Below are positions 1 through 64,000 of a stretch of DNA of 64,000 nucleotides, in pieces. Each line of letters opens with the position of its first letter. The stretch's first letter is position 1. Origin of the DNA: Alphaproteobacteria bacterium (GTDB taxonomy: Bacteria; Pseudomonadota; Alphaproteobacteria; Sphingomonadales; Emcibacteraceae). The translations under genes and the position numbers were made by a program. The stretch is from contig JAUIDN010000002.1 in the NCBI GenBank assembly GCA_030428615.1, forward strand, positions 1-64,000. The letters run 5' to 3'. The notes under the pieces are model-generated. The model did not search any database, was not told the DNA's origin, and worked only from the letters and a program-made list of their open reading frames with translations.

Positions 1-79
1 CTATTCAAACCTCGGCGATACTTCAACGCTCGCTGACCCAACCGTCGTCAAAGACCTCATCAATAACAGAATGAAATAA
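1..79 (+). CDS. C-terminal end of a protein entering from the left (unidentified)
   Basis: The frame starting at base 2 is open to a TAA at 77-79 and gives 25 residues ending in NNRMK. No other forward frame stays open to this point. It ends 9 bases before the converging lipoprotein gene, so the two genes run tail to tail. The fragment is too short to assign a family. Confidence 0.5.
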   Translation, partial: YSNLGDTSTLADPTVVKDLINNRMK

Positions 80-87
80 AGGGGGTG

Positions 88-1218
88 TCAAATTTTCCTG
101 ACATTTTTGGCCCGTTTCAGTGATTTCTCAGCGTTGTCCTGATCATCGAGAGCCTTATAAATTTCTGCCTGCAAAAGGTAGAAACGTTGAACTTCTTTGT
201 TCTTATTTATTGCTTTTTTGATGTGATCCATCGCCTCGGAATATAGTTTGTTTTCAAAGGCAACTTTGGCCTTATAATATCTGAAGTAAGGATTTTGCAG
301 CTGATACTCTTCAGCTATACTATCAAAATAATCCTCTTTCTCATATTGACCCATTTGGTGATATAAATATGAGAGATTACTAAAGGCCGAATAATTGTTC
401 TGATCATATTTCAGCGCAATATAATGTGCACTTTCGGCATGATCGTCAAAACCTTTCCGTCTGTATAAAACACCCAGATTGGTCCATAACGGTGCCTCCT
501 GAGGCGCGAGCCTCAATGCCTTTGTAAAATATTTAAAGGCACGGTCATATTCTTCATTAAACAGGTAATTTGATCCCAAATTACCATAATATAAAGCAAT
601 TGCATGATCTTCACTCATGGGAGTAGCTTTATAATTATCCGGCAAGCCCTGTTGATTAATATCAACAACCAATTCCTCAAACGGCCCGCGGGAGACAACA
701 ACATTTATATGACGGCTGGTAACAAGCAAGTTCTCACTCACATCATCCCATTCCGGCGGAATGTCGATTTCTTGGAAGGAAACCTTTATGCCCGCTTTCT
801 TTGCCAATGCTGAATAGAGATAACTGAACGCCAGGCAATTGCCAACCCTGTTTTCGAATGCCCCGATCGCCGTATATGTTTGAGTATAATCATAAAGCAT
901 TCCCAGTTTTTTTTCATCAAACATGGCCTCTGCCAGTCTACTCGCCTTGGAAAAGCTTCCGCGAATACCCGTTATATTTTCATCCAGGAATTGCTCCATC
1001 TCCTTATTCAGAGAAATAACTTTCACTTCCGGCAGATCTTCATCTGTCAGTTTTGCACCAAAAATGACTTCACCGGAAAGGAGTTCTTCTTCGGAAATAT
1101 TATATTTGGGGCCATATCGAAGAGCGGCATTGTCTGTTGTCGTGGTTGTGCAAGCACACAAGGTAACAAGCAGACTTAAAAGCAGCGCGACCCGTCTGAT
1201 ATAAATATAAATATTCAT
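88..1218 (-). CDS. Lipoprotein with transglutaminase-like domain and TPR repeats
   Basis: 376 residues. The N-terminus is a lipoprotein signal: a hydrophobic stretch at about 9-20 and a lipobox ending at Cys23, followed by a Thr run. Residues about 110-190 resemble a transglutaminase-like fold with a plausible Cys128 (GNCLAF), His170 (RHINV), Asp186 (VVDIN) triad. Residues about 205-370 form four or five TPR units. The protein should be anchored on the periplasmic side. Whether the Cys-His-Asp set is active, and on what substrate, cannot be told from sequence. It appears to be a single-gene unit; the next gene upstream ends 87 bases away. Confidence 0.8.
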   Translation of the reverse strand: MNIYIYIRRVALLLSLLVTLCACTTTTTDNAALRYGPKYNISEEELLSGEVIFGAKLTDEDLPEVKVISLNKEMEQFLDENITGIRGSFSKASRLAEAMFDEKKLGMLYDYTQTYTAIGAFENRVGNCLAFSYLYSALAKKAGIKVSFQEIDIPPEWDDVSENLLVTSRHINVVVSRGPFEELVVDINQQGLPDNYKATPMSEDHAIALYYGNLGSNYLFNEEYDRAFKYFTKALRLAPQEAPLWTNLGVLYRRKGFDDHAESAHYIALKYDQNNYSAFSNLSYLYHQMGQYEKEDYFDSIAEEYQLQNPYFRYYKAKVAFENKLYSEAMDHIKKAINKNKEVQRFYLLQAEIYKALDDQDNAEKSLKRAKNVRKI

Positions 1219-1304
1219 AATAGATCAAGAATATGTCTAACTGCCGAAAAGAACAACTCACTTTCTTGTGAATAACCGCCCGGTTTTAAAATGTAGCCCG
1301 TTAT

Positions 1305-2300
1305 TTAGCACCATGGGCGTAGCAGTATTTCCGCATTCCCGTGAAGGACTTTATTCTTATCCTCATCACTTAAACGGGTTGCACGAATAGACTTCAGACC
1401 CGTTTCCGCCGAAAAGATTGGCGTATCCGTGCCCACCAACAACCGATCGGCACCATATATTTCAGCCGCAAGTTCAATAGCATGCGACCCAAGCGATGAT
1501 GTATCAACATAAAGATTTTCCCGTCGTGACGGAGGCATTTTCGCATTGGGGAACCGTGCTTCTACAGTATGGTGCATACGTTCAACAACCATCGGGAACG
1601 TGCCCCCAAGATTAGCCATATGCACCGTCATGTCCGGAAAATCATTTAGAAAATCCGTATATAAAAGTGTTATCATAGACAGGGACACGTCATGCTGAAC
1701 ACCAAGCGCCCCTCTGGCAATCAGAAGTTCATCCGGATCATTCGGGCGACGATCCAATACCGGATATTCATCATGCCGCCAACCGGGGTGGATGAAAAAA
1801 TGAAGTCCTTGTGCATTTGCATAATCAAACAAAGGGCGTAACTGATTGGCGAATTCAAGCGACAAAAACGCATTATTGGGCAGGATCGCACCGATAAAAC
1901 CAAATTCATTAACACATCTTTTCAGTTCTTCCTGCATTGCGTTTATATCTGCAAGCGGCAACGCCGCGAGACCAAATATACGACCCTCATATTTACGGCA
2001 CTGAATGGCAAGATCATCATTTGACGCCTTGATCATCGGATAGGATTGCTCAAGCGGCAAATAATCAATACCCAAAAGCCCCGGCAATGAAATAACCTGA
2101 CTTTCCATCCCGACATGATCAAGATAGCCGATGCGTTCATCCATATCATAATAGGCGCTGGTATACGGCAGTGTACTAATTGGCATATGGTAAAGCATTG
2201 AACCATCATCATTCCGACTGATCCGCGGGTCCGTGCTGCGCGCCTCAAGCATTTCCATTAATCTTGGGGCAATATAGTGTGCGTGAAAATCAATCGCCAT
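1305..2300 (-). CDS. Amidohydrolase-2 family metal-dependent hydrolase
   Basis: 331 residues, the usual length for the ACMSD/amidohydrolase-2 TIM-barrel family. The HxH metal motif is at residues 6-8 (DFHAH), further metal-site candidates are in FFIHPGWRH, and the catalytic Asp lies in the late VGTDTP motif. Members decarboxylate or hydrolyse small aromatic or carboxylic substrates; the substrate here is unknown. The start codon lies one base after the stop of the PepSY protein gene (2302), so the two are almost certainly one transcript. There is no signal peptide, so it should be cytoplasmic. Confidence 0.85.
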   Translation of the reverse strand: MAIDFHAHYIAPRLMEMLEARSTDPRISRNDDGSMLYHMPISTLPYTSAYYDMDERIGYLDHVGMESQVISLPGLLGIDYLPLEQSYPMIKASNDDLAIQCRKYEGRIFGLAALPLADINAMQEELKRCVNEFGFIGAILPNNAFLSLEFANQLRPLFDYANAQGLHFFIHPGWRHDEYPVLDRRPNDPDELLIARGALGVQHDVSLSMITLLYTDFLNDFPDMTVHMANLGGTFPMVVERMHHTVEARFPNAKMPPSRRENLYVDTSSLGSHAIELAAEIYGADRLLVGTDTPIFSAETGLKSIRATRLSDEDKNKVLHGNAEILLRPWC

Positions 2301-2301
2301 G

Positions 2302-2844
2302 TCAGGATTTCTGCATTTGTGCTTTTATTCGTTTATTGCGTCTGTTTGATGCTTTTTTCACATAAGGATAAATAAACATGTAAAGTCCCGTGATCCAAAG
2401 CGTAAACAGGCAGATGGCAGATGGAATGAGCACATAATATTTCATCCAGTCCCCGAAATAGGTGCCATCATGCAGTTTTTCAAAGAAATCGGATCTACGC
2501 TCCTTCACCGAGAGAACTGAACCGTTGGTGGTATCAACCTGAACTTCCCAACCGTCTGCAGTAATGAATTTTACCATCCCGCGATCAGTTTTATAATCAA
2601 TCCGGTCGAAATCCGACCATGCCATCCCCTTTGTTGGCTCCGCGCTTGTTGCGGCGGTCAGAAGTTGTTCATGGGATATTATAGGTGTTGACGCGCTTTC
2701 ACCACGAACGCTTGAAGGCTGAATCCACTCAACATCTTTTTTTAACAGCAGAAACATGCCGGATATGATTACCAGAAGCAATGGCATCGCGATAAAAATA
2801 GATATCCAGGTATGAATGGTTCTGTTTAATTTCGTAAACTTCAT
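2302..2844 (-). CDS. PepSY-associated transmembrane protein
   Basis: 180 residues with a transmembrane segment at about 15-34, a soluble periplasmic stretch of about 100 residues that resembles a PepSY domain, and a second transmembrane segment at about 138-160 before a basic tail (NRRNKRIK). This matches the short PepSY_TM family, often found near iron or redox membrane enzymes. It is the first gene of a two-gene unit with the amidohydrolase. The function is not established; a role in membrane redox or metal handling is inferred from the family only. Confidence 0.75.
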   Translation of the reverse strand: MKFTKLNRTIHTWISIFIAMPLLLVIISGMFLLLKKDVEWIQPSSVRGESASTPIISHEQLLTAATSAEPTKGMAWSDFDRIDYKTDRGMVKFITADGWEVQVDTTNGSVLSVKERRSDFFEKLHDGTYFGDWMKYYVLIPSAICLFTLWITGLYMFIYPYVKKASNRRNKRIKAQMQKS

Positions 2845-2942
2845 CTTCCGCTCTTCGACGTGATATTTTGTGATCTGTTTTTATTTAGGTGATAATGTAA
2901 CAATTTGATGCGAAAGTTCAATCAACAAATATCGATCAGGTT

Positions 2943-2970
2943 AATAAAAAAGCCCCTAACGGGGCTTTGA
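2943..2970 (-). terminator. Rho-independent terminator after the homocysteine methyltransferase gene
   Basis: Read on the minus strand, an AAAGCCCC/GGGGCTTT stem with a TAA-like loop is followed by TTTTTTATTAA. It lies about 33 bases downstream of the stop at 3003. This is the clearest intrinsic terminator in the window. Confidence 0.9.
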
Positions 2971-3002
2971 AAAGGCAGTTATACAAATCAACAACTTTAT
3001 CA

Positions 3003-3932
3003 TTATATAATTTTTTCGCATATTGATTTTACATGAGAGACGTCAGTGCCACAACATCCCCCATAGACCATGAGGTTTGGCAAATGATTTTTGAGTGTTA
3101 TGTGCCATTCTGCAAGAGATGCCTTATCCCCGATATCCAGCTCTGTTGCTTCATCAAGTTCGGCATGGCTTTTACAGGATGCATTTGCACGAATACCCCC
3201 GATCCGCGCTGTCCATTCCCCACCGCCACACAGGCGGCTGGCAAAATGGGAAGGATGGGCACAATTGATCATATAATATAAGGGATATTCATTCGTTGCT
3301 TCGTCAATCTTTGAGATTGCCTCCTGTAATGTTTCACCGCTGGGGAGGTTCCCATCAAGCTCCACAGTAAAGGAAATAACTGAACTGGTCTTTTTTTCCT
3401 TGCACGCAAGAACAATCCCCAATGCTTCGTCACTATTGGTCATGGTGATAGCGGTTACCATATCCGCACCACTTTCACAAAACGCTTCAATCTGAACCAA
3501 ATTATATATACGCGCTTCATTGACACTCATTGCGATATCGAAGTTATAACCATCAAAACGTGGCCCAATACAGCCGCTGACAAAAATTTTGCCGAGATCG
3601 GCTTCATATTCTTTTTTGATCCTATTGAGTTCATAAATCGAAAGTTTATTAATTTCAAACAGTTCATTCATTGTATAACCCAGTTTATATCCCCAGTCGG
3701 GATTGGCTCGCCAGGTCGGGCTTTCAAGAATAAACCCGGTTTTATTTTGCCGGGCAATATCCAGATATTCTTTATAATAATTTTGAAGGACGGATCTGTA
3801 TTTAGGTTTCTCAATAAGCGGGAATGCCGCAAAATGGGGTAGGTCAATATTATGATTGAAGATCAAATCCGTCTCCAGCCCCCCATCCGTAAGGATGGGG
3901 GTATTGAAATCATCATTATTCGGCAGAGGCAT
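3003..3932 (-). CDS. Homocysteine S-methyltransferase family protein
   Basis: 309 residues, the usual length for MmuM/BhmT-type enzymes that transfer a methyl group from S-methylmethionine or betaine to homocysteine. The zinc ligands are visible as Cys224 (INCAHP) and the Cys293-Cys294 pair in GGCCGT. The N-terminal LTDGGLETDLI matches the family start. The ATG at 3932 is preceded by AAGGA at good spacing, and the gene overlaps the end of the sterol-desaturase-family gene by 17 bases, so the two are probably co-translated. It ends in an intrinsic terminator. The methyl donor cannot be told from sequence. Confidence 0.88.
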   Translation of the reverse strand: MPLPNNDDFNTPILTDGGLETDLIFNHNIDLPHFAAFPLIEKPKYRSVLQNYYKEYLDIARQNKTGFILESPTWRANPDWGYKLGYTMNELFEINKLSIYELNRIKKEYEADLGKIFVSGCIGPRFDGYNFDIAMSVNEARIYNLVQIEAFCESGADMVTAITMTNSDEALGIVLACKEKKTSSVISFTVELDGNLPSGETLQEAISKIDEATNEYPLYYMINCAHPSHFASRLCGGGEWTARIGGIRANASCKSHAELDEATELDIGDKASLAEWHITLKNHLPNLMVYGGCCGTDVSHVKSICEKII

Positions 3933-4695
3933 TTTTAAGTCCTTCCGGTTCTTTATTCACATCCTGGAAAGTGAGCATTTCAAAGATTTTTGATGAGGCG
4001 CCATCATAAAACCCTGTTTCATACTCAAACCCTTTCGGGTTGACGAATGTACCAAAAATCTGATCAAAAATGACGATATCGCCATAGTTATGTTCATGGA
4101 TACCTTTTGCATGATGGTAGGTATGGCTTTCCGGACGCTGAATAATATACCCGAGCCAACGTGGTGTTTTGATATTCGCATGTTGAAAAACACCCAGCAA
4201 AACAGTGAACAACAGGAATACGGTGATGGCTTGCGGCGAAATACCGACGATAAAAGCAAGGCTCAAGCTGCCAATAAGGGTAAGGCCTATCATGTCCATC
4301 AGGCTGAAATAAAATGCTCCGGCAACATCAAGTCGCTCTGCACTGTGGTGCATCTGATGGAACACACGCCATAAAAAATCCGATTTGTGCATGGCGCGGT
4401 GCCAGACATAAAGCCCGAATTCATATACAAAAAGCCCGACCATAAAACCCCAGAATGTTCCGATCCCGGAAAGATCAAAAAGCTGATATTTTACAAGGAA
4501 CGGATCCGTGACAAGTGGCAGATAGGACGAAAGGTAAAAATATACCGCGAAGGATATAATCCCTTTCAGCTTCCAGTATTTTACTTTCGGCAGTTTTCTC
4601 GCCGGGAATAATTCCTCCCACAGCATGAGGGCAAAAAAGATCGCAATGACGATCAGTGATACCGGATCAAGCAGTATTTCGAGTGGTGTTGGCAT
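3916..4695 (-). CDS. Sterol desaturase / fatty acid hydroxylase family membrane protein
   Basis: 259 residues with several membrane segments (about 10-30, 45-65, 80-97, 130-170) and the three histidine clusters of the di-iron membrane hydroxylase family: HRAMH (99-103), HQMHH (113-117) and HTYHH (191-195), with H200 and H202 after it. Such enzymes hydroxylate or desaturate sterols, carotenoids or fatty acids using O2. It is the first gene of the unit with the methyltransferase, an odd pairing with no obvious pathway link. The substrate is unknown. Confidence 0.88.
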   Translation of the reverse strand: MPTPLEILLDPVSLIVIAIFFALMLWEELFPARKLPKVKYWKLKGIISFAVYFYLSSYLPLVTDPFLVKYQLFDLSGIGTFWGFMVGLFVYEFGLYVWHRAMHKSDFLWRVFHQMHHSAERLDVAGAFYFSLMDMIGLTLIGSLSLAFIVGISPQAITVFLLFTVLLGVFQHANIKTPRWLGYIIQRPESHTYHHAKGIHEHNYGDIVIFDQIFGTFVNPKGFEYETGFYDGASSKIFEMLTFQDVNKEPEGLKNASAE

Positions 4696-4744
4696 TTTCT
4701 CTTCCTCTATTTCATGACTAAAAATTTGCTTTCAATCATTAAGG

Positions 4745-4803
4745 CGTAAGTTTTTTCCTTACGGTGTGAGGATGTTTTGATGGGCGCGTAAGTTTTTGCT
4801 TAC
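4745..4803. repeat. Two tandem short hairpins sharing a GTAAG/CTTAC stem
   Basis: CGTAAG at 4745-4750 pairs with CTTACG at 4758-4763 across a 7-base loop. GTAAG at 4788-4792 pairs with CTTAC at 4799-4803 across a 6-base T-rich loop. The second hairpin overlaps the stop codon of the FlgO/TPR gene. Neither has a U-tract on the correct side to be a good intrinsic terminator. Confidence 0.5.
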
Positions 4804-6614
4804 AACTGCCAGTCGACCTTAATTTCCGGCTTATAGGAACAAAAAGTTCCTGTGTTGATTGAATTGGATAGATGTTGTGCCAATTCCGGATGCGTTTTTT
4901 CGATTTTCTTCAACGCACTTCTGATGCGCCAGGTTATTGCCGATCTTGCTTTCTCGGCGGTTGAGCCAATTTCACGTGTTTTGCCCGCAAGGCCAAGTGA
5001 ACTTGATAAATGCTCAAGAATGGCATCATATTCAGCTTTTAATTTTGATAACCTGCCGACATCATTCATGTCTTCAGCTTCGTTGATTTCTGCCTGAAGT
5101 TCCTGAATTTTTTTGTGATAGTCTGCTTTGGCTTTTTCGTCTATCGCGGCAACATGGGCACCTTCTTCAATCGCGGACCCCATCAATTCCATGGAATGAT
5201 ATTCCCGTTCCGGATCGCTGATCAATTTGTGAATATCATGAAGTCCCTTTGCATCTTTAAGCAGAATATTTTTATTCTTAAAGGTGATATCCCATATATT
5301 GTCCTTGAAAATAAACTGTGCTGTACTTTTCTGTTGGTCGGGTGCTGCACCCTTTTGATGATGATCCGCTAAAAGGTTTTTATTTTTCCTCAAATAATCC
5401 CAAAAAGGTGAAAGATTGGTTTTCCCCCTGAAGGGATTAACGGCAACCTGCCATTCAAGGGCCGCCGTCTGGAACGCTTCATCGTCTTCTACACTGTCAC
5501 CTTTATAAATATTAGCCCGGTAAATTTTAAGATACTTGTCCCATTCTTTCCACATGTTTTCAAAATCCGACAGGTGAAAATATGCAGCAGCGGCACATGC
5601 CGCAAAATCAACCCATGTTTGTGTGTAATCTGTTTTTTTGACCAATTCGATGCTTTTTTCATAATCCCCCACTTCAAAATAGAAATTTGAACCATAGGCG
5701 AAATAAAGATTTTCGTTATGAAAAGGATCAAGCTCTATGGCTTTATGATATAAATCCAGTGATTCCTCCGGATACCCGAGATACATGAGGACAAACGCCA
5801 CCTGAATCAGATTGTCTGTATCGTTGGGATTCATACGTAAAGATTTTCTAACGCAATGCTCTGCCTTTTCATATTCACCAGAATAAGCATACGTGCGGCC
5901 CAGAACCGCAAGCGCCCGATAGTCATTTTTATCAATTTCAATCGCTTTTAGTGCGTTTTGGTGGGCACCGTTGCGGCTTATATCCCATCTATCCCATAGC
6001 TGACAGCTCCATTCATTGAAATATGAAAGCGACAGTCCGGTGTATGCAAGCGCATAATTCGGGTCCACTTTAAGCGCTGCCTGAAAATATTCTCTCGCTT
6101 TTTCATCCCCTTCAAGACTTCCTTTTTTCAGGGAATCCATCCCCATCAACCAGTTCTCATAGGCGGCAAGGTCGACGGTTTCTTTTTTATAGGAATAAGA
6201 TAAAAGATCATAATTGATTTCTTTTTGAAGCACGCTGACAATCTGCTGAATAATGGTGTCCTGTGCATCAAAAATTTCACCGACTGTTTTGTCAAGCTGG
6301 TCGGAAAAAACGATACTTCTATCACTCACTTTTATAAGCTGAATGGTGATACGTAGGGTATCTGTAACATTACGGACGCTTCCGGATACCAGATAATTGG
6401 CACCGAGTTTCGCAATCTCATCGTAATTTGCAGCGTCTGTTATCTGTTCGGTGGAAAGCTGGGAAATCACCGAAATACCAACAAATTTAGATAAATTCGT
6501 CACCAAATCTTCCGTTAAGCCATGAATTAAAGTTCTCAACCGTTCATTTCTGTTGTTCACTTTAAAAGGAAGCACCGCTATTGTGATATTATCGTTTCTC
6601 TCTAACACGCCCAT
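4800..6614 (-). CDS. FlgO-like domain plus TPR-repeat protein with C-terminal coiled coil
   Basis: 604 residues. Residues 8-120 (ITIAVLPFKV through the LIKVSDRS region) are the FlgO-like beta-alpha module that normally sits between an output domain (adenylate cyclase or CadC-type wHTH) and TPRs. Residues about 165-380 hold TPR units such as ALAYTGLSLSYFNEW. Residues about 480-560 are charged and heptad-like, probably coiled coil. There is no signal peptide, so it is probably cytoplasmic. The expected N-terminal output domain is missing, making this an orphan sensor/scaffold. It is transcribed divergently from imuA. Function unknown. Confidence 0.72.
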   Translation of the reverse strand: MGVLERNDNITIAVLPFKVNNRNERLRTLIHGLTEDLVTNLSKFVGISVISQLSTEQITDAANYDEIAKLGANYLVSGSVRNVTDTLRITIQLIKVSDRSIVFSDQLDKTVGEIFDAQDTIIQQIVSVLQKEINYDLLSYSYKKETVDLAAYENWLMGMDSLKKGSLEGDEKAREYFQAALKVDPNYALAYTGLSLSYFNEWSCQLWDRWDISRNGAHQNALKAIEIDKNDYRALAVLGRTYAYSGEYEKAEHCVRKSLRMNPNDTDNLIQVAFVLMYLGYPEESLDLYHKAIELDPFHNENLYFAYGSNFYFEVGDYEKSIELVKKTDYTQTWVDFAACAAAAYFHLSDFENMWKEWDKYLKIYRANIYKGDSVEDDEAFQTAALEWQVAVNPFRGKTNLSPFWDYLRKNKNLLADHHQKGAAPDQQKSTAQFIFKDNIWDITFKNKNILLKDAKGLHDIHKLISDPEREYHSMELMGSAIEEGAHVAAIDEKAKADYHKKIQELQAEINEAEDMNDVGRLSKLKAEYDAILEHLSSSLGLAGKTREIGSTAEKARSAITWRIRSALKKIEKTHPELAQHLSNSINTGTFCSYKPEIKVDWQL

Positions 6615-6756
6615 TTTGCATCTCTGCTAATTAATTTTGCTAGAATAGCTTTTTTTAAACCAATAATCAAAAAAGATACAGAAGCAAAAGGTGCCGTATA
6701 ACATTGATACTTCCAAAGCTATGGAACTTGACTCAATTTAGCGACTCATACTATAA

Positions 6757-6771
6757 GAACAAATAGTGAAC
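6757..6771 (+). promoter_or_regulatory. LexA (SOS) box upstream of imuA
   Basis: GAAC (6757-6760), seven bases, GAAC (6768-6771): an exact match to the alphaproteobacterial LexA operator GAAC-N7-GAAC. It ends 8 bases before the imuA start codon, where bound LexA would block transcription of the cassette. Confidence 0.88.
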
Positions 6772-6779
6772 ATTTAAAT

Positions 6780-7583
6780 ATGAGTCGTAAGAAAACAATG
6801 CCGTCCCCTGTCGTCGAAAAATTAAAAAAACAAATCTCAGCCATTGAGAAGGGTTCGTTAGTGGAAAAAAATAATATTTTTCTGTCAACCGGGTCTCATG
6901 AGGTGGATCGGATTTTCCCCGCAAATTCTATCGAATCCAGCTCACTTATTGAAGTGCTGCCGGAAAGTTACCGTCAGCGATCTGCGGCAATGGGGGCAGC
7001 ATTGGCGCTTAGTGCCCGACTTCTTCATCAAAAACCGGGTCCGCTTATTTGGTGTCAGCTTCGTGACCCGGAAAGATTGCATCTTCATGCGCCGGGACTT
7101 ATGGCCTTTGGCATTGATCCACAGCGCATCGTTAAATTGACCATAAAAAATGAACAAGACCTACTTTGGGCAATGGAAGAAGCACTTGATTGTCCTTATC
7201 TTTGTGGTGTTGTCGGGGTGCTCTGGAAAGAAAAATTATATAATTTTACTGCAAGCCGGCGCCTGTCCCTGCGCGCCAGAGAAAGCGGCGTATCTGCACT
7301 TATGCTCAGATCCCACCGGGCAAATGGAACCACCGCAGCGGACATACGCCTTTCGGTCAGCGCCAAGATAAGCAGTGAAATGCCCCCACGAAAGGTTTTT
7401 CTGCCCCGTATTGGCAAAACCATCTGGAATCTTGAACTCAAAAAATGCCGGGGTGCCCGCAGTGGTTCCTGGCAGATTGGCTGGAATCATGAAACGGTAT
7501 CTTTCGATTTGGCTTCCCAACTGGCCGGTAGAGCGCCTCTACCGGAAAGCACGGCGAGCAGCCCCCACCGATATACTGGCTGA
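6780..7583 (+). CDS. imuA: ImuA, RecA-like accessory protein of the mutasome
   Basis: 267 residues. The N-terminal basic helix, the STGSHEVDRIFP motif and the RecA-like core (SSLIEVLPES, PLIWCQLRDPERL) match ImuA, the RecA/SulA-like protein that works with ImuB and DnaE2 in damage-induced translesion synthesis. It is the first gene of imuA-imuB-dnaE2; its 3' end overlaps imuB by 95 bases. A LexA box ends 8 bases before the ATG, and there is no strong Shine-Dalgarno sequence. The C-terminal part translated over the imuB start (SGSWQIGWNHETVSFDLASQ) is still ImuA-like, so the long overlap looks genuine. Confidence 0.9.
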   Translation: MSRKKTMPSPVVEKLKKQISAIEKGSLVEKNNIFLSTGSHEVDRIFPANSIESSSLIEVLPESYRQRSAAMGAALALSARLLHQKPGPLIWCQLRDPERLHLHAPGLMAFGIDPQRIVKLTIKNEQDLLWAMEEALDCPYLCGVVGVLWKEKLYNFTASRRLSLRARESGVSALMLRSHRANGTTAADIRLSVSAKISSEMPPRKVFLPRIGKTIWNLELKKCRGARSGSWQIGWNHETVSFDLASQLAGRAPLPESTASSPHRYTG

Positions 7584-9075
7584 TCTTACACCGGAAATTC
7601 CTTTTTCCCTGACCACCTCTGCCCAAGGTGGCATCCGTGTTGTTGCCATAAATGACGCCGCAAAAAAGGCGGGTGTGATAAAAAACCAGCTGCTTACCAA
7701 TGCAAAAGCCCTGTGCCCGACAATGAAAACATTTGAATATGATCCGGCGGAGGATCAGGCCGACCTTGATAAATTGACCCTTTGGACGATACGCTATAGC
7801 CCGTGGGTAGCGGCCGACCCCCCAGACGGCATAATAATTGATATAAGTGGTTGCGCACATCTTCTGGGTGGTGAAGAGTTACTCTCTAAAGATATTCATA
7901 TCCGGCTTTCCCGGTTTGGTTTTAACGCACGTATTGGCATTGCGGATACCATTGGTGCCGCCTGGGCCATGAGCCGGTTTGGTAACGCCCGGACAAAAAT
8001 CATTAAATACGACAAAACGGAAACCGCCCTTGAAAGACTGCCCATCGCCGCTCTTCGGATAGAACAGAAAACCATAAAACGGCTCACCCGGGTTGGCCTT
8101 AAAACCATCGGTATTTTAAACCATAAACCGCGCGCGCCACTGGCCGCCCGTTACGGCAAAGGCCTGGTTGATCGCCTTGATCAGGTCATGGGCCGAAAGC
8201 CTGAAAGCCTGTCCCCTATTGCTGAACCGCCGGATTATCGTACTCACCAGAAATTTGTCGAACCCATTTTAACGCTTGAGCAAATCACCCTCTCCCTTGA
8301 TCAGCTCACCATTTCAATGGCGGATATGCTGGAATGTGCGGGATTGGGGGCGCGGCAATTTATTTTATGTCTTTATCGTGTCGATGGTAATGTGAAATGG
8401 ATTAAGGTTCGCACCAGCACCCTAAGCAATGAAGCAAGCCATATAATCCGGCTTCTGACGGAAAAATTAGCCGCCTTAGGTGAAAGTTATGATATCGGTT
8501 TTGGTATAGAGCAGATCATACTTGGTGCTTATCATACGGAGATCATGTCCCATCATCAAATTGGCTTGGGAGGTAAAAAAGAAAACGGTTCTGCCCGCGA
8601 ATTTCAGGCATTGATTGACCGTTATGGCAACAGGCTGGGTTTTAATAATGTCGGAAAGTTCCTGCCACGGGAAAGCCATATTCCGGAACGCAGTGAACAG
8701 CTTATTTCCATTTCAGAAAAGGGGGTAAAACCACATAATTGGAAAAATTTTCTGGACAATCTTCAGGGAGGTTCCCATTTGGGACGCCCGATCCTGCTTC
8801 TTCCCATACCGGAACCTATTACCGCTATCGCCGAGGTGCCTGACGGGCCACCGGTTCATTTTGAATGGCGGCGGCTGAAATACCGCATTATTCGCGCAGA
8901 AGGCCCGGAAAGGCTGGCACCGGAATGGTGGCACCTAATGCCGGAAGCTGACGAACTCACCCGTGATTATTTCCGTGTTGAGGATACGGAAGGGGGGCGT
9001 TTCTGGCTTTTTCGCCAAGGGCTTTATGAATATGAAAAAACCCCCACATGGTTCATGCATGGGTTCTTCGCATGA
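7489..9075 (+). CDS. imuB: ImuB, catalytically inactive Y-family polymerase homologue
   Basis: 528 residues from the ATG at 7489, chosen because the protein then begins MKRYLSIWLPNWPVERL, the characteristic ImuB N-terminus; the open frame extends upstream but that part lies inside imuA. ImuB is a Y-family-like protein thought to bridge DnaE2 to the sliding clamp rather than polymerise. The helix-hairpin-helix-like region (ALRIEQKTIKRLTRVGLKTIG) and the little-finger region follow in order. The stop TGA overlaps the dnaE2 ATG (ATGA at 9072), implying translational coupling. Confidence 0.9.
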   Translation: MKRYLSIWLPNWPVERLYRKARRAAPTDILADLTPEIPFSLTTSAQGGIRVVAINDAAKKAGVIKNQLLTNAKALCPTMKTFEYDPAEDQADLDKLTLWTIRYSPWVAADPPDGIIIDISGCAHLLGGEELLSKDIHIRLSRFGFNARIGIADTIGAAWAMSRFGNARTKIIKYDKTETALERLPIAALRIEQKTIKRLTRVGLKTIGILNHKPRAPLAARYGKGLVDRLDQVMGRKPESLSPIAEPPDYRTHQKFVEPILTLEQITLSLDQLTISMADMLECAGLGARQFILCLYRVDGNVKWIKVRTSTLSNEASHIIRLLTEKLAALGESYDIGFGIEQIILGAYHTEIMSHHQIGLGGKKENGSAREFQALIDRYGNRLGFNNVGKFLPRESHIPERSEQLISISEKGVKPHNWKNFLDNLQGGSHLGRPILLLPIPEPITAIAEVPDGPPVHFEWRRLKYRIIRAEGPERLAPEWWHLMPEADELTRDYFRVEDTEGGRFWLFRQGLYEYEKTPTWFMHGFFA

Positions 9076-12000
9076 CAAATCCCAACCCTTCTTCCTATGT
9101 TGAGCTGGCCGTCACCAGCAATTTCAGTTTCCTGCGCGGAGCATCACACCCGGAAGAAATGGTCAGAACAGCGGCACAATTGGGATACGGAAAGCTCGCC
9201 ATTGCAGACCGTAACAGTCTGGCCGGGATTGTTCGCGCCCATGTCACTGCAAAAGACGTCGGCATCGACCTTCTGGTCGGGGTTCGTCTGGTACTTGATA
9301 ATGGTTTTGAGATGCTTTGTTTTCCCAAAACCCGTATCGCTTACGGAGAACTTACGAAACTTCTGACCACCGGGAACAGGCGGGCGGAAAAAGGAAATTG
9401 TATCCTTTTTACGGATGACCTCACAAGTCTTGGAAAAGATCATATTTTTGTTGCGATGCCGCCTTATCAATGGGACCGTTCTTTTACAGATTCCTTAAAT
9501 TGGCTATCAGCCGTTTTTCGGGAAAAAGTATATCTGGCGATAAGCCGGCTTTATCAGGGAAATGATGATGAACGTATGGAGAAGCTATCTTTACTTTCCA
9601 TCAAGGCAGGAACGCCGCTGGTTGCAACAAATGATGTGCATTATCACACACCTAAAAGACGCGCACTGCAGGATGTTATAACCGCCATCCGAAACCACGT
9701 CACCATTGATGACGCCGGATTATTGTTATGTGCCAACGCCGAAAGACATTTAAAATCAGAAGCAGCCATCAAACATATTTTTCGCGGCTTTGAAGATGCC
9801 GTTGAAAGAACCGCAATAATCGCAGATCAATGCTGCTTTTCCCTGGATGAACTTGCCTATGAATATCCTGACGAACCCGCCGGTGATAGCGCAACCCCAC
9901 AGGAAGAACTTGAACGTCTTACATGGCTGGGGGCGCATGACCGCTATCCGGACGGCATCCCCAACAAGGTAAGAACCACCCTTGAACATGAAATAAAACT
10001 GATTGATGAACTTGATTACGCCTCCTATTTTTTAACTGTATATGATCTGGTGCGCTTCGCCAGAAGCAGGGGAATTTTGTGTCAGGGCCGGGGTTCAGCC
10101 ACAAACTCCGCTGTTTGTTTCTGTCTTGGCATCACGTCTGTTGACCCGGTTCAGATTGATCTTCTTTTTGAGCGGTTTATTTCTGCCGAACGCGGTGAGC
10201 CACCGGATATTGATGTGGATTTTGAACATGAACGCCGTGAAGAAGTTATTCAGTATATCTATAGGAAATACGGGCGTCATCGTGCCGGAATTGCTGCAAC
10301 GGTGGTGTGTTACCGAAGCAAAATGGCGGTACGCGAAGTAGGAAAAGTCATGGGGCTTTCCGAAGATATTATTACCGCCCTTGGTATGGTGGGATGGGAT
10401 TGGTCAAAGAAGGTTTTAACGGACAATTCAACCGGGCTTGATTTTTCCGACCCGCGCATTGTCCTTACAATGAGACTGGCCGGTGAATTAAAAGGGTTTC
10501 CCCGCCATCTTTCCCAACATGTGGGTGGGTTTGTTATCACACGTGGTCCACTTGAAGAAGTATGTCCAATCGCCAACGCCGCGATGGAGGGACGCACCTA
10601 TGTGGAGTGGGATAAGGATGATCTGGCAGCACTACGGATTTTAAAGATTGATGTGCTTGCCCTTGGGATGCTCAGCTGTATCAGGAAAGCGTTTGAGTTG
10701 CTGAAAAATCATTACGGCAAATATTATAATCTAGCGACCATCCCGACAGAGGATCCCCGCACCTATGATATGATTTGCAAGGCCGATACCATCGGCGTCT
10801 TTCAAATTGAAAGTCGCGCACAGATGTCAATGCTCCCGCGCCTTAAACCAAGGGAATTTTATGACCTGGTGATTGAAATCGCCATTGTCCGACCCGGCCC
10901 CATTCAGGGGGATATGGTCCATCCCTATCTTAGGCGCAGAGACGGACTTGAAGATCATTCCTACCCTTCAAAGGGCCTTGAAGATATTCTTAAAAAAACC
11001 CTTGGGGTACCCCTTTTTCAGGAGCAGGCCATGAGCATTGCCATTGTCGGTGCTGGCTTTAGTCCCGGTGAAGCAGACCAGCTACGTCGCGCCATGGCCA
11101 CTTTCAAACGAACCGGCACCATCGGCCATTTCAAGGATAAATTCATAAATGGTATGTGTTCACGCGGATATGATCCTGCTTTTGCTGAAAGATGTTTTAA
11201 ACAAATTGAAGGGTTTAGCGACTATGGTTTCCCGGAAAGCCATTCAGCAAGTTTTGCTTTGCTCGCTTATGTTTCCAGCTGGCTTAAATGCCATTATCCC
11301 GACGTTTTTACCTGTGCAATCCTCAACAGTCAGCCTATGGGGTTTTATTCATCTTCTTCTCTGATAAGGGATTTTCGTGATCATCATGGTGAAGTCCTTG
11401 CCCCGGACATCAATTTCAGCACATGGGATCACCAGCTCGCACCACTTGATAACCCCGAATATCTAACGGAAGAAGGTGGTGGTGCTTATGCGGTCCGGTT
11501 GGGTTTTCGACAGGTCAAGGGACTTAAGAAAGGAGACATGGAAATATTAGTCGCCCTTCGCGGTAAGGGATATGATAGCGTACGGGATCTTTATTTCAGA
11601 TCCGGCCTTTCGGTTGGTGCAATTGAGATACTCGCAAATGCTGATGCCTTTCGATCCCTTGGGCTTGATCGTCGGGATGCACTTTGGGCGGCACAGGGGC
11701 TTGGCACCCCAACCGGGGCACGCAGCGCCGCGGAGGATTTACCGCTTTATGCTTATGCTGCCAATCAAAATTCCACCGCCTTACAGAAAGAGATTGAAAT
11801 CTCTTTACCCGCCATGAGCCTTGGTGAACATGTGGTTGAAGATTATCAGATTATGAAATTATCGCTTAAAGCGCATCCCGCCTCTTTCGTGCGGGACAGA
11901 TTGAAAAGAAACGGCTTCATTACCGCAAAAGAACTTGATCATCATCCGACCGATCGCAAAGTTTCCATTGCCGGTCTTGTTCTGGTGCGTCAACGCCCCG

Positions 12001-12293
12001 GCACCGCCAGCGGTGTTATCTTCGCAACATTGGAAGACGAAACCGGTATTTCAAATGTCATTATCTGGCCGAAAGTTTTTGAAACCTTTCGCAAAACAGC
12101 GATCAGCGCACGATTTTTAGGGGTAAAGGGCATAATGCAGCGTGAACAATCCGTTATTCATGTAATCGCCAGGGAATTGATCGATTTAAGCGATCACCTA
12201 TCTGTTCTTGATGACCCTGATCATGAAGATCAGGACCTGATGAGGCCCGCACGCATCGTCGCAACACTTCCCAAGGGACGTAATTTTCATTGA
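9072..12293 (+). CDS. dnaE2: DnaE2, error-prone DNA polymerase III alpha subunit
   Basis: 1073 residues from the ATG at 9072, which overlaps the imuB stop; an upstream in-frame ATG at 9048 lies inside imuB and is less likely. The PHP domain begins VELAVTSNFSFLRGASHPEE. The polymerase core shows GRGSATNSAVCFCLG and the catalytic acidic motif PPDIDVDFEHERR. The C-terminal OB-fold (VSIAGLVLVRQRPGTASG) matches DnaE2 rather than replicative DnaE1. It performs mutagenic lesion bypass as the last gene of the SOS-induced cassette. Confidence 0.95.
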   Translation: MTNPNPSSYVELAVTSNFSFLRGASHPEEMVRTAAQLGYGKLAIADRNSLAGIVRAHVTAKDVGIDLLVGVRLVLDNGFEMLCFPKTRIAYGELTKLLTTGNRRAEKGNCILFTDDLTSLGKDHIFVAMPPYQWDRSFTDSLNWLSAVFREKVYLAISRLYQGNDDERMEKLSLLSIKAGTPLVATNDVHYHTPKRRALQDVITAIRNHVTIDDAGLLLCANAERHLKSEAAIKHIFRGFEDAVERTAIIADQCCFSLDELAYEYPDEPAGDSATPQEELERLTWLGAHDRYPDGIPNKVRTTLEHEIKLIDELDYASYFLTVYDLVRFARSRGILCQGRGSATNSAVCFCLGITSVDPVQIDLLFERFISAERGEPPDIDVDFEHERREEVIQYIYRKYGRHRAGIAATVVCYRSKMAVREVGKVMGLSEDIITALGMVGWDWSKKVLTDNSTGLDFSDPRIVLTMRLAGELKGFPRHLSQHVGGFVITRGPLEEVCPIANAAMEGRTYVEWDKDDLAALRILKIDVLALGMLSCIRKAFELLKNHYGKYYNLATIPTEDPRTYDMICKADTIGVFQIESRAQMSMLPRLKPREFYDLVIEIAIVRPGPIQGDMVHPYLRRRDGLEDHSYPSKGLEDILKKTLGVPLFQEQAMSIAIVGAGFSPGEADQLRRAMATFKRTGTIGHFKDKFINGMCSRGYDPAFAERCFKQIEGFSDYGFPESHSASFALLAYVSSWLKCHYPDVFTCAILNSQPMGFYSSSSLIRDFRDHHGEVLAPDINFSTWDHQLAPLDNPEYLTEEGGGAYAVRLGFRQVKGLKKGDMEILVALRGKGYDSVRDLYFRSGLSVGAIEILANADAFRSLGLDRRDALWAAQGLGTPTGARSAAEDLPLYAYAANQNSTALQKEIEISLPAMSLGEHVVEDYQIMKLSLKAHPASFVRDRLKRNGFITAKELDHHPTDRKVSIAGLVLVRQRPGTASGVIFATLEDETGISNVIIWPKVFETFRKTAISARFLGVKGIMQREQSVIHVIARELIDLSDHLSVLDDPDHEDQDLMRPARIVATLPKGRNFH

Positions 12294-12307
12294 ACGAATA
12301 GCACCCG

Positions 12308-12326
12308 CCGCACTCTATGCGGTTTT
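12308..12326 (+). terminator. Weak intrinsic terminator after dnaE2
   Basis: A CCGCA/TGCGG stem with a 5-base loop followed by TTTTATAAT lies 15 bases after the dnaE2 stop. The stem is only 5 bp, so termination may be partial. Confidence 0.5.
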
Positions 12327-12394
12327 ATAATCTTTATAATAATTTTGTCTGTGATATCATGTTGTTAAACAAAGGCTGATATCAAGATATCGTA

Positions 12395-12763
12395 ATGAAC
12401 GACATGAAAGAAACATATTCTATTAAGCTGCAGATCATGGCTGGGGATGATATCGCCATGGGCCCCGGGAAGGCTGACTTGTTAGAGAAGATTCAGGAAA
12501 CAGGTTCAATCGCTGCAGCAGGTCGGGCCATGGGGATGAGCTATAAACGGGCCTGGGATCTTGTCGAAATGATGAATACATGTTTTTGCGGTCCACTCGT
12601 TTCAAAGACCAAGGGCGGTGCCAGTAAAGGCGGCGCAACAGTAACACCACTGGGACTTGATGTGGTGAAGCACTTCAGGTCTCTTCAAAACAACGCCTCA
12701 AACGCGGTTGAGCGCGAGGTGGAAGATTTTTTCAAATTGATGAAAGACGGCATTCCATCCTAA
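12395..12763 (+). CDS. modE: ModE-type molybdate-responsive regulator (DNA-binding domain only)
   Basis: 122 residues matching the N-terminal winged helix of ModE: GKADLLEKIQETGSIAAAGRAMGMSYKRAW, then the ligand-pocket-like loop KTKGGASKGGATVT and the dimer helix. The C-terminal di-mop molybdate-binding part of E. coli ModE (262 residues) is absent, as is common in short ModE proteins. It stands directly upstream of modABC, and the palindrome before modA is the natural candidate operator. Molybdate sensing by this short form would need another route; the sequence does not show it. Confidence 0.85.
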   Translation: MNDMKETYSIKLQIMAGDDIAMGPGKADLLEKIQETGSIAAAGRAMGMSYKRAWDLVEMMNTCFCGPLVSKTKGGASKGGATVTPLGLDVVKHFRSLQNNASNAVEREVEDFFKLMKDGIPS

Positions 12764-12768
12764 TAAGC

Positions 12769-12774
12769 TTGACA
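12769..12774 (+). promoter_or_regulatory. Putative -35 element of the modABC promoter
   Basis: An exact TTGACA hexamer begins 6 bases after the modE stop. At normal spacing a -10 element falls inside the left half of the 32-bp palindrome (12791-12822), although the match to TATAAT there is poor. Promoter activity is inferred. Confidence 0.4.
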
Positions 12775-12790
12775 GTCACGGTCTAATAAT

Positions 12791-12822
12791 TTACCGATAT
12801 ATTTTTAAAAATATATCGGTAA
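12791..12822. promoter_or_regulatory. Perfect 32-bp palindrome, probable ModE operator of modABC
   Basis: The left half is TTACCGATATATTTTT and the right half is its exact reverse complement. The CGATATAT...ATATATCG arms resemble known ModE boxes (CGnTATAT...ATATAnCG type). It ends 4 bases before the modA ATG at 12827, leaving no room for a Shine-Dalgarno sequence. In RNA it would also form a long AU-rich hairpin abutting the start. Confidence 0.7.
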
Positions 12823-12826
12823 ATAT

Positions 12827-13564
12827 ATGAAATTATTACTTATCATATGCTTTTGGGGTGGCTCAGTTATTTTTGCCGCTGCCGATGAAACACGCGTCGC
12901 CGTCGCCGCAAATTTCACGCAAGCTGCAAAAGAAATAGGTAGAGCATTTGAATTAAGCACAGGACATAAAGTCCAGTTCAGCTTCGGTTCAACCGGACAA
13001 CTTTATACTCAGATATCGCAATATGCACCATTTGATATATTTCTTGCTGCGGATCAGACCCGCATCGAAAAAGCCATTGATGAAGGTTTTGCCGTAGCTC
13101 AAAGCCAAATCACCTATGCCATAGGAAAAATAGCTCTTTATAGTGCCAACAAGAATTTAGTAGTCGGTGCAGATACCTTAAAACAGAATAATTTTACAAA
13201 AATTGCCATCGCAAACCCGACCACAGCCCCTTATGGTGCCGCGGCAATGGACGTCATGGAAAAACTTGGTGTTTATCAAAAACTAAAAAACAAGATCGTC
13301 AAAGGAAACAATATCGCCCAGACATTCCAGTTTGTTAAAACCGAAAATGCAGAGATCGGTTTTATCTCCCTGTCACAAATTATCCAAAATGACGAAGGGT
13401 CACGCTGGATCGTTCCTAAAGAGCTTTATTCACCAATATCGCAGGACGCGGTCCTGTTAAAAACGGGCGAAAAAAATAATGCTGCTATGTATTTTATTGA
13501 ATTTTTACAGCAGCCCATTGCCAAAAAAATAATTGAAGAATATGGATATGGTATTCATGAATAG
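12827..13564 (+). CDS. modA: ModA, periplasmic molybdate-binding protein
   Basis: 245 residues. The signal peptide (about 1-19, cleavage after FAAA) precedes TRVAVAANFTQAAKEI, the standard ModA start. Oxyanion-binding segments FGSTGQLYTQI, DIFLAADQ and NPTTAPYGAAA are all present. It captures molybdate (or tungstate) and delivers it to ModBC. The first gene of modABC, it lies 15 bases before modB. The start codon lies almost directly on a 32-bp palindrome with no visible ribosome-binding site. Confidence 0.93.
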   Translation: MKLLLIICFWGGSVIFAAADETRVAVAANFTQAAKEIGRAFELSTGHKVQFSFGSTGQLYTQISQYAPFDIFLAADQTRIEKAIDEGFAVAQSQITYAIGKIALYSANKNLVVGADTLKQNNFTKIAIANPTTAPYGAAAMDVMEKLGVYQKLKNKIVKGNNIAQTFQFVKTENAEIGFISLSQIIQNDEGSRWIVPKELYSPISQDAVLLKTGEKNNAAMYFIEFLQQPIAKKIIEEYGYGIHE

Positions 13565-13579
13565 TAAGGCTGGAAATTA

Positions 13580-14263
13580 ATGCTGGAATTTATCGAAATC
13601 TGGCCGACAATTGCCCTTACCCTATATCTTGCAGGCATCACCACAATTGTTTTGCTGATTATCGGCACCCCGATCGCATGGTGGCTTTGTTACACAAAAT
13701 CAAAATGGAAGGATATCATCGCCGCGATTGTAACGCTCCCTCTTGTCCTGCCGCCAACGGTTATCGGTTTTTATTTGCTCATCGCGCTGGGCCCACAGGG
13801 GCCGGGAGGCTGGATTGCGAACCTGTTCGGTGGACGCTCCCTCGCCTTCACGTTTGAGGGCCTCGTGATCGGATCAGTTATATATTCACTTCCTTTTGTT
13901 GTTCAGCCGGTCCGAAATTCATTTGATGCTATGGGCAAACGACCACTCGAAGTGGCGGCAACGCTTGGCGCATCACCATGGAATGCGTTTTGGACTGTGG
14001 CTTTCCCTCTGGCCAGGCCGGGGTTTATGACGGGTGCCATTCTCGGATTTACCCATACCATCGGCGAATTTGGTGTCGTTCTCATGATCGGCGGAAACAT
14101 TACCGGCGAAACCAGGGTCATATCAATTGCCATATATGACTATGTTGAAACCTTGCAATGGGGACCTGCACATATGCTCGCGGGTGGAATGCTGATTTTC
14201 TCATTCATCATTATTCTCCTGATGATGAAAATTGAAAAATATTTTGGTAAGTCACGCTCATGA
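13580..14263 (+). CDS. modB: ModB, molybdate ABC transporter permease
   Basis: 227 residues with five predicted membrane helices and the EAA loop ([25 protein letters not shown]) that docks on the ATPase; [17 protein letters not shown] is the typical ModB signature. It forms the inner-membrane channel for molybdate with ModC. Its stop overlaps the modC ATG (ATGA at 14260), implying coupled translation. Confidence 0.94.
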
Positions 14264-15132
14264 CACTAAGCACAAAAGATAAAGCCATTAGGGCTTCATT
14301 TTCCGGACGGATCGGTGACTTTACCCTTGATATAGATTTTCAAATGCCGCTCACCGGGATCACCGCGTTATTTGGCCCATCGGGATGCGGGAAAACGACC
14401 ATCCTTCGCTGTCTTGCCGGTTTACATAAAATGCCCGGCCATGTCACCATACAGGATGAAATATGGCAGAATGAAACCATATTTTTAAAACCGCATAAAA
14501 GATCTGTTGGATATATTTTTCAGGAAGCAAATCTGTTCCCACATCTGACCGTTCATGAAAACCTGCTTTATGGTGCAAGACGCGCAGAAAGACATAATTT
14601 AAAAGAAACCTTTCATTTTAATGATGTTGTTGAGCTTCTGGCAATCAAGCACCTTTTAAAGCGGACGACAACATCTTTATCAGGTGGCGAAAGGCAACGC
14701 ATTGCCATTGGCAGGGCCATTCTGGCACAACCCCGCCTTCTGCTGATGGATGAACCTCTTTCCGCCCTTGATCAGGCCACCAAAAAAGGTATCTTTTCCT
14801 GCTTTCAGAGATTGCATGAGGAATTTCACCTCCCCATCCTGTATGTCAGCCATGATATTAATGAGATTGCGCAACTGGCCGACCGGATCGTTGTCATATC
14901 CAACGGCAGAAAAGTAGAAGAAGGTTTTACCAGTGACATTATCAATAAATTGGGATTGCACCCACCACCAAATACTTCATATCAGGCACCGACAATAACA
15001 GCGATAGTGACAAATCATGACAAGGAAGAACAGATTACATGGCTTGATTATAATGGAAAGAAAATCTGTATCCCTATCCAGAATAGTGAAATTGGAGCGC
15101 AAATAACACTTTCCATTCAAACGAATATCTGA
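14260..15132 (+). CDS. modC: ModC, molybdate ABC transporter ATPase (shortened C-terminus)
   Basis: 290 residues. Walker A (GPSGCGKTT), signature ([14 protein letters not shown]), Walker B ([12 protein letters not shown]) and the H-loop (YVSHDINE) are intact. ModC is normally about 350 residues, with a complete C-terminal TOBE/mop domain that binds molybdate for trans-inhibition. Here only the first part remains ([20 protein letters not shown]...), and the protein stops at SIQTNI, about 60 residues early. ATP-driven import should work; feedback inhibition by cytoplasmic molybdate may be lost. Confidence 0.92.
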
Positions 15133-15175
15133 TCCTATTATATTGGGTCACTATGTCAGCTACATATAAAAATTA

Positions 15176-15700
15176 TTATGACCCATCGGCGCGCTTATCC
15201 ACAGCACACTTGTTGATCAGATTATAAATCATCCCTTCACCCTGAAGGTCAGTATTTCCAAAATTCATGCCATCCGCTTCTATCTCAACGGAGCTGGCGC
15301 CTTTAAGCATGGAAAGAAGTTCGTTGGAACTGTCCCCCGCATCCCATATACCCCAAAGTGAATCATTAAAACCGCTTGAATAACCACCTGAAGCGGACGA
15401 TGTTTTCGCACCCGTATCAAATGTGAGGGAAACAGGAAAATCATAATCTGGATCTGCATTCTGTGCTTTGGGCCAACCGTTTACCAGTAAAGCCCATCTT
15501 GTTGTTCCATCACTGACGCGGTAGGTAAATTCCAGTTTCATGTTTTTTTCCGTCTCAGGAACCACAACGGATGGGATTGTAAAAATGCAAAGGCCCTGCC
15601 GATGCCCGACTTCAACATTAATTTGCGCCATACCATTCAGCGGTATTAAAGCTGACGCTGATATAAACCCGATTGACAGGATATAGTTAGTGATTTTCAT
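15176..15700 (-). CDS. Secreted protein of unknown function
   Basis: 174 residues with a signal peptide (about 1-25, cleavage near GMAQ) and a mature part rich in beta-prone segments. Two cysteines, near the start (LCIFTIP) and the end (NKCAVD) of the mature chain, could form one disulfide. It resembles small periplasmic proteins that share a locus with metabolic or envelope stress genes, but I recognise no family. It is the last of four same-strand genes, 25 bases after a Sel1-repeat gene, and converges on modC. Confidence 0.65.
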   Translation of the reverse strand: MKITNYILSIGFISASALIPLNGMAQINVEVGHRQGLCIFTIPSVVVPETEKNMKLEFTYRVSDGTTRWALLVNGWPKAQNADPDYDFPVSLTFDTGAKTSSASGGYSSGFNDSLWGIWDAGDSSNELLSMLKGASSVEIEADGMNFGNTDLQGEGMIYNLINKCAVDKRADGS

Positions 15701-15725
15701 ATTTCTACCTTTCTAATTATAATTA

Positions 15726-17507
15726 TCAGCAATATGGATTTGAAATCGGGCAGGCCGTCGTCCTGCCTGTTGCATAACCCACAGCATTATTCCAGTTAAG
15801 TTTATCAAGCGCCTGCTGACTGCGTTGCCAGCTTGCCGCGGCAGCTGCATTGTTTCCTGTTCCATATGACGCGCCCTGCTGGGCCTGAAGCCAACGTGAC
15901 CTAGCGAGACTAATTTGATATCCCCAATCGTTTTTGCGGCGCTCGGCTTCTTCTTCCATCTCTTTCTGTCGAATTCGCTTAGCTTCCCGGATGGGTTCAG
16001 CGAGCATGGATTGATAAATCCCTTTGGCCATTTCATCACCTCTAGCTGCTGCAATTCTCATATACCCCAGCCCCTTGTCGCGATCCATTTCAACACCGTC
16101 ACCATACCAATATGCCATCGCAACCCATTTCGCGGCTTCAACATGGCCCTGACGGGCGGCGTTTTCGAAAAGAATAAAACCATCTTCTTCATTTGGCTCA
16201 TTGATTATTCCCCGATAACCGTAATATAACCACCCACCAAGGAGCCAGTTGGCTTCTGCCGAACCTTCGTTCATCAAGCGAATAATGGCATTTCGGGCTA
16301 CACCATATTTCCCTTGCTCCGCCAGACCTGCAACAACAGCAAGCTGCTGGTCCGTTGTTAAGGAAACATCCACTTTAGGAGGACGTTTTCGCATAATTTC
16401 AACAACCCTGCCCAAAGCTTCAATTTTTTGACAAGTTTCATCACTCCCCAGTTCGCATGCCTTGTCTAACAACTGGACCATCACTCCCTTATGTTCTTTC
16501 AAACTGCCGTAACCTTCTTCATAAAGCGTGGCTAGATTGGCACAGGCATTAGCATTGTTCAGATCACAGCCGTCACGAAAATAAAGCGGCACTTCCCAGG
16601 TTGGGATACCCGTTCCCAATGGACGTTTCCAACCAATCTCCCCTGCTTCGTTACAGGCAAAAGCATCGTCTGCAAGACACGCTTTAGCGAGCAAAGCGAC
16701 GCCAAGATTCATATTTCCGTCCGGACCACCTTGTGTTAATAAATAGCCATACTTTGAACAGGACGAAATTGTATTGCCGTCTGATTCAAGGCATCCCCTT
16801 CTTGCGGCCTCCATAGCTTGCGCCTTATCAGCAGTGACACCAATGCCGTTACTGTATGCGTCGGCCAATCCAGCACATCCCCACGCTAGATTCTCCCCAC
16901 AAGCTTCTTCAAACATTCTAACGGCGGCTGAACGTTTTTTTTCATCGCTCTTATCCTGAAACAGGCTCATTGCCTTTATTTGGCAGCCATAATCCGAACC
17001 TTGATGACACGCATTTTCAATCATTTCTGCGGCATCCAAGTTCGCCATGAGGTCTGCGCCAGGCGAAAGGCCAATCGCTTTTATGACACACGCGTCCTGA
17101 TCGCCAAGTTGATCGCAACCGCGGAGCGCTGTTTCCTGAGCCAATTTTTCATCGATGAAGTTTGCATTACCATTACGAATGATTAAAGCCGCTTTTGCGC
17201 ATCCCGCGCCTTCACCCTTTTCGCAGGCAGCAAGATAATATCCTAACGCTGCTCTTATCTCCGCAGTTAAATCCCCTTCGCCGACTTCCATCGCTTCTCC
17301 GATACGCATACATTTATCGGCATCACCTTTTAGGCAATCGAGATGCCAGTCTATGGCAACTCCATAAATAGTGAATGGCATATTCTGATGACCGTCAAAC
17401 ATCGCGGTCTCGCGATACCCATCGGCCTTTGACGGAATATTATCTGCAGCATGCACCAGATTCGCCAAAGTCATGATCAATAGAATAAAAATACGAGGTA
17501 TAAACAT
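15726..17507 (-). CDS. Large secreted Sel1/Hcp-like repeat protein
   Basis: 593 residues with a signal peptide (about 1-20, cleavage after VHAA). Residues 50-370 hold about nine cysteine-paired repeats of the Hcp type (for example ACEKGEGAGCAKAAL), where each helical hairpin is closed by a disulfide, which suits the oxidising periplasm. Residues 395-480 carry ordinary Sel1 units (ANWLLGGWLYYGYRG). The tail contains a Lys/Arg/Glu-rich helix and ends CPISNPYC. Such repeats act as protein-binding scaffolds. It lies 21 bases after the next Sel1 gene in the same direction. Confidence 0.82.
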   Translation of the reverse strand: MFIPRIFILLIMTLANLVHAADNIPSKADGYRETAMFDGHQNMPFTIYGVAIDWHLDCLKGDADKCMRIGEAMEVGEGDLTAEIRAALGYYLAACEKGEGAGCAKAALIIRNGNANFIDEKLAQETALRGCDQLGDQDACVIKAIGLSPGADLMANLDAAEMIENACHQGSDYGCQIKAMSLFQDKSDEKKRSAAVRMFEEACGENLAWGCAGLADAYSNGIGVTADKAQAMEAARRGCLESDGNTISSCSKYGYLLTQGGPDGNMNLGVALLAKACLADDAFACNEAGEIGWKRPLGTGIPTWEVPLYFRDGCDLNNANACANLATLYEEGYGSLKEHKGVMVQLLDKACELGSDETCQKIEALGRVVEIMRKRPPKVDVSLTTDQQLAVVAGLAEQGKYGVARNAIIRLMNEGSAEANWLLGGWLYYGYRGIINEPNEEDGFILFENAARQGHVEAAKWVAMAYWYGDGVEMDRDKGLGYMRIAAARGDEMAKGIYQSMLAEPIREAKRIRQKEMEEEAERRKNDWGYQISLARSRWLQAQQGASYGTGNNAAAAASWQRSQQALDKLNWNNAVGYATGRTTACPISNPYC

Positions 17508-17528
17508 AAAAATCCGTTATTATATTGG

Positions 17529-18545
17529 CTACTCAAACATTTTTAAAGCATCCGTTGCCATAGAGATGCCATTATCGCTGGCCTTCTGAATCCAGAATTT
17601 TGCCATGAAATCGTTTTTCTCAACGCCATTGCCGTTCGCGTAAAGCATACCCAGCCCATATTGGGCCAATCCATTCCCTTGAAGGGCGGAATCCTGAAAC
17701 CATTTAAATGCTTTCTCGTAAGACAGCGGCAATCCGCCTTGACCTTCGGCATAAAGGGCCCCCAACATATTTTGAGAGTCGCGATCTCCTTTTTCGGCAA
17801 GACCACGCCATAATTCCACAGATTCAGAGACTTTCCCATCACGGAAAAGATCTGCCACCATCAAAAAAGCAACACTTTTATCTTGCGTATCCGGGGAAGT
17901 GTCATCAATTAAGGTGCTCAACTGGGACGCGGCATAATCATTACCTTGCTCAATAGCTTTAAGATAAAACAACAGGGCCAGACTGTTATTTTGCTCAACT
18001 CCCTTGCCGTTTTGATAAAGCTCCCCTAAAAATGCCTGCGCGTCAGGATCTCCCTGCTCTGCTGCTTTCTGGTACCAGTGTGCCGCTTTTTCATAGGATT
18101 TATCAACGCCATATCCGTTTTCATACATATATCCCATATAATATTGCGAAACGTCATGGCCGGCGTCGGCAGCCACAGAATAAGCTTTGAATGCTTCCGA
18201 CCAGGATTTTTTTACACTCAACCCGTCCTTATAGAAATTTCCGATCAGGTAATGTGAATACGCATCGCCCTGATCAGCTGCTTTTTTATACCATTTCAAT
18301 GCTTCGTCGTAAGACTGATCGACGGCGTCGCCATACTCAAACAGCGAACCCATATAATATTGGGCATCCACATCTCCCTGATTTGCCAAGGGTTCGAAAA
18401 TTTTAAGGGCCTTTGCGTAGTCTTCAGCATCATAAGCGTCTATTCCTTCTTGCAAGGAACCTTGTTGTGCCATCGCGGCAAATGATGTTGACACCAAAAC
18501 GAGGATTAAAATACATGTAGATCTTAAGGTCTCATAAATATTCAT
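17529..18545 (-). CDS. Secreted Sel1-repeat protein
   Basis: 338 residues. Signal peptide about 1-26 (cleavage after AAMA). The mature protein is almost entirely Sel1-like repeats of 36 residues, with motifs such as AQYYMGSLFEYGDAVDQSY and AQAFLGELYQNGKGVEQNN; about seven are visible. Unlike its two neighbours it has no repeat cysteines. It is the middle of three adjacent Sel1 genes, 34 bases from the upstream one. A protein-interaction scaffold outside the cytoplasm is the likely role; partners are unknown. Confidence 0.85.
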   Translation of the reverse strand: MNIYETLRSTCILILVLVSTSFAAMAQQGSLQEGIDAYDAEDYAKALKIFEPLANQGDVDAQYYMGSLFEYGDAVDQSYDEALKWYKKAADQGDAYSHYLIGNFYKDGLSVKKSWSEAFKAYSVAADAGHDVSQYYMGYMYENGYGVDKSYEKAAHWYQKAAEQGDPDAQAFLGELYQNGKGVEQNNSLALLFYLKAIEQGNDYAASQLSTLIDDTSPDTQDKSVAFLMVADLFRDGKVSESVELWRGLAEKGDRDSQNMLGALYAEGQGGLPLSYEKAFKWFQDSALQGNGLAQYGLGMLYANGNGVEKNDFMAKFWIQKASDNGISMATDALKMFE

Positions 18546-18579
18546 TTTCTAAAAATTCTCATTATATCCATTTGACAGA

Positions 18580-20043
18580 TCAGTTTCTCCTAAGGTAGAA
18601 GCCTGCCGGATTGGCACCGCGATTATAGGCATCAAGATTACGCTTATACGTATCATCAAGCATTTTTTGTGTTTGATCCCATAAGCTTGATGGCACGTTG
18701 GGGCCACTCGCAAACACCGGTGCATTGTTATTGCCTATGGAAACTGTTGTTCCTGTCGGCTGCTTGAGGCGCTCACGTCTCACAATGGCGTTTGCCTGCT
18801 GATAATCTATCGCCAGCCATTGTTCCAGAAAGCTATAATAAAATGGATCAATGTTTGTGGTGGCACCCGCACTTTCAGCTGCCAAAACGATACGGGAAAC
18901 CTGTTCACGACTACCATAGTCATATGTTGCAATCCGCATGGCTTCGTTATAATCACCCTGACTAAGTTTTTCCGTGACCCTATCTGCGGCTTCTTTATTT
19001 TTCTTTTCGTACCTTGCTTTCTGGATTTCAATTTCCGCCAGTTCGGATTCATATCGGTTAAGTTCCTTCACATAATCGCAGGATGGTTGATCACCGAGCT
19101 CGCAAGCTTTCTGATGCCATGTTCTTGAGGCGGAATAACCGTTTACCTGCACCGCGGAAATACCCGCCATTCGACAAGCTTCACCCATTTGTTGCTCGTC
19201 ACATATTTTTGTCAAAAACGGAAGCGCTTCGTCATATTTTCCGAGAATTAGTTTAAGATGCCCGGCGCTGTAACAGGAGCCGTCCAAACCACCATTACAT
19301 GCTTTTGCGAAATATACAGACGCTTTTTCATAATCATTACCAAGGTCATTACCACTACTGACCTCTATACCGGCATTATGACAGGCCTCTAAAGAATCCA
19401 GATCACACGCTCTATCCAACAATTGTAACGCCAACGGCCCATTTCTTTCCATTCCACTACTTACACCCATAAGCTGACTTCCTGCGACATAACAGCCCCA
19501 CCCATCTTCCAGCTCACACGCCTTAACGGCATAAGGGTGCGCTTTAGCGGCGTCCTTGCTTATGCCGTGCTCGCCAAAAAGGAACGTTCGCGCCGCAAGA
19601 GTGCAAGAATAGCGGTCGCCGTTTACGCAACCATTATTTGCTATATCAAGTGCGGCGCTGATATTTGCACCGGATCCGATCATCGCTTTTGCTGCGTAAT
19701 AACAAGAATATTTTGAATGGAAATTCGCTTTGCACGCTGCCTGAAAAAAGGGCACCGCCTGCTCCAGATCCTGATCCACGTTATTATGCCCTTTATAATA
19801 AAGATCGCCCGCCAGAAAACACGCGTCACTAAGGCCCAGATTGCACGATTTCTGCGCATAAGAAACGGCTTTCAGACTATCCTGTGGGGTTTCGTCACCA
19901 TTCAAATTCTGAATACCAAGAAAAAAGCACGAGCGGGCGTTCCCGGCGCTACACTCTACTCCCCAGTTTTCTGCACCCGGCGGCAAGCCATATGCAATTG
20001 ATGAAAAAAACACCAATATAAGCGTCGCAAATAATACTCTCAT
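18580..20043 (-). CDS. Secreted Hcp-like cysteine-rich Sel1 repeat protein
   Basis: 487 residues. The signal peptide is about 1-19 (cleavage after AYG). From residue 31 the repeats carry the Hcp pattern with regularly spaced cysteines (SCNLGLSDACFLAG, ACELEDGWGCYVAG, ACNGGLDGSCYSAG), about eight units. A coiled region rich in Glu/Lys follows at about 335-365 and then a non-repeat C-terminal domain. It is the first gene of the four-gene run and is divergent from the membrane histidine kinase at 20177, whose response regulator is an obvious candidate controller. Confidence 0.83.
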   Translation of the reverse strand: MRVLFATLILVFFSSIAYGLPPGAENWGVECSAGNARSCFFLGIQNLNGDETPQDSLKAVSYAQKSCNLGLSDACFLAGDLYYKGHNNVDQDLEQAVPFFQAACKANFHSKYSCYYAAKAMIGSGANISAALDIANNGCVNGDRYSCTLAARTFLFGEHGISKDAAKAHPYAVKACELEDGWGCYVAGSQLMGVSSGMERNGPLALQLLDRACDLDSLEACHNAGIEVSSGNDLGNDYEKASVYFAKACNGGLDGSCYSAGHLKLILGKYDEALPFLTKICDEQQMGEACRMAGISAVQVNGYSASRTWHQKACELGDQPSCDYVKELNRYESELAEIEIQKARYEKKNKEAADRVTEKLSQGDYNEAMRIATYDYGSREQVSRIVLAAESAGATTNIDPFYYSFLEQWLAIDYQQANAIVRRERLKQPTGTTVSIGNNNAPVFASGPNVPSSLWDQTQKMLDDTYKRNLDAYNRGANPAGFYLRRN

Positions 20044-20176
20044 ACAAATAACTCCGGGACGAAAATTAAAGTGGCAATTTTATATAATTTGGGAAATCAA
20101 TCATATCCCCTGAACAGGGGAGATAAGTTTTGGGTTTATGCCTGTATAGTGGTAGATATTGTTTGGGTAGGATAAA

Positions 20177-22324
20177 ATGTTTGAGTTGAAAACAAAGCTG
20201 ACACCAATATCGGTACTGACGTTATCAGCGTTAATCGGGATCGCCGCGACCGTTATCTATATACTGATCGCTACGCAGCGCCCATGGTTTGGTTTTACCT
20301 TTATTCCTGAAGAAACATCGGGCATCAAAATTGTTAAGGCCGAAGGACCAAGTGCCCATGTCCCCGTGAATAAAGTAGTCGTGGGCATCGAAAGCCAAAA
20401 TGGCAAAATTGACCTATTGCCAATTGACCTTACCATTGAGCCAGACGGAAAACTTCATACATATGAAATCTACGAAAATTTTCTGGAGCGGCAGGGGAAT
20501 ATTTCAGAGATTTTAAATTCACGAAGCGTTACTTTTATTAGTAACACAAATGAAAAATTTACTGTCAGTCCAAATAACAGCCGTCCTCTTTCGACACTGC
20601 CCGGTGAATTTTGGGTACAGATGATTGTCGGACTTTTTGCCTGGCTCATTTCTTCAGCAGTGTTTGCTTTTCGCCAAAAAGAAGCGAGTGCGCAATATCT
20701 GCTATTGAGTGGCGCAGCCACATTGGTCTTTGCCCCCTTCGCCGCCATATACACCACACGTGAACTTGCGATGCCTGAAGCGCTCTTTATGTGGTTAAGT
20801 GACGGAAATTTTTTTGGGGGTAGTATTTTCATGGCAAGTTTTGTCGCGCTTTTATTATGTTATCCAAGACCAATTGGCCCAAAATGGATTGGTCCAAGCT
20901 TGCTGGCTCTTTACCTAATCTGGTTCGTGCTGCAACAGATGGGCGTCTTCAGCTCAATGACCTTTGCAAGGCGATTTCTGGTTATGGCCGGAATATTGTC
21001 AACTTTCATCCTTGCTGGTATTCATTGGTTTCGCACAAGGAAGGACCCGATCGCAAGAGCATCCCTTCAATGGTTTCTTCTTTCATGGATGCTGGGAACC
21101 TGTGTATTTGCCTTTTTTATTCTTATTCCGCAAATCTTTGGCATTGATACTTCACAGATGCAAGGTTACGCATTTAGCTTATTTCTGCTTGTATATGCGG
21201 GACTTGCCTTCGGAATATTACGGTATAAGTTATTTGCACTTGGACAATGGTGGGGCAATATCGTTCTCTGGGCGCTTACGGCGCTTATGCTGGTTGTTTT
21301 TGACCTTTTATTCCTTCTTGCATTACAATTTTCTTCGGGCCTTTCAATAAGTTTAGCGCTTTTGCTTTCAGGGATTTTATGGATTCCCTTAAGAAGTTTT
21401 GTCTGGAACCGCTTTCTTTACCATCATACTCTTAGCAGGGAGGATCAATTTAAACAGGTTGTCGACATCGCACTTACACCCCCCGGGCAGGATATAAATA
21501 CCCGTTGGCAGCAATTGCTTAAGAATATATTTGATCCTCTATATCTTCACGAAACCCGAGATATCACCCATTGTATTCTTAAAAATGACGGGCAAATATT
21601 ACTGATAACAAGGATCGGAAACATTCCAAGCCTGTGTCTGGTGTATGCTTACCGCGGCCACCGATTATTTACATCTCACGATGTTAAATTAGCCGAAGAA
21701 CTGGTGGCATTGCTTAGCCATATTATTGATAGCCGTTCTGCATATGAAAAAGGGGTGAGCGAAGAACGACAGCGTATTGCCCGTGATATGCATGATAATA
21801 TCGGCGCTCAGTTACTTGGGGCGTTACATAACCCAAACACGGAACGTAAAGACACATTGATCAGAGAGACACTCTCTGATTTACGGGATATCATTAACGA
21901 CACATCACGTACAGGGCTGACATTTGAGGAAATGCTCGCCGACCTCAGAATGGAAACTACCGAGCGGTTGTTCGCAGCTGGTATCACACTCAACTGGGTT
22001 ATCCCATCTAACTCCGTTCCGCATCTGGAAGTACCGGTTATGAATACATTACGGTCAATCGTCCGGGAAGCGGTTAGCAATATACTGAAACATTCCCACG
22101 CCAGCTTTGTTTGCATCAATATACAATATTCAGAAGGCGCTATACATTTATCGATTGAAGATAACGGCAAAGGAATCGATATGAATCAGATTGAACGGGG
22201 AAATGGACTTGCCAATATGGAATCTCGAATAGCGGGTGTGAACGGGGAATTAAAATATATAAAAATTCAAAACGGCCTTCACCTGACTGCACGCTTTCCC
22301 ATTGAAGGCGCGAGGGTCGTGTGA
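20177..22324 (+). CDS. Membrane sensor histidine kinase, NarL/ComP class
   Basis: 715 residues. One N-terminal membrane helix precedes a periplasmic PDZ-like stretch (GIKIVKAEGPSAHVPVNKVV), then about eight hydrophobic segments (150-430). The cytoplasmic part holds a GAF-like region, a HisKA_3 dimerisation helix with His539 (RIARDMHDN), and an HATPase domain (EAVSNILKHSHA, DNGKGID, GNGLANM). It should phosphorylate the LuxR-type regulator encoded next to it (TGATG overlap). The ATG is preceded by TAGGATAAA. It is divergent from the Sel1 gene run; its signal is unknown. Confidence 0.88.
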   Translation: MFELKTKLTPISVLTLSALIGIAATVIYILIATQRPWFGFTFIPEETSGIKIVKAEGPSAHVPVNKVVVGIESQNGKIDLLPIDLTIEPDGKLHTYEIYENFLERQGNISEILNSRSVTFISNTNEKFTVSPNNSRPLSTLPGEFWVQMIVGLFAWLISSAVFAFRQKEASAQYLLLSGAATLVFAPFAAIYTTRELAMPEALFMWLSDGNFFGGSIFMASFVALLLCYPRPIGPKWIGPSLLALYLIWFVLQQMGVFSSMTFARRFLVMAGILSTFILAGIHWFRTRKDPIARASLQWFLLSWMLGTCVFAFFILIPQIFGIDTSQMQGYAFSLFLLVYAGLAFGILRYKLFALGQWWGNIVLWALTALMLVVFDLLFLLALQFSSGLSISLALLLSGILWIPLRSFVWNRFLYHHTLSREDQFKQVVDIALTPPGQDINTRWQQLLKNIFDPLYLHETRDITHCILKNDGQILLITRIGNIPSLCLVYAYRGHRLFTSHDVKLAEELVALLSHIIDSRSAYEKGVSEERQRIARDMHDNIGAQLLGALHNPNTERKDTLIRETLSDLRDIINDTSRTGLTFEEMLADLRMETTERLFAAGITLNWVIPSNSVPHLEVPVMNTLRSIVREAVSNILKHSHASFVCINIQYSEGAIHLSIEDNGKGIDMNQIERGNGLANMESRIAGVNGELKYIKIQNGLHLTARFPIEGARVV

Positions 22325-22965
22325 TGAAGAACATACTGATCGTTGAAGATATTTCGGAAACAAGAAAATGGCTCGCCCAAATCGTCACCGTGGCATTTCC
22401 GGCAAGTGACATTGATGATGCGCCAACTGTCCGCGCCGGGATGACCGCCCTCAAAAACAAACAATATGACCTTGCTATCATTGATCTGGGCCTTCCGGAT
22501 GGTTCAGGTCTCGAAATACTACGAAAAATAAAAGATAAGAGCCCAAATACCATTTGTGTGATAACAACGGTGATGGGCGATGATGCACATATTGTCGCTG
22601 CCCTTAGTGCGGGAGCGCAGGGATATCTTTTAAAAGAACAACCCGCAGAATTGCTGAGCCGGCAACTTAAGCAGCTGATTGAAGGCATTCCAGCTCTGTC
22701 CCCTTCTATCGCGCAACGGATTATGGAACATTTCCGACTTACCGGCCCCGCCGCCGAAACAAAAAATCACTTAACAACGCGGGAACAGGAGGTCCTCGCT
22801 TTGATTGGTCGGGGAATGCGAAATGTTGATGTTGCACAGTCGCTTGATCTTGCGGAGACGACCGTTGCCAGCCACATCAAATCGATTTATCGTAAATTAG
22901 GAATCTCAAGCCGTGCCGAAGCATCCTGGCACGCCGCTCAATTGGGATTAAGATCCAATGAATAA
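22324..22965 (+). CDS. NarL/LuxR-family response regulator
   Basis: 213 residues from the ATG at 22324, which overlaps the kinase stop (TGATG); a GTG at 22321 is also possible. Receiver domain: acidic pocket VEDI, phospho-acceptor Asp54 (IIDLGLPDGSG) and Lys in LLKEQP. Residues about 150-210 form the LuxR HTH (LTTREQEVLALIGRGMRNVDVA). It forms a two-component pair with the adjoining membrane kinase and probably controls the divergent secreted-repeat genes (inference from position). Confidence 0.92.
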   Translation: MKNILIVEDISETRKWLAQIVTVAFPASDIDDAPTVRAGMTALKNKQYDLAIIDLGLPDGSGLEILRKIKDKSPNTICVITTVMGDDAHIVAALSAGAQGYLLKEQPAELLSRQLKQLIEGIPALSPSIAQRIMEHFRLTGPAAETKNHLTTREQEVLALIGRGMRNVDVAQSLDLAETTVASHIKSIYRKLGISSRAEASWHAAQLGLRSNE

Positions 22966-23011
22966 ATGTCCCTGCGATACAGCCACTTAAATAAAATTAT
23001 TACCAAAACAT

Positions 23012-24535
23012 TCATTTCTCTTGTGATAAAATGGTTGGTAAAACCACCTCAAAACAGGTTTCAACTTGCTGTTCGCTCGAAACCGTTATCTTGCCCTGTT
23101 GAAGCTCGGTGAGCTTTTTGACAATTGTCAGCCCAAGTCCTACCCCTTCGTTACCACTGAGATAAGACCTGTTCACCTGATTGAATGGTTCAAACACATA
23201 GTTTAAATCATCTTCCTCCAGCCCGATTCCGTTATCAGTTATCGAAAGCTTTATGCTATTTTCTTCCTCTTCCAGCTTGATTGATACCGTTTCGCCGACA
23301 AAAGAAAATTTGATGGCGTTTGAAAGCAAATTGATAATTATTTGCTTACATAATTTCTTGTCCAGATATACATTCTTCATTCCCGGAGGTACTTGAACAT
23401 CAATATATATGTCCTTCTCCTGCGACTTTCCAATCATGATATTAATGCTTTCCTTGATAAGAACTGGAAATGAAAAGCTGCTTGGTTCGGGCTTGATAGC
23501 TTCCAGTTCTAATCTTGAAACATCCAGTATATCATTGATAAGCGATAGCAAATGTTGCCCACTTTCATGAATGTAGGTTGCATACTCAACATTTTGATCT
23601 TCTGCACATTCACTGAATGTCTGACTTTCTATCAAAGAGCCAAACCCAATTATAGCGTTAAGCGGGGTCCGCAGTTCGTGGCTCATGGTTGCCAAAAATT
23701 GCATTTTTGCCAAATTGGCCCTTTCGGCATTGTTTTTAGCTTCGATCAGTTCCTGTTGTTTCATCCACCTGTCAGTCACATCCTGAACGGTTCCTTCCAT
23801 TCGAAGCGGAGCACCATCTTCTATTCTTATAATTTCCCCGATTTCATGGACAATTTTTTCAGTACCATCGGGGCAAACAATCTTATGCGTTAACGAATAA
23901 GGTTCGTCGCTATTTAGAGACTTTCTAACCGCCTTTTCAATAGCTTCGCGGTCCTCCAGATGGACCATCTCAAGAAAACCATCATAGGTTCCGTTAAAAT
24001 CTTTTTTAGGCACTTTAAATATATTGTACACTTCATCGGACCATTTAAGTTCGTTCTTGGGGATATCCCATTCCCAGTTACCGATATGAGCAATCCTTTG
24101 AGCCCTGGAGAGTCTGTTTTCGCTTTCCATTAAAGATTTACTTGCCCGTACTCTATCAGAAATATCCCGTCCTTCCACAACAACGAAATTTCCCACTCTT
24201 CCCGACAGCGGCACATTCTTAATAATAACGTCCAGGATAATCTCTTTCTTAAACTGTCCCGCAATGTTCACCAATTCACGCTGCATTTTTTTTGACTGGG
24301 CATTTTCTATTGCATTGCGGATAGTTACACTATCCCCAACCGTGAGCCAGAAGTCACAGTCTGCTAATTTTGTTCCAATGTATTTCTCTGCCTTATCATC
24401 AAGTAAATTTCGCCCTGTTTCATTGATATCCAGAATCATCCCGTTTCCATCCAACAAAATTACCAGTTGATGAGACGCATTAAAAAGAGCGCGGAATTTC
24501 TCTTCTTCTTCAGCCAAACGGTTTTTATTCTCCAA
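23012..24535 (-). pseudogene. PAS-domain sensor histidine kinase, C-terminal part of a frameshifted gene
   Basis: 507 codons from a TTG with no recognisable start context. The product has a PAS domain (FRALFNASHQLVILLDGNGMI), a second PAS/PAC unit, HisKA (FLATMSHELRTPLNAIIG) and a complete HATPase (NLLSNAIKF, DNGIGL, GVGLGLTIVKKL). It continues the PAS protein encoded at 24460-24933 after a single-base frame change in the T4 run (plus strand AAAA at 24544-24547). One added T would restore a kinase of about 640 residues. Either the gene is recently broken or the base is a sequencing error. Confidence 0.75.
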
Positions 24536-24933
24536 AACCGCTGAAAATCTCTACAAATTGCCGTATGTGTAAGCATACTGGTCGAGGGGTGTTTAAGAAT
24601 TGAGATATCCAGAAATATTTCTTTTCCCGACTTGCTAATTCCGGATACAGGTTTTCGCTCCCCCATACGCCGGGCATTTTTCTTTGACCTGTCAAATTCC
24701 GACAAATATTTTTGATGCTTATCCTTTACATATTCGGGAAGTAATATATCCAAAGGTTCTCCTAGTATTTCTTCTTCTGAATATTCAAATAATGTTTGAG
24801 CAGCTTTATTAAATAAAACAATATTTCGATTTTCATCTGTTGATATAATCGCATCAGCAGAAAGTGATATAATCTCTGACAAAGAATCCCCAAAAACGAA
24901 TGTAAACTTAGACTTATCTATCGTTGTACCCAA
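24460..24933 (-). pseudogene. PAS-domain N-terminal part of the same frameshifted kinase
   Basis: 157 codons. Residues about 15-130 form a PAS/PAC domain (SADAIISTDENRNIVLFN, FEYSEEEILGEPLDILLP). After TAICRDF the reading changes to Arg/Trp/Lys-rich sequence that is simply the next gene's coding read one frame off (RFWRIKTVWLKKK versus AVLENKNRLAEEE). The true continuation is therefore the downstream kinase frame. Confidence 0.75.
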
Positions 24934-24963
24934 AACCTAGCCTTATTTATTATTGCACCAAAA

Positions 24964-25230
24964 TTAATCTACTGAAATCATAAACTGATTTCCTTTATTT
25001 TCCAATAATTGTGAAGATTCAGAAAGCATCCCGACATCGTCATTAAGTTCCTGCGCATTCACACCTGTTTCATTGGCTACTTCAGTTACTTCCGTCATCA
25101 GCGATGGCATGGCACCATTGCTCGCTACTCCCTGGCTGGTCTGGTCTATCTCGTGTGCTCTTTCACCAATATTAGTTATGGCCTGTACTGTCTCGTCTGT
25201 CCGTTCTTTCAAAATAGGAAGTTTATTCAA
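24964..25230 (-). pseudogene. Remnant of a methyl-accepting chemotaxis protein
   Basis: 88 codons from a TTG. The sequence matches the C-terminal signalling end of chemoreceptors in order: DETVQAITNIGERAHEIDQTSQGVA, then MTEVTEVANETGVNAQELN, then ESSQLLENKGNQFMISVD, corresponding to the usual ...IGEIVERIGEI...VSEAAEETG...AGELSRQAEALRAEVDRFL layout. The ligand-binding, HAMP and hairpin-tip parts are missing and even the conserved stretch has drifted. It probably decayed with the neighbouring broken kinase. Confidence 0.6.
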
Positions 25231-25639
25231 GCATTACCCAAACACATAAAAATGACCCCGTGTTAGTGTATACGATATTAGCTTTTTATAATATTGGGGT
25301 AAAACCTTCATATTTCATTTTTTACGAATTTGTTCTGCATAAGATTTACAACAATTTAAAAACCGTGACAAGCGCGCCGACTTCATAAATTCTCCTTTGA
25401 CCTATATCAATGAATAAAACTGTTGATAAATTAGAATTAAGAAGGATTAGAGTTTGGTAACTTAGTCAAAACTTTAATGTTAGGATTGAGTATTTAACAA
25501 TGGGAAGGTTAACGTCAATCTTCAATAAACCAATTTATTATACAATGGAGGAAAATGAAGAAACAGTTACTTCTGGATGCAACTCCGGCGCCAGTCCCAT
25601 TGTCAAGCTTCACTCACTATTGAGGGGGGGGGGAAATCA
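25231..25639. other. 409-bp intergenic region between the chemoreceptor remnant and the FixJ-like gene
   Basis: AT-rich and without a convincing reading frame; it lies beyond the 5' end of the chemoreceptor remnant and may hold more decayed sequence. Its right edge carries a run of ten G residues (25624-25633) in the leader of the FixJ-like gene. Confidence 0.5.
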
Positions 25640-26254
25640 ATGGATGATAGCTACTGCAATTCGGAAATTTACATAGTTGAAAAAGAAGAAGCTCTGGGAA
25701 AATCATTAAAAGCGTTCTTTGAAACCAGCGGATACAATGTACACCTCTATGCCGCCGCAGAGGATTTTATAAAAAAATATAATGACGACAACCCAAGTTG
25801 CATTCTGAGCAATGTCCATTTAAATGGCTTAAGCGGAATGGAATTACAGAAAATAATGATTAAAAAATACAATCATATCCCTGTCATTTTAATGACGGAC
25901 CAAGGCGATATCTCCATGGCAATAGAAGCATTGAAAAATGGTGCTTTTGATTTCATCGAAAAGCCGCTTGATACAGATAAACTGCTCGCATGTATTAAGA
26001 GGGCGTTAAGCCAATGCAAAATTAGTCTAAAAGAGAAGACCGTCAAAGGCTGTTATTTAATGTTATTCCAGAATCTTTCGAAACGAGAGAAGGAAGTTTT
26101 CAGCCTAATGGCCGAGGGGTATACAAATAAGGTTATGGCCCAAAAACTTGGCATCGCCATCGGCACTGTTGAAGCTCACAGGGCAAAAATCATGTCGAAA
26201 CTAAAATGTAATTCTTTAGCGGAAATTTTAAAAATCAAAAAATTATTAGACTGA
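25640..26254 (+). CDS. FixJ-family regulator with a degenerate receiver domain
   Basis: 204 residues from the ATG at 25640, chosen over an upstream in-frame ATG (25577) because the G-rich GAGG ribosome-binding site is 6-14 bases before it and the receiver fold begins here. Residues 8-125 align with FixJ, but the phospho-acceptor Asp is Asn58 (SCILSNVHLNGLSG) and the acidic pair reads VEKEE. The conserved Thr (ILMTDQGD) and Lys (FIEKPLD) remain. Residues 145-200 form the LuxR HTH (LSKREKEVFSLMAEGYTNKVMAQKLG). It is likely DNA-binding but not phosphorylated normally. Confidence 0.85.
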   Translation: MDDSYCNSEIYIVEKEEALGKSLKAFFETSGYNVHLYAAAEDFIKKYNDDNPSCILSNVHLNGLSGMELQKIMIKKYNHIPVILMTDQGDISMAIEALKNGAFDFIEKPLDTDKLLACIKRALSQCKISLKEKTVKGCYLMLFQNLSKREKEVFSLMAEGYTNKVMAQKLGIAIGTVEAHRAKIMSKLKCNSLAEILKIKKLLD

Positions 26255-26274
26255 GCAAAAACTATTAAATTCGT

Positions 26275-28305
26275 TCAATTCAATTGCTCGTTCTCAACAT
26301 TCCACCCCAGATGACTTGCTCTCTTAGCGGCGTAAGCAGGTACGTCCTGTTTAATAAAATGCTTGTGTAAAATTTGCACGCTAAGCATATGATTAATCAT
26401 CGCATCCAACTGCACTTTACGTGCACGGCTGGTATTTTCATTTTGCGCCTCTGACAATGCGCTTGTCACACTTCTGTAATCAAGCAATCCGGCTTCAATA
26501 GTGGCGCCTTCTGAAAGATGTTCTTCGGCAACTTCATTCATAGCGTTCCATTTTTCTATATTTATTGTTGCAGGAGGCGCCATAAAAGCGAATTTTTCGC
26601 GTTCATAAAGTGTTTTTGGCAAAAGGCCCTTCATTGCTTCTTTAAGCACATATTTTTCCGTGCGGTCCTTAATACGGTGAAGCGGCGGTATTAACACCGC
26701 ACTCTCTGCTAAATGGTGATCAAGAAATGCAGGGCGCGCTTCCATAGAATTTGCCATATCCACCCTATCTCCTCCCCATGTGAGAATTTGCCCTTCCAGC
26801 ATTGTTTTAGCCCAAACATATTGCGCTTTATCCAATGGATGACGACCATCCAGCTTTGTTCTATCCAGTTTTGATGCGATTGCTAACCCGGGTTTATAAT
26901 CACGTAAATTATTTGACCGGTCCTTGTTGATCAGCGTACGTGCCGATTGCTCACACGCCAGCCACGGCTGCAGACAACTCGGTGTAAAACCAATGCGGTC
27001 TGTAAGATATAAATCATCCAATTCACTCTCTGCCAACATCGCTCCTTTAAAGAGGCTGTTGCTTTTACCCAGCATCGCTTCCCACTTTCTGCGCTCCTTT
27101 TCAGGTAAATGCGCAAGGCCATGCGCAAATAAGTCCCGCCTGAATGATGGGTATCCCGCGAAGAGCTCATCTGACCCCTCACCGGTTACCACAACTTTGT
27201 AGCCGGTGGCCTGTACATGTTGGCTCATTAGAAATTTTGCAACCGCAAGGGTATTGTAAATTGACCGTTCCGTATGCCATATTGTTTTTTCAAAATGGCT
27301 GTATAATTGTCCACCATCCAACTTAAGAATATCGTGAGATGCCTCAGTTGTTGCAGCCATTTCCTGAGCAATCGGCGTCTCGTCATAAGCTTTGTCTTTG
27401 AAACCAATGGTAAACGCCTTTACATGATCCTGCCTCATTGCAGATGAAAGCCCAAGTATTGAGCAACTATCAATACCGCCGGACAGATAACATCCAACAG
27501 GAACATCCGCTTCAAGTCTTAATCTGACGGCTTCAGTTAATCCCTCACGGACCGTTTCAATGCTTTCTTCTTCACTTGCATTGGCATCATGGTAATCGGC
27601 ATCGGGGAATTCAAAATCCCAATAAGGATTATCTTCAATCACAAGGCTTACACCTACGCGACGAAAAGTAACAACATGCCCTGGTTTAACCTGGTGTATC
27701 CCCTTAAAAGCAGTTGTTCCGGGCACAATTACCTGCATTAGCTGATGTAAAAGCCCTTCATCATCAAACTCTCTCGGAACGTCAGGATCTGCCATAACAA
27801 CTTTTACTTCTGAACCGAAAACCACTTTATCTTTATCGACATAGTAATATAGTGGTTTGATACCAAACCGATCACGTACCAGATGTAATGAGTCTGTTTG
27901 CGCATCATATAAAGCAAAAGCAAATTCTCCGCGCAAACGACGAATTGTTTCCTCCAGCCCAAACCGCGGAAAAAGATGCAGAATAATTTCACTATCGCTT
28001 TTTGTAGTGAACTTATCCCCGCGACTGACTAAATCCGTTCGAATACGCTGATAGTCATAAAATTCACCATTATGTGCAAGAAGCAATCTGCCGTCGTGAC
28101 TTCGGAAAGGTTGTCGTGCCCGGTCACCCATAAGGTCAATAATTGAAAGTCGCGCATGTGAAAACCCTACTCCCTGCCCTTCCAGGGTTTTTACACCAAA
28201 ACCATCCGGACCACGGTGATGTTGTATGGCGGCCATATTGGCCAGAAGCTGTGGGTCGATAGTAGTATTTTTTTCGCGTGTGAAGATTCCTGCAATGCCA
28301 CACAT
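26275..28305 (-). CDS. asnB: Asparagine synthase (glutamine-hydrolysing)
   Basis: 676 residues from the ATG at 28305, chosen because it places the nucleophile Cys at position 2 (MCGIAGIF) and has AAGGAAA upstream; an upstream TTG would hide that Cys. The N-terminal class II glutaminase domain is followed by the ATP-pyrophosphatase synthetase domain with the PP-loop SGGIDS and VTGEGSDELFAGYP. It transfers ammonia from glutamine to a carboxylate, normally aspartate. It is the last gene of an operon with a carbamoyltransferase-like enzyme (36-base gap) and a symporter, so it may amidate a special metabolite rather than serve general asparagine supply. Confidence 0.88.
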   Translation of the reverse strand: MCGIAGIFTREKNTTIDPQLLANMAAIQHHRGPDGFGVKTLEGQGVGFSHARLSIIDLMGDRARQPFRSHDGRLLLAHNGEFYDYQRIRTDLVSRGDKFTTKSDSEIILHLFPRFGLEETIRRLRGEFAFALYDAQTDSLHLVRDRFGIKPLYYYVDKDKVVFGSEVKVVMADPDVPREFDDEGLLHQLMQVIVPGTTAFKGIHQVKPGHVVTFRRVGVSLVIEDNPYWDFEFPDADYHDANASEEESIETVREGLTEAVRLRLEADVPVGCYLSGGIDSCSILGLSSAMRQDHVKAFTIGFKDKAYDETPIAQEMAATTEASHDILKLDGGQLYSHFEKTIWHTERSIYNTLAVAKFLMSQHVQATGYKVVVTGEGSDELFAGYPSFRRDLFAHGLAHLPEKERRKWEAMLGKSNSLFKGAMLAESELDDLYLTDRIGFTPSCLQPWLACEQSARTLINKDRSNNLRDYKPGLAIASKLDRTKLDGRHPLDKAQYVWAKTMLEGQILTWGGDRVDMANSMEARPAFLDHHLAESAVLIPPLHRIKDRTEKYVLKEAMKGLLPKTLYEREKFAFMAPPATINIEKWNAMNEVAEEHLSEGATIEAGLLDYRSVTSALSEAQNENTSRARKVQLDAMINHMLSVQILHKHFIKQDVPAYAAKRASHLGWNVENEQLN

Positions 28306-28341
28306 GGCAATGTTTCCTTTCAATTTTACTCTTGATTATTC

Positions 28342-29433
28342 TTAGATGACATCCATAACCATTTCAGTACGCTGTACCATACAGGTTAAAAGCGCCATCC
28401 GTATAAAGACCGCCCCACGGGCCTGTGCGAAATACCAGTTATGAACACTGTTATCGAGGGATGTGCACAATTCCTCTCCCCGTGCCAAAGGATGTAAAAT
28501 AATGGCGTCTTTTTTGAAAGGGGAGTTAATATCGAGTGCGAAATCATTTCCCATAACTTCAAAATCATTTTTAACCCAGGCAATGGAATTGATGTAAACA
28601 ACATCCATTTCCGGCAAGATCGAATGTAGTTTTGTTGTTTCACGGATATTAAGGCCATCTTTAACAAGGCTTTCTTTCTGATCTGGAGCGTATAAAGGGT
28701 CACTTTTTCCGTCATGGACAACCACGACTTCATCAACAATATTGGAGAAACGAGCCAGCATTATGAGAAAGCTTCGTACGGTTCGCATCCGATTGGGCAC
28801 ACCCACAATAGCAATTCTGATTTTCTTATCAGTATCATCCTTTGTTAAATCGGGTTGCCATTTAAGAATTGTATATAAATCGGCCAATGCCTGAGTGGGA
28901 TGTTCATCAACCCCGTTACCGGCATTTATAATAGGAATACGAAGCGTTTCCATCATTTCCGTTACTGAATTGACGCCACTGTCACGAAGAACAACGCAGT
29001 CACCATAATTATTAAACATTTCTGCAACGTCTGATAAGCTCTCGCCTTTTGCAATGCCTGTTGACTGCCGATCAGTGATTGACATAATGTCACCACCCAA
29101 ACGATGCCACGCACTTTCAAAGCTTAACCGTGTTCGCGTCGATGGCTCATAAAATGCACTGATCAATAATTTATCAGAAAGTGGTTTAACCGGCGTTGTA
29201 AAACGATCCGGATTGGCTTCAAATTTTGCAGCAAGCCTGAATAATTGAAGCAATAAACGCCTGCTAAATTGTGCTGATGAAACAATATGGCTGTTGGCCA
29301 ATGAAAGAAGGTGATCGTGTTCCTCTTCTATTGCACGCAGCAGATCCTTCGGATGTGCTGCGCCATAAACATCAGGACGTTCTGGTTTGAACGAAGCACC
29401 TCCGTTAAAAGCAGCTCTCTCAGCGCCTACCAT
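28342..29433 (-). CDS. Aspartate carbamoyltransferase-like enzyme with altered amino-acid pocket
   Basis: 363 residues (PyrB is about 310; the extra is an N-terminal extension of about 45). Carbamoyl-phosphate residues are kept: S98-T99-R100-T101, Lys129, Arg150, His178 (EHPTQAL). Arg217 matches E. coli Arg167. The residues matching E. coli Arg229 and Gln231, which hold aspartate (TRVQKER), are Ser283 and Ala285 here (INSIAWVKND), and HPLPR reads HPLAR. It should still transfer a carbamoyl group, but probably not to aspartate. It overlaps the 39-residue ORF upstream by 7 bases; GGGAG precedes the ATG. Confidence 0.83.
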   Translation of the reverse strand: MVGAERAAFNGGASFKPERPDVYGAAHPKDLLRAIEEEHDHLLSLANSHIVSSAQFSRRLLLQLFRLAAKFEANPDRFTTPVKPLSDKLLISAFYEPSTRTRLSFESAWHRLGGDIMSITDRQSTGIAKGESLSDVAEMFNNYGDCVVLRDSGVNSVTEMMETLRIPIINAGNGVDEHPTQALADLYTILKWQPDLTKDDTDKKIRIAIVGVPNRMRTVRSFLIMLARFSNIVDEVVVVHDGKSDPLYAPDQKESLVKDGLNIRETTKLHSILPEMDVVYINSIAWVKNDFEVMGNDFALDINSPFKKDAIILHPLARGEELCTSLDNSVHNWYFAQARGAVFIRMALLTCMVQRTEMVMDVI

Positions 29434-29546
29434 AATTTTTTCTCCCTGATGTCTTTAATTACGAAATAAATGAGGACGAATGGGCTTAAACTGGCCAAAG
29501 CCAGAGCCGAATAAATCAGAATTTCCAGACCTGTTACTGAAATCAT
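29427..29546 (-). CDS. Small 39-residue membrane protein between symporter and carbamoyltransferase
   Basis: ATG at 29546, stop at 29427-29429. The start overlaps the symporter stop (ATGA) and is preceded by GGAGAG at 5 bases; the stop overlaps the carbamoyltransferase start by 7 bases. The product begins MISVTGLEILIYSALALASL, continues hydrophobic to about residue 30 and ends KDIREKKLW, a single transmembrane helix with a basic tail. The double overlap and good ribosome-binding site argue that it is translated. By analogy with small subunits encoded beside other sodium:solute symporters (for example YhdT beside PanF), it may assist the transporter. Confidence 0.72.
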   Translation of the reverse strand: MISVTGLEILIYSALALASLSPFVLIYFVIKDIREKKLW

Positions 29547-30985
29547 TTATTCTCTCCAATGATCTTTGAAGGTTGATTAAGCGCGCGCCAATCAAAGACA
29601 TTCTTTTGCCTGAAGGCAAACAGCATAATCACCATGGAAGTTGCAGCGGACGTAAGGGCAGCCACGTAAAAGCCAATGGTAAAATAAGCGATCAAGCCCA
29701 TTGCGGTGCCACTTACCATCGCCAAAGTGGCTGTTCTGCCGTTACCGTGCCTGTATAATAATCCCACAGCAATTGGCCAAATGGTGCTTGCAACAAACGC
29801 TCCGGTGAAATGAAGTAACGAACCAAGCGTTGCCATGCGCAGTAATGCTAGTGCCCATGTGCAAACACCAAGGCCGATAATTATATACATGGCGGCTTTT
29901 CTAAGATGATCGTCGGACGCATTTTTATTAATGTGCCCCTTATAAATATCCCGGACAATTAAATCACCTGTCGCCGCTAATACGCTATCCAGGCTACTGG
30001 CCAAGGCAGAGAAAACCACAATAAATACAATCACGCCTCCAAGCAGGCCCAACACTTTCCCCGCGACCAATGGCGCGACCATATCGGGGCTTGGCACGTT
30101 AATTCCCAATGCCGGCGCTGCAAGAGCAATAAAACCAGCCACTATTGGAATAGGCAGCCAGAACAGACCGGCGATAACGTATGCCTTTAACCCGACGCCG
30201 GAAGCAAATGAAAATGCGCGCGACCACCAAACATTTGAATGAAAAATTTCACCGACTCCAAAGAACAGATTATTAAATAAAAACATAATCGAGGCCGGCA
30301 ATAACAGGTTAAGCAGCATTGGGCGCTCCTGTTCAAGTCTTGCATGAATAGTATCAATTCCAACCTGCTGAATTATAAGAAATGCAAGGATAATTACACC
30401 AACCAGAATGATAATCGTTTGTACGAAATCCGTCGCAATTACAGCGCGCAACCCACCAAAAACAGTGTATATGGTGCAGATCGTAACAATTACAGTCATC
30501 CCATAATGATAATTAATTCCCGCCAGCGCCTCAATCAGCAGCCCCCCGGCCATGCCAAGACTAATCAGCCAGCCAATGCTATAAAAAAGTGAGATAATCA
30601 GAAATATTCGCCAAGTAGTCTTGCCGTATCTAAGGCGAATGAAATCTCCACTCGTATAACCGTTCGGCATAATTTCACGAATACGCCTTGCAAGAGGTGC
30701 AAATAAAATTAACCCCACCGCCCCAAGGCTATATCCAACCATGCCCCAAATTCCAAGCTGATAAGCTAACTGCGGGGCGGTCATCGTTGTGTTACTGGTA
30801 ACCCAGGTTGCCATTGCCGTTGCCACAGCGAAACCAAGCCCAACCTTGCGCCCTGCCAGCATATAGTCTTCCAGATTGTTATTTTTGCGACCCAGCCACC
30901 AGCCCAGCCACAACCAAACCAATGAAAAAGCACCTATGATCAGCCACGCGACCTGCACTGGTAATACAACATTATCATCCAACAT
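29543..30985 (-). CDS. Sodium:solute symporter family transporter
   Basis: 480 residues with about 13 predicted membrane helices. The N-terminal LWLGWWLGRKNNNLEDYMLAGRKVG, the ATWVTSNTTM segment and the AGGLLIEAL region match the SSS (SLC5) family. It would import an organic solute with sodium across the inner membrane. It lies in an operon with a carbamoyltransferase-like enzyme and asparagine synthase, opposite an N-carbamoyl amidohydrolase, so a ureido, hydantoin or amino-acid substrate is a reasonable guess. It overlaps the FN3-like gene upstream by 11 bases. Confidence 0.88.
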   Translation of the reverse strand: MLDDNVVLPVQVAWLIIGAFSLVWLWLGWWLGRKNNNLEDYMLAGRKVGLGFAVATAMATWVTSNTTMTAPQLAYQLGIWGMVGYSLGAVGLILFAPLARRIREIMPNGYTSGDFIRLRYGKTTWRIFLIISLFYSIGWLISLGMAGGLLIEALAGINYHYGMTVIVTICTIYTVFGGLRAVIATDFVQTIIILVGVIILAFLIIQQVGIDTIHARLEQERPMLLNLLLPASIMFLFNNLFFGVGEIFHSNVWWSRAFSFASGVGLKAYVIAGLFWLPIPIVAGFIALAAPALGINVPSPDMVAPLVAGKVLGLLGGVIVFIVVFSALASSLDSVLAATGDLIVRDIYKGHINKNASDDHLRKAAMYIIIGLGVCTWALALLRMATLGSLLHFTGAFVASTIWPIAVGLLYRHGNGRTATLAMVSGTAMGLIAYFTIGFYVAALTSAATSMVIMLFAFRQKNVFDWRALNQPSKIIGENK

Positions 30986-31412
30986 CGATGTTATCCTGAT
31001 CGGGGTATTGAGCTGTAAAAAACTTGTCAGCGCCGAATAGTAATATAATTAGAGTAATAAACATTATTGCCCCTAAAGTCAGAAACATAAATGCCCGGAA
31101 TAACGAGTGATGCTTAACTGTAACTGATAAATTATAACTGGCCTCGCCATTATCAATATCCAACTTGTAATGATAAACCCCATCGGGCAGACCGCTTAAG
31201 GTGACAGCATTGTCCATGCCACGGTAAAGACTAATGGACTGATTGTCTTTTATTTCATTTAATTCGTAAGTACCTCCATCTTCCTTACCCCAGGATAATG
31301 TAATGTATCCGGCACTAGTACCATCGTCGCTAATCACTATTTCATTTGCGCAAGCGAACGACAGAGGCAAGACCGTTAATATGGCGAACATGGTAATCGT
31401 TTTTATCATCAA
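30975..31412 (-). CDS. Membrane-anchored protein with FN3-like domain, first gene of the symporter operon
   Basis: 145 residues: signal peptide about 1-22, a beta-rich domain (about 25-100, with TLSWGKEDGGTYELNE and the FN3-like LPDGVYHYKLDI turn), a transmembrane helix at about 108-128 and a short cytoplasmic tail. The topology places the fold in the periplasm next to the symporter, whose gene it overlaps by 11 bases. I do not recognise a named family; it could present substrate to, or regulate, the transporter (inference). Confidence 0.65.
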   Translation of the reverse strand: MMIKTITMFAILTVLPLSFACANEIVISDDGTSAGYITLSWGKEDGGTYELNEIKDNQSISLYRGMDNAVTLSGLPDGVYHYKLDIDNGEASYNLSVTVKHHSLFRAFMFLTLGAIMFITLIILLFGADKFFTAQYPDQDNIDVG

Positions 31413-31516
31413 TCGGACTTGGTGCTATGGTCTTTCAAATAATCGCAGGCTTAAAATTGTGATGTATGAAGGTTTCAATTTATATACAATAAATACTTTG
31501 AACACAAACTATTATT

Positions 31517-31545
31517 TTGATTTTTTGCGCCATCTTTTATATAGA
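31517..31545 (+). promoter_or_regulatory. Putative promoter of the M20 amidohydrolase gene
   Basis: TTGATT at 31517-31522, 17 bases, TATAGA at 31540-31545; the start codon follows 35 bases later behind AGGAAA. The 168-bp divergent region also serves the symporter operon and is where the MarR protein encoded nearby would be expected to bind. Confidence 0.4.
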
Positions 31546-31580
31546 TTGGTTTCCAGGTGAATTAGAATAACAGGAAAATA

Positions 31581-32834
31581 ATGACCAATATCAATGTTCA
31601 ACGCATCGAAGATGATTTATTCGAGCTCTCAAAATTTGGATATAACGAGCACGATAAAGGGGTTTATCGCCAGGGCTTCACCAAAGCCGACATGGATGCG
31701 CGAAAATGGCTGATCACTCTTTTTAGAAAGAACGGACTTAATACACACATGGACGCCGCGGGGAATGTGATCGGCCGTTACGGGGACATGGACCGTCCAA
31801 CAGTGATGGTGGGGTCTCATCTCGATTCAGTTCCCGCAGGAGGTATTTTTGACGGAACGCTCGGTGTTATCGCGGCGTTGGAATGTGTCCGCACGATCCG
31901 GGAAAATAAAATTGATCTAGATTATCCGATTGAAGTCGTTGCAACCAGTGAAGAGGAAGGCCGTTTCGGCGGCATGCTTGGTTCGCAGGCGCTGACGGGC
32001 AATGTCACGCTTGAATGGCTGGAAACGGCCATAGATCCTAGTGGGGTTATGCTCAAGGATGCTCTCTCTGAAAACGGCCTTAACTACCATGATGTCCTGC
32101 ATGTATATCGCGGAAAAGAAAATATCAAAGCTTTTCTGGAGTTGCATGTGGAACAAGGTCCTGTTTTGGAAAACAAAATGAAATCCATAGGTATCGTTGA
32201 CGGAATAAGTGGTGTTTTTAAATGGCTGGTTCGACTGATAGGCAAAGCGGACCATGCAGGGACCGCACCTATGGATATGAGAAGTGACGCTTTCTTAGGT
32301 GTCGCCGATTTCGCTCATGAAATACAGCGCATCATTGATGAAGAAGGCACCGACCGATCAAGGATCACAATAGGACATTTGGAACTAAAACCCGGTTTTC
32401 CCCACACAGTTCCCGGCGAAGTAGAGTTTTCGATTGTGGGCCGTGATCTGGATCTGGAAATCATGAATAACTTGGCAAATGCCTGCAGACGGGTTCTCTC
32501 GTCAATAGCCCGCAAACACCGCCTGATGTTCGAATATGAACAAATGAGCTGGTTGGAACCAAAATATTGCAGCAAAAAAATCATTGAATTGATTGAAAAA
32601 AATACAAAAAAACGCGATTATAGCTACATAAATATGCCCTCCGGCGCGGGGCACGACGCTCAGTTTTTTACCGATATAACGGACACTGGACTTATTTTTG
32701 TGCCTAGTGTAAATGGTGTTAGCCATGCTCCGGATGAATGGACACATTGGGTTGATGTTGAACGAGGTGCCAATCTGTTGCTGGATTGTATTCTGGATTT
32801 GTCAGTCGATAATGATAAAATATCCGGAGATTAA
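31581..32834 (+). CDS. M20-family N-carbamoyl-L-amino acid / allantoate amidohydrolase
   Basis: 417 residues, typical for the AllC/HyuC group that removes a carbamoyl or ureido group, releasing CO2 and ammonia. Metal ligands are visible: His80 (GSHLDSV), bridging Asp91 (FDGTLGV), Glu125/126 (SEEEGRF), ELHVEQGP and the late SHAPDEW. The dimer-lid motif DHAGTAPM and the PSGAGHDAQ loop complete the signature. It is divergent from the carbamoyltransferase/asparagine synthase operon, so making and removing a carbamoyl group are encoded side by side. The exact substrate is not known. Confidence 0.88.
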   Translation: MTNINVQRIEDDLFELSKFGYNEHDKGVYRQGFTKADMDARKWLITLFRKNGLNTHMDAAGNVIGRYGDMDRPTVMVGSHLDSVPAGGIFDGTLGVIAALECVRTIRENKIDLDYPIEVVATSEEEGRFGGMLGSQALTGNVTLEWLETAIDPSGVMLKDALSENGLNYHDVLHVYRGKENIKAFLELHVEQGPVLENKMKSIGIVDGISGVFKWLVRLIGKADHAGTAPMDMRSDAFLGVADFAHEIQRIIDEEGTDRSRITIGHLELKPGFPHTVPGEVEFSIVGRDLDLEIMNNLANACRRVLSSIARKHRLMFEYEQMSWLEPKYCSKKIIELIEKNTKKRDYSYINMPSGAGHDAQFFTDITDTGLIFVPSVNGVSHAPDEWTHWVDVERGANLLLDCILDLSVDNDKISGD

Positions 32835-32863
32835 ATTTACCCCCGGTTTCATTGTGAAATATT

Positions 32864-33337
32864 ATGAATGACTATGATGAGATACTAGTTTCTATAAGGC
32901 GCATCACGAGAGCCATTGATATTCAGTCAAAACGGCTGGTAAAATCGTCGGGGCTTACCGCTCCGCAGCTTTTGATTATGCAGGTCCTCAGAAAACAGGG
33001 GCAAATAACGCCCAGTGCAATCGCCCGCGAAGTCGCGCTCTCGCAGGCCACCGTTACCACGATACTTGATCGCCTTGAAAAGGCGGGATACACACGCAGA
33101 GACCGCAGCGAAGAAGACAAGAGAAGTGTCCACGCTTGTTTAACTTTGGAAGGTATTGAAAAGGTCGAGCAGGCACCGGAGCTTTTACAAAGCGGCTTCT
33201 TACGTGAATTTCGCCAGCTTGAAAAATGGGAAAGAACACAACTGGTAGCGAGCCTTCAACGCGTCGCGGCAATGATGGATGCAAAGGATCTTGATGCATC
33301 GCCGATCCTCGAAGTAGGTGAGATCGAGGACACCTAA
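32864..33337 (+). CDS. MarR-family transcriptional regulator
   Basis: 157 residues with the MarR winged-helix core: LTAPQLLIMQVLRKQGQITPSAIAREVALSQATVTTILDRLEKAGYTRRDRSEEDKRS. The N-terminal helix (ISIRRITRAIDIQSKRLVK) resembles the EctR subgroup, but no ectoine genes are here. It starts 29 bases after the amidohydrolase, so it is probably co-transcribed and controls the divergent region at 31413-31580. Its 3' end overlaps the opposing kinase stop by 4 bases. Confidence 0.88.
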   Translation: MNDYDEILVSIRRITRAIDIQSKRLVKSSGLTAPQLLIMQVLRKQGQITPSAIAREVALSQATVTTILDRLEKAGYTRRDRSEEDKRSVHACLTLEGIEKVEQAPELLQSGFLREFRQLEKWERTQLVASLQRVAAMMDAKDLDASPILEVGEIEDT

Positions 33338-34662
33338 ACACCATTTGGAATATTTATCAATACCTTTAAGCCACCGTAAGTTTGAGAACGTGTATAGCTG
33401 TGTGAGGCATTATTCAGGTCTATAATTTCTCGAACAATTGACAGTCCCAGCCCATGCCCATCCCCGGATTCGTCTATTCTGGTACCACGTTGCTCAATCT
33501 TGGCAACCATTTCTTCGGTAATGCCCGGGCCGTCATCTTCGATGGTAATTGACAAACCATTATCATCTTTTATTTCAACAGCCACCGTTTCAGCCGCCCA
33601 TTTACAGGCATTGTCCAGCAGGTTGCCAAGTAACTCCATCATGTCATGACGATCACCGACAAAAACAACATCGGGGTCAACCTTGACATTAAAGGACAGG
33701 TTTTTTTCGCGATATATCGTGTTGAGGGTCTCAACCAATGGAGTTATCAGCTCAAGCATATTGATCTTCTGGCCATGAACGGATGAGCCGATTATTCGCG
33801 CGCGGCGTAATTCGTTATTTAACTGGTTATGAATTTGTTTGGTGGCCTTTTTTATTTCACCAAGAGTTTGTCTGTCAAAATTCTGTCTTTCTCCGGAAAT
33901 ACTTTGCTCAATGAACGACAGCGGTGTTTTTAACGCATGAGCAAGGTTGCCCAAAGCGGTTGTCGAACGCTTAATGCGATTATCCACCATCACCAGAAGC
34001 TTGTTAATTTCCTTAACCAGGGGAAGAACCTCTTCAGGCACTTTTTCGTTTAAAAAATATTTCTCCCCCGCTCCCAATAGTGATAATTCTTCAGTGGTTC
34101 TTTTTAAGGGTTCCATCCCACGGTTTACAATTATCCTTTGAAATAATATTACGATTAGAATAATTGCCCCGTTCAGAAACGCGAGCGTAACTGTCAGGGA
34201 CTGAAGAGAATTGGTAATTGGCGTGTAGTCTTCCGAAACGGAAATCCAGATATTCTGGTCGGATTTCAAATAACTACCCTCTAATTTAAGAAGTTTTTGT
34301 TCAATGGGACCAGCATCCTGATAAAGGTGCGTCTCGCCAACAGGTAATCTTTCAAGCGTCATGGTTTTATCCCACAACGAGCGGGATTGAAACACCGCAT
34401 GATCCAATTCAATGCGATAATAGTGTCCGGAAAATGGTTGCAGAAAGATCGGATTTAAATTCAGTTCATCAAGCTGCAATTTACCCTGCTCATCCGGTTT
34501 TAGCGCGGCGAGTAACGCATCCGTATCGTGCTGAAGGCGGGTTTCAACGAACTCTTCGCCGAATTTATTGAAAAATATAATATTGACAGTGATTAGAGCC
34601 GTAAGAAATAAAAGAGAGATAACAAAAAAACCCAGGTTCAGGCGGGATTTCAAACTACTCAT
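33334..34662 (-). CDS. Sensor histidine kinase of the metal-efflux operon
   Basis: 442 residues: membrane helix at about 8-30, periplasmic sensor about 35-155, second helix about 157-178, HAMP-like linker, HisKA with His242 (NLAHALKTPLSF) and HATPase (LLDNACKW, DDGPGI, GHGLGLSI). The layout matches PhoQ-like kinases. It is the last gene of the seven-gene efflux operon; its start overlaps the response regulator stop by 4 bases. It probably senses the metal that the pump exports (inference). Confidence 0.88.
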   Translation of the reverse strand: MSSLKSRLNLGFFVISLLFLTALITVNIIFFNKFGEEFVETRLQHDTDALLAALKPDEQGKLQLDELNLNPIFLQPFSGHYYRIELDHAVFQSRSLWDKTMTLERLPVGETHLYQDAGPIEQKLLKLEGSYLKSDQNIWISVSEDYTPITNSLQSLTVTLAFLNGAIILIVILFQRIIVNRGMEPLKRTTEELSLLGAGEKYFLNEKVPEEVLPLVKEINKLLVMVDNRIKRSTTALGNLAHALKTPLSFIEQSISGERQNFDRQTLGEIKKATKQIHNQLNNELRRARIIGSSVHGQKINMLELITPLVETLNTIYREKNLSFNVKVDPDVVFVGDRHDMMELLGNLLDNACKWAAETVAVEIKDDNGLSITIEDDGPGITEEMVAKIEQRGTRIDESGDGHGLGLSIVREIIDLNNASHSYTRSQTYGGLKVLINIPNGV

Positions 34663-35324
34663 AATTTATCCCCAAAAACATATCCCTGTCCGCGCTTGGT
34701 CTGAATAACATCATTGCCAAGAATTTTACGCAATCGTCTTACATAAACCTCTATTACGTTACTGTCTTTGTCCGAGTGATCGTCATAAATATGTTCAGTT
34801 AAAGTCTGTTTCGATAAAACCTCATTTTTATGAAGCATCATATATCGGAGTAGGCGGTACTCTGTGCCTGTCAGGGAATATTCCTGATCCAGCTGATTTA
34901 TGACAGATTGCCTGCGGTCATCCAAACGTATTCCCGCACCACTTGTTTCGGTATCAGGCTTTACATGAGAGCGCCTGATAAGGGCGTTTATTCGCTCGAG
35001 CAGCTCTTCAAAATGAAACGGCTTACCAAGATAATCATCCGCCCCGGCTTGAAAACCATCAACCCGTTCCTGCCAGTCATCGCGCGCGGTAAGTATCAAT
35101 ACGGAAACGTTATTACCCTTCGAACGCCAGTTCTTCAGGACATCTAATCCGGAAAGATCCGGCAACCCAAGATCTAGAATAACAATATCATACGGGATTT
35201 CATCCCCCATATATTCAGCGTCAATTCCGGTTGATACCAGATCAACGGCGAACCCCTTTCTTTTTAAATCCTTTGCCAGTCTTGGGCCCAAAGCAGGATC
35301 ATCTTCAACCAAAAGAAGCCGCAC
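34659..35324 (-). CDS. OmpR-family response regulator of the metal-efflux operon
   Basis: 221 residues. The receiver domain has the acidic pair (VEDDP), phospho-acceptor Asp51 (ILDLGLPDLSG), Thr in LILTARD and Lys in LGKPF. The C-terminal winged helix (EYRLLRYMMLHKNEVLSKQTLTEHIYDD, VYVRRLRKIL, RGQGY) is OmpR/PhoB type. It pairs with the adjoining kinase and starts 3 bases after the PepSY gene. Probable role: activating the operon it sits in. Confidence 0.92.
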   Translation of the reverse strand: MRLLLVEDDPALGPRLAKDLKRKGFAVDLVSTGIDAEYMGDEIPYDIVILDLGLPDLSGLDVLKNWRSKGNNVSVLILTARDDWQERVDGFQAGADDYLGKPFHFEELLERINALIRRSHVKPDTETSGAGIRLDDRRQSVINQLDQEYSLTGTEYRLLRYMMLHKNEVLSKQTLTEHIYDDHSDKDSNVIEVYVRRLRKILGNDVIQTKRGQGYVFGDKL

Positions 35325-35327
35325 TGT

Positions 35328-35657
35328 TTACTCCAGTAATTTTGTAATATTTTGCCCTGTCATTGCGTCAAGGAAATAATTTACCACGACGCCATTAGTC
35401 TTCAAAATTTCTATTTTATATACTAGCCTGATATCATAGTTTAGCAATTCAACCTCAAGCAGACGGTCCTCTTTACTTTTACTAATTCTATCAATAACAT
35501 TTTCCAGACTTAGGACATCACCATTCTTTAAAATTTCAGCAAGCTCTTCTTCAGTCAGATGGGTTGACGAATACTGATCTTCTTCCTGGGCATTGGCAAT
35601 CGGCCATGCCAGAAATAAAAGTGTCACTATAAAATTCAAAAATAAATTTCTATTCAT
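35328..35657 (-). CDS. Secreted PepSY-domain protein
   Basis: 109 residues with a signal peptide (about 1-23, cleavage after ANA) and one PepSY-like domain (LSLENVIDRISKSKEDRLLEVELLNYDIRLVYKIEIL...FLDAMTGQNITKLLE). Small PepSY proteins often accompany PhoPQ-like two-component genes and may tune the kinase. It overlaps the DUF3240 gene upstream by 8 bases and precedes the response regulator by 3 bases. Confidence 0.8.
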   Translation of the reverse strand: MNRNLFLNFIVTLLFLAWPIANAQEEDQYSSTHLTEEELAEILKNGDVLSLENVIDRISKSKEDRLLEVELLNYDIRLVYKIEILKTNGVVVNYFLDAMTGQNITKLLE

Positions 35658-35964
35658 TGTCGTAAGATGCCAAATTCCCAGCTTCGCTTATGGGGGTAAT
35701 CATATAATGTATATCGCTACCGGTGAAATCTTTTTTCAATTCAGACAGAACCACGTCCGCGACCGATGATGACATATGCATCTGGAACATTATCCGGTCC
35801 GTATTTCCCGTAACCCTTTCAGATAGTGACATGTGCTGTTCATCCATCCCATATCCGTTTACCATCATGCTATTAAAACCACTGAATCCATCCTGTTCCA
35901 ACAGCCAGTCCACAATAACATCTTCAATTGCCTTCGGTATGATTATACTGATCAGACATATCAT
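35650..35964 (-). CDS. DUF3240 family protein of the efflux operon
   Basis: 104 residues, no signal peptide. The pattern of alternating beta strands and helices (ISIIIPKAIEDVIVDWLLEQ, VADVVLSELKKDF) fits the small ferredoxin-like DUF3240 family found downstream of CzcA-type pumps. A Met/His-rich middle (GYGMDEQHM, MFQMHM) could bind soft metal ions. It overlaps the pump gene stop by 4 bases. A cytoplasmic metal sensor or modulator is plausible but unproven. Confidence 0.78.
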   Translation of the reverse strand: MICLISIIIPKAIEDVIVDWLLEQDGFSGFNSMMVNGYGMDEQHMSLSERVTGNTDRIMFQMHMSSSVADVVLSELKKDFTGSDIHYMITPISEAGNLASYDNE

Positions 35965-38900
35965 ATCAGTTCCCTTTCGTTATCAATTGCCTGTTCAATC
36001 TTCTGTCCAAATTTCTGGTACAGGATCGGAAGCAAAATAAGTGTCAGTAAGGTAGACGTTATCAACCCGCCTATCACCACGATGGCAAGTGGTCTCTGTA
36101 TTTCGGACCCGGGGCCCGACGCGAACAACAAGGGGATTAATCCAAATGCGGCAATGCTGGCTGTCATGAGAACGGGACGCAGCCTTCTTATGGCACCTTC
36201 GGTGATCACTTCAGCAAGGGGTTTGGCCAAATCATAAAGCTGGTTAAAATAACTAACCATGACAACGCCATTAAGGACAGCAATACCGAGCAAGGCGATA
36301 AACCCAACTGATGCGGGAACGGAAAGATATTCACCCGATAACCATAACGCGATGATGCCTCCTGTCATAGCAAATGGAATGTTGCTAAGTACCAGAAGCG
36401 CCTGACGGATAGACTTAAAAGTAATAAAAAGCAGCAGAAAAATTAATCCAAGCGCGACCGGTACGACTATACCAAGTCTTTTTGATGCACGCTGCTGATT
36501 TTCAAATTGTCCGCCCCATTCCAATGTGTATCCGCTGGGAAGATCAACATTCCCCGCAACTATTTCTCTGGCTTCTTCGACATAGCCTACAAGATCACGG
36601 CCCGCAACGTTGGCAATGACAACCACCATGCGCGACCCTTTCTCCCTTTGTATCGAAACCGGTCCTTCAACCCTTTCAATTTTGGCTACGAGCGACAGTG
36701 GCACTTTCTTTCCGTCCGGTAGCGTGATCATAAGATTTTCAAAATCCGCCGGACTGTTGCGAAAATCTTCGTGTCCCTTTATCGTTACAGGTATTCGCCG
36801 AGCACCTTCATAAACAAGCCCGACACTGATTCCTTCGATTTGCGCCCGCAGGATTTGGGTGATTTCATCAACCGATAATCCAAACCGTCCCGCCGCCATC
36901 TGATCAACATCGAGACGCAAATATTGTGCCCCCTCATTGGCCGCTTTATAGACATTATCAGCACCATCAATATTTTCAATCAGGTCAATAATCTTTTCGC
37001 CAATCTGGTTAAGCTGCTCCTGATCTTCGCCGAAAATCTTAATCGCAATGTCACCGCGAACCCCGGTTAACATTTCCGAAACACGCATTTCAATCGGTTG
37101 GGTAAAATTATAGGCAATCCCCGGAATAGTCAGGAGAGTTTCATTAATATTTTCGATCAATTCCTCTTTGCTGTCCACGGTCCATTCTTCTTCCGGTTTA
37201 AACACCAGAAACCCATCCGTTTCATTTAACCCCATTGGGTCCAGCCCAATTTCATCTGATCCGGCCCTTGAAACCATACCTTTGATTTCTGGTACATTTT
37301 CCATCAATATCTGCTGGATGCGCGTATCAATTTCGAGTGACTTTTCCAATGTAATAGAAGGAAGTTTTTCCGTCTGTACGATCACATTGCCTTCATCCAT
37401 TGTTGGCATAAAAGTCTTGCCAACCTGGATATAGACAAATACAGCCACTAACAACAGTCCTCCTGAAAAGATAAATATTGTGTTTTTTTGCTCCAATGAC
37501 CAATTCAGGAGGGGGATATACTTTCGCTGCAAAAAACGGACGAAGCGAGTTTCCTTATGGCCTACGTTTCCCGGCAAATATGATGCTACCACCGGAATAA
37601 CCGTCAAAGACAGGATCAGTGAACAGGTCAGGGCGAACACGATCGTCAATGCAACCGGAGAGAAAAGCTTTCCTTCAAGCCCCTGTAACGACAGAAGCGG
37701 CAGGAACACGATAATAATAATCAACATTCCTGATGTCACCGGCAAGGATACTTCACAAACTGCACGATAGATCAAATGCAGTTTCGGATGGCCCGTTTTA
37801 TTTTTATGCGAAAGATGGGTAACAATATTTTCCACGACAACAACCGCAGCATCAACCAAAATACCTATCGCAATCGCCAAACCGCCGAGGCTCATTAAAT
37901 TTGCTGACATTCCAAACCTATTCATCAGTATGAATGTGGAAAGCGCCGCTAAAGGCAAAATAATAGCAACCGTTAATGCCACCCTGATGTCCCCCAAAAA
38001 CACAAGAAGCAATATCAAAACAAGGATGATGGCTTCCCCCAGTGCTTTGGAGACAGAATTAATCGCTCTGTCAATCAGCATGCCGCGATTATAAAATGCA
38101 TTAATGGTAACATCTTCCGGCAGGCTTGCTTCAATTGCGGCCAGTTTTTCCTGGATTCCAAACACAACCTCACGCGCGTTTGCACCACGCAGACTTAACA
38201 CCAAACCCTCAACGGCTTCTCCCTTTCCGTCGGCGGTTACCCCACCGTAACGTGTGATAGAGCCCACATGGACGTCCGCCACATCACTTATACGAACGGG
38301 TTCAGAAAGATGCTCTCTGACAATGATTTGTTCGATATCAGATATATCTATGATGCTGCCGGTTGTGCGAACCAACAATACTTCTTCGCCTTCATTAAGG
38401 CGGCCGGCCCCATCGTTCATATTGTTCTTTTCAACCGCTTCTATCAGCTCGGAAAAAGTAATATTCTGCGCCAGTAGTGCTGCATTATCCGGAACTATTT
38501 CAAATGTCTTTACCAACCCGCCAAGCGCGTTTACATCAGCGACACCGGGGACACTGCGCAGAGCGGGTCTGATAACCCAATCAAGTAAAGATCTTTTTTC
38601 CATCAGGGACATACTGTCGCCCTCAATCGTGAACATAAACATTTCACCAAGCGGCGTTGTCATAGGGGCGATGCCCCCTGTAATCCCCGGCGGCAAGTCC
38701 TCCATTATGGCATTTAGTCGTTCCGATACCTGTTGACGCGCCCAATATATATCGGTGCCTTCTTCAAAATCGATTGTAATATCCGTAAGCGCATATTTGG
38801 ATATGGACCGCAACATGCTTTGCCGTGGAAGCCCAAGCATTTCAATTTCTATCAATGCTGTAATACGGGATTCTATTTCTTCAGGCGTCATGCCCGGGGC

Positions 38901-39056
38901 TTTAAGAATTATTTTGACCTGTGTTGTCGAAACATCGGGGTAAGCATCGATGGGAGTATCATTAAATGACAACCACCCTGCAACAACAATCAACGCAGAC
39001 AGTAATAATATAATGAGCCTTTGGGTTAAGGAAAATTGAATAAGTTTTTTTAACAT
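35961..39056 (-). CDS. Heavy-metal efflux RND pump, CzcA/CusA family
   Basis: 1031 residues, the usual length for HME-RND inner-membrane pumps. It has twelve predicted membrane helices, with the proton-relay motif in helix 4 (GGLAIAIGILVDAAVVVVEN) and the N-terminal NDTPIDAYPDVSTTQVKI signature. The helix-4 form (GGxAIAIG) is closer to CusA, whereas the porter loop SRAGSDEIGLDPMG looks CzcA-like, so the ion (Cu/Ag versus Zn/Co/Cd) is not certain. It works with the adaptor and outer-membrane proteins encoded just upstream; it overlaps the adaptor by one base. Confidence 0.93.
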   Translation of the reverse strand: MLKKLIQFSLTQRLIILLLSALIVVAGWLSFNDTPIDAYPDVSTTQVKIILKAPGMTPEEIESRITALIEIEMLGLPRQSMLRSISKYALTDITIDFEEGTDIYWARQQVSERLNAIMEDLPPGITGGIAPMTTPLGEMFMFTIEGDSMSLMEKRSLLDWVIRPALRSVPGVADVNALGGLVKTFEIVPDNAALLAQNITFSELIEAVEKNNMNDGAGRLNEGEEVLLVRTTGSIIDISDIEQIIVREHLSEPVRISDVADVHVGSITRYGGVTADGKGEAVEGLVLSLRGANAREVVFGIQEKLAAIEASLPEDVTINAFYNRGMLIDRAINSVSKALGEAIILVLILLLVFLGDIRVALTVAIILPLAALSTFILMNRFGMSANLMSLGGLAIAIGILVDAAVVVVENIVTHLSHKNKTGHPKLHLIYRAVCEVSLPVTSGMLIIIIVFLPLLSLQGLEGKLFSPVALTIVFALTCSLILSLTVIPVVASYLPGNVGHKETRFVRFLQRKYIPLLNWSLEQKNTIFIFSGGLLLVAVFVYIQVGKTFMPTMDEGNVIVQTEKLPSITLEKSLEIDTRIQQILMENVPEIKGMVSRAGSDEIGLDPMGLNETDGFLVFKPEEEWTVDSKEELIENINETLLTIPGIAYNFTQPIEMRVSEMLTGVRGDIAIKIFGEDQEQLNQIGEKIIDLIENIDGADNVYKAANEGAQYLRLDVDQMAAGRFGLSVDEITQILRAQIEGISVGLVYEGARRIPVTIKGHEDFRNSPADFENLMITLPDGKKVPLSLVAKIERVEGPVSIQREKGSRMVVVIANVAGRDLVGYVEEAREIVAGNVDLPSGYTLEWGGQFENQQRASKRLGIVVPVALGLIFLLLFITFKSIRQALLVLSNIPFAMTGGIIALWLSGEYLSVPASVGFIALLGIAVLNGVVMVSYFNQLYDLAKPLAEVITEGAIRRLRPVLMTASIAAFGLIPLLFASGPGSEIQRPLAIVVIGGLITSTLLTLILLPILYQKFGQKIEQAIDNERELI

Positions 39057-40165
39057 TATTCCTCGCTCCCCAAACCTTCTAAAATACCTTTCAGGGTCAC
39101 AATGCCGGAGATAGCGATCTGATCCTGAGGATTGAGGTCGCCACTTACAACAAGGGTGGCGCCTTCCTCTGCGATGATATTAACCCGCTTCAAAAGGAAA
39201 CCATCGGATGAACGAACGAACAATGTCGCCTCGTTGTTATCACGAATAACAGACCCGGCGGGAATTTGGTAAAATGTACCCCGATTTATTTTTTGCTCCA
39301 AAGTGACATTGACAAATTGACCGGGAATAAACGCCGATTGTTTTGCTTCCAGTAGTCCACGCACCAGAATACCCTGGTCTTCTTCATGCACCATTTGCCC
39401 GATCGTAATGATCTCCCCCTTTATGTCTGATCCTTCTATATTGATTTTATTACCAATTTTAAGAGACGATCTAAGCCACAACGGGACATGAATTTCCAGC
39501 CACAACTGATCTAACTGACCAACATGATAAAGCGGTGTCATTTCATCAACATGTTCACCAGTGGTCACCATCTGGCTGAGGACCGTTCCGTCAAAAGGCG
39601 CGATAACAGCCATTGTCCGGAGCAATCTTCGCGATTTGGCAAGCTCTTCAATTTGCGCGTCGCTCATTCCGGCAAAAAGCAATGATTGACGTGTCCGCGC
39701 CAGGAATGTGTCAGCTTCATTGAGGTCCGATTGACCCGTTAGGTATGCTTTTTCGGAAATGATGCCATCTTTTATCAGTTCAGCATTGCGGCTGTTATTT
39801 CTGCTTAATACTGCCTGCCTTGATAAGGCATCAAGATAGTTTTGCTGCGCTTCCAAAAAGGCCGGGCTTGAAATTTGTGCCAGTTCCTGCCCTTTTCTTA
39901 TATTGTCACCTTCTGCAACATAAAGAATATTAACGAGCCCCGGCAGAACAGGCGTTAATACTCTTGTATTTAAATTAGGAATGGTTACCTGCGCGGGATA
40001 ATTTTTACTTAAAACCGACGACACCGGCACAAGACCATCCGTTGAGATCCTCATATCGCTTATTTGAGATTGGGAAATTCTTAAATCTGTCTGCGTGTAT
40101 GCAGAAGAAATTCCACATACAAATATACAGATCACTAAACTTAATTTTGCTATACTGGTATTCAC
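39056..40165 (-). CDS. RND efflux periplasmic adaptor (CzcB/CusB-like)
   Basis: 369 residues: signal peptide about 1-24, lipoyl-like barrel halves (LVNILYVAEGDNIRKGQELAQISS and APFDGTVLSQMVTTGEHVDEMTPL), a hairpin between them (about 105-165) and a beta-barrel/membrane-proximal domain. It connects the RND pump to the outer-membrane channel. No heavy-metal-binding His-rich N-terminus is seen, unlike CzcB of Cupriavidus. Its start overlaps the outer-membrane gene by 4 bases. Confidence 0.88.
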   Translation of the reverse strand: MNTSIAKLSLVICIFVCGISSAYTQTDLRISQSQISDMRISTDGLVPVSSVLSKNYPAQVTIPNLNTRVLTPVLPGLVNILYVAEGDNIRKGQELAQISSPAFLEAQQNYLDALSRQAVLSRNNSRNAELIKDGIISEKAYLTGQSDLNEADTFLARTRQSLLFAGMSDAQIEELAKSRRLLRTMAVIAPFDGTVLSQMVTTGEHVDEMTPLYHVGQLDQLWLEIHVPLWLRSSLKIGNKINIEGSDIKGEIITIGQMVHEEDQGILVRGLLEAKQSAFIPGQFVNVTLEQKINRGTFYQIPAGSVIRDNNEATLFVRSSDGFLLKRVNIIAEEGATLVVSGDLNPQDQIAISGIVTLKGILEGLGSEE

Positions 40166-41436
40166 GGCAATAATACTCCCCGAATCTGGTTCTGCCGGGC
40201 AATTGCCCGCTTACATTCAATATTCATTTTTTTATTCTGGCGGGAAGAAACGAAAAACTGTTCCTGGATTTTTAACAAATCAAGCAAACTGCTTTCCCCC
40301 ATATCAAAAGCCTTTTGACTAAGCCTGAGGTTTTCTTCTGCCAGTTCAAAGTGTGAACTTAAAATTGGCAACTGTTGCGCGCACATCTCTAACTCATGTT
40401 CTGCTTCGTGCACTGCCAATTTCAAATCTCGTTCTATATATTTTTTTTCGCGTTCTGCTTGCGCAAGCGCCTGCGCCGCTTCCGAACGTTTGGACGTCAT
40501 ATGCGACGTTGCGCCCAGTGGCACGGAAACACCGACCCGGACGGAATCGATATTGCGATCCAAAGAATGTGCACGCTCTCTCTTGACGCCAAATGATAAT
40601 ACCGGGGCACTGGACCAGCTGCTTTTCGATATTTTATAGTCCGCCCGAAACACCTCCAGTTTGGCATCGGCCAACGCCAATATTGGTGAATTTTCCGGAT
40701 TGATGACAAAATCATGGGATTCTTCAAAATCCCCCAATGTTTCTTCAATAAATTCCGGCACCTCCGTCAAGCCTGTCAGGCTTTCATATCTTTTTGCGAC
40801 GTGAATATATTCGGCCTGCGCATTAAGAAGGGCGATCTTTTGGTCCATAACTTCTGATGATCCTAAAATAGAATCTTTTTTAGGTAGGTTTCCGGCAGCA
40901 ATACGCTTTAGAATCGTATCATTCAGGGATTCGGCAAGTTTCAAATTTCGCTGTGCTTCTTTAAGTTCGAAATCGGCAAGTTCGAGTTCCCATAATAATT
41001 CCCTCACCAGACCAGTGATTTGCAAAACCGTCAATTTTTCATAGGCGTCATTCTCCAGCTTTGACATTCTGGCTTTTTGCCGATTTGCCGATTTTTGTCC
41101 CGGCATCCATAAGGGAAGATCCAACGAGCTTTCCCATTCACGCAAGCCCTGATTTGAAAGAAGGCTATCATTTTGATGATTGATCGATATTTGTGGTGTG
41201 TCTGAAAATAAGCTCGACGCCTTGTTTGATAATGCTGTAGTATAATTTGACTTTGACTGCAGCAGAATTTGGTCAGGAGAAATCGCCATAGCAGCGTCCA
41301 CAACCTCACGCATCGTCAATGACGGGTTTACCCCAATCACAACATGTTCTTCATTTTCGGGTTGCCGTTCCTGAGCAAATAGCACAACCGGACATACCAA
41401 AATAAGTATAAAGTATCTTACCACTCTGATACTCAT
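40162..41436 (-). CDS. TolC-family outer-membrane efflux protein (CzcC-like)
   Basis: 424 residues: signal peptide about 1-21 (cleavage after LFA), then the repeated TolC-type long helices (SNYTTALSNKASSLFSDTPQISI, NLKLAESLNDTILKRIAAGNLPKKD, RLSQKAFDMGESSLLDLLKIQEQ). It forms the outer-membrane exit channel of the metal pump. It is the first gene of the seven-gene operon, preceded by AAGGAGG. The left attachment site of the genomic island lies only 138 bases upstream, so the island entered near this operon's promoter. Confidence 0.9.
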   Translation of the reverse strand: MSIRVVRYFILILVCPVVLFAQERQPENEEHVVIGVNPSLTMREVVDAAMAISPDQILLQSKSNYTTALSNKASSLFSDTPQISINHQNDSLLSNQGLREWESSLDLPLWMPGQKSANRQKARMSKLENDAYEKLTVLQITGLVRELLWELELADFELKEAQRNLKLAESLNDTILKRIAAGNLPKKDSILGSSEVMDQKIALLNAQAEYIHVAKRYESLTGLTEVPEFIEETLGDFEESHDFVINPENSPILALADAKLEVFRADYKISKSSWSSAPVLSFGVKRERAHSLDRNIDSVRVGVSVPLGATSHMTSKRSEAAQALAQAEREKKYIERDLKLAVHEAEHELEMCAQQLPILSSHFELAEENLRLSQKAFDMGESSLLDLLKIQEQFFVSSRQNKKMNIECKRAIARQNQIRGVLLP

Positions 41437-41573
41437 CTCATTTCCTCCTTAAATTATTTAGAGCCCGTTTATCATAGGGAGCTGAAATGAACCTGAAAAA
41501 AGGAGAAGAAATAAAAATTATAACGCTGATAAAATCAATCGCGCTCTTAACTTGATACTATTTTAATGAAAAG

Positions 41574-41591
41574 GTGGTGCCCCCAGTCGGA
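41574..41591 (+). repeat. Left attachment site (partial copy of the tRNA-Leu 3' end)
   Basis: GTGGTGCCCCCAGTCGGA, identical to 57385-57402. Bases 41575-41591 match the last 17 bases of the tRNA gene, CCA included; the tRNA continues only at the right-hand copy, so this one is the distal attachment product. Confidence 0.9.
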
Positions 41592-41639
41592 AGTTCCGCC
41601 AAATTTTAGCACCCTTGATTTTATTAGACTTTTTTCTTT

Positions 41640-41695
41640 CTTGTTACACAGTTTGCCTATTTTGTGTAACAATCTGTGTAACACTTGTGTAACAA
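41640..41695. repeat. Cluster of four TGTGTAACA repeats, probable recombinase arm sites (left end)
   Basis: An inverted copy (TTGTTACACA, 41641-41650) and three direct copies (TTGTGTAACAA at 41662-41672, TGTGTAACA at 41675-41683, TTGTGTAACAA at 41685-41695), spaced 11-12 bases, about one helical turn. The same motif occurs twice at the other end of the island beside the recombinase gene. Confidence 0.7.
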
Positions 41696-41736
41696 CCGAT
41701 CTTATCAATCAGTAGCATGAAGTCAAATCTGCCTTG

Positions 41737-42045
41737 TTATTCACATACTATAATGGCTTGCCAATAAAGAAACGACCCCAGCTTATTACCGTTCGGCGTG
41801 GTATCTAATCTCTGGATCGTTCCAGTCAAGTTGGTTTGACCGCAGGTATCATCTGCAAACTTCTGTACGTGCCGCCTTGCGTCTTCTTCAGTAACCTCAT
41901 TGAGCTTGGTATAGCCGTCAACTGAGTATGATGGCTTTCCTTCTGGGTGATAAGCGGCTGAATAGTCTTGTATGACCTGTGGTGAGCACCCTGTTAAGAT
42001 TAGAAGCGGAAGTAGCATTCTTAAGATTTTCATCATCACTCTCAC
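41737..42045 (-). CDS. Small lipoprotein of unknown function
   Basis: 102 residues (or 99 from the second ATG) with a lipoprotein signal: hydrophobic MLLPLLILTGC with lipobox LTGC at Cys20. Two further cysteines in the mature chain (DDTCGQTN and the C-terminal IIVCE) may form a disulfide. No family recognised. It is the last of four same-strand small genes at the island's left end, all predicted to be membrane or secreted proteins. Confidence 0.6.
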   Translation of the reverse strand: MRVMMKILRMLLPLLILTGCSPQVIQDYSAAYHPEGKPSYSVDGYTKLNEVTEEDARRHVQKFADDTCGQTNLTGTIQRLDTTPNGNKLGSFLYWQAIIVCE

Positions 42046-42061
42046 AATCTGATATTGATAG

Positions 42062-42235
42062 TCATTTATTAGGGCTTCCCCGGTATAGACATTGAGCAGT
42101 TACCTTTTTAGGGTCCTTGCGCTGGAACTCCTTAAGCCCCTGTCGACATTCCGCCATACTGTTATACTCCCGCGTATCGACATACTCCTGACCATAGGAT
42201 GTCATGTATATGATGATCATAAGGACATTCTTCAT
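42062..42235 (-). CDS. Small 57-residue protein with hydrophobic N-terminus
   Basis: ATG at 42235, TGA at 42062-42064. It begins MKNVLMIIIYMTSYGQEYVD and carries MAECRQGLKEF and a Lys-rich region, ending GSPNK. It starts 5 bases after the stop of the upstream membrane-protein gene and ends 16 bases before the lipoprotein gene, filling the operon gap exactly. A short signal-like N-terminus followed by two cysteines suggests a small secreted protein. The ribosome-binding site is weak, so the call is tentative. Confidence 0.5.
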   Translation of the reverse strand: MKNVLMIIIYMTSYGQEYVDTREYNSMAECRQGLKEFQRKDPKKVTAQCLYRGSPNK

Positions 42236-42240
42236 GATTA

Positions 42241-42666
42241 CTAACTTGGTGTATGCTCAGCGATAGCCTTCTCAATGCAACTTTTGACGTTCATAGCCTC
42301 GTCCTCATTTGTTGATTTAAAAATAATTACCGGTATCAGGCCGGTTTTTATACTGACTAATGTCGTTCTCGCAGCAATCCATGAAGACCTAATGATAAAT
42401 CCTAAAACGACAAAGAACATAACCACAAAAAAGATGCCTCGGCCAGTAGTTGGTGGTGTGTCAATAATCGCTACTATAGCAATGAACAATATTAAAATCG
42501 ATATACCGCCAAGGAAGAAAGCACCAGCCTTCTGGGTCACAACCTGTTTTATTTGACCAACGGCCCATGTTTTATCTCCTAACCTTACATGTGCTTCTGT
42601 AATCTCAAGGTCGCCATAAGGTTTCAATTTACTATGAAATTTCTCTGTTTTTCTTACTTCATTCAT
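42241..42666 (-). CDS. DUF6232-like small membrane protein
   Basis: 141 residues: an N-terminal cytoplasmic part with the DUF6232-like pattern (ITEAHVRLGDKTWAVGQIKQV), two membrane helices (about 48-68 and 75-95) and a C-terminal cytoplasmic domain (TLVSIKTGLIPVIIFKSTNEDEA). Family function is unknown. Its start overlaps the stop of the upstream secreted-protein gene by one base. Confidence 0.6.
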   Translation of the reverse strand: MNEVRKTEKFHSKLKPYGDLEITEAHVRLGDKTWAVGQIKQVVTQKAGAFFLGGISILILFIAIVAIIDTPPTTGRGIFFVVMFFVVLGFIIRSSWIAARTTLVSIKTGLIPVIIFKSTNEDEAMNVKSCIEKAIAEHTPS

Positions 42667-43016
42667 TAGTATTGCCCCTCAAATGCAGATGCACACATTC
42701 CCACAGCGTCAGGTAAGGATACTTGCCGTGTAACCTGCTTCTTGAATTCTACCGTACATGCTAAGATTACCATTTCCGGTACGTTGGTTTCTTTTCGCAT
42801 TCCAACCAACGCACTACCGAGTTTTTCATACTGAAGTTCGTCTCTTCTTACACCGTAGGCTATAAGAGCCCTGTCAACACTCGCCTTAATTTCATTTTTT
42901 GAGAAATCACCAACAAAGACAGCTTCCATTTTTTCCAGTGCCGTCATATCCATTGCATTCTGACCAGAAGCATTGGTTATCATGACCAACGATATAAGTG
43001 TAATTAGATACTTCAT
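42666..43016 (-). CDS. Small secreted protein of unknown function
   Basis: 116 residues with a signal peptide (about 1-18, cleavage after ASG) and two cysteines late in the chain (ILACTVEF, GMCASAF) that could pair. AAGGAGG lies 5 bases before the ATG. It is the first gene of the four-gene island operon and is divergent from an XRE-type regulator across 146 bases with TTGCAA-type palindromes. No family recognised. Confidence 0.6.
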   Translation of the reverse strand: MKYLITLISLVMITNASGQNAMDMTALEKMEAVFVGDFSKNEIKASVDRALIAYGVRRDELQYEKLGSALVGMRKETNVPEMVILACTVEFKKQVTRQVSLPDAVGMCASAFEGQY

Positions 43017-43067
43017 GTCCCCTCCTTAAGATGTGATTTCTTAAACTTTAACAATAATCGTATTTAA

Positions 43068-43127
43068 TGCAAATTAATAGTTTGCAATTGATTGCAAAAC
43101 ACACTGTTAGTATCTCGCACTGTTGGT
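43068..43127. promoter_or_regulatory. Operator-like array between the secreted-protein operon and the XRE gene
   Basis: An 18-bp palindrome TTTGCAA-TTGA-TTGCAAA (43081-43098) with a further TGCAAA at 43068-43073, followed by a direct repeat CACTGTTrGT at 43102-43111 and 43118-43127 (16-base period). This is a typical layout for an XRE repressor controlling both divergent promoters. Confidence 0.55.
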
Positions 43128-43162
43128 GTTCATTCCTTATCAAGGTTGATAGGGAGACCGAC

Positions 43163-43501
43163 ATGGACATCAATCAAATTCTAGCAACGAACATCCGCCA
43201 TTTGCGAGACTTGAAAAAAATCAGCCAAGCACAACTTGCTGAAGAGCTTGATTTGTCATTGAATGCTGTTGGAAGAATTGAGCGTGGACTGCTTTCTCCG
43301 TCACTTAAGACTATCCAGAATATCTGCTTTGTTTGCAAGATCAGTGCATCTGAATTATTTGATGTTGAATTTCCGCAAAATCATACAATTAAAGATCGGA
43401 GCAATCGAGCATCTGATCTTCTTCAAATAAATAGCGTCCTAGTACGTATGACAGACAAGGAAATCAGACAGGCTTCTAAATTGCTTCAGGCGCTTAAATA
43501 A
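43163..43501 (+). CDS. XRE-family helix-turn-helix regulator
   Basis: 112 residues from the ATG at 43163, preceded by AGGGAG; the open frame extends upstream but that part lacks the fold. Residues 8-63 are a Cro/CI-type HTH (NIRHLRDLKKISQAQLAEELDLSLNAVGRIERGLLSPSLKTIQNIC). The C-terminal helical tail may dimerise. It probably represses itself and the divergent four-gene operon through the palindromes upstream. Confidence 0.85.
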   Translation: MDINQILATNIRHLRDLKKISQAQLAEELDLSLNAVGRIERGLLSPSLKTIQNICFVCKISASELFDVEFPQNHTIKDRSNRASDLLQINSVLVRMTDKEIRQASKLLQALK

Positions 43502-44007
43502 CCACACTCCATTCAGACTTCGCAAAACAAGTCTTATAACCCGATTTAAATTACACTTTAAACGGCCATAGAACGCCGTATAGTGCTTACTTTAACTTTT
43601 TTGATATGATGGTAGCCAAATGATACATCCGGTTGTGTATGGGCTTTATTTTCAGATTGTGCGAATTGGCCGATAAGTCGAATAAATTCATCTTACCGAA
43701 TTCTAACTATTTCTTCAAGTTGTTATTTTAACTCATCTTCTCGAATTTAAATTTATTCCTAAACTTCTAATCACTATCATTTCCTAAAGCGGTATATTTA
43801 AACCCTTACGTGTACGCGCGCGTTTTAATGCTTTCGAACCCTTTAGGGTGAGACTGTTATTGATGTTATTTAAAAGTTTCTTATTGCCTAGCCCTTATGG
43901 GCCATAAGTGGGTAGCTGAGAAGCACCATAGGTAGGTGCATAGAAACGCCAAAGGGGGGGGGTAGCTGAGAAGCGCCATAGGGTGGGCAATCAGAAACGA
44001 ATTTTAC
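43502..44007. other. 506-bp gene-free stretch of the island
   Basis: No convincing reading frame. It holds a GC-poor left half, a CTTATGG-G-CCATAAG inverted repeat near 43900, and two imperfect direct repeats described separately. Confidence 0.6.
43908..44000 (+). repeat. Imperfect direct repeat of about 43 bp
   Basis: Two units (about 43908-43950 and 43957-44000) share GGTAGCTGAGAAGCRCCATAGG and end in AGAAACG after a variable middle. The second unit is preceded by a run of G. The repeat ends just before the stop of the winged-helix gene and could be a protein-binding site or a structured RNA. Confidence 0.6.
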
Positions 44008-44490
44008 CTATTCAGCTTTTTTAGCTTTGGGTGGCGAAAGATCACCGTCCAAATACGCATACGTCCAGTTTTGTTTTAAACCGGCTTTCAATTTGTCGTA
44101 ATTGTCGATCTTAAGCCCCGGCTCATGACTGTCCCATAAGTGGGTCTTATCTCCGAAAAATATTGTATCTGGACTATCTTTTACCAGTTCAGGACAGAGA
44201 GATTTCATAATATTATTTATGCGATAATGTGAACATGCCATTTTCATTGAATTGTATGTGTGACAAATTAATATTTTATTGGCCAATAGGTACTCGACGG
44301 CGGACCTTACTTGTTTTTTGGATAAGCCTGTATTCTGCTCCCAATAAAATCTCGACCTCGCCACCCAATGCCTTGTGCCGATCTTAATCGAATAGTTGCT
44401 TTGATATAATATCTGGTGAAGCAGTATCGCTGCCGGCAACTTACCTTCGCAGATTAAAACACACGTTCCGATCCGTGAAATATAAGACAT
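44008..44490 (-). CDS. Winged-helix-like protein of unknown function
   Basis: 160 residues. Residues about 35-95 look like a winged helix of the phage replication/partition accessory type (WEQNTGLSKKQVRSAVEYLLANKILICHTY), with an N-terminal helical part (LPAAILLHQILYQSNYS) often seen in such proteins. AAGGAAATAAA precedes the ATG. It may bind DNA at the direct repeats that lie just beyond its 3' end (inference). Confidence 0.55.
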   Translation of the reverse strand: MSYISRIGTCVLICEGKLPAAILLHQILYQSNYSIKIGTRHWVARSRFYWEQNTGLSKKQVRSAVEYLLANKILICHTYNSMKMACSHYRINNIMKSLCPELVKDSPDTIFFGDKTHLWDSHEPGLKIDNYDKLKAGLKQNWTYAYLDGDLSPPKAKKAE

Positions 44491-44548
44491 TTTATTTCCT
44501 TATTGGAATTCAATAGCTTTAACATCAGTTTAATAACCTAATTTTACG

Positions 44549-45472
44549 CTATTCGTTGAAATTTGGTCCTCTACCCATGACCGCCTCAATTCTCGACGCT
44601 AAACGTTCACTCAGTTCTTTTGGAGTTTGCCAATTAATACAATTGTACTGCCTTATGTCAAAATGCAAGTCAGACATCTCGGTATTACAGCACGTCCAAA
44701 ACACCGGAATATCATTACCTAATGCATACCCGGCCTCAAAATAAACGCCCCCTCTATGCCCAGTAAAGTCAGCCACCACAAATTTTGAAGCATTAATTTG
44801 AGATATAATTTCATCGTCTATCTTGTTGATATGTTCGTGGCGATCAACCCTCATTGCTTCATACCCTGCGTTCATTATTCCCACTCTAATTCCTTCACTA
44901 AAAACACCTTCCATCTCAGGAGCGAACGACATGGCAACAAACCCCATCATCGAAGAATTCTGCTTAACCATGAAATTTTCCGCATGATATGCAAACCCAG
45001 CATGAGTAACACGATAGTTGCCACCTCTTTCTCCCTGTCTTACAACTAAACCCTTATCAATAAGTAGCTCTGTTAAGAATACTAGCTCTTCACGGTCAAG
45101 TGAATATGACGCACCAATAAACCTTTCATCGTTAACGTTAAAGTTTACAATTATACCGTCAATTCTACTAACTGCCTCTTGCAAAATTCTATCCGCTCGT
45201 TCAATCACTGACGGCAGTGGACGGTCAGTTATCGATTTAAGTACATAACTATCTATGTATGCTGGAACCACACCTGAACGGTTTTGATCTAAAACCCAAC
45301 CTTTGATCCGTCGTTTATTCTCCGCCCCCTTTCTTAATTTTACTATAGCAAGAGCAGTGCCTGAAAATATAAAGTCACCGCAACTATCACACTTTTGGTG
45401 CAATGTATCTCCAGTCGCGGTGTCAAATGTTGTTGAACTGTTATTACATAGTTCGCACGGGTCGATTGGCAT
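44549..45472 (-). CDS. Zinc-ribbon plus nucleoside deoxyribosyltransferase-like (DRHyd/TIR-like) protein
   Basis: 307 residues. An N-terminal zinc ribbon has ligands Cys6, Cys9, Cys28 and Cys31. The middle (about 85-165) is helical. The C-terminal domain (about 170-285) shows GFVAMSF, the DRHEHINKIDDEII helix, ASKFVVADFTGHRGGVYFEAGYALG and IPVFWTC, the pattern of the deoxyribosyltransferase-like/DRHyd fold, related to TIR and SLOG folds and reported as an effector in nucleotide-based conflict systems. The Glu of YFEAGYALG would be the catalytic residue. Likely a defence effector given the island context. Confidence 0.7.
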   Translation of the reverse strand: MPIDPCELCNNSSTTFDTATGDTLHQKCDSCGDFIFSGTALAIVKLRKGAENKRRIKGWVLDQNRSGVVPAYIDSYVLKSITDRPLPSVIERADRILQEAVSRIDGIIVNFNVNDERFIGASYSLDREELVFLTELLIDKGLVVRQGERGGNYRVTHAGFAYHAENFMVKQNSSMMGFVAMSFAPEMEGVFSEGIRVGIMNAGYEAMRVDRHEHINKIDDEIISQINASKFVVADFTGHRGGVYFEAGYALGNDIPVFWTCCNTEMSDLHFDIRQYNCINWQTPKELSERLASRIEAVMGRGPNFNE

Positions 45473-45493
45473 ATTTAATCCCCAAAAATATTG

Positions 45494-45515
45494 ATGGTTT
45501 ACAATTTAAAACCAT
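45494..45515. promoter_or_regulatory. Short inverted repeat upstream of the DRHyd-like gene
   Basis: ATGGTTT (45494-45500) and AAACCAT (45509-45515) flank 8 bases, 22 bases upstream of the start codon at 45472. It could be an operator; no binding protein is identified. Confidence 0.35.
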
Positions 45516-45577
45516 TATTCTAATTCGCCACAATATATAGTATGGGAAGGTTATTCAATCTAATCCGCGCACCATTT

Positions 45578-46552
45578 TTATAACATTGTACTCAATATAT
45601 TTGATTTAAATAGTTCACCTTCACGAATATATCGTCTTATTGTAACGTCAGACTTATGCCCAGTCTGTTTCATAATTGCCCACGTCTCGGCCCCTGCTTG
45701 AGCGGCAGATGTGGCAAAGCCTGCTCTTAATGAATGGCCTGAGAACATGGCAGGATCAAAACCTGCAAGTGTCACACGTTGTTTAATGATATACGCTACC
45801 CCGTGGTCGGCTAGTCTGTCTTGCCCTAACCCAAGCTCACCCAGCGGTCTAAAAAGTGACCCTTCTTCAATCTCACTAATTTCCATGTAAGTTTTGAGTG
45901 ACGAAACTGGGCAGTAGTCACCACGAGCATAAGGTATGCCAATCCGCCTTCCTTCACCTTGCTGATCTGTCTTGCTTCGTACAATATTTAGTATCACACC
46001 TTCTGGAACAAACTCGATGTGTGAACAATCAAGGGCGACCAGCTCAGAGCGCCTCAGAGCGCTAGCAAAGCCTATAAGTAGTAGTGCGCGGTCACGAACG
46101 CCTTTAACGTCGTCCTCGCACGTCTGAAGCATCTTAATTAATCGTTCTTTGGTTATCGGTGATACTTGTTTTGGTGCTACATGATGTTTTCTTCGAATAC
46201 CCTTCATCGTATTGCGAACGAGTTCTGTTTTGGTCGGGTTATCATAACCTTTCACTTCGTGGATTTTAGACAAAGCAGCCACACGGCGTGATAATGTCGA
46301 TACGGATAATATGCCAGCGTGATCTGCTAGATAGTTTGCCACTAGTTCCGGACTAGCAGGTATATTTCCACCCCACCCAACGAAATGTTGAAGATCGGAT
46401 TTGTACGCTCGTAACGTGGCTTCAGATGACGATGCCCGCACATAGTCTTTTGTGCGCTCAGAAGCTTCATTTTCCACCCTCGATAAGTGAAAGTTATCGG
46501 GGGCAGGTGCGCTAACTAGCTCGCTTGGATTAAAGTTATGTTTTTTTATCAT
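45578..46552 (-). CDS. Second tyrosine recombinase of the island
   Basis: 324 residues: a SAM-like N-terminal core-binding domain (about 30-125, SSEATLRAYKSDLQHFVGWGG) and a catalytic domain with the first Arg in ASALRRSELVALD, the HxxR in SGHSLRAGF, the later His in TGHKSDVTIRRY and a Tyr nucleophile in that RRYIREGE segment. Length is normal for a stand-alone recombinase. It is unrelated to the large recombinase at the tRNA end and may belong to an older nested element or resolve or invert DNA inside the island. Confidence 0.88.
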   Translation of the reverse strand: MIKKHNFNPSELVSAPAPDNFHLSRVENEASERTKDYVRASSSEATLRAYKSDLQHFVGWGGNIPASPELVANYLADHAGILSVSTLSRRVAALSKIHEVKGYDNPTKTELVRNTMKGIRRKHHVAPKQVSPITKERLIKMLQTCEDDVKGVRDRALLLIGFASALRRSELVALDCSHIEFVPEGVILNIVRSKTDQQGEGRRIGIPYARGDYCPVSSLKTYMEISEIEEGSLFRPLGELGLGQDRLADHGVAYIIKQRVTLAGFDPAMFSGHSLRAGFATSAAQAGAETWAIMKQTGHKSDVTIRRYIREGELFKSNILSTML

Positions 46553-46640
46553 GATAACTTATCGTGACATATGATCACCACAAGGCAATAATTAAAGCTC
46601 TCTTTGAAAAGACCGTAATTTGGGTGTTCGTTTGTAAGAA

Positions 46641-47210
46641 TTATCGGCTGCGATAATCGTATGGATTTTCGAATTCCCCCGCCCAGATACCGACGTTAGC
46701 AATTCTGGCCTGTGTCTCTTCAATTACATAGTCGTACGAATAGTAAGTGTAAGCAACCGCCATGCCTGCTGATACCATTGATGCTTCTATATCTTCATTC
46801 AAGTAATTGTAACACTGCGCAATTGTGCGGCCATAACGATCGGTGCTTTCTGTGATGCAGGTTACTATCTGGTTGTTGATTATTGTATTCAGATAAGCTT
46901 TTGCTTCAACACCGCACTGATACTTCCTACCTTCTTTCGTGCAAGGCTGATCAATTTCCGGTGCGTCAATGCCGTGAAACCTAATTCGTTCGCCATTAAT
47001 TTTAATTGTGTCGCCATCTGTGATTTCAGCATAGCCTCGAATATCACCATCAACTGTTTTAGCTAGTTGACCTGTATTGTTATTGGTGAGGGAAACAATG
47101 TCTGGTGCATAAAATCCAACCAATGCACCCAATACAATAGCTACACAAATTATTGGCAATAATTTTACCGATTTCGATCGCCTTCTAAAAGGCAACAGCT
47201 TGCCCATCAT
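46641..47210 (-). CDS. Membrane-anchored thermonuclease-family protein
   Basis: 189 residues: a basic N-terminus, one membrane helix (about 16-34) and a staphylococcal-nuclease fold with DGDTIKINGERIRFHGIDAPEIDQ, the Glu/Arg catalytic region GVEAKAYL and DRYGRTIAQCY. The topology puts the nuclease outside the cytoplasmic membrane, where it could cut incoming DNA. AAGG precedes the ATG. It lies 103 bases after the exonuclease I gene on the same strand, so it may be part of the same transcription unit. Confidence 0.85.
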   Translation of the reverse strand: MMGKLLPFRRRSKSVKLLPIICVAIVLGALVGFYAPDIVSLTNNNTGQLAKTVDGDIRGYAEITDGDTIKINGERIRFHGIDAPEIDQPCTKEGRKYQCGVEAKAYLNTIINNQIVTCITESTDRYGRTIAQCYNYLNEDIEASMVSAGMAVAYTYYSYDYVIEETQARIANVGIWAGEFENPYDYRSR

Positions 47211-47313
47211 AAAACCTTCATATTAATCAATTCTACAAGGAACCGACTATAGTGGAAAACACTGAATTTCTTCTTAATGGTATCACAACCCTTATCTTGT
47301 TCGTGGCGATGCG

Positions 47314-48711
47314 TTAACTCACACCGTAGCTATCCAGGTACTCTTGAATTTCGTCGAGAAACTCATCTCTGTCCTGAAAACGAGGATCGGATCGTGCTTT
47401 TTCTAATTCCTCAAACGCTTGTTCAATCGTACACCATCCATCTTTCTCAGGAGCTGGCCCAACCAATCTGTTGTTTTTCCAATCGTCGAGTTTATCTATA
47501 ACATTTGGGGGTAACATCTCCGGGGCATGTTGATATATAAGTCGGCATCCTGCCTCTCTTAACCTGACGTCTTCCATTTGCAGTACAAGTTCATATCGTT
47601 CGTTCCAGCCTACTCTGTGGAATTGCTCCATCAACCGCTGATCATCCCAACTTGGAAAACCTTCGAATATTTTTCCTTCAAGGTAGTCTTTCTTTTCGTA
47701 ACCTTCAGTTATTAGGGCTAATGCTTGCCCAACCTTATCGCAAAAGTCTGGTCTACTTTGTACTAATTGCGCTCGCCGTTTAAGTTCTTCATATCCGATT
47801 TCCTGAATAATTGGGTTTAGCGACTGTTCATTTGCTGGAAAAAGGATAGGCTGATTATTAGTCTTAACTGACCTTAGTCTTTTTTCACGGTCGTTACGGA
47901 CGGCTACAAGCTCATCTACAGACAAGTCCAGAAGATCGCTCGGATCATTCCGAAGGTCAACAACGCCAAAATCTGTGGGATTAATCGAATTGACCCCTGC
48001 CATACTAACCGCAAATCGACAGATACGGCCAAAATGATTTTCCGTTAAACATATTGGTCCCATATTCCCAAGTAACTCTTCGATATGCGGCTTAGCAACA
48101 TTTTGCATCATCTCTTCCCACACATATGGGGCCTTCGTCTTGATGATTTTCATAATATGCAAGGTTGCCCTGACATCGTCGAGAGCATCATGAGCGTTTT
48201 CGTGGGCAAAGCCATTTAAAGGAGCAAGCTGATCCAGCTTAAAGGAAGGATTGCCTTTAACGCTGACAGGTATCTCAAGAACGCCCGGACTATGCACGTG
48301 GCAAGCATGAGCCATTCGTAGAACATCAGCGCGGGTATTGCCGTTAGTATTCGTCAGATACGTAGGCAGTAAATTCTGATAAAAAGCCTGTCTCACAAGT
48401 GGCTCGTCAAAAGCCAGCGAATTGTAACCTGTTATCACAGCTGGTGACCATTGTTCTATGAACGCTTTAATGCTCAGTACGAACTCGTAATGTGAAGGGA
48501 GTGAACGATCTGTAATCTGGGCAGGACGGACATTAGTTACAAGTAGGGCTGTCGGATTAGCCACCACGTGCGGCTGTATCTGGCACCGGATGTCTATGGT
48601 TTCAATTTCGTTTAGCTCGTCATCAGTGACTATCGCGGCAAACTGAAGTATCTGATCAAACTCCGTTGCCGTGCCAGTTGTCTCTGTATCATAAACTAGA
48701 AAATTCATCAT
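47314..48711 (-). CDS. Exonuclease I (SbcB-like) 3'-5' DNA exonuclease
   Basis: 465 residues, close to E. coli ExoI (475). DEDDh catalytic residues: Asp8 and Glu10 (VYDTETTG), Asp in GYNSLAFDEPLVRQAFY, and His/Asp in NAHDALDDVRAT. The ExoI landmarks LPSFRLxxL-like (NPSFKLDQLAPLNGF) and the C-terminal helical part are present, so the whole ExoI architecture is kept. ExoI degrades single-stranded DNA. It starts 12 bases after the UvrD-like helicase gene, so it shares an operon with the OLD nuclease and helicase. Confidence 0.85.
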   Translation of the reverse strand: MMNFLVYDTETTGTATEFDQILQFAAIVTDDELNEIETIDIRCQIQPHVVANPTALLVTNVRPAQITDRSLPSHYEFVLSIKAFIEQWSPAVITGYNSLAFDEPLVRQAFYQNLLPTYLTNTNGNTRADVLRMAHACHVHSPGVLEIPVSVKGNPSFKLDQLAPLNGFAHENAHDALDDVRATLHIMKIIKTKAPYVWEEMMQNVAKPHIEELLGNMGPICLTENHFGRICRFAVSMAGVNSINPTDFGVVDLRNDPSDLLDLSVDELVAVRNDREKRLRSVKTNNQPILFPANEQSLNPIIQEIGYEELKRRAQLVQSRPDFCDKVGQALALITEGYEKKDYLEGKIFEGFPSWDDQRLMEQFHRVGWNERYELVLQMEDVRLREAGCRLIYQHAPEMLPPNVIDKLDDWKNNRLVGPAPEKDGWCTIEQAFEELEKARSDPRFQDRDEFLDEIQEYLDSYGVS

Positions 48712-48723
48712 TAAACCTTATAA

Positions 48724-50151
48724 TCAAAAGTTCAAATTAGTAGTTTTGCTGCAAATTGTCACCGTTTTAGCTCCCCTAGTCATCGCAACATATAAATTTT
48801 TCGCGTCGAGGTCATCGGCATTAAGTACAACGACATGATCAGCTTCCAAGCCCTTTAAGAGTAAGGTGCTTCCGATTGCACTTTGCGGCAACTGTCTGCC
48901 TATAGCTCTGTTTTCTTCTCGCACTTGAACAGCGGCATCTTCAAAGTTCTTGTCGTCAGCTGAACTCATCGTGATTGCCTTCATACAAGCCTTCAAGACA
49001 GCTGGCCTGTAATTTCTACATTCTGTCTGTTTTGTGCATGACGACAATAAATTTGCTACATTGGAAAGAGTTGGAAATTCCTCTAATCGCAAAGCTGCTA
49101 GCTCCATGTCAGTTGCTGGATTTCTCGCTCTGTTAGATTTAATGGTTTTTAATCTGGCCATTGTACCCTCGACATCAATATTTGTGAGAACACTACTAGC
49201 AAAATTCAATGTTTCTCTCACTGAATAGCCATCACCTAAACATAGTCGACTTGCAAAATTAGTTAAATCTATCAAGCTAACTGGTTCAACAGTTATTATG
49301 CCTGGTACCCTCTTGGCAATTCTAAAACGGCTTTTCTCTGATCTGCTATCACCAATTACTAGTGACGTTTCTCCCTTAGCTTTATGTATGCATCTTGCAG
49401 CGTCTACTAATTTGTTATGATCTTCTTGATCACCTTGCAGTTCAACCCATCTTACCGACGCTGGTGCTTGATTTAGATCAACAACTTCACCATTTAGAAG
49501 CTTAGTCCGAACTTTAAGTAGCCATTCTCCTAGCTCTTCATTTTTTTCATTAATCCAACGCCAAGGTTTAGTGAGTTCGCCTTTTTGAGGAAAATGTTTG
49601 CAAACATGCTCGTCCCAATCGGCAAGCGGGTCATTTCCAAAACCGAAAATTGCTTGCATAGGGTCGGCCAATATACATGCGGGCAAGTGATTAGCTGCAA
49701 AATATACAATCGCATGTTGATTGTGAGAACAGTCTTGGTATTCATCAACTATAATTCTTGAATAGCTTGCCTTCAGAATATCGGTTAAATGACCTTTTTT
49801 TAACACTCTCCAACAAGCCTTCCTAATTTTTAAATAATTGGGCTTTTTGGGATTTGCTCCAGAAGAATAGTTCGCACGAACGGGGAATGTTGAAACAATC
49901 CTCATAGCCCACCCATCAATAGTGGCTAGTTTATACTTGGATTTTGGAATAGCCAGTTTTTGCAAACGTTGCCGGATTGCTGCAACGCCAGCATTTGTAT
50001 GAGTTAATATCAAAATAGGTTTTTCATCAGTGTGCTCAATTAGAGCCTCAGTAATTAAGTGCGTTTTACCGCAGCCTGCTGGGGCTATAATAAGTCCGCG
50101 AGTGATAGTGAGTGGGTTTACATCACTCATCATCAACGCCAACCCAATCAT
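48724..50151 (-). CDS. UvrD-like SF1 helicase (GajB-like)
   Basis: 475 residues, the size of GajB. Walker A APAGCGKTHLI, motif Ia LTHTNAGVAAIRQRL, Walker B VDEYQDCS, motif III region LADPMQAIFGF, and motif VI NLYVAMTRGAKTV are all present without the large 2B insertions of UvrD itself. It overlaps the OLD nuclease gene by 29 bases. The ATG at 50151 has AAGGG upstream; 50133 and 50130 are possible alternatives. In Gabija, the helicase-like subunit binds the nuclease and senses DNA termini; that role is inferred here. Confidence 0.82.
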   Translation of the reverse strand: MIGLALMMSDVNPLTITRGLIIAPAGCGKTHLITEALIEHTDEKPILILTHTNAGVAAIRQRLQKLAIPKSKYKLATIDGWAMRIVSTFPVRANYSSGANPKKPNYLKIRKACWRVLKKGHLTDILKASYSRIIVDEYQDCSHNQHAIVYFAANHLPACILADPMQAIFGFGNDPLADWDEHVCKHFPQKGELTKPWRWINEKNEELGEWLLKVRTKLLNGEVVDLNQAPASVRWVELQGDQEDHNKLVDAARCIHKAKGETSLVIGDSRSEKSRFRIAKRVPGIITVEPVSLIDLTNFASRLCLGDGYSVRETLNFASSVLTNIDVEGTMARLKTIKSNRARNPATDMELAALRLEEFPTLSNVANLLSSCTKQTECRNYRPAVLKACMKAITMSSADDKNFEDAAVQVREENRAIGRQLPQSAIGSTLLLKGLEADHVVVLNADDLDAKNLYVAMTRGAKTVTICSKTTNLNF

Positions 50152-51823
50152 AAATTGCCCTTACAACACTTCTAAGGTCTTTATGTGAGTTTTCAATATC
50201 TGGAGCAATTATGTATCGTGCTACGTCTTCCATTATGGATATTCTTTTAAACCAGCCACCTAATTTTGCAGCATCTCCAAGTGTGTCTTGGCGATCTTCT
50301 CTTAAGTCTTCCTTCCATTCTTCCATATTTACGGCCGATTTTTCAGCACTAGTAATATGATCATGAACCAGTTCTTCACCATGTAATTCGATGGCGACAT
50401 CTAGTAGTTTAATGGCAGTTTCTTTAGTTACACATGAAAATAGTTCTTGCTCGATTGATAGACCTTCACTCCATTTAAAAACCATCCCGTTATTCTCGGT
50501 AAATGCTTTTTCTTCAACTTCTTTTGGCTTTACATCGTCGTCCCGCAGCGTAGAAACTTTATATTTCAAGTGTTGAAATGAGGACGCACAATTGTAAATC
50601 TTAGTAACTCCACCTGCGTCAACCAATACAGTTCCAGCAGCGGTCAATGTTTTCAGACCTTGATCACTGCGGAATAAGTCCAATCCCCTTATTAGTCCAA
50701 CCTCTGTCGCGCCTTCACAAATTATGACGTTCGTTCCAAAAAAAGCTTCGGCGGAATGCCGGATTGTACCTTGTAAGTTATCAACATCTTCAACGTTTAA
50801 AATATTATATTGGGATGGGCTTTTGCGAACTATATTAAGCTGATCACAAGACAATTCTCTTAAAACTATTGGTGAATGAGTAGTAAGGAATACCTGTGAA
50901 TTTGATTTTTTATCTCTGGTCCCCAAGGATGTTAAAAACCGAGAAATTCTATGTGGCTCAAGACCATGTTCAAGTTCATCAACAAGAATAATATTACTTT
51001 CTTTATCTACATGTTTTTGCAAACCAGCAACTAACAAACGAGTTGATCCAAGCCCCATTTTTTTTAACGAAATACCTTGGTCATCGTGTAAAGAAATATT
51101 CCCGCCAGAAAATGAAACTGAATTGGCATCAAGTAAAGCAGTAATTTCAGCCCCATAATTAACACCTAATTCATCCGCTGCATTTTCAACGATTTCCAAT
51201 GTCTCATCTAGCTGATCGCCTGCGCTTTCACCAAAAGACAATCTTGCTTGTCTTGCTGCTTCTGCAAAAGCTGCTGAATTATCTATCTTTTCTTCAGAAA
51301 TTCTGTTTAGAAGTGAAGTTTTGTTCCAACTTAAATGGTTTGATGCATATGCACCAATTCTTGTTGGAGCAACTTGCAAACGGTCCCCCCAAGAAAGGTT
51401 TCTAACTACTTCTTGGTCTTTAGCTCGTTGAGAAAGTAGAGACCATTGGGGATCAAGATCATCTTCGATTAAAAGACGAACTGTTAGGACTGTCTCAGCT
51501 CCTGATATAGGCTCATCTTCGATCGTACCGTCATCGTTCATTCCCTGTAAGAATAGACCATATCTGTCAAAAGTTTTAAGCTTGTCGTTTAAGTCCCCAA
51601 TAGTGATTTCTATTATAATTGGGTTGCTAATATCTAACTGATGAAAATCAGCATCGGTCACTGGTAAAGTGCGTTTGGCGCCAAGACACCAATCTATTGC
51701 ATCAAGTATTGTTGATTTTCCAATATCTCCATGACCGACCAAGCAATTAACATTTTTATGTGGATGCCATTCAAGACTATTTATGCTTCTAAAGTTAGAT
51801 ATTAATATTTTTCTTATGCGCAT
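50123..51823 (-). CDS. OLD-family ATPase/TOPRIM nuclease (GajA-like)
   Basis: 566 residues, like GajA (578). N-terminal ABC-type ATPase: Walker A GHGDIGKS (30-37), signature-like SLKKMGLGSTRL, Walker B ILVDELEHGLEP, H-loop LTTHSP. The C-terminal TOPRIM has the Glu in NVIICEGATEV, then VLVDAGG and the acidic LRDDD cluster. Class 2 OLD proteins like this are encoded beside UvrD-like helicases and form the Gabija anti-phage complex, where nucleotide depletion releases DNA cleavage. It is the first gene of the nuclease-helicase-exonuclease operon. Confidence 0.85.
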   Translation of the reverse strand: MRIRKILISNFRSINSLEWHPHKNVNCLVGHGDIGKSTILDAIDWCLGAKRTLPVTDADFHQLDISNPIIIEITIGDLNDKLKTFDRYGLFLQGMNDDGTIEDEPISGAETVLTVRLLIEDDLDPQWSLLSQRAKDQEVVRNLSWGDRLQVAPTRIGAYASNHLSWNKTSLLNRISEEKIDNSAAFAEAARQARLSFGESAGDQLDETLEIVENAADELGVNYGAEITALLDANSVSFSGGNISLHDDQGISLKKMGLGSTRLLVAGLQKHVDKESNIILVDELEHGLEPHRISRFLTSLGTRDKKSNSQVFLTTHSPIVLRELSCDQLNIVRKSPSQYNILNVEDVDNLQGTIRHSAEAFFGTNVIICEGATEVGLIRGLDLFRSDQGLKTLTAAGTVLVDAGGVTKIYNCASSFQHLKYKVSTLRDDDVKPKEVEEKAFTENNGMVFKWSEGLSIEQELFSCVTKETAIKLLDVAIELHGEELVHDHITSAEKSAVNMEEWKEDLREDRQDTLGDAAKLGGWFKRISIMEDVARYIIAPDIENSHKDLRSVVRAIYDWVGVDDE

Positions 51824-52377
51824 AATTAGGCCCCCATTTATTTAATCTTAGCCCCACAAAAGTGGTTCTTTTGCCATTCCATGTATCGTCATTACCAACC
51901 ATACCTTTTTCCTTTATGTAAAAATTTATTGCTCGGCAGTCGGACTATAAAAAAATCTAAAGCTTGAATTAGCCCCCAATCAGCAATATTTGATAATGGC
52001 TTATAGTAGGATGTCTGTCAAATCTGGATATCGTAATATCAAATACTAAAAATTTAAAGTGTACCCCTTACGATAATGTAAGATTATCGAGGGCTGATAC
52101 TTAAAACTGTTCTCTTTTCGAGTGATCGCTGTCGACCCAGTCGTTCAACTATATTGTTTTTTCGCCGCGTAATTCAAAAACTCGTTGTCCAAAACCATCC
52201 TATTCCTAGCGTTCATGCCTATTTATTGTCTGTGGTCTAACAAATGGTCTCTCGACTGGTCAATATTGGAATTCTGGTAATTACTTTATAAATAAGTGTA
52301 GTTACGATTTGTACTTTAAGGCCAGATACGACGATTATGATTGAAGAATATTTTAGTAAAACTGCACAACTGGCCGT
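51824..52377. other. 554-bp non-coding region upstream of the OLD nuclease operon
   Basis: No convincing gene. It contains the OLD nuclease operon promoter region and a hairpin CGATAAT-GTAAG-ATTATCG (52071-52089). TTATCGAGGGCTGAT at 52084-52098 recurs with one mismatch at 53202-53216 in the next gap, so the two regions may derive from a duplicated sequence. Confidence 0.5.
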
Positions 52378-52914
52378 TCAGTCATCCCTATTTTCCTCCG
52401 TAAATGCGATCTTCTTATCTAGCACTCGTTTTATAAGAAAAAGCTGTTCATTTGCCACCTCATGACCAGCTTGAGCTGGTCTCCCCAAATATAAATCTGG
52501 ATCTAGTCTCGCAATCAAGCCTCCACTTACGAAAAAATAGGCTAAAGATATCCCGCCCAGCCAATACAATTCATTCCACAAGCTCATAACACCCCAAACA
52601 AATCCAGCAATTCTTAATAAATTCATCATTGCGGACAGCATCTGAGCTGACAATGAAGATAACAAATACAACGAATACCGCCTATAAGCCTCAACTTCCA
52701 TTGGTGTCATTGTCAGACATATATCTGCATCTTTAGATGGCTTGCTAATAAAACTAAAAACCGCTGCAAGTAACCACAGTCCATATGACAAAGAAATAAA
52801 AATTAGCGTAGACAACTCAAGTGAAGAGAAACCAAACAACCCCGCAACAACAATTATAATTAATGCAAAGATATTACCCAATAGCCCTGCCATTATCAGA
52901 AACCTCCCGCTCAA
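52378..52914 (-). CDS. Small multi-pass membrane protein of unknown function
   Basis: 178 residues with four predicted membrane helices (about 5-27, 33-56, 82-105 and 110-133) and a charged C-terminal cytoplasmic tail ending TEENRDD. No family recognised. It stands alone between two gene-free stretches upstream of the OLD nuclease operon. A membrane component of a defence system is possible but nothing in the sequence proves it. Confidence 0.6.
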   Translation of the reverse strand: MSGRFLIMAGLLGNIFALIIIVVAGLFGFSSLELSTLIFISLSYGLWLLAAVFSFISKPSKDADICLTMTPMEVEAYRRYSLYLLSSLSAQMLSAMMNLLRIAGFVWGVMSLWNELYWLGGISLAYFFVSGGLIARLDPDLYLGRPAQAGHEVANEQLFLIKRVLDKKIAFTEENRDD

Positions 52915-53436
52915 TAAATAATGCCACCCAGTTATTACACTGAGCAGCTTTTCAAATTGTTTTCTAATACCGTTAATCGGTAACAGATATTAGCGTGAGT
53001 TTAATATCGCGGTCCTAAAAGTGACCATATTCCTTGATATTTTCCTCGCTCAACTCGACCTCAGTATAATAATGTATAGTAATAATATTATAGTCATAAA
53101 TATCAATATCTATCAAGAGGCGTCTCCAAACGTCCGTTTTGGAAGCATACACACAGAAACTACTCAAATATGCTCAGAAAACCGCTTTCAATAATGGAAG
53201 TTTATCGTGGGCTGATTATGTCGCTAGAAGCCGTTCTGTTCGATGTCGTGGCTTAAGCCTTACAAAAACGCGAAGTTATCTATAACCAGTTTCGATGGTG
53301 TTCATGCTATGCAATTCATTTGTGCAATTAAGTGCAACTTCTCCCTATTTGTAATAAATTGCATTTATAACGTATTGGTCCACATTAAACTCGTGTTCTT
53401 GATATCTCTACTTTTTATCATCTCATTGCTGATCCA
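52915..53436. other. 522-bp gene-free stretch
   Basis: AT-rich, no supported reading frame. It holds TTATCGTGGGCTGAT (53202-53216), a near copy of 52084-52098, and a short CCAAACG/CGTTTTGG inverted repeat near 53125-53145. Confidence 0.5.
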
Positions 53437-54039
53437 TCATAAGCCAGCAAGTTCGCCTCTTTGCTTAACTTCATCTGTGATCTTTTTCAGTTCATCACTC
53501 ATGGCATCCAAAAATACGGCCTCAATCGCAGATGAGTACTGCGAGACTTTATCGTACGTGCGTTGATGCATGTGCTTCGGTTTAGCTGGAAATGGCAAGG
53601 TAAGGTTCGGCTCACCTCCGAGCTTCTCCCTTATGGCCTTAGCTTTCTCAGCCAGCCGCCCTTTTTTATCCATATACTGACTAGAATACTTTAATCCCAA
53701 TGCTTGCCGCGACACAAATATTGACGTGTTGACGTCGTAGTACAGCTTTCCGCATTTCCTAAAAGTTTCGGGGCATTCGAACCAGTACCTGTATCCGCCA
53801 TAGTAAGGCTGCGTAGTCTTAATCTCAATGTTCTGACGTTTTCCGGTGGGAAGTGATACCGCCAGTACACCGTTATCAACTGGCTCAAGGAAAAGTTCGA
53901 TATCAATTCCAAACATTTTATCATAATCAATATGACGCTTGGTCACTGCTCCCGGCTCTATGATGTTATTCTTCGCCAGCAGCGCCATATCAAGACAGTA
54001 GTAGTTCTCAACAACATCCTTGCATGCTAAACCGTACAT
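53437..54039 (-). CDS. Conserved hypothetical protein with degenerate zinc-ribbon pattern
   Basis: 200 residues. The stretch YRYWFECPETFRKCGKLYYDV...VSRQALGLKYSSQYMDKKGRLAEKAKAIREKLGG...PFPAKPKHMHQRTYDKV follows the layout of a common proteobacterial family (WFxCPxCGRxxxxLYxxxxxFxCRxCxxLxYxSQ...PKPKxMHxRTYxRL), but the second Cys pair is replaced by Ser/Ala. The in-frame sequence upstream of the ATG also looks protein-like (GKTRRQAQQ) but has no start codon. AGGAGG lies 12 bases before the ATG. Function unknown. Confidence 0.65.
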   Translation of the reverse strand: MYGLACKDVVENYYCLDMALLAKNNIIEPGAVTKRHIDYDKMFGIDIELFLEPVDNGVLAVSLPTGKRQNIEIKTTQPYYGGYRYWFECPETFRKCGKLYYDVNTSIFVSRQALGLKYSSQYMDKKGRLAEKAKAIREKLGGEPNLTLPFPAKPKHMHQRTYDKVSQYSSAIEAVFLDAMSDELKKITDEVKQRGELAGL

Positions 54040-54293
54040 CTGCTGCGCTTGCCTCCTTGTCTTCCCATATTCACTGTATCTTCGAAATCATTAATCAAAT
54101 ACATGATCTAATTTCATCACATATCCATCCGCTATTAACCATAATAACGCTCAAGCGAGGCATAGCCTAACACTATTGACGGTTTACCGTAATTATTTCA
54201 ATTTATTGATATTGTTAATTTTTTATGAATTGTGCTCCCGAGTTATGTGATAAAACTCCCGAACGAAACTGCGGGTTCAAGTTGTGATTATTG

Positions 54294-54326
54294 AAAGTGT
54301 AGACGGTGGTGTCTGTTCTACACTTT
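54294..54326. promoter_or_regulatory. 10-bp inverted repeat AAAGTGTAGA / TCTACACTTT
   Basis: Arms at 54294-54303 and 54317-54326 flank 13 bases; a third half site TCTACATTTT follows at 54339-54348. It lies between the RarA-C-like gene (ends 54374) and the degenerate zinc-ribbon gene (starts 54039) in a 334-bp gap without a gene. It may be an operator or a replication/transfer site. Confidence 0.45.
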
Positions 54327-54373
54327 ATTGTCATTCATTCTACATTTTAAGATTGATCAACTTTATGTATAAA

Positions 54374-55480
54374 TCACCAGCCAGCAGTATCGATGAATGC
54401 TTGCTGACGTTTCGTTATTTCTGCCAAATTGCGTTTAATTAACTTGAAGAGACTATCCACATCTTCAGGGTCCAGCCCCCACCGACAACAATCAGCTTCA
54501 ACCGCGAGATGTCTTAGCTTGTCGCTTCCCGCGAATTCATATTCTTTGTCCAGTTGGTCACTGACAAGGTAGAACAGACCCATCTCCGTGGTTGGCTGCC
54601 ATGCCTTGCGTGGGAGCTTCATATTAAGCCACTGAGTAAGGGTATTGTCTTCATTTAATAAACTCCTGATCACAGCCTTACCGCCCCTCGTGAACTGATC
54701 TAGCGCGAATGACGGGACACTGACATCACCTTCTGCCGATCTAAGATTGTGCGTTCTAATCTGACCGCCCGCACATTCCTTATGGGAAAGCTTAAGAGGC
54801 CAGAATATGGGTAATGCGCATTGAGTGACCCTGATCCCCGCCATGGTCATCATTGGCTGCCACAGTGGGACAGAAAGCTGCTCAATAGCCCATTCATAAG
54901 CGCCAAGGTCTCCAGGCATTTCTGGCATCATCCCGGCCCCAAATCTTTTTGTCCCCGCAAGCAACCACGCTGCTGCTGATCGTTCGAGCAGGAAACGGTC
55001 CTTGTCGATCATGATGTCCACCAAGTGTCGTGGCGTTTTATGGGCGAAGCGATCCCGCAACAGATCAAGGCTCCCGTGGTAGGCTAGGATTGTATGGATA
55101 TGCTCAGCACTTCTTTCCTTGGCTGAAGAGGCTAGTGCGGCGGCACACGCTCTTACGGCTGTGTATATCTTATGTTTGGCTAGATACTTTGTGCCTGAAC
55201 AGGCTAGTACCGTCACTGCCACTGTATCGGGCGCACCCAACCCCACATCTTCGAACGCGACTATAGCCAGTCTTCGCCTTGCGTATCGCTGGTCGATATT
55301 CCAGAGGGTATCCAATGCTCGCAAGGTCAGGGTCAGGTTTCCACGCCGGATACCCTTTTGCAGTGCGGAAGCTGCGACCCACTTGTCGGGCAATGGCTCT
55401 AATGGCGGTGGAAGACCGCGATTATTCTCAATCAGAGTTTCCAGCATATCCCGAAGCTGCATCAAAGCGATATCATTCAT
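54374..55480 (-). CDS. RarA/MgsA C-terminal-domain-like protein without AAA+ domain
   Basis: 368 residues. Residues 30-90 (KWVAASALQKGIRRGNLTLTLRALDTLW...RRLAIVAFEDVGLGAPDTV) resemble the C-terminal tetramerisation domain of RarA/MgsA (LxKSIRGSDPDAALYWLARML...ARRLxxxASEDIGLADP), yet no ATPase domain precedes it. The rest is helical, with late motifs I do not recognise. It stands alone between the recombinase gene and a gene-free gap; a palindrome with its ribosome-binding site in the loop sits directly upstream. Function unknown. Confidence 0.6.
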   Translation of the reverse strand: MNDIALMQLRDMLETLIENNRGLPPPLEPLPDKWVAASALQKGIRRGNLTLTLRALDTLWNIDQRYARRRLAIVAFEDVGLGAPDTVAVTVLACSGTKYLAKHKIYTAVRACAAALASSAKERSAEHIHTILAYHGSLDLLRDRFAHKTPRHLVDIMIDKDRFLLERSAAAWLLAGTKRFGAGMMPEMPGDLGAYEWAIEQLSVPLWQPMMTMAGIRVTQCALPIFWPLKLSHKECAGGQIRTHNLRSAEGDVSVPSFALDQFTRGGKAVIRSLLNEDNTLTQWLNMKLPRKAWQPTTEMGLFYLVSDQLDKEYEFAGSDKLRHLAVEADCCRWGLDPEDVDSLFKLIKRNLAEITKRQQAFIDTAGW

Positions 55481-55506
55481 AGTTAAGTCCTTATAATTAC
55501 TTAACT
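55481..55506. promoter_or_regulatory. Inverted repeat overlapping the ribosome-binding site of the RarA-C-like gene
   Basis: AGTTAAGT (55481-55488) and ACTTAACT (55499-55506) flank 10 bases. On the minus strand the loop carries the AAGG ribosome-binding site and the second arm ends directly at the ATG (55480). It could be a repressor operator or an RNA hairpin controlling translation. Confidence 0.55.
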
Positions 55507-55579
55507 ATCGTAGCTTAGAGCGGACGTGTACAAAGTGATTTAACTTGATATTCCAAATTAAATTAACTGAAGTCAGTTA

Positions 55580-57289
55580 CTAGCTGACAATCAAGTGATC
55601 AAGTTTCAAATCATATTCTACTAAATCGATACATTCTTTTAATTTCTTAATCTGATTAGAACCATAGACAGCATTCATACCTGATTGAGCATGTCCCAAA
55701 ATGGCATCCTGATGGGTATCGAGAATATCTTTATCTTTAAACGCATTCTTAACATTGTGCCTTAATGAATGGAATGAAGTCTTATCTGTTTTAATCCCTA
55801 ATTTTTCCATGCGATAGCGAAACTTCTTACTGAATAAGTCCGAATAATAACCTTTGGTGCTTGGTTTAATCTCTTCAAAAATACGCTTCATATTCTTTTT
55901 CTTTTGCTTATCCCAATATTGAATAAAACCAAATTCGATCAGATTTTTATGTAGTGGTACTTTTCTCACGGAAGACATGGTCTTTACCGATTTATTAACG
56001 TCGTCCGGATCAGCTTTAACATCGAACACCCAGATATCATCCACTAAGCACAAGTCCGTCAGAGCCAATTGTATTATCTCTCCCAGCCTCATTCCTGTAT
56101 ACAATCCGATTAGTGGCACCCAGTATAGACCATCCTTAATTATTAATTCGCCGGGCTTAAGCCTATTACCTGGAGATTTGCATCCGCTATAAATTGGGCT
56201 ATTGAACCAAACTTTCAACTGTTCGTGTGAAAATGGGTCTTTTTTATCCAACGCATTTTTCTTTACCGTCACCTTTAATCCGGTAATCGGAGATACATTT
56301 ATATCGTATTCAAGCGTTACCCATTTCATAAAGGCACTTATCGTTCCCCAGTATTTATGTGCTGTTTCAGGCGAGATTACTTCTAAATTTTTATTTGCCT
56401 TTACGGCTTCTTGAACTGTCAAATTATTCAGCTCCTTTTCTTTCATGTAATTTTTCGGTATGGCTTCGATCATATCGCGAAAATCTCGCATTTCGTCTTT
56501 AGACACTAGCTTTATGTTTTTGTGTCCAATTGCCGCGTTCAACCAATTCAAACACCGGGCATTTTCCTCGATCGTCTTTTTCTTCCACACCTTTTCAGAT
56601 TTAAATGAGACGTATTTTTCAAGCAGTGTTGAAACCTTGAATTTATTATTGTCATGATCACTGTTTAATGGCGTTATCAAATCTGAGGTTTGATCTGAAT
56701 TATATCCAGCGAAAAGTGGCTCCTTGATTGCTCGCTCGTGAAAATTTCCTCGTATTGTTGCGATGTATATTCGGTAAAGCTCGTATCTTGCTCGCGCTAT
56801 GCCTTCTAAAAACCGAAGTCTCAACAATCCCTTTTCCGGAAGTTCCAGATCGTTATTTTCGAGAAGCTCTTCCGCATCTGATATTGTAACTAGTGAGAAA
56901 TTCTTCGACATTATTTCGTTGGTCAACTTCATATTATTGGCTTTTACATCAGTAAGCTCGTGGGTTAAATCCAGATCAGACCGAGCCATATCCATTCCCA
57001 GCAGCATTTCACTTTCTTCATAATTATCTCGAAAGTACCATTGAACTAGTTCGTCGGCCTTTTGTTTAGTGAGTTTTTTCATAGCCAGTTTCCCCATCAC
57101 ATCATCGAATTCTTTTGCGTGCGAACTTAACCTTAAGCAAATAAGCGCCGCCTTGTCAAAATCAGACGTCTCTAGCGAATGGCACAGCTCCCACTTGTTC
57201 AGTAGTATTCGTGCATTGGACGACAATCGGTATCGAAAATAGTACACACCATTACGATTATATAAATGTGGGACCTTTTCTTGCCGCAT
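55580..57289 (-). CDS. Island tyrosine recombinase (integrase) next to tRNA-Leu
   Basis: 569 residues from the ATG at 57289, preceded by a perfect AAGGAGG; the open frame continues upstream through the tRNA, which rules out earlier starts. Residues 1-90 are a DUF6538-like N-terminal domain (VPHLYNRNGVYYFRYRL). The catalytic domain shows Arg in YTGMRLGEIIQL, HxxR in FHSLRHNVKNAF, and GHAQSGMNAVYG with the Tyr. Arm-type repeats lie between the gene and the attachment site, so the recombinase probably represses itself. Confidence 0.92.
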   Translation of the reverse strand: MRQEKVPHLYNRNGVYYFRYRLSSNARILLNKWELCHSLETSDFDKAALICLRLSSHAKEFDDVMGKLAMKKLTKQKADELVQWYFRDNYEESEMLLGMDMARSDLDLTHELTDVKANNMKLTNEIMSKNFSLVTISDAEELLENNDLELPEKGLLRLRFLEGIARARYELYRIYIATIRGNFHERAIKEPLFAGYNSDQTSDLITPLNSDHDNNKFKVSTLLEKYVSFKSEKVWKKKTIEENARCLNWLNAAIGHKNIKLVSKDEMRDFRDMIEAIPKNYMKEKELNNLTVQEAVKANKNLEVISPETAHKYWGTISAFMKWVTLEYDINVSPITGLKVTVKKNALDKKDPFSHEQLKVWFNSPIYSGCKSPGNRLKPGELIIKDGLYWVPLIGLYTGMRLGEIIQLALTDLCLVDDIWVFDVKADPDDVNKSVKTMSSVRKVPLHKNLIEFGFIQYWDKQKKKNMKRIFEEIKPSTKGYYSDLFSKKFRYRMEKLGIKTDKTSFHSLRHNVKNAFKDKDILDTHQDAILGHAQSGMNAVYGSNQIKKLKECIDLVEYDLKLDHLIVS

Positions 57290-57298
57290 AACACCTCC

Positions 57299-57321
57299 TT
57301 GTGTAACAAGTTGTGTAACAA
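57299..57321 (+). repeat. Two TTGTGTAACAA repeats, probable recombinase arm sites (right end)
   Basis: Copies at 57299-57309 and 57311-57321, 12 bases apart, directly upstream of the recombinase gene. They match the cluster at 41640-41695 at the opposite end of the island. Confidence 0.7.
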
Positions 57322-57384
57322 AAAAGGCTTTCACCCAAACTGGATAAAATGATAATCTATTAGTATCAAGGGGATAGAGTAAAA

Positions 57385-57402
57385 GTGGTGCCCCCAGTCG
57401 GA
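57385..57402 (+). repeat. Right attachment site at the tRNA-Leu 3' end
   Basis: GTGGTGCCCCCAGTCGGA, identical to 41574-41591. It covers the last 17 bases of the intact tRNA gene (CCA included) plus one flanking base, so integration leaves the tRNA whole. Confidence 0.9.
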
Positions 57403-57470
57403 CTCGAACCGACACGGCCGAAGCCACTGGATTTTGAATCCAGCGTGTCTACCAATTCCACCACAGGGGC
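57386..57470 (-). tRNA. tRNA-Leu (anticodon CAA)
   Basis: 85 bases with an encoded CCA end. The acceptor stem pairs GCCCCTG with TGGGGGC (two G-U pairs). The anticodon stem CTGGA/TCCAG encloses the loop TTCAAAA with anticodon CAA, reading UUG. The long variable arm (GGCTTCGGCC region) identifies a class II leucine tRNA, and the T-arm has GGTTCGAGTCC. It is the integration target of the genomic island. Confidence 0.95.
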
Positions 57471-57629
57471 CCCGGGTATGGAATACACTAAATCTAAAGT
57501 GTGGGCGCATCATAACGCGAAGTTTCTTCCCGTCAAGCATCAGATAACACTGAAATTCAATAAAATTACTTTTTTTTAAATCTTCCTGGTGTAGAACTAA
57601 ATCTCATAACAAAAAGGGTGAAAAAATTA

Positions 57630-58208
57630 ATGCTCAAAAAGCTCTATGATCGTGTGATGGATCTTGCGGATCATCCGAAAGCATTGTGGTTTCTTGCGGT
57701 AATGTCATTTGCGGAAAGTTCATTTTTCCCAATCCCACCGGATGTGCTTTTAATTCCCATGGTCCTTGCTGCACCAACACGGGCGTGGCGCATTGCATTT
57801 GTCTGTTCGGTAAGTTCCCTGCTCGGCGGTATATTCGGATATATGATCGGGGCGTACTTCTTTGATGCAATTGGCCAGCCTATCGTTGACTTTTATCATC
57901 TTCAGGCACAGTTCGAACGTTTTCGGACTCTTTATAACGAATATGGCGCGGTTATTGTCAGCGTCGCCGGTTTTTCACCGATCCCTTACAAAGTTTTTAC
58001 CATAGCCAGTGGTGTCACCAATCTTGATCTAATGACATTCATCATCGCCAGTGCCGTATCGCGGAGCGCACGTTTCTTTCTTGTGGCGGCCCTTCTCTGG
58101 AAATACGGGGAGCCGATCAAAGGGTTTATTGAAAATCATCTGGCAAAACTCACGATGCTTTTCTGTATTCTTTTGGTTGGCATGTTTGTTTTGCTTAAGT
58201 ATATATAA
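57630..58208 (+). CDS. YqaA-type SNARE-associated (VTT/DedA-like) membrane protein
   Basis: 192 residues from the ATG at 57630; a GTG at 57618 in the same frame overlaps the ribosome-binding region and is less likely. Membrane helices are at about 20-45, 55-75, 120-145 and 170-190. The motifs AESSFFPIPPDVLLIPM, LLGGIFGYMIG and AGFSPIPYKVFTIASG are typical of the YqaA/DedA superfamily, linked to lipid scrambling and membrane homeostasis. It starts a run with dsbB and COQ7. Confidence 0.88.
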   Translation: MLKKLYDRVMDLADHPKALWFLAVMSFAESSFFPIPPDVLLIPMVLAAPTRAWRIAFVCSVSSLLGGIFGYMIGAYFFDAIGQPIVDFYHLQAQFERFRTLYNEYGAVIVSVAGFSPIPYKVFTIASGVTNLDLMTFIIASAVSRSARFFLVAALLWKYGEPIKGFIENHLAKLTMLFCILLVGMFVLLKYI

Positions 58209-58211
58209 TGT

Positions 58212-58730
58212 ATGATCAGCCAATTAAAATCGCTTTGGAATTTTGCATTTCAGCATATCCTTGAACTGTCGCTAGTTGCATCGGTGCTGATGCTTGGCGG
58301 CGCGTACGGTTTTGAATATATCGGCGGACTTTACCCCTGTGATCTTTGCTGGCCGCAGCGGTATGCCCATATGGCGGTGATCATCTTCGCCAGCTTTGCT
58401 TTATTCCTGCGGAAAAAAGCCCCCGACAAATGGATCCGTTTTAAAATAATGACCCTTTTTTCATATGCCGTCAGTGTCGGCTATTCCGGTTACCATGCGG
58501 GCGTAGAACAAAAATGGTGGGAAGGCCCGGATAGTTGCACCCTTCAGGCAGGAGGGGACAACATGTCCGCTGAGCAATTCTTTCAGGATCTTGGCAGTGT
58601 CACATTTGTGCGTTGCGACGATATCCCCTGGGATTTATTCGGCATTTCGATGGCGGGCTATAATTTTCTGATATCGCTTATCCTGTTTATCATGTTATTC
58701 TTAAGCGTAAAACAGGATTTAAGACGATGA
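58212..58730 (+). CDS. dsbB: DsbB, disulfide bond formation protein
   Basis: 172 residues with four membrane helices. The first redox pair is Cys43-Cys46 (LYPCDLCWPQRY), the second pair Cys109 and Cys135 (DSCTLQ, VRCDDIPW), as in DsbB, which reoxidises DsbA using quinone. It starts 3 bases after the YqaA-like gene and its stop overlaps the COQ7 ATG, so the quinone-dependent oxidase and a quinone-synthesis gene are co-translated. Confidence 0.93.
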   Translation: MISQLKSLWNFAFQHILELSLVASVLMLGGAYGFEYIGGLYPCDLCWPQRYAHMAVIIFASFALFLRKKAPDKWIRFKIMTLFSYAVSVGYSGYHAGVEQKWWEGPDSCTLQAGGDNMSAEQFFQDLGSVTFVRCDDIPWDLFGISMAGYNFLISLILFIMLFLSVKQDLRR

Positions 58731-59281
58731 GCGCGTTAAAAGGAAAGAATATCCCGAACAGACCAAGCAAGGAAGAACAGCTTGACCGTATTGTCCGTGT
58801 TGACCACGCGGGGGAATATGGTGCCGTGCGTATTTATGAAGGGCAGCTTGCGGTATTTGGTGATAATCACCCCATGTCTAACACAATAAAGCATATGAAG
58901 GAACAGGAAGACGTCCATCTGGAACGTTTTGACAAGTTGATCCGTGAATATAATGCCCGTCCCACATTTATAACCCCTCTTTGGCATGTTGCCGGATACG
59001 CCCTTGGGGCGGGAACAGCACTTATGGGACCCAAGGCGGCAATGGCTTGCACGGAAGCAGTGGAAGAAGTGATAGATAAACATTACGCTGAACAGATTGA
59101 AAGCCTTGATGAAGAGGAAGGGGCGCTCGCCGAAACGCTTGAAAAATTTCGTCAGGAAGAAGTGGAACATAAAAACATCGCCATTGAAAATGGGGCGCAG
59201 GAAACACCGGGGCACGGGCTTCTATACGGTGCCATTAAACTGGGCGTTAAAACCGTGATAAAAATTGCGGAACGTATTTAA
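58727..59281 (+). CDS. coq7: COQ7-type demethoxyubiquinone hydroxylase
   Basis: 184 residues, the bacterial COQ7 length. Di-iron ligands: Glu30 (DHAGEYGAVRIY), Glu61 and His64 (EQEDVHLERF), Glu113 region (CTEAVEEVIDKHY), Glu145 and His148 (EEVEHKN). It hydroxylates demethoxyubiquinone in ubiquinone synthesis, the alphaproteobacterial alternative to UbiF. ATGA overlap with dsbB; the 3' end overlaps the opposing esterase gene by 4 bases. Confidence 0.95.
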   Translation: MSALKGKNIPNRPSKEEQLDRIVRVDHAGEYGAVRIYEGQLAVFGDNHPMSNTIKHMKEQEDVHLERFDKLIREYNARPTFITPLWHVAGYALGAGTALMGPKAAMACTEAVEEVIDKHYAEQIESLDEEEGALAETLEKFRQEEVEHKNIAIENGAQETPGHGLLYGAIKLGVKTVIKIAERI

Positions 59282-59928
59282 AGTTTGGCGAGAAATTCCA
59301 ACGCCTTATGAAGACCATCCGGGCCAATCGAATGCATGACGCCGGGCGAAACATGATTATCCACATCGACATCAATTTCCTGCAATGCAATAAACGCCTG
59401 ATGCATCAGTTCCACTGGAACCACATTATCCATTTCACCATGGATAAGAACCACTGGCGGTTTCGACGTAATGTCACTTTGCCAGTTCTCCGGAAGCGTC
59501 ATCGCCCCTGAAAATCCAACAATTCCACCAATATCGGATGGTCGGCGCAACCCCACATGCAGGCACATCATCGTACCCTGCGAAAACCCGATCAAAACCA
59601 GATCTTTTTCTTCAAGTCCATATCGTTCGAGTTCCTGATCAATAAAATGATGCAGTGTTGGCGCGGCTTTCAACGTTCCAACCAGTCTTTCCTCTTGGCT
59701 TAAGTTGGTGAGCGCAAACCATTGATACCCGTTAGGTGCACCGTAACAGATCTCAGGCGCATTGGGTGAAACGTATACTGCGTCTGGCAACACCCGTTTA
59801 AGATGCGGGACAAGGGTAATCAAATCATCCCCGTTCGAGCCATACCCATGACAAAGAATAACCAGTTTATCCGGTTTGCCACCTTCCGGTTCAACGCGTG
59901 GGCCGTTAAGTTGTGGTAAATCTGACAT
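59278..59928 (-). CDS. Phospholipase/carboxylesterase family alpha/beta hydrolase
   Basis: 216 residues from the ATG at 59928 (MSDLPQLNGPRVEPEGG); the frame is open further upstream, but that part does not fit the family and runs toward the divergent gltX-like gene. Catalytic triad: Ser in GFSQGTMM, Asp in GEMDNVVP, His in PGVMHSIGPDG. CHGYGSNGDDL is the oxyanion loop. Members are serine esterases of the YpfH/acyl-thioesterase type with short-chain or lysophospholipid substrates. Confidence 0.88.
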   Translation of the reverse strand: MSDLPQLNGPRVEPEGGKPDKLVILCHGYGSNGDDLITLVPHLKRVLPDAVYVSPNAPEICYGAPNGYQWFALTNLSQEERLVGTLKAAPTLHHFIDQELERYGLEEKDLVLIGFSQGTMMCLHVGLRRPSDIGGIVGFSGAMTLPENWQSDITSKPPVVLIHGEMDNVVPVELMHQAFIALQEIDVDVDNHVSPGVMHSIGPDGLHKALEFLAKL

Positions 59929-59995
59929 GGGTACTTCGCTTTCGATTAAAAACTTGTTATAGAAAATATATTTCATTCTTACAATAACGGCCTTT

Positions 59996-60868
59996 ATGAC
60001 GCAATCCGCTAAAATTATCACACGATTTGCACCAAGCCCCAGCGGCCACCTGCACCTTGGTCATGCGTATAGCGCAAAACTTAATTATGATTTTGCAAGA
60101 AAAAATGGCGGGATGTTTATCCTGCGCATTGAAGATATTGATCATCTGCGCTGCAAACTGGAATATGAGAAAAGCATTTTTGAAGATTTACACTGGCTTG
60201 GCTTAAGCTGGCCGGAACCTGTACGGAGGCAATCCGAACATTTTGACGATTATCAGCAAGCGCTTTCAAAACTTCGGGAAATGAATCTGCTTTATCCCTG
60301 TTTTTGCACCCGAAAAGACATCAAAAAAGAAATAGAGGAAAGTAGCCGGGCACCGCATATGCCGCCTAAGATGGGGCCGGAAGGGATTATCTATCCCGGA
60401 ATCTGCAAAAAGCTTACTCAAAAGCAGATCCGGCAAAAAATTGATGATGGGGTGCCCCATGCCCTGCGTCTTGATATGGACCAGGCGCTTTCCATGATCA
60501 AAAATCCACTTTACTGGACCGATTTAAAGACGGGAAAACAGAAAGCCGACCCGGCCCTCCTTGGCGATGTCGTGCTTGCGAGAAAAGATTTCCCCACCAG
60601 TTATCATCTTTCCGTGGTTGTTGATGATCACCTGCAAAATATTACAAACATTATACGCGGTCAGGATCTTTATTACGCAAGTCATTTTCACAGACTGCTT
60701 CAGCACCTTCTTGGTCTAAAAACACCGATCTATGATCACCACCCGCTTCTCACGACCAAGGACGGCAATCGGCTAGCAAAACGGGATAAATCAATCACCA
60801 TAAAATCAATCAGAGAGAACGGTGTCAAACCCGATGATCTGGACGCATTGATTCAGCAATATCTTTAA
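59996..60868 (+). CDS. gluQ: Glutamyl-Q tRNA(Asp) synthetase
   Basis: 290 residues, the GluQRS length, with only the catalytic half of GluRS. Signature TRFAPSPSGHLHLGHAYSA; zinc site with CFCTRKD and IYPGICKK; the KMSKS loop is modified to LAKRDKS, as in this family. It attaches glutamate to queuosine in tRNA-Asp. It is divergent from the esterase gene and its stop overlaps the opposing SnoaL-like gene by 4 bases. Confidence 0.9.
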   Translation: MTQSAKIITRFAPSPSGHLHLGHAYSAKLNYDFARKNGGMFILRIEDIDHLRCKLEYEKSIFEDLHWLGLSWPEPVRRQSEHFDDYQQALSKLREMNLLYPCFCTRKDIKKEIEESSRAPHMPPKMGPEGIIYPGICKKLTQKQIRQKIDDGVPHALRLDMDQALSMIKNPLYWTDLKTGKQKADPALLGDVVLARKDFPTSYHLSVVVDDHLQNITNIIRGQDLYYASHFHRLLQHLLGLKTPIYDHHPLLTTKDGNRLAKRDKSITIKSIRENGVKPDDLDALIQQYL

Positions 60869-61365
60869 TTTTCGTCGCGTTTTGCCTGTTCATCGGCAAT
60901 GATTTTTCCGACCTCCCCGGCAACTTCATTATAGACAAGAAAACTTAAAACATATTGGGCAACTTTCCAGGCGCCATCTACTTTTTCAAGCACCCCTGAC
61001 CCACGAAACCGACCTCCATAGCGGTTTGAAACACTGGTTTCATCAAACCACGCCACGGTTCCATCCTTAGAAAAACTGATATTTTTCTTTTCAGAATGAT
61101 AGGACCAGCCGCCATTTGCAAAGCGCATCGCCACATAATCCGTAAAATCCGGGTGTAGCGGCCAACGTTCCCATTCATCCGTTCCCAGAAAAACACCATC
61201 TTCAGTGAAATGGCCCAGATAACGGTCTTTGTCCGCTTTTGCAGCGGCATCATGAAAATCATCCAGAACGGCAATAATAGCCTTTTCATCTTCCGGGAAG
61301 CTTTGCGCCAACGCAGGCGAAGCCATAAACCCCATAATCACGAGAGCGGCAAATATTTTTTTCAT
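60865..61365 (-). CDS. Secreted SnoaL/NTF2-like protein
   Basis: 166 residues: signal peptide about 1-20 (cleavage after ALA) and an NTF2-like domain (FPEDEKAIIAVLDDFHDAAAKADKDRYLGHFTEDGVFLGTDEWERW...GGRFRGSGVLEKVDGAWKVAQYVLSF) of the DUF4440/SnoaL group. The family contains both enzymes and non-catalytic binding proteins; the substrate is unknown. It lies 12 bases after the AlaX-type gene on the same strand, probably in one unit. Confidence 0.85.
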   Translation of the reverse strand: MKKIFAALVIMGFMASPALAQSFPEDEKAIIAVLDDFHDAAAKADKDRYLGHFTEDGVFLGTDEWERWPLHPDFTDYVAMRFANGGWSYHSEKKNISFSKDGTVAWFDETSVSNRYGGRFRGSGVLEKVDGAWKVAQYVLSFLVYNEVAGEVGKIIADEQAKRDEN

Positions 61366-61377
61366 AATAAACTTCCC

Positions 61378-62091
61378 TTATTCATCAAACACAATATTGA
61401 CGCGTCGATTTCTTTTTCCTTTATTTTCGATTTTGGAAACTCTCAATCGGCCTATTTCCGACGTGTTTTTCACGTGTGTTCCCCCACATGGTTGAAGATC
61501 GACATCATTCCCCACTTTCATAAGGCGGACACGCCCGCCCTTTCGAGGTGGTTTCACCGACATGGTGCGCACCAAATCAGGGTTGGCATCCATCTCGTCA
61601 TCCGTAATCCAGGAAGATGTGACGTCATGGTTTCCTGACATATAATCATTGATTTTTTTTGTGATTTCTTCCTTATCAAGGGTCATATCACCGATATCAA
61701 AATCAAGTCTGCTTTTTTCCGCACCGATCTGTCCCCCGGTGACGCCGCATGGCACAGCCGCACAAAGAAGGTGAAGTCCGGAATGCATGCGCATATGAAG
61801 ATATCGTCTGTCCCAGTCGATTTCTGCAAAAACTTCGTCGCCCGCTTCCGGTAATGCCTGCCCTTCTGCGGGAACGTGGACAATCTCACCGGTCTCACGG
61901 TCGTTTACGGTCGTAACGATGATTATTTTGTTATTGCCGAAACTGATGGTGCCACTGTCACCGGGCTGCCCGCCCCCTGTCGGATAGAAAACCGTGCGGT
62001 CAAGAATAATACCGCCCAGTTCATTGATTTTCTCCACCTTTGCATCACAGCTTTTTAAATAAGCATCCTCGCGGAATAATTCTTCCGTCAT
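61378..62091 (-). CDS. Alanyl-tRNA editing protein (AlaX-like)
   Basis: 237 residues. Zinc motif HMRMHSGLHLL (HxxxH type) and CGGTHV near the C-terminus, as in the editing domain of AlaRS, preceded by the beta-barrel-like FYPTGGGQPGDSGTI. It hydrolyses mischarged Ser- or Gly-tRNA-Ala in trans. It lies 14 bases after the esterase gene in the same direction. Confidence 0.9.
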   Translation of the reverse strand: MTEELFREDAYLKSCDAKVEKINELGGIILDRTVFYPTGGGQPGDSGTISFGNNKIIIVTTVNDRETGEIVHVPAEGQALPEAGDEVFAEIDWDRRYLHMRMHSGLHLLCAAVPCGVTGGQIGAEKSRLDFDIGDMTLDKEEITKKINDYMSGNHDVTSSWITDDEMDANPDLVRTMSVKPPRKGGRVRLMKVGNDVDLQPCGGTHVKNTSEIGRLRVSKIENKGKRNRRVNIVFDE

Positions 62092-62105
62092 TTAATAAAC
62101 TCTCC

Positions 62106-63824
62106 TTAATACCGCCAGCTCGTAAGATCCGCACCTTCCGGTGCTGATTTTTCCATACGTTTTAAAATTTTATCCAGATACATGAAATTGTAATTGAGCC
62201 TTGAAATACCATTCCCATTTTCATGATCCCCATTCCAGCAATGCTCCGCACGATCGCCGTAATCCACTTCCCCAGCGTAATAGGGGTTTGTCGTCCCCTC
62301 AAGGAATTCTTCCATCAGATAAACGGCATTATTGAGGTAATAATTATCCATATCGCCGACATAGATGTGAATTTTACCTTCCAGTTTCGGTCCGATAGAT
62401 GACCAGTCACGCTCAAGTATGTGACGAAGGTCATAATTTTCTTTCCAATATTCGGCGACGTCATGGTTGATATCCCCTGTCAGCTTATCCCAGAGGCGAA
62501 CGGGATAGCCATCCGGGCCCATTGGTGAATATGTCGCTTCCCAGATATCATATTGACGCCCGCTACGCGAATTGCTGCCAATCACGGCTTCAAGCCGATT
62601 ATCATCGCCAATACTATAATTGACATTACCAAGATAATCGCGCTGCCCGGGGCGGGGAACTTTCTTGTAATCCGCTTTATAATAATAGGCGTTATCGTCA
62701 TCATAGATATTCAATGCAGTATAGGCCCGAAAATCGATCGGGTCAGGACATGCGGCAAAGGCACCGTTATATTCGTCCGGATAAAATACCTGAACCGCCA
62801 GCGCTTCCCACCCTCCGGTGGAACCACCATAGGTAAAACGGGCCCATCCTTCACCAATTCCGCGAAACTTTTTTTCAATATAAGGTATTAATTCATAGGT
62901 TATCGCATCCCCATAAGGCCCCTGGCTGGCTGAATTAACCGCATAGCTGTCGTCATAATATGGCGTTGCGTGCTGTATTTCGATAACGATGAAACGCGGA
63001 AAGTTATCACTGATCCATTTTTTATAAAAATCATATGACGCCTGTGCCTGAAGGATATTATACCCTTCAATACCAAATCTCGCACTATAGGTTGGCTTCA
63101 TATCCGGGTCCGGCGGCGTTTCACTAAACCCGCCGAAATCGGACGGAAAGTGGCCGTGAAAAATCATTAAAGGATATTTGGCTTCCGGATGTTCGTCAAA
63201 ACCCTCCGGTAATAAAACATGTGCCCCAAGCTCTACATCTTCCCCCCAAAATTCACTAAGCATATCGCTTTTCATCTTAATGTGTTTGATATATTTCGTG
63301 TCTTTGGGCGGCTCAATTGGTGGGATTTTCTGGTCCATCGTAATCTTTATATTTTGAGAGCCATTTTCCGAAATTGTTATTTTCATCGGTCTGCTGAAAA
63401 AATTACCCGGCTTTCGGTTCCATTTCTGCCCTTCACCCATTTCAGGTGGTAATGACACTGTTTTACCATTTGAAAGACGAAAATCCTTGTACCGGTTTAT
63501 GATTGCCTGAACATAATATTCACCTGCCGGTATGTCCTTTAGACTGTCAAAGGGATAACCAAGAACATCATTGTTGATTATTTTTGCCGTTCCCGGTCGC
63601 CAATCATTAACATCCATACCAAAAATCAATTGTCCGCGCGGGCCGGGATTAATCTGAAAACGCGGTTCAGACCGGTCATTATTGGCAAGCACCACCATTA
63701 AACGGCCATCCTGCTCACCGCCCAGTGCTTCGGAAAAATCTATTGAAAATGAAATATTGTCATTTGCGTTTGCACTGCTATACAAACCAAATATCAGAAT
63801 TACCAGATAACACAGCTTTTTCAT
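62106..63824 (-). CDS. Secreted esterase-like protein
   Basis: 572 residues: signal peptide about 1-20 (cleavage after ANA), a beta-sandwich-like N-terminal half (ISFSIDFSEALGGEQDGRLMVVLAN) and a C-terminal alpha/beta hydrolase domain (YPLMIFHGHFPSDFGGF, nucleophile elbow TYGGSTGGWEA, EHCWNGDHE near the end for the catalytic His). It matches D-family putative esterases of the periplasm; the substrate is unknown. It is the first gene of the run with the AlaX-like and SnoaL-like genes. Confidence 0.85.
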   Translation of the reverse strand: MKKLCYLVILIFGLYSSANANDNISFSIDFSEALGGEQDGRLMVVLANNDRSEPRFQINPGPRGQLIFGMDVNDWRPGTAKIINNDVLGYPFDSLKDIPAGEYYVQAIINRYKDFRLSNGKTVSLPPEMGEGQKWNRKPGNFFSRPMKITISENGSQNIKITMDQKIPPIEPPKDTKYIKHIKMKSDMLSEFWGEDVELGAHVLLPEGFDEHPEAKYPLMIFHGHFPSDFGGFSETPPDPDMKPTYSARFGIEGYNILQAQASYDFYKKWISDNFPRFIVIEIQHATPYYDDSYAVNSASQGPYGDAITYELIPYIEKKFRGIGEGWARFTYGGSTGGWEALAVQVFYPDEYNGAFAACPDPIDFRAYTALNIYDDDNAYYYKADYKKVPRPGQRDYLGNVNYSIGDDNRLEAVIGSNSRSGRQYDIWEATYSPMGPDGYPVRLWDKLTGDINHDVAEYWKENYDLRHILERDWSSIGPKLEGKIHIYVGDMDNYYLNNAVYLMEEFLEGTTNPYYAGEVDYGDRAEHCWNGDHENGNGISRLNYNFMYLDKILKRMEKSAPEGADLTSWRY

Positions 63825-64000
63825 CTCACTCCCCTTTTTTAAAGAAAAATATTATTGCAGCTTTTTTAAAAAAAGACCATATCAAAGAAAGCTGTTTAAG
63901 TAGCATGCTCAAACTTGCGGGTCATTACAAAGGAGAAAATTAGTCGAAAGAAACGCTAGAAATTAATGCGCAATCCCCTATATTGATTACATGTAAACAA
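63825..64000. other. 176-bp region upstream of the esterase gene, to the window edge
   Basis: AT-rich and without a supported gene; it should contain the promoter of the esterase-AlaX-SnoaL run. Confidence 0.4.

Follow-up and report, generated by a model that had tools for sequence, protein, structure and literature searches.

A gene for an exonuclease I (ExoI)-fold protein that lies directly behind a gene pair of the Gabija type raises the question whether the exonuclease is a third component of the system or an independent gene that happens to share its location. We addressed this question for the first 64,000 nucleotides of contig JAUIDN010000002.1 (assembly GCA_030428615.1, an alphaproteobacterium of the Emcibacteraceae), hereinafter the window.

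The gajA-gajB pair and the exonuclease gene

The locus consists of four co-directional genes on the minus strand, gajA, gajB, exoI and a gene for a SNase-like protein (Table 1). Re-reading of the open reading frames reproduced the coordinates, the overlap of the first two genes and both intergenic gaps given in a preliminary description, which had interpreted the locus as a Gabija-like system with ExoI as an extra part.

Table 1. Coordinates of the genes and island features discussed in the text (positions in the window)
Feature	Position	Strand	Remarks
GajA-like class 2 OLD nuclease	50123-51823	-	566 aa; N-terminal ABC-type ATPase, C-terminal TOPRIM
GajB-like compact UvrD-family SF1 protein	48724-50151	-	475 aa; first 29 nt shared with gajA
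ExoI-fold 3'-5' single-strand exonuclease (predicted)	47314-48711	-	465 aa; 12 nt beyond gajB
SNase-like thermonuclease	46641-47210	-	189 aa; hydrophobic N-terminus; 103 nt beyond exoI
Second tyrosine recombinase (XerC/D-like)	45578-46552		next after the SNase-like gene
Gene matching a PADLOC TIR-type model	44549-45472
Gene with partial MgsA_C match	54374-55480
Tyrosine integrase (DUF6538 + Phage_integrase)	55580-57427	-	adjoins tRNA-Leu
tRNA-Leu (CAA)	57386-57470	-	island integration site
Island-end direct repeat, copy at the tRNA-Leu 3' end	57381-57402		22 bp; 21/22 bases identical to far copy
Island-end direct repeat, far copy	41570-41591		21/22 bases identical to tRNA-Leu copy

The Gabija-like character of the first two genes is borne out by the profile comparison that had been proposed for them: the GajA-like protein matches the PADLOC GajA model (PDLC04168) with 719 bits over residues 1-561, and the GajB-like protein matches the GajB model (PDLC04173) with 599 bits over residues 14-474. 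The ATPase and TOPRIM portions originally recognized from motifs in the first protein are recovered as the Pfam domains AAA_21/AAA_15 and OLD-like_TOPRIM, and the second protein contains the UvrD-helicase domain. Eight residues of the GajA-like protein (K36, D282, E283, E370, E374, D428, D430 and K526), which we take to be the key residues of the OLD ATPase and the acidic TOPRIM site, are invariant in an alignment of 12 sequences. The top fold matches of its AlphaFold2 model (mean pLDDT 83, pTM 0.66) are OLD 6p74, the retron Eco8 OLD protein and GajA (8sm3, 8u7i and 8x5i), with a TM score of about 0.5 and rmsd of 9-14, so that the comparison reflects the overall domain order, not the exact pose. 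Gabija and other class 2 OLD proteins contain an extra helical insert of about 50 amino acids in TOPRIM, and the GajA:GajB complex of Gabija has 4:4 stoichiometry; our model predicts several helices for residues 457-561. A chance identity of the genes is excluded because the profile matches are full-length and the modelled folds match as well.

The pair thus shares with Gabija the gene order, the gene sizes, the short overlap, the combination of an ABC ATPase and TOPRIM in one protein, and the compact SF1 partner. It differs in that exoI and the SNase-like gene follow downstream, and its proteins belong to a subfamily far from those of Bacillus cereus, with phmmer E-values against the solved structures of about 7e-6 for GajA and 0.05 for GajB. 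Class 2 OLD systems, in which an OLD gene stands beside a UvrD-like gene, are equated with Gabija in one review (PMC10568477). Taken together, these observations support the assignment of the pair to the Gabija type (class 2 OLD), diverged but intact.

The gene behind the pair is real, complete and intact. Its product combines the RNase_T and Exonuc_X-T_C domains (Pfam), and the best fold matches of its model (pLDDT 92.5) are ExoI of Methylocaldum (4rg8) and E. coli (4js4 and 1fxx), over the whole length and with TM scores of 0.82-0.85. All five DEDDh residues (D8, E10, D102, H174 and D179), the first two of which had already been singled out as intact in a full-length ExoI, are invariant in a 17-sequence alignment that includes the window protein. 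By fold and residues, the protein is predicted to be a working 3'-5' single-strand exonuclease. Although the whole-length fold and the DEDDh residues are common to the E. coli (SbcB) and Methylocaldum enzymes, the window protein shows about 25% identity to them in the fold alignment, is encoded on a mobile island and scores 215.5 bits against the NCBIfam exodeoxyribonuclease I model (NF008746), below the 260-bit cut-off. Its best PADLOC model is RTasSbcB (390 bits, full length). It is, then, an ExoI-fold relative that is not filed as a housekeeping SbcB. The search for the ExoI C-terminal domain in the window's genome returned this protein as the single match, and RTasSbcB matches at E<=1e-30 were found in 27 of 385 genomes of the class, the window genome included, in agreement with the earlier impression that ExoI is uncommon in alphaproteobacteria.

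The arrangement of the genes resembles that of an operon. The exoI gene is preceded by an AAGG motif, and no terminator-like site was found between gajA, gajB and exoI on their strand; together with the 12-nt spacing, these features fit a true operon and count against the view of exoI as a passenger. Neither promoter-like sites (16 against an expected 17.9) nor terminator-like sites (3 against an expected 4.9) exceed the chance level, and apart from this absence of a terminator-like site we give them no weight. Probably, gajA, gajB and exoI are present on one transcript.

Linkage of the pair and ExoI in other genomes

If ExoI were a component of the system, the two would be expected to travel together, and we therefore compared the neighborhoods of GajA relatives with those of ExoI relatives. 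The GajA loci came from 18 other genomes (all those with GajA matches in samples of 398, 385 and 296 genomes, the window genome aside), 3 plasmids and 5 viral contigs; to these 26 loci, 10 further plasmid loci were added, so that the 13 plasmid loci in total are a hand-picked subset of the first 40 of 314 matching records. In 35 of these 36 loci gajB follows gajA, with an inserted transposase gene between the two in one case (L263). ExoI is found in none of the 36. For 33 loci it was possible to judge which gene comes next; L083 has a broken gajA and showed no GajB, and L211 and L214 lie on contigs that stop at gajB or within it. Three loci (L084, L087 and L230) encode distant members of the GajA family (221-239 bits to the model). 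The genes that come after gajB in the other relatives are different ones, or none is co-directional. Among plasmids, GajA relatives occur in 314 of 72,556 records (189 of them from Klebsiella), all except one less than 60% identical to the window GajA; a tblastn search of 50,697 phage records gave no GajA match. In the class sample, one genome besides that of the window (G477) encodes both GajA and ExoI, on different contigs. The GajA relative of this genome (L068, 5949-9194) is split by an in-frame stop, with GajB open, and its ExoI is diverged.

The reciprocal comparison gave the same picture. Among the matches listed, GajA was found in none of the 62 loci fetched as ExoI relatives. Counted in this set are a presumed duplicate, loci with distant ExoI proteins, and three in which an open ExoI frame was not found; GajB-like matches in these loci are weak, at most 52 bits. 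The scan of the class genomes yielded 27 other places with ExoI, 19 of which were fetched with their neighborhoods. The scan of genome contigs yielded at least 61 loci, of which the weakest 27 (L122-L148) were dropped from the counts, and two loci (L149 and L150) were kept from another list of 61, the remaining 59 being weaker (E of 9e-13 or worse, over about the first 200 residues). Plasmid records with ExoI number 42, of which the best 40 were listed and 7 read, and a single-sequence query found no close ExoI relatives in viral contigs. With at least 61 loci in the contig scan and 8 of the 27 places outside the neighborhood reading, GajAB-ExoI operons that form a small clade may have escaped the sampling. 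In the ExoI tree, which was built without the closest relative described below, the branching point of the window protein is not resolved, and for this reason no sister context can be named for it.

That closest relative, among the matches listed, comes from the same genus (genome G779, locus L277) and is identical to the window ExoI at 395 of 462 positions (85%). Its genome, a 92%-complete draft, gave no match to GajA (E<=1e-50) or to GajB (E<=1e-5); the GajB null, obtained from a single genome, is weak alone. On the upstream side of this gene, where gajB would lie, 8.8 kb are visible, and the translations read as a divergent cluster for metal efflux that includes an AraC-type regulator. When window positions 51900-46401 are compared with this locus, DNA similarity is confined to 48714-47344, that is, to exoI. 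Downstream of the G779 exoI, a gene resembling those of GIY-YIG nucleases begins, and the contig breaks off within it (L277, 8842-10387 for the two genes). ExoI matches were detected in 3 of 13 genomes of the genus, the window's included; the third (G789) encodes a protein 37% identical to the window ExoI, its upstream side cut by the contig end, and gave no GajA match. The presence of ExoI relatives in genomes without Gabija matches and the lack of conserved linkage in the sample imply that the inheritance or movement of ExoI does not depend on GajAB, and the G779 gene is the strongest single fact against a three-part system.

We accordingly consider it likely that the locus comprises a Gabija-type pair of two genes, carried by an island at tRNA-Leu, and that the ExoI behind it is not a needed part. 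ExoI is probably a separate piece of cargo, an accessory or passenger gene rather than a third component, and we infer that its function is independent of Gabija. By analogy with the studied Gabija systems, the pair would provide phage defence: GajA and GajB would form one complex that responds to the ends of phage DNA, and this complex would cut or otherwise disable that DNA. ExoI would have come to lie downstream of gajB and would probably be co-expressed by read-through. As the locus suggests, genes can come to be spaced as closely as in an operon by chance.

The alternative that survives best is a three-part Gabija, in which GajA-GajB would act at phage ends or nicks and ExoI would digest the resulting 3' single strands, or strip single strands to which end-binding or annealing proteins of the phage are bound, and so prevent the rejoining of damaged phage genomes. 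It draws on the tight co-directional spacing, on the intact state of ExoI and on a preprint which describes that Gabija stops the circularisation of phage DNA with ends held by phage proteins (PMC12407980). For Gabija itself, the preprint proposes that linear phage DNA with RecBCD-free ends is acted on; the window's genome encodes AddA, a part of AddAB, which is the counterpart of RecBCD. However, no second example exists among the 36 GajA loci or, among the matches listed, the 62 ExoI loci, and the closest ExoI relative found belongs to a genome without Gabija matches. Furthermore, in the assays described for B. cereus, neither GajB nor GajA:GajB unwound DNA, so that no single strands are expected from GajB, and target DNA was degraded by GajA alone (PMC10681800). 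The nuclease cascade originally envisaged (cut, unwind, degrade) is left without its middle step by this failure of GajB and GajA:GajB to unwind, and without conserved linkage as well; nor does the order OLD-UvrD-ExoI recur in the sampled genomes, the very outcome under which the preliminary description would have taken ExoI for a chance neighbor. An operon of ExoI with Gabija was not encountered among the open-licence papers listed, at the level of titles and abstract openings. All told, we regard the three-part system as unlikely. The same low probability applies to its evolutionary extension, namely that in this lineage Gabija captured ExoI as a working third gene that strips 3' single strands from phage ends and defeats the shielding of ends by exonuclease/annealing proteins, one portable ExoI family having been plugged in turn into Gabija, UG6 DRT, restriction and CapP-like loci.

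Defence neighborhoods of ExoI relatives

The window ExoI belongs to a mobile, mainly alphaproteobacterial family that is often located near defence genes. Among the 44 loci with at least 170 bits to the window ExoI (one of the presumed duplicates L061 and L089 having been dropped), a gene for an ImmA/IrrE metallopeptidase lies directly upstream of ExoI in 15 (L013-L017, L058, L062, L064, L095, L098-L102 and L105), usually after an HTH gene. The one such metallopeptidase that was tested, from L058, matches PADLOC capP with 113 bits. The HTH-ImmA/IrrE-ExoI cassette, which in L013 and L017 faces genes of the multiubiquitin and ThiF types, may represent a CapH/CapP-like module that is regulated by DNA damage and includes an exonuclease.

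In a PADLOC scan of the neighbors of ExoI in 11 hand-picked loci (within about 8 kb, with no matched control), strong specific matches were obtained in 8: a UG6 reverse transcriptase in L097, type IIG in L090 and L056, type IV in L096, SoFic in L094, candidate systems in L149 and L060, and CapP in L058. The match beside ExoI in L067 is a generic UvrD-helicase, and L091 and L063 gave no PADLOC match among these neighbors. At least one small genome (L066) has a member of the family next to an ordinary-looking gene, RmuC. The family thus recurs alone, third after HTH-ImmA/IrrE, and close to genes for restriction and for a UG6 reverse transcriptase. These settings provide a lead, namely that a portable exonuclease for single strands may be employed within or close to many defence loci. 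This recurrence makes a defence role of the window ExoI plausible and speaks against its being a mere passenger; a functional link to the adjacent pair is possible.

A second, improbable alternative is that ExoI, instead of attacking phage, moderates the system or the reaction of the host by removing toxic or immunity-triggering single-stranded DNA, in the manner of E. coli ExoI with the products of DRT9, where host ExoI is described as required to tolerate the system (PMC12483538; also PMC13174585). The window protein has as its best profile RTasSbcB, the ExoI of UG-type DRT loci, and in a Maricaulis MAG (L097, 8001-13705) its relative, a DnaG-like TOPRIM gene and the UG6 reverse transcriptase gene stand in a row; this is probably the kind of locus behind RTasSbcB. 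SbcB goes unmentioned in what PMC8934634 says of UG6. Unlike such loci, the island encodes no reverse transcriptase domain among the proteins scanned (13 of the 17 open reading frames of at least 100 aa, including all of at least 150 aa). We also know of no report of GajA or GajB making DNA.

The tRNA-Leu island and its cargo

The gajA-gajB pair is carried on a 15.8-kb island that is integrated at a tRNA-Leu gene and delimited by the direct repeats listed in Table 1, so that the locus documents a diverged but intact Gabija-type pair on such an island. The G+C content between the repeats is 40.9%, compared with 44.3% in the rest of the window, and GC3 differs between gajA (0.26) and exoI (0.41), which favors the reading of exoI as separate cargo. 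The true start of the integrase is probably further in, because the listed GTG start falls inside the tRNA gene. The right flank of tRNA-Leu was matched in all 12 other genomes of the genus that were searched. GajA and ExoI were not found in the stretches read beyond tRNA-Leu in these genomes, of which 4 extend for more than 10 kb; the genes of the window's left flank were not found in the 12 stretches either, and a clean empty site was not recovered. One of the stretches contains a different integrase (26% identical).

With two tyrosine recombinases on the island, one of them encoded on the opposite side of exoI from the defence pair, ExoI, and perhaps the SNase-like protein too, might serve island movement or recombination rather than defence, but this is the least credible reading, given that the G779 ExoI adjoins a putative metal-efflux cluster, that no recombinase was seen among the translations of its 10.4 kb, and that several ExoI relatives lie near defence genes.

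The SNase-like protein contains the SNase domain (Pfam), and the membrane anchor attributed to it, whose sole basis is the hydrophobic N-terminus of the translation, is putative. No relatives of this protein were found among the listed neighbors of GajA at the 26 other loci, or anywhere in the 10 further plasmid loci. The gap that separates exoI from the SNase-like gene contains one promoter-like site. As for ExoI, we favor the reading of this gene as cargo, probably on the transcript of the gajA-gajB pair.

Two additional island genes deserve mention. Part of the product of one, at the integrase end, matches MgsA_C without an AAA+ match, and its G+C content (51%) is the highest among the island genes measured. 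The other, next to the XerC/D-like recombinase gene, encodes a protein that resembles, in its C-terminal part and with a score below the cut-off, nucleoside 2-deoxyribosyltransferase and that matches a PADLOC TIR-type 'Effector' model (2.5e-14); it is possibly a second defence gene on the island.
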